Part shown: one piece after another, positions 1-64,000 of the stretch
Numbering within the stretch: the first letter of the stretch is position 1
Layout of the letters: every line of letters begins with the position of its first letter
Assembly: GCF_029227915.1 (NCBI RefSeq)
Contig: NC_079881.1
Location: 19,443,501-19,507,500 of the forward strand
Length of the DNA: 64,000 nt
Origin: Hydractinia symbiolongicarpus
Lineage: Eukaryota > Cnidaria > Hydrozoa > Anthoathecata > Hydractiniidae
Direction: 5' to 3'
Notes under the pieces: model-generated
Seen by the model: only the letters and a program-made list of their open reading frames with translations
What the model was told of the DNA's origin: nothing
Databases searched by the model: none
Translations under genes and position numbers: made by a program

Positions 1-315
1 AATTTTTAACCAGGGAAAATTAAAATCAGTCCGTCTTCTTGCAAATACGACTTTCGTCACGGAAAAACAATTCTTAATTTTTTCATAGAAACTTTTGCGA
101 ATTTTATTTTCGCGAGAATTAACTTTCTCGACGGTTATAACAAAGTAATGAACTATGTATTATTTCACTCTTTTTTTCAAGAAAATATGTACAAATGCAA
201 GTGAAGTAACGAAACATTTCGAAAACGTTATTTCTGCTTTTATGTTTGTCGCTTTGGAATTAGTTCTTGAACTATTTGCTTATAACTTTTCGTTCAGTAA
301 GTATTCATTTTTCTT
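1..315. other. Flank downstream of the HEPN-helicase gene
   Basis: No gene is visible. The stretch lies 3' of the minus-strand stop codon at 316-318 and probably holds the 3' untranslated region. A TTTATT around 103-108 would read AATAAA on the minus strand and is a possible polyadenylation signal. The motif TTCGCGAGAATTAA at about 109-122 resembles the CGCGAGAATTAA stretches near 22.9-23.1 kb, so part of this is probably dispersed repeat. Confidence 0.4.
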
Positions 316-1371
316 CTATTTTATAAACTGAGAGCCCTTCTTACTCAGCAGTTGTCGTATCTCATCTGTATGTGGTATTCCGGCAACATCGAACGCACTT
401 TTACCATATATATTAATTTTATCACGATCGGCATAATGCTTGAGTAGCAGCTTCACGCAACGTGTATAGCCGTTTTTTGAAGCTAAGATCAATGGAGTAC
501 GATTCTTTTTATCTACTTCGTCTACATATGAATCATCTAACTCAAGCAGATAACTCAGTATATTGTACACATCTTCGGAGGCAGCTTTGTGATAAGCATT
601 TATACCATCCTTGTTCCCTGTTGCATAGTCAGCTCCATGTTCGATCAACAGTTTTACCATGCTTGTTCTCTGGTGTTCTATCGCATAATACAATGCTGTG
701 TCACCTTCCTCATCCCTTAGATTGACAATATTTTGCTCCTCACGCAGAAGTCTAGCCATTTCCTCTGTATCGTTATCCAGCATTATGCGACGAATATCTA
801 AAAAAATGTCTGGTTTCATACAAGTTCAAACGGATAAGTTTTGTCAAGTGCGAGAAGTTAATTTTGGATCGTACATCCTAATTCTTTACAAGCGGTACAA
901 TACAGATACAGCCAATAAAGAAATATTAAATAGATAAATTTTTATTATTTTGCAATGGCAAAAGCTATATATGACTTACTTTCGATGGTCTGACTTCCTG
1001 TGTATTCTCGAGATCTAGAGAGAATGAGACTTTCCTTCGAATCAAAGAAATTAGAGAATGGCGAATAACAATAAATTAGATATTATACATACTCATGATG
1101 ATATTGTATTTTGGTGGCTTGTGATTCTCCAACTTTACTAACAGCTGTAATGGAGAAGTTGTATGTACGATCAGCTTCAACAGGAATATTGACAAAGTTA
1201 AAACAATCGTCCCATGGTTGGTAATTCTCTTCCACTTCGTTCCAGATCGTTTCAGTGCTTTCTTGCCGACGTACTACGTAGCGAAAACCTTCGTTTCTCC
1301 AAGCAAGCGAGGCGCTTGCTTCAGATACATATACGCACTCGACACCTTTAACATTTGTTGGAATTTCTAAA
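316..1371 (-). CDS. Exons 4-6: fibronectin III, 35-nt microexon, ankyrin repeats
   Basis: Exon 1371-1093 codes a fibronectin III domain: starts IPTNVKGVECVYVSEASASL, then WRNEGFRYVVRRQ and the usual YNFSITAVSKVGES strand. The microexon 1014-980 has an acceptor CTCTCTAG and a donor GTAAGTC; its 35 nt are needed to bring the FN3 exon (phase 2) into register with the ankyrin exon (phase 1). The last exon has four ankyrin-type units, e.g. GDTALYYAIEHQRTSMVKLL and RTPLILASKNGYTRCVKLLL, and stops at 318-316. A second in-frame acceptor would start it at 809 instead of 797. Confidence 0.7.
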
Positions 1372-4300
1372 CTGAACACAGATGACATATGCTTGTTTTA
1401 ATCGAAGAAGACAATAGACGTTACATTTTTGCAATGTTAACAAATTGTAAATTCTATAAGATTGACTTTTGGCAATCAGCGTTCTAAAAAATTCGCCAAT
1501 CTGAAAAATTTCTAGCGAAAATAACATTTATTTAAAAATTTAGTACCATATAAATATTGCAGAGAACAACAGTAACTTGAGCTGTATAACAAAACGTTTA
1601 TGCGCAGATCTTCACAGCAAGCATAATTAATTGTGAAAATGGATTTTTAAAACTTTTATACTTGTCTAAAACTCTGAATTTTACTATTTTTCATATTATT
1701 TGTAAGAGAAATTCAACTTGCGCAAGAAATAATACTTGCCAAATTTGTCTATATAATTATTGAGCAAAGATAATACACCTAAATTAGTTTTTTTCACTGC
1801 TCGAAAATTAATACGCGCAAAAATGCGGTTTTTTGTAAACAAGAAAAGTTTAACGTCGCTTGGATTCAATGTACCTGAATTTTCACTGGCAGTGCGTTAT
1901 AATACAAAGATACACATAGCATTGCAATAACTTGTTTACTGCCACACAAGCTGATTCAGCGCCAGTGGTGGGCTCCAAACACTACATATAAATTGCGCGG
2001 GAATTAGGACTCGAATGTGAAACCTTATGTTCAGAAGCTAAATGCGCTACCACTACTCAATCTCAACTTCGTTCAATACTTGTTCTGCTCATTATTTTAT
2101 TCAAAAGATCAAATTAAACTCACTTACATAGTTGCTCTGATAGCTGTTTTATTCCACAGAAGTAGTCCCACAGACAAATCAAAGACTACGATGGAGATAT
2201 CTTACCTTCTTATCGCATTCCAATCCGACTTGTTTTCTTCATATAAATCAATGTTTTCTAATTGCTTTTTAACTTCCTTCTTTAGTTCTTTATATCTTTG
2301 ACAGGCCGTGTTTACTTTATCATAAGTTACGTTGTCCTGCGTTGGACCAGGCATGTATTCTTCTTCATCATACCTATCAGCTTTTTCAGCAACACAAACC
2401 ACCTTTAATAAGTTTCTTTGGTTCTTCTTGAACTTTGCAAGAGCATTACCTTCACTATTTTTTTTATCCTTCTCCGTTCCAGAAAAATCAATGAAGATTA
2501 ACTGACACGTTGCTCTTGTCATAGCTTCAAGCGTAGGATGTAGCAGCTTTTGATCCGTCGTGTTTACTCCTACAAGGACATTTTCACAATCGTCACCTCT
2601 ACTGTCTTGCGCAGTAGCTAAGACTGTGTTAAATTCGCAGTTATCATCTTCTTTCAAATTGTAGACAACGTAGGATACTTCTAGAACACTTAAAATTACT
2701 TCAAAAAGCTTTCGCTGTGTGACGCTGTTGTATATAACTCGCAAATTCTCCTTTTTATGAAAGGAATAGTTTTCATTTAAGGCTATGCACAACATTGTTA
2801 ATTGCTCGCTTATATCGTTGCTGTCTTGGTCAGAGTAAATCAAAATTGGTTTATTTCCAGTGATGCCATGACCAACGGTGTTTACTGCTTCGCATTTGAA
2901 TATTGTTTCCGTTTTCAAATCTTCGTTGCATTGAATCGTTTCCATATCCATATTAGCAGCGGCTATGTCAATATCGATTAAGGAAGGCAGCCCAGCTTCA
3001 TTTGCATTTCTGTCATCTTCTTGATCTGAATTTTCCATGGTACCATCTCCTACATCATCTGTTTCTTCAGTGTCAGATACATATCTATTTTCATCAATGT
3101 ATCCCTCATCTTGAAATTCTTGGTCTGTGTCTACTCGTAGAATCTCATCCTCTGCATTTGCTTCTTGGATCTCACTTTTAATATCTAAATTGAACGAGGG
3201 ATGTCGAATTGTGACTTTTTCTTTGAAAAACACCGATTCGGCATGTTGGATAAATTCAAAGTTGCTACAAGTAGTTCTCATGCACTTGGACAATGTGAAT
3301 ACTTCCATGCCAGTCTTGTTATATTCGTACTTCTTGTGAGGCTTTTTATCATTGCGTGACACCAACGTTCTGTGTTTAGCGATGGCATGAGGTAGCAAAA
3401 TAATGGTTGAGAGTAAAAACCTTTTCTTACCCGCCATCGTGCGTAGTTTTTCGGCTTCTGAATCACTTAACTGCTCTCCATCGTATTCATCAACGATCAT
3501 ATGAACATTCGAATCAGGATGTTCTTTTGAAAGACGTTGCCAGAGTCTGGATAATTTTGGAACTCGATTAGTAAAGAACTGTCTAGAAAGCTCGAGCATG
3601 CTTGTGGCAACAATGTTACGGTTTTTAGCCAGTGTACTCACAGTACTCACATACTTCTTTACACTGTCGAGCAACATTTTGCTTTCCCAGGTGATATAAT
3701 AAACTCTATCATCGGTATCAGCATTGTTTGCCAACATTTCTAAATGAGATAAGCCTAGTTGCGTTTTTCCAGTACCAAAATTCCCCAATATTATCTTCTT
3801 GGATGCAGGATTGTGTAGGATCCGCAACTGCTCTCCCGTCAGCAACACTGAGTCCATTCTTTCAGGTAAGCGTTGGCTAAGTGATGGAAGATGTTGTTTG
3901 TTGCATTTTCTCGTAGCCATAAAGGCAACTATTTGGCTAAATAATTTCAAAAAACTATTTTTCTCATTAACATCTTGTGAATTCTCATTTTTCTCCTGGC
4001 ATTGATCGATAAGCGAAATAATAAATTGGCTTGTATTTTTTTTCGTTGAGAATGCTTCTTTACCCATCAGGAAACTTTGACAGTCATGGCATGCCCTATC
4101 TTCTTTGTGAACCACAAACTCTGGTGCAGCAACCACGTTTATAACATTGAAAACTAGTTTCGGAAATAAAATGCGGACCAAGACAATTAGGTATTCTACA
4201 TCCTTAGCGCCGCACTTGAACTCATTCAATATATTTACAAATTTCGTCGATGGGGTGATTCTTATATTGCAAACCACATTACTACGCGGGTGTAGCAACA

Positions 4301-7300
4301 GCATGCGCTTGTTATGATTATTGAAATGCTTCAAGGATGGTCCTTTCAAAAACTTTAAATGTTCGACGTTATCGTAATTTGTTAAAATACCGAATTTTTT
4401 ATACTTCCTAGACTCCAAGATTAATGCACTTTTTATATGCTGGGCATGTTTTGAAATTTCATTAGCAGGATTGAGCGGTGGTAACAGCACTGCTTCGCTC
4501 AGAAATGTGTTCCCGGCGAACAAATATTCTTGTGCGTATTGGAAAGCGTGATTCTGCCATTGTTGCGGAGTTTCTGAATGAAGCTTTCCTGCAATAACAT
4601 ATTCAACGTCAGAATTTACAAATTGCTTCGTCAGGATGGGTTTGATGTCTTCAGAGATTTTGTTAGCACCGTGTGAAAACACTGTGTAATCTTGTGCATT
4701 GTTTACATGACAATGCAAGCAACTTGTCTCGATGTCTGAAAACAAGATTTTACAAGACATTAACATAACGCCGATATAATTGCATCTGCTTCTGTCTAAA
4801 AACCTGTCGCTCAAGGTCTAGGTACAGCTCAAGCTGCCGATATTAATGGTTTTTACCACTTTTCTCTTGGATCAGAAATCTTTTCCATGGACTCGAATTT
4901 GCGTCACAGTGCTGTAGTGTTAGCCGTTGTTTCTGTCAAGCTAATTCGTAGAAATTAACAACTACTAATTTTACTTATATTTGCATGGTAACAGCAACAG
5001 CAATGACGTAAATCCAAATCCAAGGGGACGGTATCATTCCCGAAAAGAAAATACAGAGGATTAAATTACTTTTGTATGTGCAAGACATGGGAGCGCTCAT
5101 ACTTCATTGATTTCTCGTACCGTAAAATTGATTGGTTATAGACATAAGATAAGTAGTTTATTTTTAGGCCCATATTTTCCTGGTTTTCATCTAGGTAGCT
5201 ATATTTCAGAGTCAGAAACCACAGCATTGGACCCAATGGTATGTTTTTCGCATTTGGTTGCGATTTTGAAACATTTATATTGCAAATTAACGATGGTATT
5301 TTAGTTCGTAAATGATGTGGATATATTCTGTTGTTACGAATAGCTCACGCTTCTTATAACTAAGTCAACACACTAGTTGAAGTTGTCGATTCCTCTCTTC
5401 GAAGTTAGAAAATACATTATTATTATGATAGTTACGCGAGAAAAACATTGACTTACCATTGATGTCCAAGATTTTTTCTTCTCCTTCCTGGTCAATCATT
5501 GCAATTGAAATTACACGCGCCGTATCTATTTGGATTTTATTAAATTCTAGGGATACAGTCGCGTCTTCTCGTATAATCTTGTAATCATCTTCTTCAGTTA
5601 GCAATTCGAAAAGAGATTCTTCAAGTGACATCTTTACACTTGTGATCTTGTCCACGCTTTCTATCTGCACAATGACATTACCATTATTGTTGATGAACAC
5701 GTTGTAGCCAGCCACCCTTAAAGATACGAAGTAATCAATAGCCATGGACATTTGAAAAAGAATATATATGTACCGTGCGATACAAAAGGTCAAGTGAGAC
5801 TTTATCTTTACAGTTAAATAATTAATGAGTCTGTGAATTAAGAACAAATGCGACCGTTATTCAACTCATATTTTATGTTCAGGTTTTTTAAACGATTTTT
5901 CAAACAAATGTCCCTTACAAAAACGTAGGCGTTACGGCACTTAGAGCAGAAACGGTATGGGGGTTCTTTAAAAAAAAATATTGGCCGTTCTGGAAACCTA
6001 AATTCCGTCCGTCCGTCCGTCCATCCGTCCGTCCGTCCGTCCGTCCGTCCGTCCGTCCGTCCGTCCGTCCGTCCGTCCGTCCGTCCGTCCGTCCGTCCGT
6101 CTGTCTGTCTGTCACGCAAAATGGTACTTAGCTGCGACGGGCGAACCCGCGGATTTTACACGGGCTAACGACTAGTATATATATATTTTATTTTACACGG
6201 GCTAACGACTAGTATATATATATTGAGACTGGATGGTAAATTTCGAAGCTCGTCCCGGCAGGTAGTGGTATAGGCTATTTCTATACTAGGTTCAAACAAT
6301 TTGAACTTGTCAAAATTAACCAATAATAGCTTAATTAAGTCAGCATTCCGTTAAGTGGACATGGCGGAAAGCGAAGAGCGCAGTGTAAACATTGATTGCC
6401 TAACTTACGCATGTGAATAAGCAGCACTTCCGGTTGCAGAGAACTCGCGATTTTTTACTTTTTGCAAAATTTGCAAAAATGGCCGAAAAGGTGTTTTGTT
6501 GCTAATATTTTGTTGAAAGATTGTAGAAAGTTAGCATATGAGAAAAGTAAGACCAATGATGCTGGACAATCTTTAAAATTGGAAAGGTTACAAAGAAAAA
6601 ACTAATATCTATAAAGACAAAGCGTTCACAGCCGCAGCTCAAAGCGTTAAATGTCAGCGCTCAATATGTTTAATACCCATTTCATAACAGATAACATTAT
6701 TCATTTTGATATGTTGCTAAAGTAACTGTTTATGTAACTTCCAAAGCTGTCTAAATACAGGTATCGCGGCCAGAAATCTCACCAAAAAATCATAAGTTTC
6801 TTATATAAAAATTTATTTTGATCGAGGCTTCATAAAGTCAATACTTACGCGCTCTTGTCGTCAGTAAATACATCTCCAGGAAATATCTTTAGGGTTGATT
6901 CCAAATTTTCGATTCTTTTCGTTACTTCGCTAATGCTACTTTCACTGTCTCGTTTTATCAGTTCCACTTTTTCTTCAATGACTTGAAAATCTGCTTTTAT
7001 GTTTTCGTTGCTTTTTCTAATGGCTTTACATGCATCTTCCAATTTAGTAACGGCTTCATTACTTTCATTTAGCCTCTCGTTCATCGTAATATTCATATTT
7101 TTAAATAGCTCTAAGCTTCCCTGTTTTAAATCATTTAGTTTGCTCACATCGAAATTTAGGCGAACAAGAACTTTTTGGATTTTATTCCAAAGGTCTTCAA
7201 ATTTTTGGGAGGACACACTCCCACAATGCTTTACTTTATTGCGTAACTCTCTGAGTCTTATAATATCTGCAGCTACACTGTGATCGTCATCCTTTGGTGT

Positions 7301-7624
7301 TTTAATACTCCAGCCTCCTTTTGGTTTCTTTATTTTTGGACAACAATTACGAAGTATAGCAGCGAGTAATGTTATATCGAAGTCTTTTGAATCTGTCTCT
7401 TCTGATGGTGGATAGACTAATGCTAATTGATCTTCTTTTAGACATTTTGTTAACTTCTCTTTCGAGTTCAGCAATGCATTATACAATGCTGAACGGTCTT
7501 TTGGTAAATCTCCATATTGTGGATCGTGCAGGTATTCACGGAGATGGTCAGAAGCTTTCTGAATGAGAGTATTCAACTTTTCCGGCCGCTCTTCATCCGT
7601 CAATGTTACTTTTGCTGTGACCAT
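316..7624 (-). CDS. Multidomain HEPN - SF1 helicase-like - FN3 - ankyrin protein (six-exon model)
   Basis: Model: exons 7624-6849, 5830-5457, 4735-2206, 1371-1093, 1014-980 and 797-316 (minus strand). All junctions are GT-AG, the phases (2,1,2,2,1) agree at every joint, and the total is 4,476 nt, giving about 1,491 aa. Order: an N-terminal DZIP3-like HEPN domain with the RNxxxH motif (RNKVKH) typical of HEPN RNases; a coiled coil; an unrecognised module; a P-loop NTPase with Walker A GNFGTGKT, Walker B MIVDEYD and SF1 motif V/VI-like stretches (DSRGDDCENV, EAMTRATCQLIFID); a fibronectin III domain; about four ankyrin repeats. Known: HEPN domains often cleave or bind RNA, and FN3 and ankyrin domains bind ligands. 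Inferred: a cytosolic innate-immune or RNA-surveillance sensor. The start ATG follows an acceptor at about 7630, so a 5' UTR exon probably lies upstream. The weakest joint is exon 1 to 2: the first 33 codons of exon 2 look intron-like. The gene could instead be two genes. Confidence 0.72.
2206..4735 (-). CDS. Exon 3: superfamily 1 helicase-like NTPase core
   Basis: A 2.5-kb exon with no stop. The acceptor TTGTTTTCAG and donor GTAAGATA fit the neighbouring exons in phase. After about 300 residues without a recognised fold (with paired cysteines, CLHCH and CHDCQ), the sequence shows GEQLRILHNP just before Walker A (3762-3785), the layout of SF1 helicases. Walker B (IVDEYDGEQ), a motif IV-like CMRTTCSNFEF, an acidic low-complexity insert and C-terminal motifs V/VI (2486-2600) follow. 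UvrD-like, DUF2075/Schlafen-like and NFX1-type helicases share this scheme; I cannot choose among them. Key P-loop residues are intact, so it may bind and hydrolyse NTP. Confidence 0.75.
6005..6225 (+). mobile_element. Helitron-like short element with GTCC microsatellite
   Basis: A (GTCC)n/(GTCT)n run at about 6005-6114 is followed by GACGGGCGAACCCGCGGAT, an imperfect hairpin, and the end CTAACGACTAGT at 6165-6176. A second copy of just the 3' end (TTTTACACGGGCTAACGAC, then TAGT) follows at about 6191-6213. Hairpin plus CTAG-T ending matches Helitron 3' termini, and a GTCY microsatellite core is typical of HINE/pearl-type non-autonomous relatives. It sits in intron 1 of the HEPN-helicase gene model. 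Confidence 0.55.
6849..7624 (-). CDS. Exon 1: DZIP3-like HEPN domain plus coiled coil
   Basis: Codes for 258 residues beginning MVTAKVTLTDEE. Residues of about 25-165 match the DZIP3/hRUL138-type HEPN pattern: an early SALYNALLNS helix, DITLLAAILRNCCP, then DIIRLRELRNKVKHCG, which holds the RNxxxH signature. The last 80 residues are charged heptad-like sequence (VTKLEDACKAIRKSNENIKA), predicted coiled coil. The exon ends at a strong donor, GTAAGTAT, in phase 2; the in-frame stop is inside that donor. The ATG sits six bases after a TTATTATAG acceptor, so the start codon is close to the exon edge. Confidence 0.75.
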
Positions 7625-7782
7625 CTTACCTATAATAAAAACACAAGTTTTATGTTGATGTGTGGTTAACTGTGTGCACTGTAAAATTTCTACACAAAAC
7701 ATGTATCTGGAAAATCTTTGATGAGAAACGTGTTTTAAAAAAAAAAATAATAAGAATTCTAAGACTTGAAAAACCTTTAGAC

Positions 7783-7813
<31 letters not shown>

Positions 7814-7855
7814 AAAAAAATAAATAAATAAATAAATAAATAAATAACAATATTC
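7625..7855. other. 5' side of HEPN-helicase gene and (AAAT)n microsatellite
   Basis: Contains the probable acceptor of a 5' UTR exon (TTATTATAG on the minus strand at about 7638-7630). A long (AAAT)n/(AAATA) simple repeat runs from about 7783 to 7847. The upstream exon and promoter of the gene were not found. Confidence 0.5.
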
Positions 7856-10800
7856 ATGTTCCCAAAATTGAAATCTGATGGTCCCGTTTTTCTAAAATGT
7901 TCCCTAAATTGAAATATAACATTTCAATTTCGGGAACATGTTCCCTAAATTTAAACGAACTGTTCCCCGTGTCCCCGATTTTGAAACTAGTTGTTCCCTA
8001 TGTTCCCGATTTTGAAACGAGTTGTTCCCTGTGTTCAAAACGAGTTCTCGGTGGTTGAATCTGCAGTCCTATCTACGTCATAACAAGTACTTTCAGCAGG
8101 TAATTGTTTTTCTAGTGTGGAGATTTTACCCAGTTACAACTCAAATTAAAGGAAGGGTTGTATAATGGGAGAAACTCGTCCTTTTTCTTAGGTAAAAAAT
8201 GTGCTAACATACATTTTATTTAGTATTTTTTCTTATAGTCACACATTTTTCATCAAACTTTGCTTAACTTTTTTCTTTTTTAATTAGGCCAATTATACTA
8301 TTATTTGTCACCTGCTAAATACATATGTTGTTGTATTCTTGTATTTATAAGTATTTTCCTTTATTTAAAATATCCATTGTTATTCGAAAGCGCTGGTATC
8401 AATCAGCAGGTATTTTTATTTTATTAGCAAATTATTTAAGCCTTTTTATTAGTTTCTTCGAAATATATTCTTTTAACATTTTATAGGACAAGATTTGTGT
8501 TAAAAATGATTGTGCGCCTGTAAATGAATGCAATGTTTCCCGATTTTAAAGATTTCGGGAAACAAAGTTTCTTTTCGGATTCTGCACTGCAATTAGTGCG
8601 TAAATTACGCACAGTTAAATACTGTTCTTTCTCTCTCCCAACAAGCTGTTATCGTTAACTTCAGTACTTAACAATTGTTTTCTTTCCTTTATATACTACG
8701 TCGAACTCGACGAAACAAGACACCACCTAATCAATTCATAAACAAGAGACATCTCTCAAAACAAGTCTTAGAGATAAGGGTGACGCAACAAACAACGATA
8801 GTTCAATATTTATTATTCTGTCTAAACATTGTTAAATAGGAAATTATGTTAGTAATTGCTTGTGTCGTGATTGAGTAGCAATCTCAAAGGTTTTCCCAAC
8901 CGAAAAAAGCATAAGAACCTCTGAAGGTTTCGGCCATTACAGAGTACGGTGGTTTTTATCCTGGAGTAGGAGGCGATTACAATGAAAGTAATCGTCTTCG
9001 TGCAATGATATCACGTCGACGTTATCGTTGTAAACTTTACTTGTATTGCTCGTACTTTTACATTATTCACGACGGATCTCAATGATTTCAGCCAGCGCGA
9101 GAAACCGGATTTCAGCCAGCGCGAAATACCAATGTTCACCAAAAAAGCATATTTTTGTTTGTGAGAAAGATGTGAAAAGAACAAAAAGCGCTGGTAATAA
9201 TTTACAGCTATTATATTTATGTACTTCTCATCAAAATACAACATTAAAACATAATACGTCTAACTAAATTCTAACATGCCAACACGTTAACACCCTTCTG
9301 TGAACCCTGACAGAATTCTCTTCGCGATGTTTAGCGCCTTCCATTTAGCGGCTTACATTATGCATCAACCATACATCAGCATTACCTACCAAGTTCCCCT
9401 CACTTTGCACGGTTGCAGCTATGATAGCCCTGTCTTAACCATGCTAGCATTGTGGATAGAATAATTATCATGAAGTAAAATATCTAAGCTCGCTGCTTTC
9501 AAATTAGTGGGATTCATTAAAAAAAAATGAACAGAAATAAAAGTGTCATTACCTTTCCGACATATTTTATTAACCAAATGTTGAATAAATTTCCTTCTGT
9601 TTTAATTAAATTGCTTTTTATATTTAAAAATTAACTTCTGTTTTACAGGAAGAACAACTCTTAAAGGATTTATGTGAAACAATGCGTGCAGGAAATTCCG
9701 CGAAAGCTAAGGACGTAAATAAAATTTCGATCTCTCTGTTAATCTTCTTTTTCAGAATAAAGTAATGTTTTTTCTATATCCTAGCTTTTTTCAAATTGGC
9801 TAAAAAAATGGTTAGCAGCAAAACCTTAAAGTGCCAAATCTGCGGTCAATTAAAGAGAAATTTGAAACAGCATGTAATAAAAGCTCACAACATGGATGAT
9901 ATAAATGCTTCAGGTTTGGCAAGTCAAACTGGACAATTGCATCTCGAAAGAAAAGCAATTAAACGAAAACATCCCGGAAAAGTATGTCTAAAAGTTTCCG
10001 CCTGTGCAAAAGTAGTTGCACGGATTCACAATCATTTAAAAAGCACACCCAAAATCACTGAGCAATTTATCAAAGATGTTTGCAAGAAGCCGAAATTTAT
10101 GTGGAACCAAATGAGTCAGGGACAAGTGAAAGTAAAAGCAAAGAAAGTGACGACGAAGAAGTTGAATGTGAAATAGTCAAAAGGATCAACAAAAAAGTGG
10201 GTCACAATACTTAAAGCGGACTAAATACTTACCAATGGATTCTGACAGCACGAGCGACGAAGACTGGTTCGCCACAAAAGTAGAAAAGCTCAAACGAAGA
10301 AAGGGGTAGCAACTATTTTAATATTATTTCATGTGGTTTAAAACTTTTACAGTATCGTAAGAATTATTTAATTTTTTGGAGTACTTTCCCTTTTCTTTTG
10401 TAGTAACGAAGCTAAAATTATTCAAATACAAACAAGAAGGATGTTGCAGAACCTTTGTCAAAAGATGGAAGTAATGAGGAGTTTAATGAAACTAACCGTA
10501 TAAATATTTTTAAAGTCATTTGCTTTGTCCTTGAAACACTTTACATGTACGTAAAATAATAATATTAGAGATTAATCCTCCTTAACTAATAATAGAACCT
10601 TTTTTATATAATTTATAATTCTAATTTATAATTAGTCGCTACAACGTTTGGGCTTTTACTGTCACAATACAGGTCTTTTAAGTAAAAATACTTTGTACAA
10701 AAATACTTTGTACATTTTGAATTTTCATAGATGTCGAAGAAGAACAGAATTCAGAAATTGATTTTCTTCACACAATGACATTGACACACCAGCAAAAGAA

Positions 10801-13657
10801 CACAAAGGTATATAAACTCCTTATTTTATGCGTTGTACACAATTAATTGTGGCTGCCTTCATCTTCTTGCCATATGGTACTTCTGTTTATTGTTTTGTTT
10901 TTTTCAGTGAAATGAAATTATAGATATTATTTTTTAGAAAAGAAATGTGAAAACGAGGCTGCTGTGGTACAAAACGAAGTTATCCCATCTGGTAGCGCGG
11001 ATGATGTTGAAGGTAATCATTTTTATTAGAGTTCATAGCCATAACGTCAAGCATTAAGGTCTCAAATTCAAATTAATTCGTTAAAACAATGTTTGTAGAT
11101 AAAAATTGAATCTTAGTGGCGCATAATTTTGGTATCTCTTATTGCAGAATATTAATAGAAAAACAAAGATAACACAAATAAAATCTTTTGAGTAAAAAGG
11201 AAAACTATAAAAGTCTCAGGCGTGATAACCACAACAAATTTAATTAATCTTAAAAGCAATGAGTTCTACGGTTTATTTTTGCTACACTCTTTAAAATTTT
11301 TACTTCATTTATTTTACTTTCTAAAGTTTTTTAATATACATTACGCAATATGGAGGGGACACCGTCTTTTAAGATTCGTTTTTACATTACTTCCTGATCA
11401 GTAATTTGTACGCCTGATAGTATTTTCAAATACGATTCAAAGCATTTCTACTTACTAAGTCATCCAGTACTGCCGAAAAGTGGTAAAATCTTTTAAATGC
11501 AAAGAATTATTACCCTCTTTGAAACAGTTTACCAATGTCCGCGACTATATTCTAATGAATCTTTTCTTGGACAATGCGTGAAGAACTGGGGCCTTAGCAA
11601 ACATGACGCTAAAAGAATTCAAGAAGGACATAACAAGAATGAAAACAACCGTTATGTAGTGGCTGTTCTTACTGCTGGGCCTGCTGTTATTGTATTCACC
11701 CCACAGCTTTATAAAGATACTCTGGTCTATGTCAAAAAGATTAGGAACAAATTGGATGGTATCGCCTCCATTGATGATGATGCTGTTTTTGTGGGTTGGA
11801 GTGGGAAAAAGATGTCGTCATCCATGGTTACTGCCCAGATCAATTCGTTCTGGGGAAAAACTGTGGGACATTCCCAAAAACGACCTCGCATCTCCGCAAT
11901 CTTAGTCCGTAAGTCAGCGGTTTCTAAGGCGCATGAAAACAGAGATGCGAGGAAATCATACCCACTTGATGTGTCACTCTAAAGAAACCGCAAAAAAAAA
12001 ATTATTACTTGCAGGAAAAATTAAAAAATGCAGCTGAAACTAGTGCGTCACTTCACACAGTCTTTCCTCAAGATGATCATGTGGACGACCGTGTCGACGA
12101 CATTGTTAAAGAAATTACTAAACACTTTGGTGAAGACATCAAGCGGGAAAAAATTACAATAGCAATCGTCAGGGAAAAGATTGGTCTAAGTAAACGGTTT
12201 AGGTTAGAAAGTTTTGCGGAACGAAATACGTCACATAATAAAGAAAGAAGGAGGTGCAGGTGTGATTTTTAAATTCTTATACTACATTTAAAATTAGTTA
12301 TTATCTGTTAAGCAACTTAAAATATCTTTAGAATGCAAGGAAGAATCATCTTCGAAAGAAGAAAGTGCTACTGCATCAAATGTATTGTCAATACCAAGCT
12401 GGGTAGCCAGCAGAAAAGATAGGGTAGTTTTCAGTGATACTGATTTAAAACTGATACGCTCTATCTTTGGAATGATGATTACGGCGGACTATGATAGTCG
12501 GATTGGCACAAGAGATTTCAAGCGGTTGCTTAAAGAAATCGAACAAGCAAAGGCATTGGTGGAAAAAGATGGAGAGAATACGCTTTTGCCCAAAGTCCGC
12601 ACTAAACGAAAAGCTTTTTTGAGGGAAATGTCAAAAATAAAGGAGATTTTTGTTTGAACTGCAAATTAAGTGTACTGGTTTCATGAAAAATACTTTATTT
12701 AGAATTTCCGTAGAATTACCGTAAAAAAATTCAAAATTGAGAAAGTTCTTGAATTATTCGCACTCGGAAAAAAACTAAGGCAAAATGTAACCTCCCTCTG
12801 CATAAAAAGTATAAATTGGAGAATCGCTTCATGCATGCAATGCACTGGTGTATGTCTAAGCGAAAGATGGTATTTAATGTAGCTGTCACTAAATAAGGAT
12901 TTATCGAAATCATATTACAAAAAGGTCAGAAAGTTGTGCCTTGTGTAAAATTTGCCGAAATTGACTTAGGACTTGTTCATTCAGGATTATCAAATCTACG
13001 CTTCTCTAAGTTCCACTCACTACAGTGGTAGAAGTGCATATAAAAATATAATGGTAACAGACTCGCATAAGTGGTAGAGTAGTCAATATCGGCGTGGTAC
13101 AACTATAACAATAAAAAATGTTCCCGAAATTGAAATAAATAACTTTTCTATATCTATTTCTAAATCTTCGTAAAAGCTTATGTAGAAAGTAACACCACAA
13201 AGTGCTTCCTAAACATCAGATTTAACGAAACCAACATCAAAGTTTAGGAGATATAGTAGAAAAAGGTGCAGATTTTGCGGATCTTTAGATATGACATTGT
13301 TCCCGAAATTGAAATTCTCGAATTTTTCCCCTTCAGGGGCATAATGAGAAGCAGGAAAAAAAATTAATTTTAATTTTCTACGTAAAAACCCTCTCAGTGT
13401 TTCATAATAACGTTTAGTGACTAATAACCCGTCTAGAAATCAATACTTTTGTCGAAAACGGAAGAAAAGGAAATTGAAACCAAGTACTTAAGGGCGTGTT
13501 AACAAATTTATATGCAACAGGATGACAGTAAATATGCCTTTTTGTTTCGAAACAAGTCTCTAAAACTCCTCTAACTCAAATTCACAAGTTAAAAACACCT
13601 CTATCTTAGTCTAAGCCATGATAAGGGATGTTCCCTTAATTTCAATTTCGGGAACAT
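7856..13657. mobile_element. Decayed element bounded by inverted GTTCCC repeats
   Basis: The left edge opens with ATGTTCCCAAAATTGAAAT (7856), a palindrome with TGTTCCC arms (about 7899-7938) and further degenerate copies to about 8040. The right edge has the same motif in direct form near 13118 and 13296 and a palindromic copy at 13628-13657 ending CGGGAACAT. Between them lies a broken tyrosine-recombinase gene. I infer one old 5.8-kb element or a cluster of related fragments. No clean target duplication was seen, and 8.05-9.79 and 12.66-13.1 kb hold nothing recognisable. Confidence 0.4.
9796..12657 (+). pseudogene. Crypton-like tyrosine recombinase relic with C2H2 finger
   Basis: Fragments in order: 9796-10110 with a C2H2 finger (CQICGQLKRNLKQHVIKAHN); a frameshift near 10107 into a Ser/Glu/Asp-rich linker; 11497-11955 with the C-terminal half of a tyrosine recombinase (VFVGWSGKKMSSSMVTAQIN, then ISAILVRKSAVSK, the place of the box II arginine); a frameshift near 11960 into MCHSKETAKKK, and another in an A-run near 11990 into YYLQEKLKNA, which holds the expected His and Tyr; then 12009-12220 and 12385-12657 (WVASRKDRVVFSDTDLKLIR). 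Known: this family joins a DNA-binding finger to a YR integrase. At least three frame breaks and missing N-terminal catalytic sequence make it non-functional, unless some gaps are introns. Confidence 0.55.
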
Positions 13658-13782
13658 ATCCAAAAATGATGAATCTACAAATAGTTAAATAGATAAATAG
13701 TTAACTAGATAACTAGATAACTAGATAAATAGATAAATAGATAAATGCTACGTGAATAGGTCCTTCGCTCGGTTTCTTATAA
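12658..13782. other. Gene-free stretch with GTTCCC repeats and simple repeat
   Basis: No coding sequence. It holds copies of the GTTCCCGAAATTGAAAT motif near 13118 and 13296, the palindromic copy at 13628-13657, and a tandem run of about four-base-shifted AGATAAAT/AACTAGAT units at 13680-13745. Confidence 0.5.
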
Positions 13783-14678
13783 GGGGCTGTTCATATGGGA
13801 AATATTTCATCGGGAATCGGGTAAATTCAGCATGATATCAAGCCGAGACTTCGGGTTCTTAACAAACTCCTAACAAAATTTAGTTGCGTTCATATGAGAA
13901 AAAACAGTTACCCGCCTACCAAGATCTCGGGTGCGTATCATCGAGATCTCGGTAAGCGGGTAATGCATTTTTCCATATGAGCAGGAGTTTCCTCAGTAGG
14001 CAAGATAATTTTATGTCGATTCGGCATAATTTTTAAAAATAAACAATAGATTCTTAATGCAGAGACTGTGTCTATCTGTCTATTATAATATACAATCAAG
14101 ATATGGATATCTAGGATCTCTATATTAAAATACTCGCTGTCGGTCTATGAGTCAATTTAAAAACTGGGGGTTTCGAAAACGCAATTTTAAGCGCAATTAT
14201 AGTAACAAGTGCGGTTTTATAAAGACAAAAGTAAACAAAGACATTACACTTAATTAGCTTACTTCGATAAAATAGGAAGCGAAACAAACGTTTTTTGTGA
14301 TAAGGGGGTTTATAAATGTTGCATTCGTTATTATACCTTCTCGAAGTTATATGTTCTGGTTGTAGAAGGGTTTACCTGGCTGTTAAAGAGATTTATTTCC
14401 GCACTTTACAAACAAGTACACTTGATTCTGTTGTTTTTTTAACTTGACTTTTAAAGTAGGTTCAGTTATATGTGCGATTTGGACAACGTAAGATTACTTT
14501 TAATAATACTGCAGAGATTGAACCTTATAACCCCCCTGGCTTTTCAGAGACCAAAAAGTGATGAAGGAGATAACATATTAACTATTTCAGCAAGGTCCCC
14601 GGAAGTGTCCGAGCTATAATCGGGCAAATCAGCCTCAACCTTGAGCGTCATTTTTGTGAAGCTGATTGGTTGCCAACT

Positions 14679-14774
14679 CAACCTCGATCCCAGGACATTT
14701 TTTCTCTCTCTTCTCTGATATAAGAGACGGCGAAAAAGAAAAAAAGAGACAAAGAGCCCGGGGGTCGAGGTTGG
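14679..14774. repeat. Foldback element, AACCTCG family
   Basis: Left arm AACCTCGATCCCAGGAC, right arm GAGCCCGGGGGTCGAGGTT, separated by a pyrimidine- then purine-rich middle that also pairs. It belongs to the family described at 18099 and 39509. Confidence 0.5.
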
Positions 14775-15848
14775 TTGTCGACTGATAAAAAAGGTTACGC
14801 TGCAAGGGTTATCATAAAACTTGGCAGAAAGGTTTGATAATACGTTGGAGCACAATTGGGATAAAAAAATGGGATGACGTCATCGGGTCCAAAATGACGT
14901 CATCATATATTTCCCAAACCCGAAAACTACGAAATAATAAAAACTGTTTCAAATGTTTCAGATATATAAAATTCCTTAATAGAATAGTAAAAGGCTAAAT
15001 TTGACTTTGAAAGTATAAACGAGGGTATTTAAAAAAGAAAAATATTGGCCGATTTTATTTCTGACCACCTGGTAACCGATGAGTCAACATGACAACAAAA
15101 GTACTACAAATTTTTGGTTATTTTGAAGCAAAATGAAAATAATAGAAAGTTACCATATTTTAACTACGTTATTACAAATTAGGAGGGGGTAATGAGAGAA
15201 AGAGGTTAAAAAGCCTACCCCCCCCCCCCTTTCTCGGCCTCTACTTAATTAAGAAATAATTTTGGTCGCAAATTGGTAGCACATTTTTATAGATTTTAAT
15301 GATGACTTTTACGACAGCGAATTAGTAAAAACGCTAGATTTCTAACAAACATTGCATTAAATTTCCAACATAGACAGCTTAGATCTATTTTGCAAACTGT
15401 AGCTTAGCGAGCCTAAACAACGCTCACTCAAATATTTTTCATGACCTGTGTTCGTTATGCTATAGTTTATCAACCATGCTACAAGGTCTACACAATTATT
15501 TCAAATTTAACAGTCTTAAATTCTTAATTTTATTTTCTTCAGAAAAATTATTGAACAAAGTCACACATGATTTAGATTTTCTGATTCTTTTGTAAAAAAA
15601 TGGAAGATGTATTAAATAACGTATATTTTAATATCCAAAATTTCCACCTTTGTCTTTCACTATGATGTCACTCTTGATTGTACATAAACTATATCTGTCA
15701 GCTACGTCACAAGCAAATGTAACAAAAAAGACACGTTCCTTCATATGTGGGCTTTCTAACATTTTGGTAAAAGTAGCAAGTATCTGCAAAGGACAAAAAC
15801 AACAAAAAAGGAAGACGACTTATTACATTTGAGGCAAAGAAAAGTAGT

Positions 15849-16282
15849 CTCTTTAATAATAGCCGTCGTCTGTCTGTCTGTCTGTGTGTCCGCGAAAGCC
15901 GTGTCCCGTAACGGAAACACGAAATTTTTATAATGCGCATCAATACCAAATGCGATATATTTCTGTCCACTTTGTTGCAACGGGTTAATTTAAAGGACGG
16001 GCGACCCCGTGGATTTTTCCACGGGTTAACGACTAGTCTCTTTAATAATAGCCGTATTCCGTCTTTCTGTGTGTCCGCGAAAGCCGCGTTCTGTTACAGA
16101 AACACGAAATGTGATATATAAAGGACGGGCGACCCCGTGGATTTTTCCACGGGCTAACGACTAGTCTCTTTAATAATAGCCGTATTCCGTCTGTCTGTCC
16201 GCGAAAGACACGTCCTATTACGGAAACACGAAATGCGATATATAAAGGACGGGAGACCCCGCGGATCAGGTTTACGACTAGT
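15849..16282 (+). repeat. Tandem array of three Helitron-like units
   Basis: Three head-to-tail units at 15849-16037, 16038-16165 and 16166-16282, each starting CTCTTTAATAATAGCCGT and ending GACTAGT. Each has a short GTCT run, then GTCCGCGAAAG, and units 1 and 2 have a perfect 8-bp stem, 4-nt loop hairpin (CCCGTGGA/TCCACGGG) eight bases before the CTAG end. This is the Helitron 3'-end layout. Unit 3 has lost the hairpin. The 3' end matches the element at 6.1 kb. Confidence 0.6.
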
Positions 16283-17165
16283 GCTGAAATATTTCCCCGC
16301 TAACTGAGGAAATATTTCCCATATGAACAGCCCCTAAGAAAACAAAACAGCAAATCATGTATAACCGTTTGGCCTATTAGGAACCTTTTGAGCAGCGTCC
16401 ATTGTTCTTGTTTACATCTGTCAAAAAAAGTAAACAGTCCTAGGGGCAGCCACCTTTATTGTCACTTTCTTCTCAATCTGCCATCTATTGAAACTTTAAA
16501 ATTCAACAAAGTCGATTGTTATCACTAAATTAGCAGCACGACGAACAGGCGATTATTTTTTTACAATAAAAAACAAAAGGGAAGCTAGCAAGAATCTTCA
16601 AGTCTCTTAGCTTAAAATGGCAGTTGCATTAATAAATTGGTAGAATCAAAAGATCACAAAAATTTAACAAACCAAGCTTGAGCTGCTTAACTTTCTTGTT
16701 AGATGTTTGTTTGTTTGTTTTTTAAAAAAAAAGGTATAATTTTAAAGAATATTTGGTTTTAATATTCTTAGCTAAAATGTAAAAGCAAACTGCAATTTCT
16801 GACAAATATCTATCGCAAAAAACGGTTGACATTCAAAGTTCACCCCACAAGCATTTAAAATCAGTTGCTATACGCGCGGCGAAGTTATTAAGCCCCACAC
16901 TTAGTTAATGTTGACGCCAGCATTCCCTCTCAAAGTTTCTCGTGGCCGCTGCGTTGACTGTTTCATAATTCGAATTGCGGTAGCTACAACAAGAACAGAC
17001 AACTCTAAAAAAACCAAATTTAACAAAAAATTTAAAAAACGATTTTCTTGTTCACTGTTTATATTTAATGTTAAAAGCGAACTTACGAAATAAGGACGGG
17101 CCAAGGCATCTACGACGAAAAAATATTATAATTTTTTTAATTCACCTTTACAGCTCAGGGTAAGC

Positions 17166-17273
17166 CCCAATCTCATCCCAGGAGCTTTTTTTTCGCTTTC
17201 TGATATGTAGCTGCGCCTTTGCGCCGGCGCGCCTATCCCTAAAGCGAAAATACGCTCTTGAAACGAGATTGGG
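17166..17273. repeat. Foldback element, AACCTCG family (diverged)
   Basis: Left arm CCCAATCTCATCCCAGGAGC, right arm GCTCTTGAAACGAGATTGGG. The inner parts (TTTTCGCTTT and AAAGCGAAAA) pair as well. The centre holds a GC-rich patch, GCGCCGGCGCGCC. Confidence 0.5.
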
Positions 17274-18098
17274 TAAACCCCCCAAAACAAAGTTGATATT
17301 TTCCCATCGACTCGAAAACATTTTTTTAAGGTTGTGGGTAGAACATCGAATATTTTAACGAAGTAAAAATGTTACATAAAAATACTACTGATAAAAGCAC
17401 GCAAAAAAGCGAGAGTTTTGTTTTAAGTTTTCTGTGGTTAATAACGATGGCCCCTATGACTCACTTTTCTTCCAATTTAAAAGCACTTCCCTTCTATCAA
17501 ACAGTGTTCTTCTGTATTTGGACACTTCTCTTCTGCACTTAGCATTTCTCTGCACGTGGTTCGAAACTTTTTCTCCACAACTAAATTTAAAAATCTGGTC
17601 CGCAAATTTACACCCATGGGCTGTATATTCTTTTTACTTTTCGCAAGAAGTATACTTGGCTAAGGCTTTTACCAACAGCTTTGTTATAGCAGGTCCCGTT
17701 ACATGTGCATGAAATAATAATGTCACAAATCAATTTAGATCAGTAGCAGAGAAGTTAGTTCATGGTTTTATTTATGATCGACACGATAAATGGCAAAAAC
17801 AAATTGACTGCCCAGAGTCCTCAAAATCATGGTAGTGTCTACCAAGCGAACTACAACATGCTTTTTCTTTATAAGGAATGTTCTCTATAGAATATCAGAT
17901 TTTAAGCTAAAACAATTGGTCTTTTGTTTAGAACAATAGAAAAGTAAGAATAATGACCAGCCAGGTTAGAATTTTGTATACCACAATGTATTTTTATCTT
18001 AAGTTTATGGCCCACTACCCATAACATTTTTGGAGAGTTATTAAATACTATCACCACTTGACATTTTTCATGGGTGAGAATCAATATGTCAATTATTC

Positions 18099-18171
18099 AT
18101 CCTCGTCTCCAGTGATTTTGCCGCCAACTCTGATATATCGAAAAGGCAAAAAACCCTAGGGACGAGGGTGG
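18099..18171. repeat. Foldback element, AACCTCG family
   Basis: Compact copy: left arm ATCCTCGTCTCCAGTGATTT, centre TGATATATCGAAAAGG, right arm CCCTAGGGACGAGGGT. Nearly the whole 73 bp can fold into one hairpin. Confidence 0.5.
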
Positions 18172-21100
18172 TAAAAACGCTCAATCAATATTCCGGACCA
18201 GAATTGGGTCTGGGAAGAGAAGTGTTTCTCACTTTGGAAGAGATGTGCTTTGAACAGAAGAGAATTTTGGAAGAAAGAAGAGAAGAGTTTTTATCAAGAA
18301 GAGAAGTGAGCCATAATCGTAGTTAATGGCTTGGCTCTTTTTTTGTTTGTTTGCAATCTTGACAGTAGCTATATTGGTTTTACTTCAGGTTGCGGCTTTC
18401 GTTTAATTCATAATAAGTTGTTGACAAAGTTCACAAAATTGTTTTAAGACATACGTATTCCCACCACAACATCAACAACATGGGAATTCCCCGTTTTGAA
18501 AAAACAAAATGGTAGGTAAAATTGGGCAGCAGGCTAGCCCTGTTTACATGGAAAATAAAAGTTCACTTTTATCAATGGGAAGTTAGCTGCGAGAAACCTT
18601 TTTAATTTCCACGAGAAACAAAAAATATGTGGCGACTGTAAACAGCATTTTAAATTTTTGAGCATTAACAACAAGAGTTTTTTTGAATTCTTCCAGTAAA
18701 GAATTTTTTTAAGAATAAGCATTCTATATGTGCGTTCTGATTGCTTAGCAAGCTGCGATGCTTCACAGCAACATACTTTCTGGCTGAAAGTAGGAACTGT
18801 TTCTACCTTTCGTCGAAACGTATCTTCGAATAAAAGTCGGCGAATACGCTTTCTGGAAAAACAAAATAAAATAGAGCGAAGCAAAACAAAACAAAACAAC
18901 GAGAAACTCGACATGGAAAGAATTATTAAAGTAAATAAGTAAGTAAAATTACTAAAACTAACCTTCAGTAACTTGCAAAAACTTTAAAGACACAAATTTC
19001 TTTTTAAAAATAAACAAGCCATTTTAAAGTTTAAAAGAAAATGTTAAAAAGACTTCTTCGAAAAACCATATTTGTTCATAAATATCATCGCCTGTCATTT
19101 AATCGGATACAAAAGTCTTTTAAAATTAATAACAGCAGAAGATTTAATCAATCAAAATCTTACAACTTCTTTTCAACATTAAAAACAAACGTTTAAACCA
19201 ACAAATTCTTTCAAGTAAACAATTTTTGAAGAACAGTTTTATTTTGAGTGTTTGGATTTTTGTATAAATGACACTTCCCCGCAGAGGTACGATAAAAAAG
19301 CCTTGTGGCATTTTAAATTAGCGAATAAAACGTTTGAAAGGGAGTGCCCTGATTGACAACTACAGTAATAAAGATAAATGCGCAGTTACAGGGCAATGAC
19401 GGTCTCGTGGTGTCGTTAAACTTTTTTCGTTGAATACTGGTATGAGCCATACGCTAGAATTATAACAGTTTCTTCCAATACCGCACAGTGCTTCCAAAAA
19501 ACCCCTGGGGTGTTTATTAATTTTCTTATTTTTAGTGAGAGTTTAAGGAGTAGTCTTTATTAAAAAGAAAATCTTTATGATCATTGTGGATGTTTTCTCT
19601 GCTCTTTATGAGTTTTTTTTACCAAGAAAGAATTTGAAACTGTGCGAATAAGTCCGCACACGAACAAAATTACATTAAATGTTATTTGTAATAAGCTACT
19701 TTAGCATTACTGTTACACTCTGAATGATTACAATGAGCCTATTGGAGAGTTCATAGGGAAGGGTTCCTTTTTTTAGCATTCTAGAAGCTTGATTCTTAAC
19801 AATGTATTTCTGGCACGACAGTTTTTAGCGTGGTCCTTCTACCTCAATAAATACTTCTTTTATATTTCTTTATAATATTTAACACTCACACTAAGGCAGA
19901 TACAGCGAATTTTGATCGATACGGCGCCCTAATTAAATTTGTTGTTACCTCCGCGGAAAAGACACACGTGTACAGAAGTTGACACGTGCGTTACAATACA
20001 TTTGTCAGCAAATAAGTAGGCAACAGCCAAAACGTAGTTTTTTATTCCTAACATAACACGCACAAATAAAGCTTTTTTAGCTCTTTTGGAAGAGATATTT
20101 TGCAGTTTTTTTTTTCACTTTCTAGCAACAAGTTACATTTCGTTAGTTGAACTGACAAGAGCTGATCTAAGAGTGATAATACAAAAATACAAGAATTCCA
20201 TAATCCTATATAATCAATCGTATATAAAGGTTACGAAATAAATGTCTGGCGGATTACCTATTCTCTAGTCTTTAGAGTCTTAGTCTAACCACTGTTCAAA
20301 TAAAAGCAAAACGCATTAGGAATTAGGTGGAACTGTTTCACTACCATTTTTTTAATGCATCAAGAAGAACTGGTGTTAAGTGGCGTGTATGAACACGACA
20401 AAATACAAACTCTTTTCAAGATTTTCCAACTTTTTGCTAACCTACAATTAAATGCGATTCTAACGCTGAATCCCTAAGAGAGTTATTTTTGTGAAATTAG
20501 AAAGTACTTGTATTTCGCGAATTTAAATAAAAAAGAATTTTCTGCCCAATTTATTCTGTTTTTTTGGGTTTTTCTATAGTATTAATTTTTAATATGGAAG
20601 TTGTGTCTCTCTGTAACCGCCAAAGTGAATGTGTTCATTTTCCTTTGATGTCGCCGAAAAAGTGATGTCCGATCTGTTAATCTGTCTGACATCACGCGGC
20701 GATGTTAATGCATTCAGAATGACAGAGGATTCAGTAGTTATTAATTATGCTTATCAAAAATTTATTTTAGGCCCAACATTACAAAGAGATTGTTAATTAT
20801 TCTTTGTCTAATTTAGGAGATTTCAGGAGAATTTAGGTTTTTTTTAAGATGATCATAGGAGGAGTGGCCACATCAGTTGCATTAAGCTGGCTCGACTTAA
20901 ACTACACTTTAAGATGGTTTCTTTAAGTAAAAAAAATGAATGAAAAATAAGATTTATTTTTATTTAGTAGTGGCTTATTACAGTTGCCTATTGACATGTT
21001 AGCAAGATACATGTCTTTTCTCACCTCTAAATTACCGAAAGTGTGTTTTTTGCAAAACTGTTAGGTTTTTTTTTGTCAATTCTTTTTAACACTTGTCATA

Positions 21101-21972
21101 GTTAAGAATCGTCTTATGTTTCAATATTTTGTAACAAAATCGGCCATCTTTATTGCATTACAGAATTTACCACCCTGTACCAGGTGTTTCTTAGCTGTCG
21201 GCATCGATATTAAAAAGGTAAAAACCCTTGGAGATAAGGCAGACAAATTTTTATACCATTAAAAGCCGAACGATTCGAACAAACCGGTCTTTTTCAACAC
21301 ATCAACAACGACTTGGTAGAATTAAACGTGCACCTGGCATATGATTTTATGAAACACGGCCTGTGAAAAGATCCACTTGGTTAAGGAGACGAAGAGCAAC
21401 GAAAATGTAAACCTACCCTACAAAACCCTTTTATCAATGCGTACTAGTTGTAGCAATATGGGATTCCGATCAATTTTCTTGTTGAAAGTAGTCGGTTTTA
21501 AAATTATTCTTAGCAGAAGTTCTAAAAGAAAAAATTCCTTCAGCGTCAATTTTTAAATCAATTTTAGGTATAATTTACAGAGAAATGAAAAATCGTGACT
21601 TTGATCGTGAAATTGTTTTCATAATAAATTTAATGTTTTTACAATAATTTAGAAACATATTTACATAACTATCGCATATATTATTTAAAATCACGCAGTA
21701 GTTTTAAAACCTATTTCTATCTGTACGAGAGAGAAAAAAATATTTTTACTAATAGAGTGCTTAAAAAGACCTTCCATGAATTTTTGAACCTTACCCAACA
21801 GAGGAGGGTTATCGATTGATCTTAGCCGAAAAAACTTTTGTCGAGTTAACAGAAAACTAAACATTGATCAGACCAGAAACACTTTTTTCTTGGATATAGT
21901 GTGTACTGATGCATTCTGATATTGTTGCTTGCCTTTCAAATCGGTTTTATACTAAAAACATTTCATATCACG

Positions 21973-24900
21973 TTATTTCTTTTTCTTTTTCGCATTTTTT
22001 GCATTTTTCCCTTTCTTGCTTTTCTTCTGTTTTGCTTTCAACGCCTTTCTACACTTGTAAGCCCTCCAGAAAGCTTGTAACAACGTCGCTGCTTTCACCA
22101 TATTCCGCAATTCACGCTCCGCTTCTTCACGCTTCTCTTGTGCGATACGCCTTTCTTCCATGATCTGATCGTATTCTTCTTCGAGTACTTTGAAACGTTC
22201 TTCTAAATCGTGAAGTTGTTTCTTCTCTTCGGTGTATATAAAACTTAACTCTTCCAGCTCATCCTGTAAAAAACAAGACTTGCAGCCCTCAAATCAAAAT
22301 TTAACGTTAGATCTAGGGTATATATATAGAATATTTGAGGAGATTTTTATGCAATTATACCTGGGAGAGGGGGCACAAAGAGCCACCGGCATGTTTGACC
22401 AGGCATAACTTTTGTTGGGCTACTGACTGAGTGGTGAAGTTTTATGATTTTACCTAACTTTTATTGTAATGAAAATCGAAATTTATAAAAAGGCTTATCC
22501 TGAAAATAGGGCTAAGTTTAGACATTTTCGGAAAAACTTCAAAATTAAGACACACTCACGCAAAATCAAAAATACGTTTCTCAGAGTAAGGAACGCATGC
22601 GCAAACATAATTCATTTTGACAAGTTATTACCTGTCGTTCTGTCATATCGCCGTCATATTTCTGTATCCAGTTCTCGACTTCCGTTTCAATCTTGTACTT
22701 CCGCTGCAAGCGAAAAAAGAAAACATGACTTGTGGATTGTCACTTGTGGATTGTGGAAAACATAGAATTAAGAATTACCGTTTGAAAACGGGCTCCGTAT
22801 TCCCAAACTTTAATTCCGCGGTTTTAAAGAAAGGACGAACATTCGCAATATTTTCGCGATAGCTAATTCTCGCGAATTAAGCAAATCCTATTATTTCGCG
22901 AGAATTAAATTTCCCGAATTTTGTTAAAAAAAATTGAAAGCACTATTATTTTCTTGATTTATTTTTAGGAGCTTTAATCTGTACGTGACAAATAATAACT
23001 GCTGCTGAAGTTAAAATGTGAGTGTGATGAAAATCAGAAAAAAACTGTTAGCGTAAAAAAAAAAAAAAAAAAAAAATAATAATTTCGTGAGAATTAATTT
23101 TCGCGAGCTTGACGAAAGCAAATTTTCCAATAATTTTGACAGGAACTAATTCTCGTGAAATTAAAATAAAAATCGTAAAATTCAAGAAAACTAATTCTCT
23201 CAAGGGATTTCGCACCATTTGATCTCGCATTACCTGATCTCTGATAATTTTTTATTTCGCATTTTGCATAATTATCAAGTTTCTACCATGCGAGAAGTAA
23301 TTTTCGTGAGAAATTTTAAAACCAACCTGCAAAATTTCTCACGAAAAAAAAACTCTAAAAGTGTCAGGCTCGCAAAAATTGAACACTGTATAAACGTACC
23401 AAAATCTATTTCTATTCATTCACAAAAGTTGATTGATTTTTCTCGAAAAAAATTTGTTGAAATTACTTCGTTTAAATTACTTCTTTTCGAAACTTAATTG
23501 GTAAATACTTTAACTTAATTGACTACCCTGCTATTTTTTTGTTGTTTTTTTTGTTTTTTGTATTCTTTTCCTTTTTTATCTACAAAAAATTTATAATGTT
23601 TTATCAAGCAGTCAATTTGCAAAAATCCAAAAATAAAATTCACATCTTCACGGAGATTTTTAAAAAAATATTCATGTTTTTTTAAGGTTTTTCTCCAAAT
23701 ATTCATGAAAGTTTCAGGTTTTCAAGAATTTAAGGCTTTTTAATGCATTTCAAGGCCTGGCAGACATCCCATATTACAGCTTCCAACCAGTTTGAACATA
23801 TTATAACATTTTGTATAAAAATAGGTTACTCCTTTCTAAATACAGAAGCCATCACACAAAAACAACTCCATGGTATTCCAGGATTTTTAGAGTTCCTTGA
23901 CGTTTACACTACGATACTAGAAAGGTTGAAGAGCTTCAATAATTCGTAACAAATACAGTAATAACACTCCCACATACCTTTCTAAGAGCTAACTCGTTAT
24001 TCCGATGCGTTGCAGTATCTGAATTCAGTTTTTGTTTTAAACGAATAACCTCCTGCTGAAGTTTTGCTTTTTTTCCATCTGAATTTTTTATTTCAGACGT
24101 TTGAATCTTGTCAGCATCAGAAATAAGTTTTCGGTTGACTATATCAGATTCCTGTTCTAAAGTTTGAATGGCTAACTTTAACTTTCGTATTTCTTCATTT
24201 TTCTGATGCACCTGTAGATAAATGGTATAAATAGCACAAAACATAAACCACTTCCTATGTACCTGGTTATCAAATAGTGACATTAATTGGTCCTTAACAA
24301 ATTTTCTCTGAAAACAGAAAATAAATAATGATACTAATCTCGTGAATAGATGTTGCTTGTAAGATTTATAAGATGCTGCTTACAAGATGCTGCTTACAAG
24401 ATGTTGCTTTATAAGATGTTGCTTATACGATATGTGTGTAAATATTTTGAGAAAAAAATGTTTACAAAATTTGATATTATTATTGCTTGCATTGCTTTTT
24501 TGTTTTGTTTTTAGATATTTTTTCATTTAAAATTTTGAATAACCTTTCTTGGATACACACAATTTTGTGAATTTGACTAAAATCTTTGAAATGCATGAAA
24601 ATAATTACCATTACGACAATTAACACTCATAGTTTATGTTTAAATTACCAAGTTTAGGTTGTCATTTAACATGGCTGTTTTAAGGTAAAACAGATTAGTC
24701 AACTTAACTTTATTTTTTGACTGATTTAAAGTATTTTATACAAGTTTTGTACCTATGATAAGCTCCGTTGGAATGTGCAGGAAAACTCTATTTTAACTTA
24801 ATCTACTTGCAAGAACAGGAAATGTCTAGCAAATGATAAACATAAATGTAAAGAAAATGAGAGAGAAATTTATTGATTCAAAAAATAGATCCTCATTTTT

Positions 24901-25693
24901 CAATTTTACAAAAGTTTCAAACATAATTTGAAATACTGACCATATTTTCTTTTTCTTGTGTTGTTATATTCAATTCATCTTCCAACTTTTTAATTAAAGC
25001 TTGAGATTTTTTTTCTTTTATCATCATTTGAACAGTCGTTCGCTGTTTTTCTCGTTCCTCACCTGGTGCAGTTACCAATCTGGCAAAAATTTGCTCTCGT
25101 AACAACACGAGATGGTCAATAAAAGTGTTTGATTCATGTGATCTCTCATTACGTTCATCTTTTATAGCATTATATGCTGCTGGATTATTTCTAAACAAGC
25201 GTATAGTAATGTTAACAACACTAGAAAGTTTCGATGCAAGGTATTCAACCTGTTCATCAGCAGAACTATAGTCATTGTTATCATCTATCTTGTCATGTTC
25301 TTCTGACTCCACATTAGAGTTTGTTGATTGAGGTCGTTTGGACTTTCTTTGACTTGCCATTGCTTTTGTGTGTAGCAGTTGAATGTAATCATATTCTTTT
25401 AAAACACTACACAAATCTGAACCTAGCATAACCGAAAAACGATCAAGATTTTCTACCAAATAAGGTAACAGCGTAACTAGTTCACAACGACGTATGAGAT
25501 CATCAACAACACTGACAACTCTTTGGGAATCAAGGGATGACAATTTCTTTTTGGAATGGTCCAGCAATTTACTGAAATCTTTGTTTAAATCATCTTTTCC
25601 ACGTGGTTTATTTTGAAAGGATAACTTCTCCACACCTGCTACAAGTGAGTGCATATTTGTCCTAACAACTTTTGTGGGTGCTGCAACTGCCAT
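21973..25693 (-). CDS. IQCD: Dynein regulatory complex subunit 10 (IQ motif protein D)
   Basis: Four exons: 25693-24941, 24211-23978, 22703-22632 and 22263-21973, all phase 0 with GT-AG ends, giving 449 aa, the length of human IQCD as I recall it. Exon 1 shows the DRC10 N-terminal pattern ([51 protein letters not shown]). Exon 2 is coiled coil ending NELALRK. Exon 3 is [20 protein letters not shown], strongly family-like. Exon 4 has the IQ motif ([18 protein letters not shown]) and a lysine-rich tail. Known: DRC10 is part of the nexin-dynein regulatory complex that links outer doublets of motile axonemes. The start is the first ATG of a continuous frame. The exon 1 donor is GTCAGT, weaker than the others. 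No breaks are seen. Confidence 0.93.
24355..24432 (+). repeat. Minisatellite in IQCD intron 1
   Basis: About four imperfect tandem copies of a 15-18 bp unit, AAGATG(C/T)TGCTTA-, between IQCD exons 1 and 2. Confidence 0.55.
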
Positions 25694-27251
25694 TATTTGA
25701 TTGAATAGAAAATATTTTAAAATTCTACACTATAATTAAAATAATAATTACATTTATAGACAATTTATAACTGTTTTGTTAATGACAGCTTATTACTAAC
25801 TTAAAATCCACAATATTCTTTAGAAAAATTACAAAAATAAGCCAGATAAAAAAGGAGAAAAGATTTATTTTAAATACAGCGGCGGATTTAGACTTCGACC
25901 ACTTCGGCACTTGACTAAGGAGAAACTTTGCCATTCTGAAAATCATGTGTATATATCTAAAAGTAGTAATTGAGTTGAAGCAACGCATAATTTTTATTAC
26001 AAGCATTTACTAAAGTTCCTTTGCGCAGGATGCAAGTTATTAATTTTATCCCCACCCAGGAGTGTTTGCCGAGGCTCGACTCTCCTTCGATGTGCTTTGC
26101 CGAAGTACTATGGTTTTCAAGGTAGTCGAATTACATTTCACCACATTTCTGTTTGATAGGTTCGGCAGACTTCGGCGAGCACCGAACTGAAAAGGCTAAG
26201 GAATCATTTTGTATTGACTTGCAGCAAGTAAACGGAAGTTTTGAATATATGATTGCGGAATGAAGTTGAGCAATGCTGTTAAGAAGAAACATGACTGGAA
26301 AACATTTATCCTCTGTGTCGCATGTGATTACAGAAGAAAAGCAGGCTTTGACTAAGCAGAAATCATAGCATTAATTTAATGACTACTAGCTACGCTTTCA
26401 GGTACATATGTTTACTTTTAACCCCATTGATCTTAGACTAAGATACACAATTGCTTTCTATTGCTGTGCTAGCAAGTGTGAGCATGAAACTGTTTATATT
26501 TTCACTTTCAATAAATTTGAAAAAGCTTTGGGTCAAATTCAAAAGAGCTTTGTGTTATCTTGGGTTTCTTTTTTATTTAAGTAACAAAACATTTTATAAC
26601 AACACAATAAATCAAATAGCTGGCCAGCTGGTAAATGTGTAAGGTATAACAATTTGTTGATGTTATAATAATTTTGTATGTTAACTTTTGTAGATTCAAA
26701 TCTTCTGGCAGTAGACACTTTCCAAACGATTTTTCAACATGTCATAAGGCCAATAAAGAGAACACTTGATGATATTTTGGTTTAAGATCTCTAGCGCATA
26801 TCGAAATAATCCCTGGAGATGGTGCTAATTATACACAATTCTAATAAGAAAAAGACATGGTTTTATTAATGGGTGAAATGGCGATGTTTTTCACATTTTC
26901 ACTAAAAGTTGTCATGCTGATAGGCATGGAAAATGTTTTTGATTTTACTAACATGGCGACAATGACTTAGCATATATACTTATTACAACCCAATGGACAC
27001 ATGTGTAATAATGTAGTTAACGATATCTGTTCTTGAATGATTTTGTATTGTTAAAAATTTTAGGTATTTAGAGTAATTATCACATATTAGCTACAAGGTA
27101 TTTTCAAGTTTGATTCAACATTTTAAAAGTGTGAGCCAGAAATGGTTACCGATAAAGAAAAACAGTGTTTTTTTGCTTTATGCTAATAGAGCTAAATATT
27201 TTTTGATTGAATGTTCTGCTAAATCAGTGTTCATTCTGGACACTTAATTAA
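25694..27251. other. IQCD upstream region, no other gene seen
   Basis: Holds the IQCD promoter side (no motif identified). Around 25.9-26.2 kb several GCCGAAGT/CTTCGGC copies in both orientations suggest a degenerate inverted repeat. No coding exon is visible. Confidence 0.4.
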
Positions 27252-28851
27252 GACAGTCATCAAAAATATGTTGTGTTCGCGTCCTCCGACCGACTCACTT
27301 TTGGTAATAAAAACCCCAGTCGGTAAGTCGGAAAAAAACCGGGAAAAAATTATGCAAGATATTTTTTCGCCAGAACTAATTTATGCAAAATTGCTAAAAT
27401 TAACTCTCTAAAATTAATTTTCATAAAAATTAATTCCTTTAGGGCACTCCTGTGGCTACTGACGGTTTACAGGGCGGCGAAAAATGGTCTACAAACAATT
27501 TCGAGTGGTGCTATACAGTCTTTTTCAGGAATATTTGAGGTGTGTGACGATTCGCACATGTAAATCAAGTAAGGCGTGCAATGTAAAACGCAAGTGCAAA
27601 GGAATGTTATGCGTGCGATAGGGGCTCCAAGGTTAATCTTTGCTACACATTTATTGTGCGGTAGAAAAGTGAGGACGTTTTGAATCGTGAACCCCAAACA
27701 TGATGATCCAGCGTCTACCTAGGGCGACTCTCAATTTTAACTTCCTTTTCTACATGTCCGAAATAGTATGCATGACTAAACTGTCATTTTCATAAATTTA
27801 TTGTTATTTTGCAGGTCATCACAAGCAAATAGGCAAAAATATGCTTCCTTTTTTAAATTAAAAAAAATCTTTATCCATGTGGCTTTAAAACTTCAAAATT
27901 CATTCAGAAAGTTCAGCTACATTTTAACACAATTTATACAGAAAAAAATATACTGCATGTGGGTTTCGTTTTTAAAATTGTTTGAACAAAAATAACACTT
28001 GCGGTATAAAGAAAAAAATCAATTAAATTCAAACCTGCTATGGTCTCCAATTGTTTTGTCAAATGAAGAAATTATCTACAATTAAATCCATGATAAAATT
28101 TCTGTTCCACCTGTAATTGCAGTTTCGCATTAGTTAAGAACCGCATGACTGGATTTCTTATGTAAGACTTGGTTACCAACAACGAAGGGGCCAGGCAAGA
28201 GAGACTTATGTCTACGTAGAGTCGGTGAATTAGTTAGGATGGTCAGGTTGGCTATGAATAGGCTTGCTCATGGATTTAAAAGACCAGGACTATTAAATAA
28301 TTCTGAGATCAAAAAGTGTTCGACCAAAACAGAAATCTATCAGACGTTTTGTCGGACAAGAGTTCGAAACGAGCTACGGACATGTCCAACCAAACTGCAA
28401 ATGTAGCGGACATTTTGTCTGACGAGTCTTCAAAAATTATTTCGAGGGGTGCCATCGCACACTACAAAATGGATTTTATAGGTTGGTTTTGAAAACTCAA
28501 TATTTATTTTTCAGACATGCAATTATTTACACACCTGAAACGATTTAGGGGTGTGCAAAGGCGTGCACGTTCGATCGCACGCCTCTCCTGAAAAAGACTG
28601 ACTATTTTCTTTCTTTCTTTCGTTTGATACTTGACTCCATTAAATTTTATAGCTTGAACACATAGCTAACTTGTTAAAATGTTTTAAAGAAATACTATGC
28701 GCTTTACTTAAAATAATACTGTGATTGGCCCTGGGGAACGACTTTGCTTGCTCCAATCTGAAAATCCCGGTAAGAATACCGCCGACCACCCGACTGACTC
28801 CTTTTTGCGGGGTCTTTAAGACGCAAACACAACATATTTTTAATGGTGACC
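27252..28851. mobile_element. PIF/Harbinger-like element carrying a nested hAT derivative
   Basis: Ends: left GACAGTCATCAAAAATATGT, right the reverse complement of GGTCACCATTAAAAATATGT. Both extend inward through GTTGTGTT(C/T)GCGTC and GACCGACTC-like sequence. TAA flanks each side (27249-27251, 28852-28854). The ends match the shorter copy at 40680-41125. Most of the interior is a separate CAGTC-ended element (27508-28604), which is therefore a later insertion. Confidence 0.6.
27508..28604 (+). mobile_element. Non-autonomous hAT derivative (copy A)
   Basis: Ends CAGTCTTTTTCAGGA and TCCTGAAAAAGACTG. The block GTCATCACAAGCAAATAGG (27817 on) matches the left part of the autonomous hAT near 45797, and from ATTATCTACAATTAAATCC (28069 on) it matches the right part near 49231, so the transposase interior is missing. 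The right part carries GTCCGAC-type subterminal repeats. The same deletion junction (AAATGAAGAAATTATC) is present in the copy at 41693. The outermost 100-300 bp are not shared with the autonomous copy. Confidence 0.6.
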
Positions 28852-31800
28852 TAAGAGGATTTCCCTGACTGACAGTAGCTATCAGCTAATAAGCTAGCTA
28901 CTGATTTTCCTCTTCTGGTTAACAGAAATCTCAGACAGAACATAGCTTTTAAAAGAACAATTATCTCATAACATTTTAAAAATACTGAGTGCGTGTCAAT
29001 GCTTGAAGTGTTTGAACTGCAAAGTTTAGCTTTTATTTTCCCTGTTAAAAATTAACTAAAATTTATTCAATAAAAAAAAAGCTGCTAGCGAGTAGATAAA
29101 ATTAGTAAGTATGGTTTACCATTAAAAAAGTTACATAGCCGTAGTAGAAAAAAGAACAGCGAACTGTGAATAGTGAAGAAACAAGATGTGTGACAAACAA
29201 AACTACGTCGTGATAGTTGTTTTGGATCGTTGCTAGTGATTGCAACGAATGACCAATAACGTCGCAGAAGCATGGTCGACATAGCTATATAAAGTTTTTA
29301 ATTGGGTACCACAAAAAATAATAATCAAAGAACATGATGTAAATGTATTACTAAACTCATAAATATTTTATATTTCAGTGATAACAGCGAAGAAGTTTGC
29401 TTCTTGGCTTATTTCAGGAAAAATGTATATTTAACCTCCCTTCATTTTCCCGATTCGATACCAAATCGGAACGCATTAGCAGCTGTTACTTTATGTAAGC
29501 TGACATATAATTCCAATTTCAAAAAGACGCATACGGTGTGCGTCTTTTCGAACTTTCGTGAAATTACCAAAATAAATAATAATGTAACCCAGATACACGT
29601 GAATCCTTGCACACTTTTTTTAACTTATTTCAATTATGTAGCGTTCGTATTATGTTAACATAATAATAACAACAATCCTACATAATAATATTAAGTCCAC
29701 AATAATAATATCAAGACGACATAATAATAGTATGTTGATAAAATAATTACGATAACATATTTGTGCCACCGATTTATATTAAAAAAATTAGCTTGTTTTT
29801 AAGTTATAAATCGAGTTGAACGTTAATATAAGTTGAGGTGACACAAATATGCCATCGTAAATAAAACAAATTGTTTACATAATTAGCATTTTATGTTGAT
29901 ATATTTCGCAATAAAAATGGTTTGCGTGCCCCCTTCTTTTTGACTTCGTAAAAATCAACATGCTTTTAAAATATGAGCGATGTGTATATAAGAAAAAATC
30001 AGGACCGACAGTCGTGGTTGCGAACGTGAAATAACTGCAGAAAGACGATACTTCATTTGCTAAAAATTTTTGTTACCCACAGTAAAGTAATAAATAATGC
30101 AAGTTTTATTTATAGCTAGCCAGCTTTACGAAATCCACCCATTGCTGTAAGGTTTATGCTTTATTTATCGTAGCTAACGCTTAAGTTTTTGTGTTGTCTC
30201 AAAACCTTTAAACTTTTTTAGCTTGCAGCCTGGCTAATGGAGCATTTTTTTACTGTTGATTGTTTTCATGCTGTGCACCAACATGACTGTAAAAGCTTTA
30301 TCCTGATGTTAATTAATTATAGGTTGTCTTATTATTCCATTTTTTAAATTTTTTAATAAGAATTTTTGATGTAGCTAGCCAGGTAGCTATAACTAGCTAG
30401 CAAACTAGTAGCTAGCTGGTATATATTAAAAAATACCAACAAAAAACAGGCAATTTAGGTGTTTATTTCATCACTTGTTTAGCCTGAAACTGTTCTTTAT
30501 TTTCTCTTATTTTTTTAAACTACATTTTTTTAAACTACACGTTAACATTGCTTAACGTCTGGAATTGACAGCGGCATTTGGGTGGATGTGCACATTTTAC
30601 ATGGCTAGCATCACTAATATCGAGGGATTTTCCCTTTTTTATCTATACTTGCCAATAAAATAAAGTATTGTGCTTCCTTGGAATTATAAAGGTATATGAT
30701 GTGCATATTTTAAGTAGCTAGCCTCACAAATGTCAAGTGAATTATAGCTATACCCTGTGTATTTATGTGTAAAAAATAATACGCTTTTGGCCATTGACTC
30801 ACAAAAAGGACTTTCCCAATTGAGGCATGTCAAAAGTTACAAACTCACTTGGACAGGTAATTTTACACAACCTGGTAATACTTAGCTATCGATTAAGCTA
30901 ATTGAATTACATCAATTAAGTTAATTGAATACACATAATCTTGGAGTAATGTTTTCCAAAGAAAGATTAATGCTAGCTATATACCCTAGATTGTTATGCA
31001 TAAGTTAAAAAAATATACATCACAAAGGAAGTATAATTATATTTACACATCTGCGATTATTGTTATTATTATATGAAAGTGTTTATGGCCTCGATAGCTC
31101 CGTGACAGATGCATCGCGAAGCCCTATCGATACAACTGTTGTCTTTCAAGATGTTTTGATATAAAAATAGCACAAGAAAAATTTCATAATAAACTTGAAT
31201 ACACATAGTATTTATTAACTCGTGTCTTAAACTCTAAAAATATATTTATAACGGTAAAACATTTTGTTTTTGATAAAGATATTTATTTCAAAATATGATG
31301 AATAAAATTACTCTTAGACAACCACAGGAGGCACAGTTTAGCATTCCCTTCTTTGTTCATTCAGAATGTGTTTTTTACATCCCTGCAAACTTGCATGACA
31401 CACAGAAATTCCTAATTGACACAGTCATGGCGGCGACCATAGGACTACATTGACCTTTAATATCTCGAAAACTCACAAATATAATTTTCAGTTAATATAG
31501 TCAATTAAAACCAAATTTCATTTTCTTTAAATTTTTAGCAATGATTTAGTCTCAGAACCGTTCTTAAAAAACTTCTACAGTCTGCTCTTCAATGTTGTAG
31601 AGTAACCCAAATTTCATCAGTGCGGAATGTCAGCTGAAATAGCTCAAAAATCAGAGAAATGTCTGGATGTTAGCCAAAGTCAAGAACATGTCAGGAATGT
31701 GAAGAGAGTAAGGGTTTTATACTGAGTGGTGTCCTTTTAACTTAAAACCTTGAGAACTAATTTTCACAAAACGACACAAAAATCTGCACATTTCATGGCA

Positions 31801-32006
31801 CTTTGTTAGTTTAATAACATATTTTGTGTGCTGTCATAGAAATTTAGGTAAAATACATTCTAATATTCTAAGAGTGCATGAATAAACCAATCAGAATTAA
31901 GCAAAGCAGTTAATGAATACTCATACTACTGCAGATCATTAAAAGCAGATGGTGAAATTAGAAGGATAGTTTTTGCATCCTGGTATACAACCTTTTTCTT
32001 ATCATA
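28852..32006. other. Intergenic, no gene; one palindromic element
   Basis: No coding exon is visible. A palindromic MITE-like segment lies at about 29742-29866 (ends CATATTTGTGCCACC and GGTGACACAAATATG). A perfect 10-bp-arm hairpin (AAAAGACGCA / TGCGTCTTTT) lies at 29522-29548. CATAATAATA-type AT repeats run from 29650 to 29740. CTAGC-rich patches occur near 30370-30420. A TATATAAG near 29984 could be a TATA box, but no gene is attached to it. Confidence 0.45.
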
Positions 32007-32849
32007 ATGAGGTGGATTCTCTTTGTGTTGTATGGTTTTACACTAACTGGTTTGAGCAACATGGCTAAAAAGAGAAACAAGATGCCCAGAAAGCTTGGTT
32101 TTTGGAACATGCTTCAAAAAAAGACATACACAAGAAATTGTTCACTAGGTAGATCTGCTGTGGTATGGGAGATTTTATCAGACAAATTTTATCCTGTTTA
32201 CAAACAATATGAATTGACTGTTCCAGTGAAATGTCCATTCCACTCTGAAAGGAACATGTATTATCATGTGGAGCTGAACAAAGAAAAATTATCTAATTCA
32301 AATTGGAAATGTAATATTTGTGGTAAACATTTCTTTGGTGAGGATTTCCTATATTATCACATGGATCGAAAACATAGAGAGAAATTTCAAACTAAGAAGG
32401 AACATATATGTTTGGCAGATTACTGCGATATATTTAGGTGCAACTTACATAGCCAATATCCAGTTGTAAGAAGTAATTTTGGACCTTGCAACGATAAGTC
32501 TGTGCGGAATCTACAAAGAAAATGTGAAAATTTGCTGACCCAGTGTCTTCCAGACAAAATGCATCATTTTGTTTATGATGCACTCTTTACTTCAATTTGT
32601 TCAACTTTGACATGTGACGACTTTTACACACAATTTGAAGATATATCTTTGCTCACTGTTTTGAAGTGGTTCCTAGCTGTATCATTTAGTTTTTTTATTT
32701 TGTGTTATCTATGTTCAGTGTGTTGGGAAAATTGGGAGGAAGAAGTCAATGATACTGATAAAAAACGCAAAGATGAAATAGATATGTTTGCTTTAGCAAC
32801 GTGGCAAAAGAACAGATATGAAACATACCACAACCTTAGACGACGCTAA
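32007..32849 (+). CDS. Putative secretory-pathway C2H2 zinc-finger membrane protein
   Basis: Intronless 280-aa frame that I do not recognise by name. An N-terminal hydrophobic stretch (MRWILFVLYGFTLTGLS) looks like a signal peptide. A cysteine/histidine region follows: CPFH, then a C2H2-like finger CNICGKHFFGEDFLYYHMD with RKH, then CLADYCDIFRCNLH. Near residues 216-240 a strong hydrophobic segment (LKWFLAVSFSFFILCYLC) predicts one membrane span, with a short charged tail ending NLRRR. This arrangement would put the finger in the ER lumen or outside the cell, which is unusual for a C2H2 domain; disulphides are an alternative use of the cysteines. AATAAA signals lie near 33046 and 33056. A start at the second Met (residue 19) would remove the signal peptide. 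Existence of the gene is well supported; function is unknown. Confidence 0.75.
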   Translation: MRWILFVLYGFTLTGLSNMAKKRNKMPRKLGFWNMLQKKTYTRNCSLGRSAVVWEILSDKFYPVYKQYELTVPVKCPFHSERNMYYHVELNKEKLSNSNWKCNICGKHFFGEDFLYYHMDRKHREKFQTKKEHICLADYCDIFRCNLHSQYPVVRSNFGPCNDKSVRNLQRKCENLLTQCLPDKMHHFVYDALFTSICSTLTCDDFYTQFEDISLLTVLKWFLAVSFSFFILCYLCSVCWENWEEEVNDTDKKRKDEIDMFALATWQKNRYETYHNLRRR

Positions 32850-33817
32850 TCAACAATTGTAAAAGCTGGTTAAAGTGGCAACAGCAAGCAGTTGTTTCAT
32901 CAGTTAACAATTGTTCCACATACATCTTATTACCATTTAACATTTTATAAAAGATAACATGGTAATTTTATGTTTCAGGCTGATTAGATAATGAAACATG
33001 CTTCCACTTTCCCTAAATGATGTCTGTCAAATTGTGAATAAGAGGAATAAACAACGAATAAACGCACATTTGAGAAGCTTTCTTTCTTAAAGAATTTTAT
33101 ATTCAACTTTTTAGGTTAAATTTAATGTTGGCCCTTTTTTAATTTCGCTACGATCTACAATTTTATCAGTATATATATATGTAAATATATTTACTATGTT
33201 TTGTTTAAAATGAAATCATGTAGGGTTTATTATTTTTTTATTATTTTTGTTCCCACTGGCATCTTATGGAAGAATAACACACAACTTTAGAGTTTTAGTG
33301 ATTCCAACGCAGACTAACCATTTCAGTTAAATTTTGTATATTTGCACAATACATAAGCTTAGATTTTTGAAAATCTGTATAGAATTGGGATGTTTCTGTA
33401 CAAATATGATTTATTGATTTTTATGGCCATCACAAACAATAGGGTAGTGGGAAGCTTTAATTTAGTATGTTGCATCAGGGAAGTCTCATTTCTCTCTAGT
33501 GTTTTTAAGAATTTTTTTGGACAGTGGTTTATAATAACTTTCCAAAATGTAAAAGTTAAAATGATGTCTTGGTTTTCTTGGGTTTTTTTGATTGCTTAAA
33601 CTTTCATGTATTGCCCATCTCCTTTCTTCCTCCCCTACAAGCAAATTGTTAAGGAATTTTATAGAGGGATTGTTTTTTTTAATTGTGTTGCAGAATGGAG
33701 CTCAGATGTTGCTTAAATACTAAATGTTTTTTTTTAGATAATTTTTATTCATTGTTTAAATTATCAATTCTCTTTTAGATGAACTAATAACAGGAAAAGC
33801 ATTCACATGACCTTGCA

Positions 33818-35309
33818 ATGAGTTTTTTATTTGGTTCGAGAAACAACAAAACATTCAAACCTCGCAAAAGTATACCAGAAGGCACACACCAGTATGATCT
33901 GCTGAAGCATGCAGAAGCAACGCTGGGATCGGGAAACTTGCGAAATGCTGTTATGTTGCCCGAGGTATATAGTTTGTGTTTTATTTGCCAACTTTGAATT
34001 TTATATATGGTAAGATGGTCATTTGCCTGTAATGTTTTAATTTTCAGCATTGTTCTGGGATTTTTTTTTATTTTAAGTATTGTTATTTTTTTAATTTTTT
34101 TTGATTGATTAGTCTACCAGACAAGGAAAATCAGGAGTAAAGTCAGAAAATTAATATACCTTCCCAAAGAACAATTAAAGTCAATTATGTAAATTTGCGG
34201 AAATATTTGGAAGATCAGGAAAAATTACGCAAATGGCATGCATAACTGATACAACCAATGTCAAATTATACTATAGTAGCTTGCTCTAAAAACGAAAGCA
34301 AAATAGTAAAAAATTACGAAAACTTAAAAAAAATGCACCCTAAGATTCTAGGCTAAATGAATTTTGAAGACAAAGGTTTTTTTTTCTAATCGGAAGTGTA
34401 TGTTGGATACTTTTAAATAATGTTTAATTTTGTTGTAAAGTTTTTGAATTTTACCTCATTTTAAGAGAGGAAGTTTGATTTTTGTTTGCTTTTGCGCGTT
34501 ATTCTCTTTGAATAGACTTCTTTGAATGTTTGAAGTTTCCGAGGTAAGCTCTTTTAGCTTTAACAACTGTATAGGGGGCTAAACGATGCAGAACCTTGCT
34601 GAAAAGAGATTTTTTAACCAATTTCTCCCCACAGGATTATTGTTCAGGATATAAACTTTTTTTTGAGTGTAGATGGATACCTTATCTTTTGCCTGTCATG
34701 CAATTGTCAAAGCTAAAAGGGCTTACCACCAAAATGTAAACAATCAGAAAGGGGTACTTTTACGCTAACGCAACTTTGCGCGTTTCCATAATATATATTT
34801 TTATGTAGGGTGAAGATCTCAATGAGTGGATAGCTGTAAACACTGTGGATTTTTTTAATCAAATTAACATGTTGTATGGAACAATCACAGACCATTGCAC
34901 TCCCGAATCTTGCCCCGTCATGTCGGCAGGACCGAAATTTGAATATTTATGGGCTGACGGAGCCTCTGTGAAGAAACCAATCAAATGCTCGGCACCTAAG
35001 TACATCGACTACTTAATGTCGTGGGTGCAGGACCAACTGGACGACGAATCCTTATTTCCTTCAAAGATCGGCGTGCCTTTCCCGAAGAATTTCGTCAGCA
35101 TTGCGAAGACTATGCTTAAGCGTTTGTTTCGCGTGTACGCACACATTTACCATCAACACTTTCCGCAAGTGGTCAGTTTGGGAGAGGAGGCTCATTTGAA
35201 CACGTCGTTCAAACACTTCATTTACTTCGTGCAAGAATTCACGCTGATCGAGAAAAGAGAGTTGGCACCGCTTCAAGAGCTCATCGACAAACTTATCAAC
35301 AAGAGTTAG
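33818..35309 (+). CDS. MOB1: MOB kinase activator 1
   Basis: Two exons, 33818-33964 and 34809-35309, joined in phase 0, give 215 aa, matching MOB1 length. Exon 1 starts MSFLFGSRNNKTFKPRKSIP, the conserved MOB1 N-terminus; exon 2 starts GEDLNEWIAVNTVDFF. The zinc-binding set is present: CTPESC and the HIYHQH segment. Known: MOB1 binds and activates LATS/NDR kinases in the Hippo and mitotic-exit pathways; the SHQYELLKHAEATLGSGNL-like stretch is conserved here as HQYDLLKHAEATLGSGNL. The start is fixed by the family N-terminus; AATAAATAAA at 35510-35519 is a likely polyadenylation signal. It is on the same strand as the 32-kb gene, about 970 bp downstream. No defects are visible. Confidence 0.96.
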
Positions 35310-38300
35310 TACATCGTCATTTTCTAGAATTCGTTGGAAAAACTAAGCGAGTAAAAAAAAATTTTATGAAGAGTTGATTATTTAGAAGCATGCGGGGTTT
35401 TTACATCTTTTTATGACGAACCAATTCTGTTTTTTTTATTGCTAATCTCGTTTTGATTGTTCATATTATTATTTGTTGTCGATCATATAATTTTTCCTGT
35501 TTTATTTTTGAATAAATAAAATCACTCTTGTTGCATTGACAGGATTGTGAAAGCGTGATTATATCGTACGGTACGTTCCCGCTAATTCGGACACGCAAGC
35601 GATCACAATATGTTTGAATAAACAAATGTTCAAATTAAACAGAATTAAACAGAAGAGTGTCATGAAGGAAGCAACCGAGAAAATTGCTTTGGATATCGGA
35701 TGGTTCAATTAGGAAATGTTCGAATATCGGATGTTCGAATTAACGGCATTCGAATTAGCGGGTATGTGCCGTTTATCTGTCTTCATGCGTCAACTAGAGC
35801 TTGTTGTTATACAGTTTACACGAAATCATAAATTTGCTAATTGTATACATGTATTAGATCTACATTATTTGTAGTAAATGTGTCAAAAAAGCGCGCGGAA
35901 ATTGTGATGTTCAAAATACGGTTCCATTTGTGTTTGTGTAAAATGTCTGAAAATTAACATACGTGTAAAATGATAGTCCATTCTTCAGAGTCTACCGCGA
36001 AAGTTTTTATTCACCCGATCTTGGGAGGTTGGGATGTGAATAGTTTCTTTGATAGCTCCATACTTTTGTATAGCTCTGATTCTATAAATACCTACTATGT
36101 TCCTTTTTAGCCTTAATTCGCGAATTCCAAATGCGCGAAATTTTGTACGAAAAAAGGATATACTATGTAGCTGTATGTATCCTGCAGTGATATATACACT
36201 AACTTTCGTTGTCACTACGAAAGCAATCGTTCTGTCTTGTTCTGTTGTCGTTTTCAGTTTTCAAACTTATAATTCTCTATTTTTTGTATCATGATGATTA
36301 TTATTATATATACGGACGTTCTTGTGGCTTTTTATCTAATATTTTTCAACATTCAGTCCTTGTAAATAACTGAATAATTAAACAGGAAAATAGATAGTTT
36401 CACATTCACATTCATTTATGTTGTTCATGAAGAATGGAAGAAATTCTCTTACTTATCGCTTTTGCTTGGGTCAAGTGCTGTGAATTTACATAACTTTACA
36501 GAAGACCTTCTACAAAATTTGAATTTACAGAACATCCTGCACAAAGTTATATGCCAGATCAGCATACTCAAACTCGATCATTTTTTAGCAAGGTACTGCG
36601 AGAAGGCAGGATATTTTCAAAAGTCCTGACCTCTTTCCCAGGGCATTTTGCCTTGTTGACGAAGTAGATAGCGGCGAAAAGTTATTGTTGCTGGCCACTC
36701 CGTAATAACGGCTCAGGGGCCACAAGACCTTGCGGACGAGGTTGTAAAAGTCCGTCATTCTTCACAAGCGTCGCAAACAACAATTTATAAAATAACGCAT
36801 TTTTTTTCACAATACTTCTAAATTAATATAAAGTCATTGTCGGGATTCAAAAGGTACTATTTTCTAAACTCAAATACTTCTTAGTGGTCGCAGATATAGA
36901 CGAAGAAAATTCATCGAACTTGTGATTCTAAATACGACAATATTTTATTGACGGAGTTTTTATTTAAAAAAAGGAAGGCTTCATAATCTAGTAGAAATTA
37001 TAAATAAATAAAGAAAAAGCGCAAAAATGTCTTTCATAGCTTTTTCAACGCGAGAGCTGGTGCACGTTTCCGTCAGCGCAGTCTTGTTCCCAGGGAGGGA
37101 TTATTACTTTTCATGGGTAAGTCCACCACGGCACAAAAAATCTGGAGACGAGGTTGCCTCCTAAAATATAATCACCAGCAGCTCAAGCATTTCAGCAAAA
37201 ACCCGGGAGTAACATTGTTACAGTACCTACCTTGTTGCAGTGCGCCAGTTTTCCCACCCACGGTAAAATTCGAATTCTTATCAACCTCCTTCCCAGCGCC
37301 GATTGGCTTTTCTTGTATGTCGGGACAGCGGACATACTTTAAAGATGCTCTGGAGACGAGATTGAATTCTTTTCAGCATTGATTTTTTCTAAAAAAAATC
37401 AGTAATGCTTTTTAAATAAAATGCGCCATCGAATAGAAAAAAATAAAATATATTATAAATTAGAATGAGACGAGTTGCATAAATCAAAGACCTAAAGTAA
37501 CTGAGAAAAAAATAGAGAAAAAACGAAAAGAAAAAGTACACTTAAAATGGACTACAAAAGGCCGAAAGCCACAGACTTTGACTAAATCGAATTATGAAAG
37601 AAAAATGACTATGATAAAATATATAATTAAAATGTATCATCATCAGAAACATGATGCTACCTCACTAACCAGAATGCTGGAAGAAGTAGAATCTTCCAAC
37701 TTGTCGTTGTTCAACAGTGCTTCGCTACCACGCCCACAAATACAAAATTGATGACGGAAGAAAGCAATAATTATACTTTACATATTTAACTAAGTTGTCC
37801 CAAATCTGATGACGTTCGCCAAGCACTGGAGATCTTGCGTGAGTACATGCTGTTCAGTGAAAATGGTGAGTGCATACACCAATGTATTCACCCAGTTGAC
37901 ACAATTGTAGAGAATAAGTTAACCTCCAAATTGAAACAAATGGATATTCGAGATTATTATTAAAATCAGTAATCTTTGACCATACAAAATGTGATACTTT
38001 AGTAATTTTTTTTAAAAAAGATAAATCGCCTTAACTCGAACTATTATCTCATTTTTCATAAAGTTCGACTCAATGGAAGCTTCGCGTAAGTCGAACATTC
38101 GTTGTGGAACTAGTTCTTCCCGGTCCCTTGAAGGTTCAAGTTAATGAGTATACTGTATGTTGCTTTCGCTTTTCTGCTACCATTTCAGCAGGACGAGCAA
38201 CCTCTAACACTCGAGCGCCATGTCGCTGACATACTAAGGGCTTAAAAGATCTATGCTCGACTTGCATCACTCTCTCATTATAATACCTCTTTTTTTTCAT

Positions 38301-38828
38301 TTTATTAACTTCATAAGAACTTCTGGCGCTTATATTTATTAGTGCCTCATTAGAAGTATTCTCAGTTTTTGCTCAAACCATGTGGTTCCAGTTTAGTTTA
38401 GCAGTTATGTTTCTCACTTTGTTGTGTCTCACAGTCACAAAGCTCCCCTTCTTGTATGAGAGAACGTGCTCAACAGTGAATCTCAATCTACAGTCACACA
38501 TATCTGGGAACGGTTTAAATGCTAATCATATCTTAGTTGAATCAAATCTACGAAATTTTTCTTGTTGATTACGTAATCTTCATCTTTTAATGGCAATGGC
38601 CATCCTCGTTTGCAGGGTTTGTTGCCTATGTTAAAGTTGTTGGCGCTTACTTGACGGTAAAACCCTTCTCGATTGCAAAAAGGCAAAAGCCCCTGGGGAC
38701 AAGGTTGTTGCAATGAAGTGAAGATGAAAGATTGCATTGATGTGAAGATGAAATTCATCCTCATATCAAAAAAACGCTACAGGCCCTAGGATGGAGGTTG
38801 CTGATTAGGCGTGTGTCCTCCAAGCTAC
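35310..38828. other. Intergenic with short inverted-repeat elements
   Basis: No gene is visible. It contains an inverted-repeat element at 35568-35772 (ends ACGGTACGTTCCCGCTAATT and the complement of ACGGCACATACCCGCTAATT), a foldback copy at 36626-36744, weaker foldback halves at about 37085-37157 and 38665-38712, and a pogo/Tigger-like fragment with GTTCGACTCAATGG near 38063-38160. Confidence 0.45.
36626..36744. repeat. Foldback element, AACCTCG family (long form)
   Basis: Left arm GACCTCTTTCCCAGGGCATT, right end CTTGCGGACGAGGTTG. The inner piece GCCACTCCGTAATAACGGCT is shared, in the opposite orientation, with the copy at 39060, so the two define a long subfamily. Confidence 0.5.
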
Positions 38829-39471
38829 TTAAAATGTTTTGCACAATTCCTTTTTCTGTAACTTTAACTGCATTTTTTTGTTATCAGGATCATAGTGATA
38901 TCGATATTCTTGTTGGATGATGTTTTCAGTAAGATGTTTAGTAGCGCATGTTAAATACTCATACTTTCTCTCCGATATATCGGAAAATAGCGAAATTCCT
39001 AAACCACAATCTTTCGCAGGTGATAAAAGTTGTCTCTCGTTGGTATTCACGCATTTTCCCAACCTCGTCCCCAGGATTTTGCGGTCCCTGAGCCGTTATT
39101 GCGGAGTGGTCGCTATCAACTTATCAACAAGGCAAAATGCCCTGGGATGGGAAACAAGATTGGCACATTTCGCTAGTAATTGCAAGAAATATTGTTAGAG
39201 AAAGGTTCTCAATTGGCTCTCAAACAGAATAGCTATACTAGGTCAAGTTCGCATAAATTGCATGTTTATAATCAATGACAAAACAACTGTAAGCTGCTTG
39301 TAGTTCAATTTCTGCGATTTCACTTAACAATTGAGTCTTCTCGAGCCACACATTAATTTTGTTACTAATGCAGTTTTCCTGTCCAATCACAACACCCAAA
39401 TAACGTTCTCCTTCCTGTGTAATCGTTATTTTTGTATTTTTGAAGACTTTAATTGTTTTTTTGGTGAACAT
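38829..39471 (-). pseudogene. Retrotransposon reverse-transcriptase remnant
   Basis: Two minus-strand fragments read in order. 39471-39238 contains ITITQEGERYLGVVIGQENC, INVWLEKTQLLSEIAEIELQ and AAYSCFVIDYKHA, a pattern I associate with the C-terminal part of reverse transcriptases in cnidarian retroelements. 39062-38829 continues with LLSPAKDCGLGISLFSDISE and later QQEYRYHYD. A foldback element (about 39060-39175) lies between them. There are stops and no flanking RT core, so it is a dead fragment. The exact clade (LINE, DIRS or other) is not decided. Confidence 0.5.
39060..39175. repeat. Foldback element inserted in the RT remnant
   Basis: Left arm CCCAACCTCGTCCCCAGGAT, right arm GCCCTGGGATGGGAAACAAG, with the central GTCCCTGAGCCGTTATTGCG shared with the copy at 36626. 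Confidence 0.55.
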
Positions 39472-40679
39472 GGGATTTTCTATTTAATGACATTTTGTTG
39501 CTTCTGGGCAACCTCAATCCTTAGGCTTTTTTTTCTTTTCATATCAAAAAGAGAAAAAAGCCCTGGGATCGAGGTTGGCTTCTGACTAATAACCAAATTT
39601 GGGCCCAATACGACATAAAGTAAGTTGTTTATGGAACTTCCAGCTGAAAAATCATCGGCGTAGGCTTATGTTTGCATTTTTGTCTAGAAGTTGGTTTACA
39701 ACTTCCAAAACCACGAATATCTTTAAGAAAACAGAGATTGCATGAGCTGTCATCATAGCAATCAGATCACCAGTGTAATGATTGCATTTCGATTGGTTAA
39801 AAGCTTACAGCGAATTATTTCTCCGCCTTTAAGTAGTGAATTCGACGCAAACAAGTCTGCTTATGCTCAGATGCATTCGGCGGCGAAAATTGCCGTTTAA
39901 TTCGCTTTCGTGTAACTCATTCTTCAAAAATGCAAAATAGGCTCTGAAAAGGAGGTTTGCTAAAAGTTTATTGATACTTTGCGATTTTTTTTATTTCATT
40001 CTTCTGCGTAAATTATTTCCCTGAAAGTACTTCTATAAGAAGCGAATGTTTTAAAACGAAAACAAAACAATGAAAACAGCGCATATGGATCAGCGCACAC
40101 ACATTTCGCGACAAATTCAACCCCGAATCCGTCATTCACCACCCCGATTTCGGGGCCGAATCCGCCATTCAGAATTCGTCTCGTGGGCAAAAATGGTGGC
40201 CTGCTTGAAACAACCATAATGGCAGACATTCACTGCAAGTAAACTCCAGAATTCCAAGTCAGGTAACATTTTTAAAGCTAACCTTGTTCCATTATGGTCG
40301 CCTCCGTATATGCTACGGATGTGACGATTTTTCTTCTTTTTTACTGACTGAGAATGTCTCTGACTGAACAGTCAGGGATAACGCATAATCAAAAGAGCCC
40401 TAATTATTAAAGTATATTTTTCCCCACAATACGCTCTTCACAAAAGAAAGTAAACGAAGTGAATTTAATAAGGCTTTGACCATGGGCATTATGAGTATTT
40501 TTTATTTTTTGAAGAAATAGCTTATCTCACAGCAGAAAAATGTATTGTTATTGCCAGTAACAGTATGACGGAATCTTTAAATTTTGTATATATTTTTATC
40601 ATTTTTTAAGTTATTGAAACTTTTTTGTATTGTTTTAATTTTACTGAAATAAAAAGTATTACAACGATCTATTTGATAA
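39472..40679. other. Intergenic, one foldback copy
   Basis: A compact foldback copy lies at 39509-39577. Near 40120-40165 a short inverted pair around CACCCCGATTTCGGGGCCGAA is present. No gene was seen. Confidence 0.4.
39509..39577. repeat. Foldback element, AACCTCG family (compact form)
   Basis: Left arm CAACCTCAATCCTTAGGCTT, loop TCATATCAAAAAG, right arm AAGCCCTGGGATCGAGGTTG; nearly self-complementary along its 69 bp. Confidence 0.55.
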
Positions 40680-41125
40680 GGCCACCCTCAAAAATATAAT
40701 TGGTTAGCGTCACCTGACCGACTCAGTTTGAAAGGCGAACGTTGAGTCAGGGAGTCGGTAAATTTGTAAAAAGTAAACCAAACAATCTACAATCTTTGAC
40801 ACCCAACAAAATCCACCATTTACATTTTCAACGGTCCTCTGAGTTACGGTTATTACGTCCGAATGTTATTTTGATAGGGGATATATTTTTTTGCTTCGCA
40901 TTTATATGACAAGCAAATACCATGGGAACAACATTGACTGACAAAAATTGAACTTGAAACGGAGGCTAAAAATACAGATGGCGTACATTTAAAAGGAATA
41001 ACAAAATATGGCTGGGAAATATAGCTAGTATTTTTGTAATTTTTCGGGAAAAATTTTTATCCGACCGACCGACTCACTTTTGTAATTAGAAATGACGCTA
41101 ACCAAACATATTTTTGACGGTGGCC
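40680..41125. mobile_element. PIF/Harbinger-like MITE, 446 bp
   Basis: Left end GGCCACCCTCAAAAATAT, right end the reverse complement of GGCCACCGTCAAAAATAT; the repeats continue through TTGGTTAGCGTCA and GACCGACTC. TAA flanks both ends (40677-40679 and 41126-41128). It is too short for a transposase. The ends match the element at 27252-28851. Confidence 0.7.
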
Positions 41126-41692
41126 TAATTTGTTAGACATTTTTAGACATTTTGGCCTAAATTTACCAATTTCAGACAGGTGTCCAAAGTTTTTTTTGTT
41201 TTAATAATATGGACAATTTATCTGAGATTATTATTTTTTTTACAGAATATAAAAATCTTATTTCGTTCTTGACATATCCTGTTTAACTGAGAGGGTAAAT
41301 TGAATTATTTTTCGTAACAATTTTGTCCTCTATGAAACAGGCGTGCGGCACTGGCGGCAATTTTTTATGACCATCCGATTAAGTGAGTCATAACTGGTGG
41401 TAAATTTTTACATAAACAAACAAAAGGGGCTTGAGAGAGACTTAGTTATCGCGTAGCACCTAGCCAGCTTAAGGTCTAGAGATAGCTAGCTAGCTATGCT
41501 AAAGAAATCAATATCTCTCTACTATGCTTTGTGTTACATAAATAAAAAAATTAAAAAAATATACACATTTTTCTCTATATTGTTGCTATACTGACTTCTT
41601 ACTAAACTAACTCCAACCGTGTGTCTATAAGACAACTAAAACCAGCTTCAGACCCTCAACATGTGCGACCTGGACTAAAGATATGCACCATG

Positions 41693-43017
41693 CAGTCTTT
41701 TTTAGGAGAGGCGTGCGATCGCAGGCACACGCCTTGGCACATGCCTAAACCGTTTCAGGAGTGTGATTAATCGCACGCCTGAAAAATAAATATTAAGTTT
41801 TCAAAATCCAACTATAAAATCCATTTTGTAGCATGCAATGGCGGCCCTTAAAATAATTTTGGAGACTCGTCAGGCCACATTTCCAGTTTGGTCAGCCATG
41901 TCTGTAGCTCGTTTCGAACTTTCATCAGACAAAACGTCTAAGAGATTTCCAGCTTGGTCAGACACTTTTAGATTTCAGAATTATTGATTAGTCCTGGTCC
42001 TTTTAATCCACGAGCAAGCCTATTCATAGCCAACCTGACCATCCTAGCTAATTCACCGCCTCCTGACTTTTTTAAAAGAACTACGTAGACATAAATCTCT
42101 TTTGCCTGGCCCCTTCGTCGTTGGTAACCAGGTCTTACACAAGAAATCCAGCCATGTGGTTCTTAACTAATGCGGAGGTGAACGCCAACGACGCACGGAT
42201 GAGGCAAGTCTGCAAAACTGCACTTACAGGCGGAATAGACATTTTATCATGGATTTAATTGTAGATAATTTCTTCATTTGACAAAATAATTGGAAACCAT
42301 AGCAGGTCCGAATTTAATGGATTTTTTCTTTATGGCTGTAGAAACGAAACCCACGGGTGGTATAAATTTTTTTCTGTAAATTTTGTTAAAGTGTAGCTTT
42401 AAAGTTTTAAGTGTAGCTTTGTAAGTTTTAAGCCACGTGCATGAAGATTTTTTTAAATTTGAAAACAAAGCATATTTTTGCCTATTTGCTTGTGATGACC
42501 TGAAAATAAACAAGAAATATAAAAATGACAGTAAAGATAAGTACGAGAAGTTTGATTGATGATGACATCTTTTTTTATTTTATTTTAATGGATATTTCGT
42601 CTTGTTACTACAAGACATTATCAACGTAAATTGTTAAAATTATCTCACAAGTTTTTTTAAATATAATTTTCAACAACTACATAATACACAGAGGACGTAT
42701 AAAACAATACTTAACAAAACATATAACACATAACGGCAAAATGACAGTATAGTCATGCATACTTTTTCAGACATGTAGAAAAGGAAGTTAAGATTGATAG
42801 TCACTATACCAGTAGACGCTCGATCATTATGTTTGGGGTTCACGATTTAAAACGTCCCCCACTTTTCTACCGCAAAATAAATGCACAACAAAAATAACCT
42901 TGGAGCCCGTATCGCAAGTGTAACATTCTTTGCACATGCGTTTTACATCGCACCCGTTACTTGATTTACACATGCGAATCAACACACACCTACTCAAATG
43001 TTCCTGAAAAAGACTGT
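41693..43017 (-). mobile_element. Non-autonomous hAT derivative (copy B)
   Basis: Same family as copy A, in opposite orientation: CAGTCTTTTTTAGGA at the low end, TCCTGAAAAAGACTG at the high end, internal blocks matching the autonomous hAT at 45359-49676 with the same internal deletion junction. No Harbinger-like ends surround it, which shows that copy A is independent of the Harbinger-like element it sits in. Confidence 0.6.
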
Positions 43018-43603
43018 TGAAGTAAAATGTTGTTGGACCTCAATGTGTTTATTTAAATAGAAATTAGGAAATAAATATTCAGGAATTTACAGTATATATC
43101 TAATATTTTTTACTTGATTAAAGAGGCTACAAAAGGACTCAAGTAAGACCTCCGACATGGACTTTACTCTCTATCGTTTTGCATTCTTAATGATGCAATA
43201 AATAGACCACTTGAAAGGTCAAGTACAAGAAATCGTTCGCACTTTACAATTCTATAACAACCTGTTTATGAACAAATATTTTTGTTATGATGGATTTGCT
43301 ACTTCTTTATTATTATTTTTTAAAAAATGAAGAATTTCCTTTTAGTGTTATATTTGGCCGTATAATAAGCTACGGTCTGTAAAATATATTAAGTAAGGCA
43401 CAGGGATCTAAACTCATTATGCAAAAGTTTAAACTAAATCATATACTTTGCAGAATTAAGTTAAATCTACTTTGGTTTCTTAATTTTGTAAGAACGATAA
43501 CAAATATGCAACAAATTTCAGATCACTTGGATTTTAATCTGTGATGTTTCCGTGTTCAACAGAGCACTTGGAACAGTTGTAGCATACAGATTTGATTTTT
43601 AGG
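43018..43603. other. Gap between elements
   Basis: AT-rich sequence without a recognisable gene or repeat. Confidence 0.4.
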
Positions 43604-43605
43604 TA

Positions 43606-44681
43606 CAGTACCGCCTGCGTGTAACTTTACATGTACGCGATAGTTATCACCTTCGCATGAGCTTTCGGTAGCCTTAGAACTTTTTGTTGTTATTGTTAAC
43701 CTATTGTTAAATACATGAGCTATTTTTGCATGTTGAAAACAATAGAGTTCATGTCTTGTTCGCGAAATTTAATTAGCTCATGTGAACTGTGTGTGTCCCA
43801 TTGTTGTATTTAATTGCTACAGTCGTCAAGAGATTAACGACTGAAAATAAAATTTAACAAAGGTTTATTGTTTTTACTCACTTTACTTAAAACTTTAAAA
43901 ATAAAAGATTTTTAAGATCCCATTTTAAAAGTTTGAAAACGAAAAACGGCGATAGAAAAGCTTTTTTAGATCGCATTTTAAAAGTTTAAAAACGAAAAAA
44001 CGGCGATAGAAAAGCTTTTTTAGATCGCATTTTAAAAGTTTAAGAACGAAAAGCGGCGATAGAAACGCTTTTTTAGATCGCGTTTTAAAAATTTAAGAAC
44101 GAAAAACGGCGATAGAAAAGCTTTTTTAGATCGCATCGCAAAACAAAATGTTCTCACAATTAGATCTGTCAAGAACGTCAAAAGTTAGATTTTTAGATTT
44201 TTCTTTCTTCGGTATTGAAATTTAATTTGTTTTCAAAATCTTATCGTAAAGGGGAAAGTCCTGAAAGTAGGGTTTTTCCGTTTGCGCTGTTAAACGTTGC
44301 TTTTTATAAGAAGAACTTTTAAAAGTTTTGCATGTTAAAAAATATGCTTCGATGATAAAGAATTATTACTAAAAGTTTTAAAAAGTAGCAACATTAGTTT
44401 TTTTTAAATATTAAGTGTTATGTTCGTTCTTTTTTCTAAAATAATATATTTCAATAGCCTTCGTGATCTTTAACACTTTTAAACAATAACATGCATGTTA
44501 CATGTGACAACAAAGGATTCATCAAATCTTATTGTTATGACTCGCGCACGACGATAACAATAGAAAGCAATTAAGTTCGTGTGTAAACAAAAGATATGTG
44601 AACGTTCTTTATGTAGACATGAGATCGTTACATGAGGTCGTAAAACTTGCGTACATGTAAAGTTACACGCAGGCGGTACTG
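43606..44681. mobile_element. Tc1/mariner-type non-autonomous element, TA-flanked
   Basis: Perfect inverted ends of about 33 bp: CAGTACCGCCTGCGTGTAAC continuing to TACATGTACGC, mirrored at 44649-44681. TA dinucleotides flank both sides (43604-43605, 44682-44683). The interior holds a tandem array of a 53-54 bp unit at about 43921-44134 (core CGGCGATAGAAAAGCTTTTT). No transposase is present. Confidence 0.7.
43915..44136 (+). repeat. Tandem 53-54 bp repeat inside the mariner-type element
   Basis: Four copies of CTTTTTTAGATCGC at 43961, 44015, 44068 and 44121 mark the period. Each unit also has a TTTTAAAAGTTT segment and an AACGAAAAACGGCGATAG segment. Two diverged units recur at about 51770-51865 in the BTAF1 intron element. 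Confidence 0.7.
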
Positions 44682-44683
44682 TA

Positions 44684-45358
44684 TGAAAGAAGTAACACCT
44701 GGCATGGTGAATGCTTATAATAAATAAATTATGGATATAAGTTACATGTAGAGAACTTTTCTGTCATTTTCAGTTATATTTGGATGTCCAATGTCATATT
44801 TAAGATGATTTTAGATGTTTTTTGGCCTTGACTTTTGTGTTAGTCACTAAAGTTAACAGCCCATTTTGTAGTCCCTTTAATGTTGTGTGGTAAATCACTG
44901 ACTGGTTGGAATCCCATAATTTCCCAGGGCTGATACAGGTCAGTTGAGACGTTAGTATACTGATTTGGGGGAATATTCAAAATATATTCACATATACACA
45001 AAAGAATAATACGATGCATGTTTTAAGTTTGTGTACTTTTCCATACTTTTTTAAAGGTGCGCAATCACCCCATAGGCAACTTTTTTTGAGGTGCCTATTT
45101 TATTGTAAAAATTAAAAGATATACATAAAAAACATTATCCTGAAAGTTTTATTGAAAACTGTTCAAATGTTTCATAGAAATAGCAAACTCACGCCAAATT
45201 CTATTCGCCTACAGAACCACCATTACATTTCATTGCACGAATCATGCGATAGTAAACGCCCGGCAAAATCGATCACATGGTTGCTGGATTCATGCCATTA
45301 CAGGAAAAATAATGAATGAGGGAGAGCATCTGTAGCTGTGTTTCCATCATAATGCTTT
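44684..45358. other. Gap between elements
   Basis: No gene or clear repeat recognised. Confidence 0.4.
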
Positions 45359-48300
45359 CAGCCCTCGAAATAGCGGTCGGACATCGGACATTGTCCGACC
45401 CAGACGCAAATATGTCCGACGAAAATCAGTTCTGGCCTGTCATTTTGTCCGGCACGTTTCTCTAGCTACATCTCCCCTATTATAACTGCAAAAAATAAAA
45501 ATTGAAACATGCAAAAATAACGAGATAATTTAAATATAATCTGTCTCTTTTAATCAATCTTCGTTCCGCTTCACTTTCGTTTTGTTTTCATCTGCCATGT
45601 GCCATCATGGAAGTTTCTTAATCATGATCACACACACCACAAATAATAAATGTGGTAAGGCGCCGTTAAAAAAAAAAGTAAGGCTGCGCATTTTGATAAG
45701 CCAATTAAATCGCAAAAAATGCCGTCGCTAAAGAATACTCTAAAACATATAAACAAAATAGTTTTTAAGTTTGTATTTTTATAATTATTTGTAAAGTCAT
45801 CACAAGCAAATAGGAAAAAATATGCTTCGTTTTCAAATTAAAAAAAAAATGTTTTAAGTTTATCCACGTGGCTTAAATTTTTAACAAAATTTATACAAAA
45901 CAAAATATTATACCGCACGTGGGTTTCGTTTTTAAAATTGTTCGAATAGAAATAGCACTTGCAGCATTAAGAAAAAATCAATTAAATGGGACCTGCTATG
46001 GTTTCGAATTGTTTTGTCAAACGAAGAAAAAAATTTTCCTTTACCTGCAACACTCCATCGTCCTAAAAAATTATTTAATTCATTTTAATATAAAACATCT
46101 CTGAGTGAGATCATTCGACTGGTAAAAGAACGCCGGTCGCTTGCGCTTTTATAAGAAATGAAAAAGTGTTCATTTCACATTTATCGCATGTAAGTTAGTT
46201 GCTCCTTCAAGTATGAGTGAAATTAATGATTTGCCTTGTTGTTTTTGCGAAAGAAGCACGAAGTATCGGTGTATATCGTGTCAAAAAACATCTTGTAACA
46301 TATGTTCTACCGGTGTTAACAGTACAGTCAATGGGTACAGCGAAGAGGAAAAACGTGTTGGTAGATGTCCTGATTGTTCTGTTGTTATTAATAAGCAGCC
46401 GAAGAAAATCCAAAGAAGCATATTTTCAGCCTTTGGAAAAAACCCACCAACATTAGCGAAGCAATCAGCAACGAATATAGTAATTCTTTACTCTGTTATA
46501 TTTAGTACTTTAATTTTCACAATATCTTTTGTGTCTCTTTAATTTGTTTTAATTGTTTATTTTGCAGACTACACCGCAGACCAAAGGCAAAACAAATCCG
46601 AAACAACACAAGCAAACAACATCAACAAGAACCGTAACACCTGCTACTGTTGAGAAGTGGAAAGCTGAGCTGGCACAACACAGCGTTGCTGAATGGCTGC
46701 TTTATGATATAAAAGATGGCAAGGTTAAGAACATGCGCTGTAAATTTTGTACGACGTATCAGTCCCAGATCAAAACATTGCCAAATTACAGCAACATCTT
46801 CGTTGTTGGCACCCAAAACTACAAAAAAAGTGCAGTAGAAGACCATGCCACGAAGAGTAGACAACACTTAAAAGCCCATAGCCTGTATTTGAAAGCAACA
46901 GGAGTTTCCCTGGATGAACGAGCTACAACGTTGTCTGCGGCCGATTCTTCCAACGTTGTCGCTGGTTTGGCCAAGATGGATGAAAAAGATATGCAACGAA
47001 CGAAAAAGAAATTTGAAGTGGCGTATTTTGTTGCTAAAAATCGCTTACCGTTGACAACATATCCGGAGTTGCTGAAGTTAGAGAGAAAGCATGAAGTTGA
47101 CATTGGTATAGCGTATAACACTGACCGCGCTTGTGGAACATTTATTGATTATATGGGTAAAGATATGAAGCAGCAACTTAATGCTGATCTTGCGAAAGCC
47201 AAGTTTTTTAGCGTACTTTGTGATGGTTCTACAGACAACGCAGTTGTTGAAAATGAAGTAATATATGCATTACATTTTGATCCCACTCCAGTTAACTCAA
47301 ATTGTGTAGAAGTTAAGGTGTCTTTTCTCAGCATGACTCACTTAAAGCATCAACATGCTGTCGGTGTTGCAGCTGCTCTCGCTGAAAGCTACGATGACAT
47401 GGTCACGCTAAAAAGTGCCATTGAAAGTGAGTTTCAGTCTATCGGCATAATGCCAGCCAAAAAACTGATTGGATTTACTTCTGACGGAGCAAGTGTAAAT
47501 CGAGGGAATAAAAATAGTGTAAAAATGGTGTTACGAGAGGAATCGGAGTGGCTTGTATTTATTTGGTGCATCGCACATCGGTTGGAATTGGCCTTATCTG
47601 ATGCGTTGAAAGGTACCGACTTTGATATTGTAGATGAGATGCTACTAAGGACATACTATTTATATCAGAAAGCACCAAAGAAACTTCGGGAGTTACGTCA
47701 GATGCATGATCTTTACGCTCCTGCGATGGACTACATAGAAGGAGGGGTTAAACCCAAAAAAGCAAACGGCACTCGTTGGATCTCACACAAACTGGCCGCT
47801 ATGAAAATTTGTTTGGATAAATATGGTCTTTTCATAGAGCACTTAGAACATCTCAGTCAAGATAAAGCGGTGAAAGGAGAAGATCGTGCAAAAATGAGAG
47901 GTTATCTAAACAAGTGGAAGCAGTCTAAAGTACCATTAATGTTGGCAATGTTTATCGATTTGCTCGAAATACCATCAGCGCTCTCGCAAGACTTCCAACG
48001 TGACCAAATTGACACAGTTTCAGCGATGAGATCACTATCACTTACCAAAGATCGCTTAGCAATGTTTGAGCGCAAAAGTTTTGAAAAATTGCCACACGTG
48101 CAAGACCTGCTAAGTAGAATAGAAGACAAAGATGGCGATAAGTACTACCAAAATGTGAAAATGACAAATTTTGTAGCAGCAAAGGAGCATGTCAAGGCAA
48201 CGAAAGGGAATTTTGCAAATGTCATTGTTGAGAATGTTACATCACGACTTGAAGAAGAAGATGACAGTAGAGATATCTTCAGATACGTTAATCAAATTTT

Positions 48301-49676
48301 AAACACGGAAGGTTGGCTCCGAGAGAAGCAAGACGAAGATGGAAATGTTATTACAGATTACGAGTTTGCTGACGAAGGTTTATCAAATTTAAAACAACAC
48401 TTCGATATTCCATTGAGACATGCCGGCTTCAGTGCTTCAACAGCAGATCTGTTAAATCAATTTCACGATCTCCTACGATACTCACACGAATACCTTTCTG
48501 TTTCGGCGACACCATACAGGGTCTGTTGGAGAAGAATTTTTTCATCATCCAGAAATCAATCGTGGAAAGATTTATTAATTCTCGTCGAATTGTTATTCAC
48601 GATCCCTGTAAGCAATGCCAAGTTGGAGCGCATGTTTTCCAAACTCAAAACTGTCAAAACTATCAATAGGGGTTCATTGTCACAAAACCGACTAGAGTCC
48701 CTTTTGAGGATTGTCGAAGACGGGCCGTCTATAGAGCAGTATGACCCATCAAATGCTATAAGAATGTGGATGGAGGAAAAGGACAGACGACCAAATCAAA
48801 GAAAACGGTGTGGATACAAACCACGTACAGGTTCCAAAAGGAAACTTCCCTCGCTGAGTGACGGCAGTTCAAATGAAGAGAACGAAGATGTGGATGACAA
48901 TGTACTTTTAATCGATTTATTTGGCGATGACAACGAATATGTAGACTTTCTAGGTTTTTAAATACTTTGTATTTCTCTCCATAGTTTTTCTTTGTCTTCC
49001 CAATTTTGTTTTATTTTGTATTTTCTAAACATAAGCAAAGTGATCAAGGCAAGTTAAGGCTTAGCAAACAATAAGTCTCCTTAAAAAATACGGCAGCGAT
49101 AAAAATTCAAGTGCAAAAACGATGGCGAAAATAAATTAACATGAAAGATCTTTTATCACTCAAATTTACAAAAATGACTTTTAAAACAGAAAAGGCTTTT
49201 TCAAAATATAAAAAGAAAAGAACACAAAATTATCTACAATTAAATCCATGATATAACGTCTGTTCCGCCTGTAAGTGCAGTTTTGCAGACTTGCTTCATC
49301 CGTGCTCCGTCGGCGTTCACCTCCGCATTAGTTAAGAACCGCATGGCTGGATTTCTTGTGTAAGACCTGGTTACCAACGACGAAGGGGCCAGGCAATAGA
49401 GATTCATGTCTACGTAGTTCTTTTAACTAAGTCAGGAGTTGGTGAATTAGCTAGGATGGTCAGGTTGGCTATGAATAGGCTTGCTCGTGGATTAAAAGGA
49501 CTAGAACTATTCAATAATTCCGAGATCTAAACAAATGGAAGTGTCCGACCAAGACTGAAATCTATCGGACGTTTTGTCCGACGAAAGTTTAAAACGGGCT
49601 ACGGACATGTCCGACCAAACTGGAAATGTGGCGGACATTTTGTCTGACGAGTCTCCAAAAATTATTTCGAGGGCTG
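45359..49676 (+). mobile_element. Autonomous hAT transposon
   Basis: Inverted ends CAGCCCTCGAAATA and TATTTCGAGGGCTG (one mismatch position at the inner edge) enclose an intact two-exon transposase gene. GTCCGAC/GTCGGAC subterminal repeats cluster at both ends, as expected for transposase-binding sites. Flanks share TGCTTT (left AATGCTTT, right TGCTTTTA), an imperfect trace of the 8-bp duplication. The element is about 4.3 kb. Confidence 0.7.
46213..48961 (+). CDS. hAT family transposase (ZNF862-like), intact
   Basis: Two exons, 46213-46479 and 46568-48961, joined in phase 0 over an 88-bp GT-AG intron, give 886 aa. Exon 1 codes a compact cysteine-rich zinc module (CCFCERSTKYRCISC, CNIC, CPDC). 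Exon 2 opens with a basic linker and a BED-type finger (CKFC ... DHATKSRQHLKAH). Catalytic-core pieces of hAT enzymes are visible: FFSVLCDGSTDNAV (first Asp), LIGFTSDGASVNRG (second Asp) and the WCIAHRLELALSDAL helix. The C-terminal hAT dimerisation motif is FTIPVSNAKLERMFSKLK. An acidic tail follows. Known: hAT enzymes cut and paste via hairpin intermediates with 8-bp duplications. No stop or frameshift is seen over 2.7 kb, so it may be recently active. Translation could also start in exon 2 at 46553. Confidence 0.9.
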
Positions 49677-51019
49677 TGCTTTTATAAATGTATCAACAAA
49701 GTTGATGCATTTGATCAGTTGATACTAACCCTAACCCTAACGAACATGATAAATCAGATAAATCAATCGAAGTTTTTGTGTTATTCTTTATTATTTAAAC
49801 GTTTTAACTTACTGAAATCAGACTTCATTGCAACAACGACCTCTTCTTGTTGTTGTTTCTGAAAGTAGCTTTGCCTCACTAGCTGTCTTACTTTTTGATT
49901 ACTTTCCTTTGTTCAAGATCTAGACAATTAGAATACCTAAATTTTCAGAATTTCTCCTTTTATGCTCTAAATTTAATTATCTCCATAATGCTTCAACTAT
50001 CTTCAACTATCACATTGTGCATTCCCCCCGTTGGGTTTTTTGCTTATAATATGCAATAATCCTGGTCATGCTAATGAAAAAGACAGATCTTGATAAACAT
50101 ATAATTATTAACCACGAGACAATGTTGTGATTTCTTCTTTCTGTTTCGTTTTGTCTCTGGTTTCCAAAAACAATGGCGCATAGAATAAAGAAAAAATTAT
50201 TTTTTCTTTTGTGCCTTTCCAATAGAATTTTTTTTCCATTTTTTGATGCTATGTTCTACAAAGAAAAAACAAGCCAAAAATATGGCCTGAACGGAGCCTA
50301 CCATAATGCCGATATTATCGCACTCCATCTCAGTGCTCACTTAAAGTTAAGGCTGTTTGTTTACCTACAGTTTCACACAAACATTTTGCAAGGGCCCGCT
50401 TATTAGGCGGAAATAAGAGATAAACAAGATCGTTAAGTATTGGGCTAGAAAAAACAACAATAAATTTAAGATACCATTATTTCCATTTCTAGTAAGTTTT
50501 ATATCCTGAAATTTTCAAGAAAGGCATAACTCTGTCTGAACTTTAAAATAAATAAAAAAAAATGTATATGTTAATTTTTTTCAAAAATGAAATACCAATT
50601 TTGCCCAAGGGTTTTTTTAGTCTAATGTAGGCACAGATCGAATTGTGAGTGCATGGTGCTGCATCACTGTAAAGGGCTACCAAAATTATTGCGCATGTCA
50701 AATGTAAAAAATTGTCAAAAGAAAGCTAAAAAATAGCAGGTCACAGGTCAAAATATATGGTATATATATTTTGACCTGTGACCTGCACCCCTGCCCATGA
50801 ATGGAGTGGGTTTTTGTGCAGGGTAGACAACCTCTAATTTATAAATGTGATTATCTTGATAAACGTTTTACTAAGCTCTACAACATTTTGCTTCAACATA
50901 ATTTGTCACCTTGGGTTTTCTTAAAAATGCCAATCTTTAAAATTTTATTGAAATTATTATTTTAGTTAAGTTGGTCATCTACATAACTTGTAATGGAAAA
51001 ATAAAAATTTCTTAAAAAA
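49677..51019. other. BTAF1 upstream region
   Basis: No coding exon. It holds a short telomere-like run at 49726-49741 (CTAACCCTAACCCTAAC), directly outside the hAT right end, and the palindrome at 50736-50786. Confidence 0.5.
50736..50786. promoter_or_regulatory. Palindrome of two DR1 nuclear-receptor half-site pairs
   Basis: AGGTCACAGGTCA (50738-50750) is a direct repeat of AGGTCA with one spacer base, the DR1 site bound by RXR, HNF4 and COUP-TF type receptors. Its reverse complement TGACCTGTGACCT follows at 50772-50784, and the AT-rich middle is also self-complementary (arms about 23 bp). It lies about 235 bp before the BTAF1 start codon. It may be a regulatory site or a small palindromic repeat. 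Confidence 0.45.
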
Positions 51020-54000
51020 ATGTCCACACGGTAAGATTTGATATTTTTACTTTATTTAAAAGTATAAACACAGTGATGTTTCCTGATTAGATGGACAATA
51101 CACAACGGGAACAAGTTGTTGACACATTTCTTTAAATATAAATGTAGTATCTAGCAGCACTTTCCAAAGTATAACAACTGATTTTTTTTACTGCCTTAGA
51201 CTTGATCGTTTGTTGGTCATCCTAGATACTGGCTCCACTCCTGTCACTCGAAAAGCTGCTGCAAAGCAACTTGGTGAAGTACAGAAGCTACATCCTCATG
51301 AATTACCAAACCTTCTAAATAGAGTATGTTCTTGCTTTTCTTTGAAGTGTCTTTTTTTTGTCCAACCTTATGCGTCACCTACAGTATAGTCCAAATGTAA
51401 GCGTACGCTCAAGTTTTACACCTTTTTCAGAGGTGGTAGTTGTTTGTCTTTTGTTCTTATTAATTATCTTGCAAGTCTTGTAAGTCATTAACTTGTGTGT
51501 AATAAACAAAAGATTCTTTAAGAAAAAATGTCTTATTATAACTGCGCGTAACTATTGTTAAATAGTGTGTTATTAACTCTACCAATGTGACACAAAGAGC
51601 CATTGTTTAATAGTTTTATTAAATAAAAGTTTTGCATGGAAACTAAATTGATTAGCGAGAAGGTATTGTTGGTTGCTCGGGGTAAATAAAGCTTTTAAGC
51701 GATAGAAATAATTATATTTTAACAAAGATTCAAGCTTTGTTATATTGTGTTTCAAAAAATTAAGAACAAAAAGTGGCAATAAAAATGCTTTTTTAGATTG
51801 CGTTTTAAAAATTTAAGAAAGAAGAACGACGATAGAAAAGCTTCATTAGATCGTGTTTTAAGTTTTTAAAATGTTATCAAGTCTAACCAATGTGACATGG
51901 CGAACCATTGTTGGATAGTTTTATTAAATAAAGGATTTGCACGAAAATTAAATAGACAGCGAGAAGCGAGATTGATCAGTCTCGGTTTTTTCATGGAAAG
52001 AAATTTGTATGTCAAGAGTTTTCCAAAAATTTCTTTTTTTAAAGGAAATAAATAACTTGAAATATTTCTGTAAATAAATCTACTTTGTTGATTTAGCTGC
52101 TGCGTGCTAGAAAAAAGAACGACCAAAACTAAATAACAGTGACTTTATGTAATTTTATACCTCTTTTTTTATTAATATTTTTAACTTAGTGTCTTTTTAT
52201 TCTTACAAAAACAAATGTTCCCACAACGAGCGTTTTCAAATTTTAAGTGCGTCAAAATTTATATTTTTAGGCACTTTCTTTGGTATAAAAATTTAAAAAA
52301 CAAAATGTTCTCACAATGAGTGTTTTGATCTTTCAACAACGTCAAAAGTTATATATATCTTTACATTTTTTTTTCATTGGTATTGAAATTTTTTTCAAAA
52401 TCTTATCGTGAAGGGGAAAGTCTCGAACGTAGGGTTTTTCTGTTTGCGTTGTTAAACGTTGTTTGCATTTTAAAAGTTTTACATGTTAAAAAAAATATGT
52501 TTCGATTATAAATAAATATTACTAAAAGTTTTAAAAAGTAGCAGCGTTAGTTTTTTTTTTTAATATTTGACCATTGGATTTGTTGTTTTTTAAACAAGCT
52601 TGTGTTAATATACCGGGATTAAAATCGCGTTGCTTTAATTAGTTTTGTTGTTAAAAAAAATAAAAATTCAATGGCTTTTAATGTTTCTTGCTATGCTTTT
52701 GTTTTTAATATGAAGCAATTATTTTCGCGCAATTTACAAGGAACTTGCTATCTTATTGTGTTTTTGAATGAAAGCAATTATTTTTGCAAGTTGAGCGTAC
52801 GCGTACGCTTACATCTGGACTGTACTGTAGATCTACAAAACTTTGCTTTCCTTAAAAATGTGCAAAAGCATAATTTTGCCTGAATCTCTTAGCAGTTGAT
52901 TTAGCAATAGAAATGTTTTAAAAGCAAGCAATGCAGCATACTTTTAATAATGTAAATAATGACTGTTATGTTTAAAAGTATTAATAATATTGCAATAATT
53001 GTATATCCAAAACAGAAATGATGTGAATAGAAGAAAAAATACATTTTTAGACTTGAAAATAAAATGTTTACAATGCATTACATTCAAAATCACCTACAGA
53101 AAGTATTTTTTTACCTTTAAAATTACCATTTCACATGTTTTAAGAAAAAGGAATATCTTATTTTTGTATTTTCTGTGCATAACCCAGTTATCACCAACAA
53201 TGAGTTAAACTTCTGTTTTGGTAATAATGACAAATTTACATTTACCTGAGTTCCATCTTTTACATTTAGGTTTTAGTTTACTTGAAGAGTAAAAACTGGG
53301 ACACAAGAATTGCTGCAGCACAAGCCGTAGAAGCTGTCGCATGTAATGTGCCAAAATGGAATCCTGATGGTGTGAAGGTAAAGGAGGAAGGTAAACAAAT
53401 GCCAATTTTCCTCGGTTTCACACGGGAAGAATTTTAGGGTCTATTACTTTTTTATTATTAGCTCTTTGAAAGACAAACCGAAATATTTAAAATATTATAA
53501 TTTCTCGCTAATATGTATTATACATGTACTTGTCGTTGACCAGTGAAAATTTTTATGTTGGATTACCTCTTGTATACTGTTTTGTGACCCTTCTTGCCTG
53601 TTTAAAAAAGTAACAAAATTTGCTGGTACTTTTACTATAGAAGGTTATTATATAGAGGGTTGTTACTATAACTATAGATGCGATTTTAATGACGTTTTCA
53701 ATTATAAAAAAACCCTGCTTTTAAATTAGCTAACATGAAGACAGATATTAAAATAATAGATTTTGTAACCTGTGAAATTTTAACTACTACACTAACCCAA
53801 ATGTAAAGTTATAAAGTTTAGCATTTTTGGTTCAAAATGTCTCGCAGTTTGCAAAATTTTGCTGCTGACAAGTTTACTTTCAGTTCAACGTTTTTTTCAG
53901 GGCATTTGTACAACCATTAATCGGTAGTAAAAACTCAATCTTGAAATTGAGTTTTACACTCAATCTTAAAAATATAAAAAATATTTAAGGTAAAGGAGAC

Positions 54001-57000
54001 TCTAAACTCAATCTGACAGTAAAAACAGCTGTAGCTTTAAATCCTGGAATAATCCCTGCCAGTTGGAGGGGGGGGGGGGGGGGGGGGGGCTGTCAGGAAA
54101 TTCCATGCAAGTAACTACACATGCTGCTAATTGCTTGCGTGACAACATTTTTGAATGTTTGCACATGTGATTTCTTTTTTAAGTTTTAGGGCTGTTACAA
54201 ATCTATTTCAAGGATTAAAGTTCACTATGATTTTAATTTTAAAATTATTTTTCCTTAAACATCAGTTTTCTGCTCATTGATGGAGGGGATAATATTTATA
54301 TGGAATTTAAAAATTGTTAAAAACTTGAATGTTATGAGTGGTAACTCATAAGATTCAAGTTCAAAAAATATGAAATATGATTATAAAAAGTGCATGTTAT
54401 ATTTTTTGTTTCAACATCCTTTTTCTTTCATCTGTTGTATATCTTTTTGCTGTTCCAAATAGAAAATCACGAAGATGAGAAAAAAGTTAACGATGGAAAA
54501 CTAAAATTTGAGCAATTTGACATATTAACAGTTTTGGAACGTGGTGAAAAACTGCTTGGTTCAGCTGGAGATGAATTTGATATTGAGGAGGATGCAGCAT
54601 TAGAGGGTAATCATTGTAAATTTTATTTTCATAACAATAACTTAAGCAGTAATGACTATTATCAAGAAAATTTACATTTTTAAGAAAGACAAGCATTTTT
54701 AGTATGAGTTACTGACATATGTGTGGTTAAAATGCAATTACAAAGGATTTGGGCCCTGGACATTTTTGTTTAAGAAAGGCCTTGGAAAATTAGGACACTG
54801 CACTTTTATTAAAAAAACTTTTAAAATTCAGAAAAGTCCAATATTAAAGTATTGAAATACTGATTTAATTTTAGAATTGTCCTTTAAACCATAATAAATA
54901 AAAACTTTAAAGTCATTTGCATTTTAGTGGACAGTACTTCATCATTATAAAATGTTATAATCCCTTTTTTCTTTAACATGTTTAGGACTAAGTCATCAAG
55001 ATGCAGTTACCCGTCAAAAACGACTGCTACGAAGGAAGCTAGGTTTAGATATGGTTGGCGGTTTGGATATGGGAATGGACAATCTATTTGAAGATGATGA
55101 TTTAGTCAACAACAGTAAAATGGAAACAAAACTCACAACTCAACTTTCTGGTGAGGTATGAAACCTTCAACGTGTTTTTCAACATCAACATCAACTTTTC
55201 AACATGTTTTTAATTTATGACATTCCTTTCTGATTGTGAAAATATTATCAGAAAAATTTAATCATTGAGGTGTTCCTATCTTTTGTTGATGTTTACAATT
55301 TTTGTTGAGGTACCCATAGGGATTTGCATAAAATATAGTATTCCGCAGGCCTGTCAATAAAGAAAATAGTTCCTACAGGATAAAATGCGTACATTAAGGC
55401 AACTGCGTAGAACTGTGGAAAAATAGCTCGCCCTATTCTGATAGGCCTGCGGGTGGTCAAACATAACCAAAATGTTTGAAACAATCTGTGAAATTTTTAT
55501 GCTTCAAATGGTCATCAGAGTTTTATCAGTTCTATAGGTTTTGAGCAATGTCTAATGAGCTGTGATATCATCAACAAGTGAAGTCGAAATATTTGAAAAG
55601 ATGCCAGTCATTAGAGCAAGTAATTCAGAAAATATTAAAATTTAAATTTCATAAAGGCAATTATGCACCTCTATTTTTGCTAAGTAATACAAACAATTAA
55701 AATAATGTGCTAATTCCATTGCTGGAAATTTATGCGTGGTAAATGAATCAGGTGTGCAAATATATTGTTTTATATTTTGATGCATGGTATACTTTGATAA
55801 TCCAACTTCATCATTTAATTCTGATTTGTTTCAGAATGCTGCTGATGTTGTTGCATCACAAATTGCTGCGATTTCATCTGATGGACAGATGAGTTCAAGA
55901 GAAAAGAATCGAGCTAAAAGAAAGGCAAAGTCATATGCCAAGCAAAGATCAAAAGAACAAGAAAATAAAAGGTCTGTTCTTAGTACCATCCATTGCATAA
56001 CATAACAATGATTTTTTCAATTCTTTTGCAAGTCAATTGAGTTCCTGCTACTTACATGTTAATGCATTTGTGATATTGGCTCTTTATTTATGATAAATCT
56101 TTAGCAAAGATCACTCTAATAAGGCTTATACTGAAAGTAAATTTTTTAAAACTAGTTGTAAATCCCATAAAAGACTCCACTCAGGCATTCAAACAATGGA
56201 CAGGATAATAGACCTTGCAAAGAATGACTTGCGAATGCACACACCCGCCCTTCCATTTATTCATATTTTAAGTATCCATAAAATACTTCAGGTTTACAAT
56301 CGTTGCACGGCATAAAAACTAAAACTTTGGTCTTTAAATCAAGTTTGCTAACCATTTATGGTTAGTGATCCAAGAATTTAATTCATTTTGAACTAATTTG
56401 AACTAATAATATTAGTTTTGAATTTATCTGAAATATAATATAAGTAACACGTGCATGACATCTACCATATTGAGATTTTTGTTATGAATCTCTAGAAGGA
56501 TCACGCAATTACCTCCTTTGTTCTTAAATATATATTATTTTTTTTCTTAATTATATTTTTTATAGGAACAGCTTTTGAAAAACACTCTAACATGGCATAT
56601 AAGTGAACATATTTTAGAACATAAAGAGCAAATATAATTTAATTTTCATTTAAACATTACTTTAGACATTGGAGACAAGGAATAAGACTAAGAGAGTGGT
56701 TAGTTCAGACGGTTGGTTGTCATTTGAGGTTTACAAGTTTAAAGTCTCCTACTTGTCTCTAACATAAAAAAATAACACAGAAGTAAAAGATAAACAAGAA
56801 GATTGCAACCACACCACCTATATAAAATTTCTTGGCGTGCAATTATCTCTAACAAAAATATTATGGAATTAGTTTAATCAAACGACCTCTTGGCATCATT
56901 TTTTTCTTCAAGTTAGGCCTAAGATAACAGCTTAAAATATTTTTTATCTGTTTTTATTTGAAAATTTTTCTGTTGTTTGAATGACATGAACATAAGATCG

Positions 57001-60000
57001 ATTTGATAATTTTAAAACCCTTAATATTTAGTTTTTACTTGGAGAAATCTGTTTATTTAAACACAATAAGTTTAAACTGGTGATATATATTTTAAGATTA
57101 GTAGAGACGGTTGCATGTTTGTAGTTTTTTTAAATTTATAAACGATTTAAGCAAAACACAGTTCAGACAATCCATTTCCTTGTTTCGAACCAAAATATGA
57201 AAATTTGAAAAGCTGGGTAGTTTAAAAACATTTTGATGTTATTATTTGTCATTTCTGTAATGTTTTTTGTTCACAGTTTTGATGGGAGCGAAAATGGTCA
57301 ACCTGCAGAAAAACGACAACGTAGGACTCAAAGTGTACTTGTTGAGCAGCCCAGCGAAGATAAATTTTTAGTTGATAACGTTGTTAATAATTCGTTGGCA
57401 CTAGATGAGGTATCTATATCCTTTTAAAAAGCTAAAATAGTAATGCATAAAATAAAGACTTAGGTCAAAGTTTAATATTCCAGTAATGTTTTCCATAGTT
57501 TTTAAAAAAGTTTACAGTTTCACCAACTTTTGTCAGTATTTAAACCCATCTTTGTTGAATGTGCAGTGAACATAAATTCGAATTTTGTCTTCATTATTTA
57601 ATAAGAAAAATCGGCATAAATTTGTCATTTCAAACTTTTACATTTTTCATTTTTCCTTCCACTCTGCTGTGGTCATCTTTTTATAATTTTTTGTATTTAG
57701 CTTGACAACTGGCCTTTTGAAGATTTTTGTGTGGAACTATGTAATGATCTTTTTAATCCTGCTTGGGAAGTCAGGCATGGCAGTTCGTCTGCTCTGAGAG
57801 AAATTATTAAACTGCATGGAGACAGTGCCGGGAAAAGTAAGGAGACACAAGTACTCAAAGTAAGTTGCGATGGAGGTCTTTCAAACTCTAAAGGCAAGTT
57901 TTACTGTGATGCCTTTTGTTTTTATTTTATTGTTTTTTTTCATTGTAATCTCTCTAGCAATGTTGCTGTAACCGATCACTTTCACAATGCAATATATATC
58001 ACTACATTTTGTAACATTGGTTTTAATAGCCGTTACAATTTACATGTTATTTGCACAGCAAAAGTAGTTTTTTAATATTTGTTTTGTTCGCTGTTATTGT
58101 AATCTCGATTTTCAATGATTGACCAAACTCTGTAGATGATTTTGGTCAACCATTGATAACACTTGCAAGTATCAGAATTTTTGTAATGTAGAATATAAAC
58201 AAATTTATTTGCATGGTTTCTTTCACTTTAGACTGTTTGATTTATTTATATTTGTTTGTATGGCCTCAGTGACTTTTTGCCTTTTTAGATGAGAGAGGCA
58301 AACACATCTTGGCTTGAGGATACAGCTTTGAAACTGCTTTGTGTATTCGCATTGGACCGGTTTGGTGATTTTGTTTCAGATGAGGTTTGCTTTTTCCCAC
58401 ATTCGATACTACAATTCTAAGGGACTCAATGTTAACGAGAACTAGTTTTCCAAAATACTAGTTGATATTATTTTCCTACTTATACACAAATTTCCTAATA
58501 ATTTTTGTGGAAACAGTAAAATTGACCAAAACCTGTAAAATTTGCAAAAAATTATTGCCGCAAAAAGGCACTACTACAATCTTGCAAATTATTCTTGTTC
58601 TACAGCATTTTTTTGTGATCCCTTGTGAGAATATTGTCAGGGAATTCCATGAGACGCGTGCGCGCCCACACACGCGCAACAGGTATTCAGGCGTGCAATT
58701 CATCGCACGCGCTAATTACGCTCGTTACTCCCGTAAAATAAAATAAAAAAAATTAACGAAGGAATTATATAAGTTGATTTTCTACAGTGTAGTTAATGTT
58801 GCCGCTTAAGGCTATGCTTTAAGCATTTAACTATTAAAAACTGTATCCCAAAAATCAATCGTTTCAATCGACAGCTTCAACTGTATCAGTAAAAACAGTT
58901 TATAACTGCTTGTGGTTAAATTAAATTTTTTTAAAAAAGTTAATTAAATGCCGTGTTTTTTTCCGTGTTTAAATTAAATATTTTTTTTCTGCCTGTGTGA
59001 AATTAAATGTTGAACATTTTATTTTAAAATTCTTAACTGTATAAAAGAACATAACATACTCGCGTGAGAAATTTTTAAATCTTTTTTTCTTTATTGTTGA
59101 AGAGAGAGAAAAATGTGTGAAAATGTGAATGTTTTCATTCATTTTTTTTGCACAGAATTTAATTGTTGCCACCAGCTCTCGAGGGACCGGTTTTATATTT
59201 GATACAATATGAACACATGTGACTTCAAATAAACCTTCTGCATTGTCATTGGTTTTTTAAATAAATTTCAAATTTAAAAAAATTTCATTCGCGACAGTCT
59301 GAGACAAAAATCTTATTTCAAAACTTTATTTGTTGAAAACACGCACAAAATAATGACTTCGACGCCAAAAGGAAATAAAGTTGAACTTTCTACTTTCGAT
59401 TGTTGGGGGAAATCAGGAATTATTGATAGGGAAATTCAAGTTATTGATGGCAAACAGTACGTCACAAAGGTTTGGTGTAAAGTATGCGCGAAACATGCTC
59501 CCGCACTTAAAAGTACTTCGTTCTACCGTGGATCAGTAAAAAAATCGATTGATGCATTTATATCCGGAACTAATTCTGTTACTAAATTTCAAGTAGATCG
59601 TCATATAAGCACCGAGGCACACAAACGAGGAATTGAATTAGAAAGTTTACTTCCAACTGCTGTAAGTAAGATTTCCGCTAATTAATATAATCAAGATACG
59701 ACCTCGTTCTTGCAACTTTTTAAAAACATTTGTCGTTGTTGTTGTTGTCCCAATCCCAAGAGCGCCGGGGACGAGGTTGATGCAACAGAAATTACAGATT
59801 TTTTATATATTTAATTCAGGAACGATTGACCGCCGTGCCGTCTGGTTCCAAGCAGCCAAAGATATCAGTTTCAATACGTTCATCAGCTAACCAGTGCTAT
59901 CGTAGAATGATGGTGTGTGCATACGATCTTGCCATGAACCCAACCTTGCCACTGAAGACATTTAAATTAATGAAGTCCAAATAACATCCGAGGACTATCG

Positions 60001-63000
60001 AAAAAAAATGATAAGTGCAACTGCGGACGGTACAAGTGTCAACATGGGGGCACATAAAGGTGTCCTAACCCAGATGGCTGAATCTCGTCAGTGGCTTTTA
60101 AAAATTCATTGCGTAAATCACCGCATCGAGTTAGCAGCTAAGAGTGTAGTGACAAATTCTGTTTTTGCAGAAGTAGAGCAATTTTATTTATCTATCTATT
60201 TCTTTTTACGCAACTCGGGGCGTTTTAAAAGCGAATGTGGACATGCGGCAGAAAGTGCAAACGTCGATTACAAAGAGCTTCCTAAGATACATGGGACAAG
60301 GTTTCTTGGCCACAAACGTGACGGAATCTAGAATTTCCTCTTTAATTGGCCTGTATTCTTGATGACATGCGAGAATGCTGTATCATTCACTGGAGGTCGA
60401 AGTTACCAGAACGTGACAAAAGCCAAAATTAGAGGTTTTTTGCACAAGTTTCAGGACTATCGCATACTTTGCCTAACTGCAGGTTACTTAGATCTATTGG
60501 AAAAAGCCACTCCGTTATCTAAAGTCTTCGAGTGTGAATCCATAATGCCCTTCGACGTAAGCCCTGCAGTAAATGTAGCCAAACTAGAGCAGCAGGATTT
60601 GGCGGATACTGCATGTACGGACGAGGAAATGATGGATTCCAATATCGCGAACTATTGTGTTATTGAAGAAACCGACTTAGGAGAGAAATATATCGCTGTC
60701 AAAAGAATTGTTAAAGGCGACATGAGAAAAAAACCTGCCTCACGTCAAGCGATAGAGCTGAAGATAACAGGCATTAAAAATGCGAACGAAGTCACCAGAG
60801 AAGCTTCATCTCAAGCCAAAAAGCGGGTAGCATTAGAACTAATCGAAGTTCTTGAGCAACGCTTCGCTGACTTTGAAGCTTCTATCTTTAAAGATATGCG
60901 GTGGATGGATATCTTGTCTTGGTCAGACGAAATTAATTTTGGAGACGACCAAGTTATTGCTCTATCTACGCATTTCGATGTACCATTGAACCAGGCAGGC
61001 TTTGACATTGGTTGTGTATTAAAGGAGTGGAAATCTTGCAGGCGCTACGTAAAGGCAAAGTTTACCGATCTCGGAACAAAGAATGCGATTGTTTGGCGTC
61101 ATATCATCATGCGTTGTAAGGAGCAATTCCCAAATATTTGTTTACTCCTTTCAATGGTCATGTCCATATCAGTATCAAACTCAACTGTTGAAAGATGCTT
61201 CAGCATTTTGACGATGATGATGACTGACCGCAGGCTGCGATTATCACATGAAGCAATGCGGGATGTTATCCGGATAAAATGCAACGACAAACTATGGTCA
61301 GAACAAGAACGCAACGAAATTATCGATAGAGCAGTCGAACTTATGCTTTCAAAACGGCGTACTACACAAATTGACAACTCAACGAAGCGACCATTGCAGT
61401 CTGATGATGCAGAATACACGCCAATTACCAACGACGGCGAAGACAATGAAGATGAAATTGATTTTGATTTAGAAGATGTTGTTTTGAAAATATTTTGTAC
61501 TACCTAACAGATAGACTTCGGAAATGTCTTTCTTGTTTTACTTTTAAAAATCTAAAGAACAACTTTAAATCTAAAAACAGCTTAAACTATTCCACACAAG
61601 CCGTCTCCCAAAAGCTAACAAACAAAACTTGAAACCTCAATAAATAAAAAATGACTTCCATTTTTACCATTGTTATAGTAATAGATAACCTACGGAGAAA
61701 ATATAACAACAACAAGGTTGGGATAAATAGCACTACAAACAAAATGGCAGACCATTGCAGTAAGTGCAACGTGTGGCACGTGTCAGCATCTCTTCGTCCA
61801 CTGTTTAAATTTAATTATATGTTATTTACCTATTATAAATTACTTCCTACAACGAACTAAGGTGTTTTGTTAAAATATTTAGCACTTTTACACCACTTAA
61901 AGAACACTCACGGAACTGATAAGAGTGAAATAATATAAACCAGGAAAAAAATCGAAAAAACGCACGCTCAAATTTTCTAAAATAGATTTACGCGTGCGAT
62001 GTGTAGCACGTGTGTTGTTTTCTTCGTGGAATTCCCTGATTGTGTCACAATATTCTTGCGTGGCTTTGTTGTACACATGTTTCCAATAAAGTTGTAACAA
62101 TGAAATTTTTTTGTAACTATTGTACAACAACTGCTCAACAAATAATGTAATTTTTGTAAGGCAATAATTGTTTTCTTGTAGGTGGTTGCACCAGTCCATG
62201 AAACATGTGCACAAACTCTTGGCACAGTTCTACATCATATGACTAATGAAAGTGTTTTAAAAGTGTTTAGCATACTTATAAAACTTCAAGAGCAAAATGA
62301 ATGGCAAGTTAGGCATGGAGGACTGCTTGGTTTGAAATACATGCTGGCTGTCAGAAAGGTGACATTCTTTATCTACTTGTACAGTTTTTTGTGGGTATTT
62401 TATTTGGTGTTTTGTGTATGCTCACCTGACAAGTTATGCACAGCAAACAATATTCTCTGTAATAGTTTTCGCAAAGTTGTTAATATATATAGCAATGGGT
62501 CACTAAAATACCACTGACTCATAAGTGAATCATTAATATAGCTTATTTTCTTGTACATAATTATGCTGCCACGTTTCCATATTGTTCTTATTGCTATGCC
62601 CAATTTGAATTATACAGCATTACCATCTATTTCTTGTATACAGTATGGTCGGAAAAATAACAGCTTTTGAAGCAAGCAGGAAGTTATAAAAAAATGAAAG
62701 AAAATACCAAAGTGATTGCAAAAATTGAAAAAAAAATACAGGACAATGTAAAATAAACTTTTTGTGCAGATTAAATATTGCATGGTTTTTGTGCAGATTA
62801 GGTTTTGTCAATTTAGTTGAAATTTGTAAAAGTCACAAATCCACCTTTGTATGTGAAAAAGGAGTCTCTTTATAGTAAGCAATCTCAGTCTTTACGAATA
62901 TACTATATTTTCTGCATGCTACTTTTTTTAAAAATCAAAACATCTTTTTTATTCCAAACCATTTTTGAGGAAATTTAATACATACCTAAAATAGAATTTA

Positions 63001-64000
63001 CTGTTCTATAGAAAAAAGCACAAAGTTTAGTAAGTAGCAACTATCATCAGTTTTTGATTCCTTAGGATATGGCTACTGAACTTCTACCACATACGTTACC
63101 TTGGATTTTAAAAGGCTTACAAGACGGTGATGATGATGTTCGAGCTGTAGCTGCTGCTGCACTTCTTCCTGTTGCTGAATTTCTTGGCACAACATTTCCT
63201 AATGAAGTAATAAATACTGACATAATATTAATAACCCCATAGGGGACAATCACTTCTACCCCCAATTTGGGTATCACCCCTAGTTTAGGTGGATTCCCAA
63301 ACTGGGGGGTGATACCCATTATCTTTTTGACATTTTCGCTACCCCCAGTTGCATGCTAGTTTTATATTTCTTGTCTCATGACAAATTTAATATGAAATGA
63401 TAAACGCTGTGTATTGAGAATAAAATGACAAATGCCAATTTAACACAGAAATTTTCCAAAAATTTATCTGAGAACAAAGAGGAATAAAATAATCTTTACT
63501 CAATTTTCAAAAATTCCTAATATTTATAAAGTATCTTGTACCCCCCTAATTTGAAATCATCTACTTTCCATGCATTGGATTGTTGTTTTTTAATTATAAC
63601 TTTTTCTTATCAGCATGATCATGTTATAAATAATCCTGTGCAGGATGATAATAATAACACATCCAGTTTAAACATAACGTTGTTGCTGCTAATTTGTATT
63701 TTAAAGTTTTTGCGAACGTCGGAGACAAGTTATTCACTGTTTAAAATAGAAATGGAAATTGTTTAATGCTCTTGAAGTAATTTGAATTACAGTCAATAAT
63801 ATTAATAGTTTTTCCACCCCATGTGCAGACACACATTTTGTGTGGTTAATTATGATAAATAGTGTATTAATTTCCCTTACCCCACCAATTGTAAACACCT
63901 AAAAACTAGAATTCTACTTCTATCTTTTCAAATTTTTCATTAGGTTGCGGTTATTTCAACTATTTTATGGGATATTTTGTTGGATTTGGATGATCTGACA
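51020..64000 (+). CDS. BTAF1: TATA-binding protein-associated factor 172 (Mot1 homologue), 5' part
   Basis: Twelve exons: 51020-51030, 51200-51323, 53270-53390, 54463-54606, 54986-55155, 55835-55971, 57277-57409, 57701-57859, 58289-58384, 62182-62358, 63066-63206 and 63944 past the window end. All phases agree; 490 aa are covered. The first exon gives only MST plus two bases of Arg, then [20 protein letters not shown], matching the BTAF1 N-terminus. Later signatures: [84 protein letters not shown] and [17 protein letters not shown], i.e. N-terminal HEAT repeats. Known: BTAF1 uses its C-terminal Swi2/Snf2 ATPase (beyond this window) to remove TBP from DNA. Exon 6 has an atypical donor, GTCTGT. 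Introns 2 and 9 carry transposons. Confidence 0.95.
51382..52827. mobile_element. Tc1/mariner-type element in BTAF1 intron 2
   Basis: Inverted ends CAGTATAGTCCAAATGTAAG and (complement) CAGTACAGTCCAGATGTAAG, then GCGTACGCTC, with TA on both sides (51380-51381 and 52828-52829). Interior blocks are shared with the element at 43606-44681: the AGCTT-TTTTAGAT tandem-unit relics near 51780-51860, and AAGGGGAAAGTC followed by GTAGGGTTTTTC near 52413-52440. No transposase frame. Confidence 0.7.
54068..54089 (+). repeat. Poly-G tract, about 22 bases
   Basis: An uninterrupted G run in BTAF1 intron 3, unusual in such AT-rich DNA; capable of G-quadruplex formation. Exact length is prone to sequencing error. 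Confidence 0.8.
59353..61507 (+). pseudogene. hAT transposase, second family, broken
   Basis: Exon-like frame from 59353 ([20 protein letters not shown]) with a Cys/His finger ([12 protein letters not shown] ... [12 protein letters not shown]), then a GTAAGT donor at 59662 and an acceptor before 59820 leading to [20 protein letters not shown]. After a stop at about 59983 and lost sequence, 60008-60331 holds [19 protein letters not shown] (second catalytic Asp region) and [15 protein letters not shown]. After a further stop, 60359-61507 runs to the dimerisation region ([20 protein letters not shown]) and an acidic tail. The first catalytic Asp region is not found. At least two breaks make it inactive. 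Confidence 0.75.
59698..59780. repeat. Foldback element inside hAT intron
   Basis: GACCTCGTTCTTGCAAC at the left and GCGCCGGGGACGAGGTTGA at the right, the AACCTCG family, placed inside the putative intron of the broken hAT gene. Confidence 0.45.
63225..63330. repeat. Palindromic MITE-like repeat in BTAF1 intron 11
   Basis: Arms TTTGGGTATCACCCCTAGTT and (complement) ATGGGTATCACCCCCCAGTT around 63272-63321 fold into a hairpin of about 24 bp per arm; CCCCATAGGGG precedes it. It begins within 20-30 bp of the exon 11 donor site. Confidence 0.45.

Follow-up and report, generated by a model that had tools for sequence, protein, structure and literature searches.

Group III Schlafen proteins (SLFN11, SLFN14) join a nuclease to an SF1-type helicase, and FANK1 consists of an FN3 domain followed by ankyrin repeats and, to our knowledge, is devoid of any HEPN, TIR or NTPase domain. 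A related organization is found in the cnidarian HEPN_DZIP3-NACHT and HEPN-NB-ARC-TPR NLRs, in which a DZIP3-type HEPN domain occupies the front, an NTPase the middle and repeats the rear. In a study of nine cnidarian species, HEPN_DZIP3 is the most frequent partner of NACHT, LRR excluded (PMC8260672). Among bacteria, HEPN-SF1 helicase fusions of the Abi2/Swt1 group and HEPN-Schlafen fusions of the MAE_18760 group are described in a defence setting; these fusions involve other HEPN families than the one considered here, with partners such as a transglutaminase and a Vsr nuclease (PMC3710099). The partners tabulated there for DZIP3-type HEPN domains comprise TPR, Zn-ribbon, RING, ankyrin, CARD, NACHT, DEATH and LRR, SF1 being absent from that list (PMC3710099).

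The window analyzed here, a stretch of 64,000 nucleotides from Hydractinia symbiolongicarpus, contains a six-exon gene (LOC130649428, 7624-316) on the minus strand, which successively encodes a HEPN domain, a coiled coil, a small domain, a P-loop NTPase borne by an 843-residue exon, an FN3 domain and ankyrin repeats. The HEPN/NTPase/FN3/ankyrin gene of the original prediction is real. As predicted, all six exons display GT-AG borders and closing phases, and setting exon 2 at 5830..5457 gives exactly the predicted coding length of 4476 nt; the acceptor at 5830 is wrong, however, and is ruled out by two proteins, P0001 and P0002, which both use 5716. P0001, the RefSeq isoform X2 of LOC130649428 (1194 aa, 100% identity to window exon 3), backs the first two junctions only and departs from the model after exon 3. 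P0002, a relative of 1442 aa with 89% identity to window exon 3, crosses all five junctions, including that of a 35-nt microexon, where its residues read SREYTGNQTIE; for exon 2, P0001 reads AVAGYNV and P0002 AVACYNV. The source contigs of P0002 do not exceed 5018 nt and are considered cDNA-like because they are shorter than the genomic span of 7.3 kb. The predicted isoform X2 terminates upstream of FN3 and ankyrin, and an alternative exon 4 acceptor at 1366 (minus strand), 5 nt inside the exon, yields exactly its C-terminal end, NSNKC; a separate exon for this end is unneeded, since entering exon 4 5 nt later gives the same result.

In the corrected model (4362 nt, 1453 aa), exon 1 (7624..6849) carries the start codon, a DZIP3-type HEPN domain at residues 57-171 (PF18738, E = 2.9e-28, 98.9 bits for a curated cut-off of 27) with the motif RNKVKH at residue 128, and a coiled coil recognized from weak profile matches below cut-off and by eye. 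The strict RNxxxH motif occurs in 17 of the 21 HEPN rows aligned, including all four NTPase-linked ones. The comparison of the HEPN exon with PDB sequences gave no convincing match, the best (E = 0.037) being a ribosomal protein aligned to the coiled-coil part. Exon 2 (5716..5457) encodes a small domain without Pfam match, and exons which resemble it by eye precede the NTPase in paralogues. Exon 3 (4735..2206) comprises an N-terminal alpha/beta domain of about 285 residues and the P-loop NTPase, whose two predicted lobes are joined by an acidic linker. Exon 4 (1371..1093) encodes a fibronectin type III domain, identified from a profile match below cut-off (fn3, E = 0.0026, 18.3 bits, cut-off 25) and from its match to the FN3 exons of paralogues, e.g., that of L028 (fn3, E = 3.2e-5, 24.5 bits; titin FN3, E = 1.1e-12). 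Exon 5 (1014..980), the microexon also read in P0002, corresponds to a short linker, and exon 6 (797..316) contains ankyrin repeats (Ank_2, E = 3.2e-31) and the stop codon. A candidate linker exon was also noticed in L028.

Three paralogues with about 30% identity in exon 3 possess the same order of parts, and the splice sites of these genes and of the window gene fit equal phases at the exon 2/exon 3 and exon 3/FN3 borders and after FN3. At the exon 1/exon 2 border, the phase in L019 and L023 is ambiguous or differs from that of the window gene. The arrangement is beyond chance because the three paralogues keep both the order of parts and the splice phases from exon 2 on. Across the genome, 54 copies of the NTPase were scored out of 111 candidates and at least one further copy exists, this number being possibly inflated by segmental or haplotype duplication, as suggested by equal scores on contig C2; 50 of the 54 are free of stop codons in the main matched stretch. 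A HEPN match lies upstream on the same strand, at a distance of 1.5-6.8 kb, in 34 loci, for a chance expectation of 0.06 (uniform estimate), and no locus has such a match on the opposite strand or in the 10 kb following the NTPase on its own strand. Eight other loci show a TIR_2 match upstream on the same strand at 1.35-3.2 kb (E = 1.4e-17 in the one that was read), and the remaining 12 exhibit neither HEPN nor TIR upstream. The N-terminal exons of L032 and L034 look Death-like and helical by eye, a resemblance that Pfam did not confirm and that is not claimed here. All seven loci read display FN3 downstream of the NTPase, followed by ankyrin in three of them (the window gene, L028 and L035), one of which is a TIR gene; an ankyrin exon was not found in the downstream DNA read at the other four. 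Between L019 and L023, dN/dS amounts to 0.33 for exon 3 and 0.19 for its P-loop lobe, and to 0.60, a weak constraint, for the HEPN and coiled-coil exon 1.

As deduced from these sequences, the family associates an exchangeable predicted N-terminal effector (HEPN, TIR or unassigned domains) with a chassis made of exon 2 and the NTPase, and with an FN3(-ankyrin) tail. The original suggestion of an NLR-like plan, in which another NTPase takes the place of NACHT or NB-ARC, is strongly supported by the numerous copies, the HEPN/TIR swap, the FN3 and ankyrin parts and the sharing of a HEPN lineage with a STAND-type gene. On balance, the window gene probably encodes one of many intracellular receptors of tripartite build that form a large, expanded family; the tail would sense, the ATPase would switch, and HEPN or TIR would execute. 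In contrast to the cnidarian HEPN NLRs, its NTPase matches neither NACHT nor NB-ARC, and its tail consists of FN3 and ankyrin instead of LRR or TPR.

Judging from its motifs and from weak scores, the exon 3 NTPase is likely a relative of the Schlafen-type SF1 helicases. It contains LTGEQLRIL, a Walker A GNFGTGKT (residue 663), MIVDE (758), the sequence SRGDDCENVLVGV, which we take to be motif V-like, and MTRAT, presumably motif VI-like (TRAT at 1085), all of the positioned motifs, including that of the HEPN domain, being intact. By eye, the two Walker motifs and the putative motifs V and VI seem to follow the SF1 order and are aligned in the paralogues, where a conserved SRAT/TRAT occurs about 320-420 residues past Walker A (422 in the window gene) and resembles SF1 motif VI. 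The only Pfam match of window exon 3 is AAA_22 (E = 0.003, 18.3 bits), under the cut-off of 27, and no SF1 profile exceeds its cut-off in window exon 3, in the protein relatives scanned, or in L019, L023 and L028. L019 exceeds the cut-off of ResIII, an SF2-type profile (23.9 bits), and matches ATPase_2 (E = 8.2e-5). The predicted structure of the complete exon 3 is poor (pLDDT 48.2), with a second lobe of low confidence, and that of a 460-residue piece is better (pLDDT 68.5). RecA folds can be aligned with the first lobe. With Foldseek, neither model had a match at E ≤ 0.001, and in the VIA fold comparison the Schlafen rows show a high rmsd and are tied with the rows of Rho, RAD51 and KaiC. 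No convincing match to exon 3 was found among PDB sequences, a second round of protein searching from the alignment brought in no new relative, and the 144 and 53 pattern matches in viral contigs and in bacterial and archaeal genome contigs were not confirmed.

Exon 3 thus bears a weak resemblance in sequence and fold to the group III Schlafens. An alternative to a receptor would be a Schlafen-like restriction factor, in which the helicase module would bind viral or damaged nucleic acid and HEPN would cut it directly, FN3 and ankyrin merely serving as a scaffold or for localization. Such a function is rather unlikely: at E ≤ 1, window exon 3 is without a match to any SLFN family, and the five exon pieces of the gene that were scanned do not match AlbA_2, the Schlafen nuclease core; P0004 reaches 23.6 bits with the SLFN profile, just under its cut-off of 24; and a TIR in place of HEPN in eight genes is ill-suited to a cutter of bound nucleic acid. 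Unlike the group III Schlafens, the Hydractinia proteins use HEPN (or the effector TIR) instead of the Schlafen core, possess an FN3-ankyrin tail, and occur in dozens of copies with exchanged N-termini.

The assignment as an SF1 motor, part of the original prediction, is favored by the order of the motifs and by weak profile and fold scores, but STAND-like profiles also score weakly in relatives: NPHP3_N, below cut-off, in P0003 (E = 8.1e-4) and L028 (E = 0.01), and nSTAND_NTPase5 in L019 (E = 0.064). Since the remaining parts all fit an NLR design, exon 3 might conceivably be a very divergent, NACHT-like STAND switch with misread helicase motifs. This is improbable, considering that no NACHT, NB-ARC or other STAND model matches window exon 3 at E ≤ 1, although seven other HEPN loci yield NACHT and NB-ARC matches above cut-off with the same profile library, that the SRAT/TRAT motif described above resembles SF1 motif VI, and that SLFN-g3_helicase matches more members of the alignment than NPHP3_N (two of 14 at E ≤ 1).

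HEPN-NACHT and HEPN-NB-ARC NLRs also exist in the Hydractinia genome, where HEPN occurs upstream of NB-ARC+TPR, NACHT, nSTAND5-like+TPR or LRR. In the HEPN tree, the exons of NTPase-linked genes intermingle with those of STAND-type genes: the HEPN of L019/L023 clusters with that of L021 (98/96), a STAND-type gene with an nSTAND5 match of 25.3 bits, under the cut-off of 34, and the HEPN of the window gene clusters with that of L028 (95/98), L028 being grouped with L019/L023 in the NTPase tree (100/99). The hypothesis that all NTPase-linked HEPNs form one clade is rejected by an AU test (p = 0.005) performed on 17 of the 21 HEPN rows after inspection of the first tree. Hydractinia is a hydroid known for allorecognition, and the large expansion, with 36 of the 54 NTPase loci on contig C2, could reflect a signaling or allorecognition component of the colonial tissue, expanded for self/non-self discrimination instead of pathogen defence; such a role has a low probability, the HEPN/TIR effectors and the kinship to HEPN-NACHT genes suggesting intracellular defence. 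That HEPN, NTPase and FN3-ankyrin are adjoining separate genes joined by annotation, as the end of isoform X2 ahead of FN3 might suggest, is extremely improbable and was rejected, since P0002 unites all domains in a single frame on its short contigs, in agreement with the original claim of HEPN and NTPase in one protein, the exon phases of the window gene close and are found again in paralogues, and HEPN lies upstream on the same strand in 34 of the 54 loci, no match being found downstream within 10 kb or on the opposite strand.

In the tripartite receptor, recognition of a foreign or stress ligand would fall to the FN3-ankyrin tail or else to the NTPase. The helicase-like module would bind and hydrolyze ATP, possibly on nucleic acid, which would result in a conformational change or in dimerization/oligomerization, presumably assisted by the coiled coil. 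Paired HEPN domains would then form an active RNase, and paired TIRs an active NADase, and the cleavage of RNA (or NAD) would stop growth or kill the infected cell. The predicted isoform devoid of FN3 and ankyrin may act as a regulator or a constitutive form. More tentatively, with somewhat less than an even chance, these genes may represent an animal receptor class parallel to the NLRs, in which a Schlafen/SF1-type engine replaces the STAND switch, HEPN being shuffled between both engines and TIR occurring on the new one. Hydractinia would then possess dozens of receptors of the types HEPN-SF1-FN3-ANK and TIR-SF1-FN3-ANK. Text searches of the literature found no published description of such receptors.

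If true, the effector-switch-sensor plan of innate receptors would be independent of the STAND NTPase, an animal having assembled this plan once more around a helicase-like motor, and both versions of the receptor would exchange HEPN effectors as exons. Schlafen-type antiviral proteins would be connected to NLRs, and a tractable hydroid would offer dozens of receptors to probe the sensing of RNA or DNA, cell death driven by an RNase or NADase, and receptor diversification.

The window gene occurs on the minus strand of G000:C7:19443501-19507500 and comprises 4362 nt coding for 1453 aa in six exons, namely the HEPN and coiled-coil exon 1 (7624..6849), the small exon 2 (5716..5457), the P-loop NTPase exon 3 (4735..2206), the FN3 exon 4 (1371..1093), a microexon (exon 5, 1014..980) and the ankyrin exon 6 (797..316). 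The original prediction of six exons holds, and its total of 4476 nt is reproduced with an exon 2 start at 5830, but this start is wrong, the 38 extra residues being absent from both P0001 (RefSeq LOC130649428 isoform X2 from Hydractinia symbiolongicarpus, 100% identical over exon 3 in the protein search) and P0002, a 1442-aa relative 89% identical to the window gene over exon 3. The end of isoform X2 is accounted for by use of the acceptor 1366, 5 nt into exon 4; the resulting frameshift terminates the protein ahead of FN3. Because its source contigs do not exceed 5018 nt and the HEPN, NTPase, FN3, microexon and ankyrin repeats all stand in a single frame, P0002 is best read as the spliced transcript of a close relative; the predicted union of HEPN, NTPase, FN3 and ankyrin in one protein is thus borne out. 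Its source tag, "lgn", presumably denotes an assembly of public reads. The intron separating the HEPN exon from exon 2 contains a CCGT tetranucleotide repeat (6001-6110).

Elsewhere in the window, an open frame of 802 aa (46553-48961, plus strand), which combines a C17orf113-type zinc finger with a hAT dimerisation region, is predicted to be a hAT-like transposase or derived gene. A second hAT-like element (59278-61507, plus strand) consists of two open frames, with a zinc finger piece below the cut-off (E=8.5e-4) and a dimerisation region (E=5e-6), and a Mob1/phocein exon (34809-35309, plus strand, E=1.3e-75) belongs to an ordinary conserved gene.

Twenty regions of up to 9.9 kb were taken from the genome, 19 at HEPN matches (from the 23 best of 108, two skipped) and one adjoining the window, and three of them, L019, L023 and L028, contain the window-type NTPase, followed in each case by FN3 and, in L028, by ankyrin in addition. 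The splice sites of the window gene and these three paralogues fit phase 1 between exons 2 and 3, and phase 2 both between exon 3 and FN3 and after FN3, while phase 1 at the ankyrin exon fits in the window and L028; between exons 1 and 2, the window and L028 display phase 2, and L019 and L023 rather phase 1. A single in-frame stop in L028 (6743-6745), in the linker between the NTPase lobes, corresponds to a pseudogene, a small intron or an assembly error. When exon 3 was used as query against the entire genome, 54 of 111 candidate loci were scored, a lower bound, as L023 is missing from them; the main matched stretch is stop-free in 50 of them, and the other 53 are 29-35% identical to the window. 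Since several loci on contig C2 score equally, part of this count may reflect recent or haplotype duplication. At 5.7-7.0 and 10.8-12.2 Mb of G000:C2, HEPN and NTPase matches repeat with equal scores, as after segmental duplication or in a retained haplotype. Downstream of the NTPase, FN3 occurs in all seven loci examined there and ankyrin in three. Between L019 and L023, dN/dS reaches 0.33 for exon 3 (0.19 for the P-loop lobe, 0.55 for the linker) and 0.60 for exon 1, values which point to purifying selection on exon 3 and less so on exon 1.

Upstream of the NTPase, within the 10 kb searched, a same-strand HEPN match lies at 1.5-6.8 kb in 34 of the 54 loci, and none (0/54) has a HEPN match on the opposite strand or, on its own strand, downstream; the chance expectation for this placement is 0.06 (uniform estimate). 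Among the 20 HEPN-less loci, eight, which all lie in the 12.69-13.93 Mb stretch of C2, are preceded at 1.35-3.2 kb by a TIR_2 match (genome total, 30 TIR_2 matches), leaving 12 of the 54 with neither HEPN nor TIR_2 upstream. The upstream DNA was read for five HEPN-less loci (L031, L032, L033, L034, L037). In L033 a TIR exon (E=1.4e-17) precedes an exon 2-like exon, the latter alone was found in the 4 kb read at L031 and L037, and in L032 (1853-2596, plus strand) and L034 (2439-4000, minus strand), genes without HEPN or TIR matches, helical exons precede the exon 2-like exon. These are Death-like by eye, with no support from Pfam, and possibly represent a third effector type. On the 3' side, the TIR gene of L033 continues with FN3 and ankyrin (L035), and two HEPN-type genes with FN3 (L036, L038), the 5 kb examined there containing no ankyrin. 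The TIR versions argue against regarding these genes wholly as Schlafen-like restriction factors which bind nucleic acid directly, the foremost alternative explanation, though one that appears rather unlikely.

Depending on the locus, HEPN exons are associated with other engines or repeats. On the HEPN strand, NACHT occurs in L011, L012, L015 and L022, NB-ARC with TPR in L009, L014 and L016, an nSTAND5-like NTPase (below the cut-off) with TPR in L021, LRR in L017 and L020, and TPR in L027; no engine or repeat type was resolved at five HEPN regions (L010, L013, L018, L024, L025). The HEPN exon of L024 is adjoined on the opposite strand by a reverse transcriptase with endonuclease and PHD-finger matches (5690-8941, minus strand). 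Both engine types are neighbours on C7, because the HEPN-NB-ARC-TPR gene of L014 (4066-6861, minus strand) is located on the same strand about 80 kb from the window gene. A tree of 21 HEPN domains, 17 of which, including all four NTPase-linked ones, keep a strict RNxxxH, groups the window with L028 (95/98), and L019 and L023 with L021 (98/96), whose next long ORF is nSTAND5-like. The NTPase tree joins L028 to L019 and L023 (100/99), with a long-branch warning for the window and the distant relative P0003. An AU test on 17 of the 21 rows (L010, L010b, L013 and L025 excluded), run post hoc with the first tree already seen, rejects the grouping of all NTPase-linked HEPNs in one clade (p=0.005). 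On the basis of both trees and this test, STAND-type and helicase-type genes seem to have exchanged HEPN exons.

In PMC3710099, DZIP3-type HEPNs are partnered with TPR, Zn-ribbon, RING, ankyrin, CARD, NACHT, DEATH and LRR, SF1 not being among them. The same paper reports other HEPN families fused in bacteria to SF1 helicases and to the Schlafen domain, and frequent lineage-specific expansion among eukaryotic defence genes. HEPN_DZIP3-NACHT is a common NLR layout in cnidarians according to PMC8260672, from which the word Schlafen is absent. Among the matches listed from the open literature, a scope that takes in neither most subscription papers nor the bioRxiv collection, no title or abstract opening describes this HEPN/TIR-NTPase-FN3 family. 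Beyond Hydractinia, the protein database offers few relatives, namely P0003 (no Pfam family above the cut-off, 30% identity over exon 3), which like P0002 may itself belong to a Hydractinia species, and twelve ENA proteins (24-32% identical over part of exon 3); a second search round added none.

That the exon 3 NTPase is itself a very divergent STAND switch seems improbable. The sequences show how the parts are ordered, that the motifs are intact, that effectors are exchanged and that the genes are conserved; the working of a helicase-type receptor would build on this as follows. Sensing would fall to the tail or to the helicase module, and switching would occur by ATP turnover. Since HEPN RNases work as dimers, the HEPN domains would be brought together by the coiled coil and the NTPase, resulting in RNA cleavage or NAD loss. 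With a confidence somewhat short of even, these genes may represent an animal receptor class parallel to the NLRs, in which a Schlafen/SF1-type helicase engine takes the place of the STAND switch.
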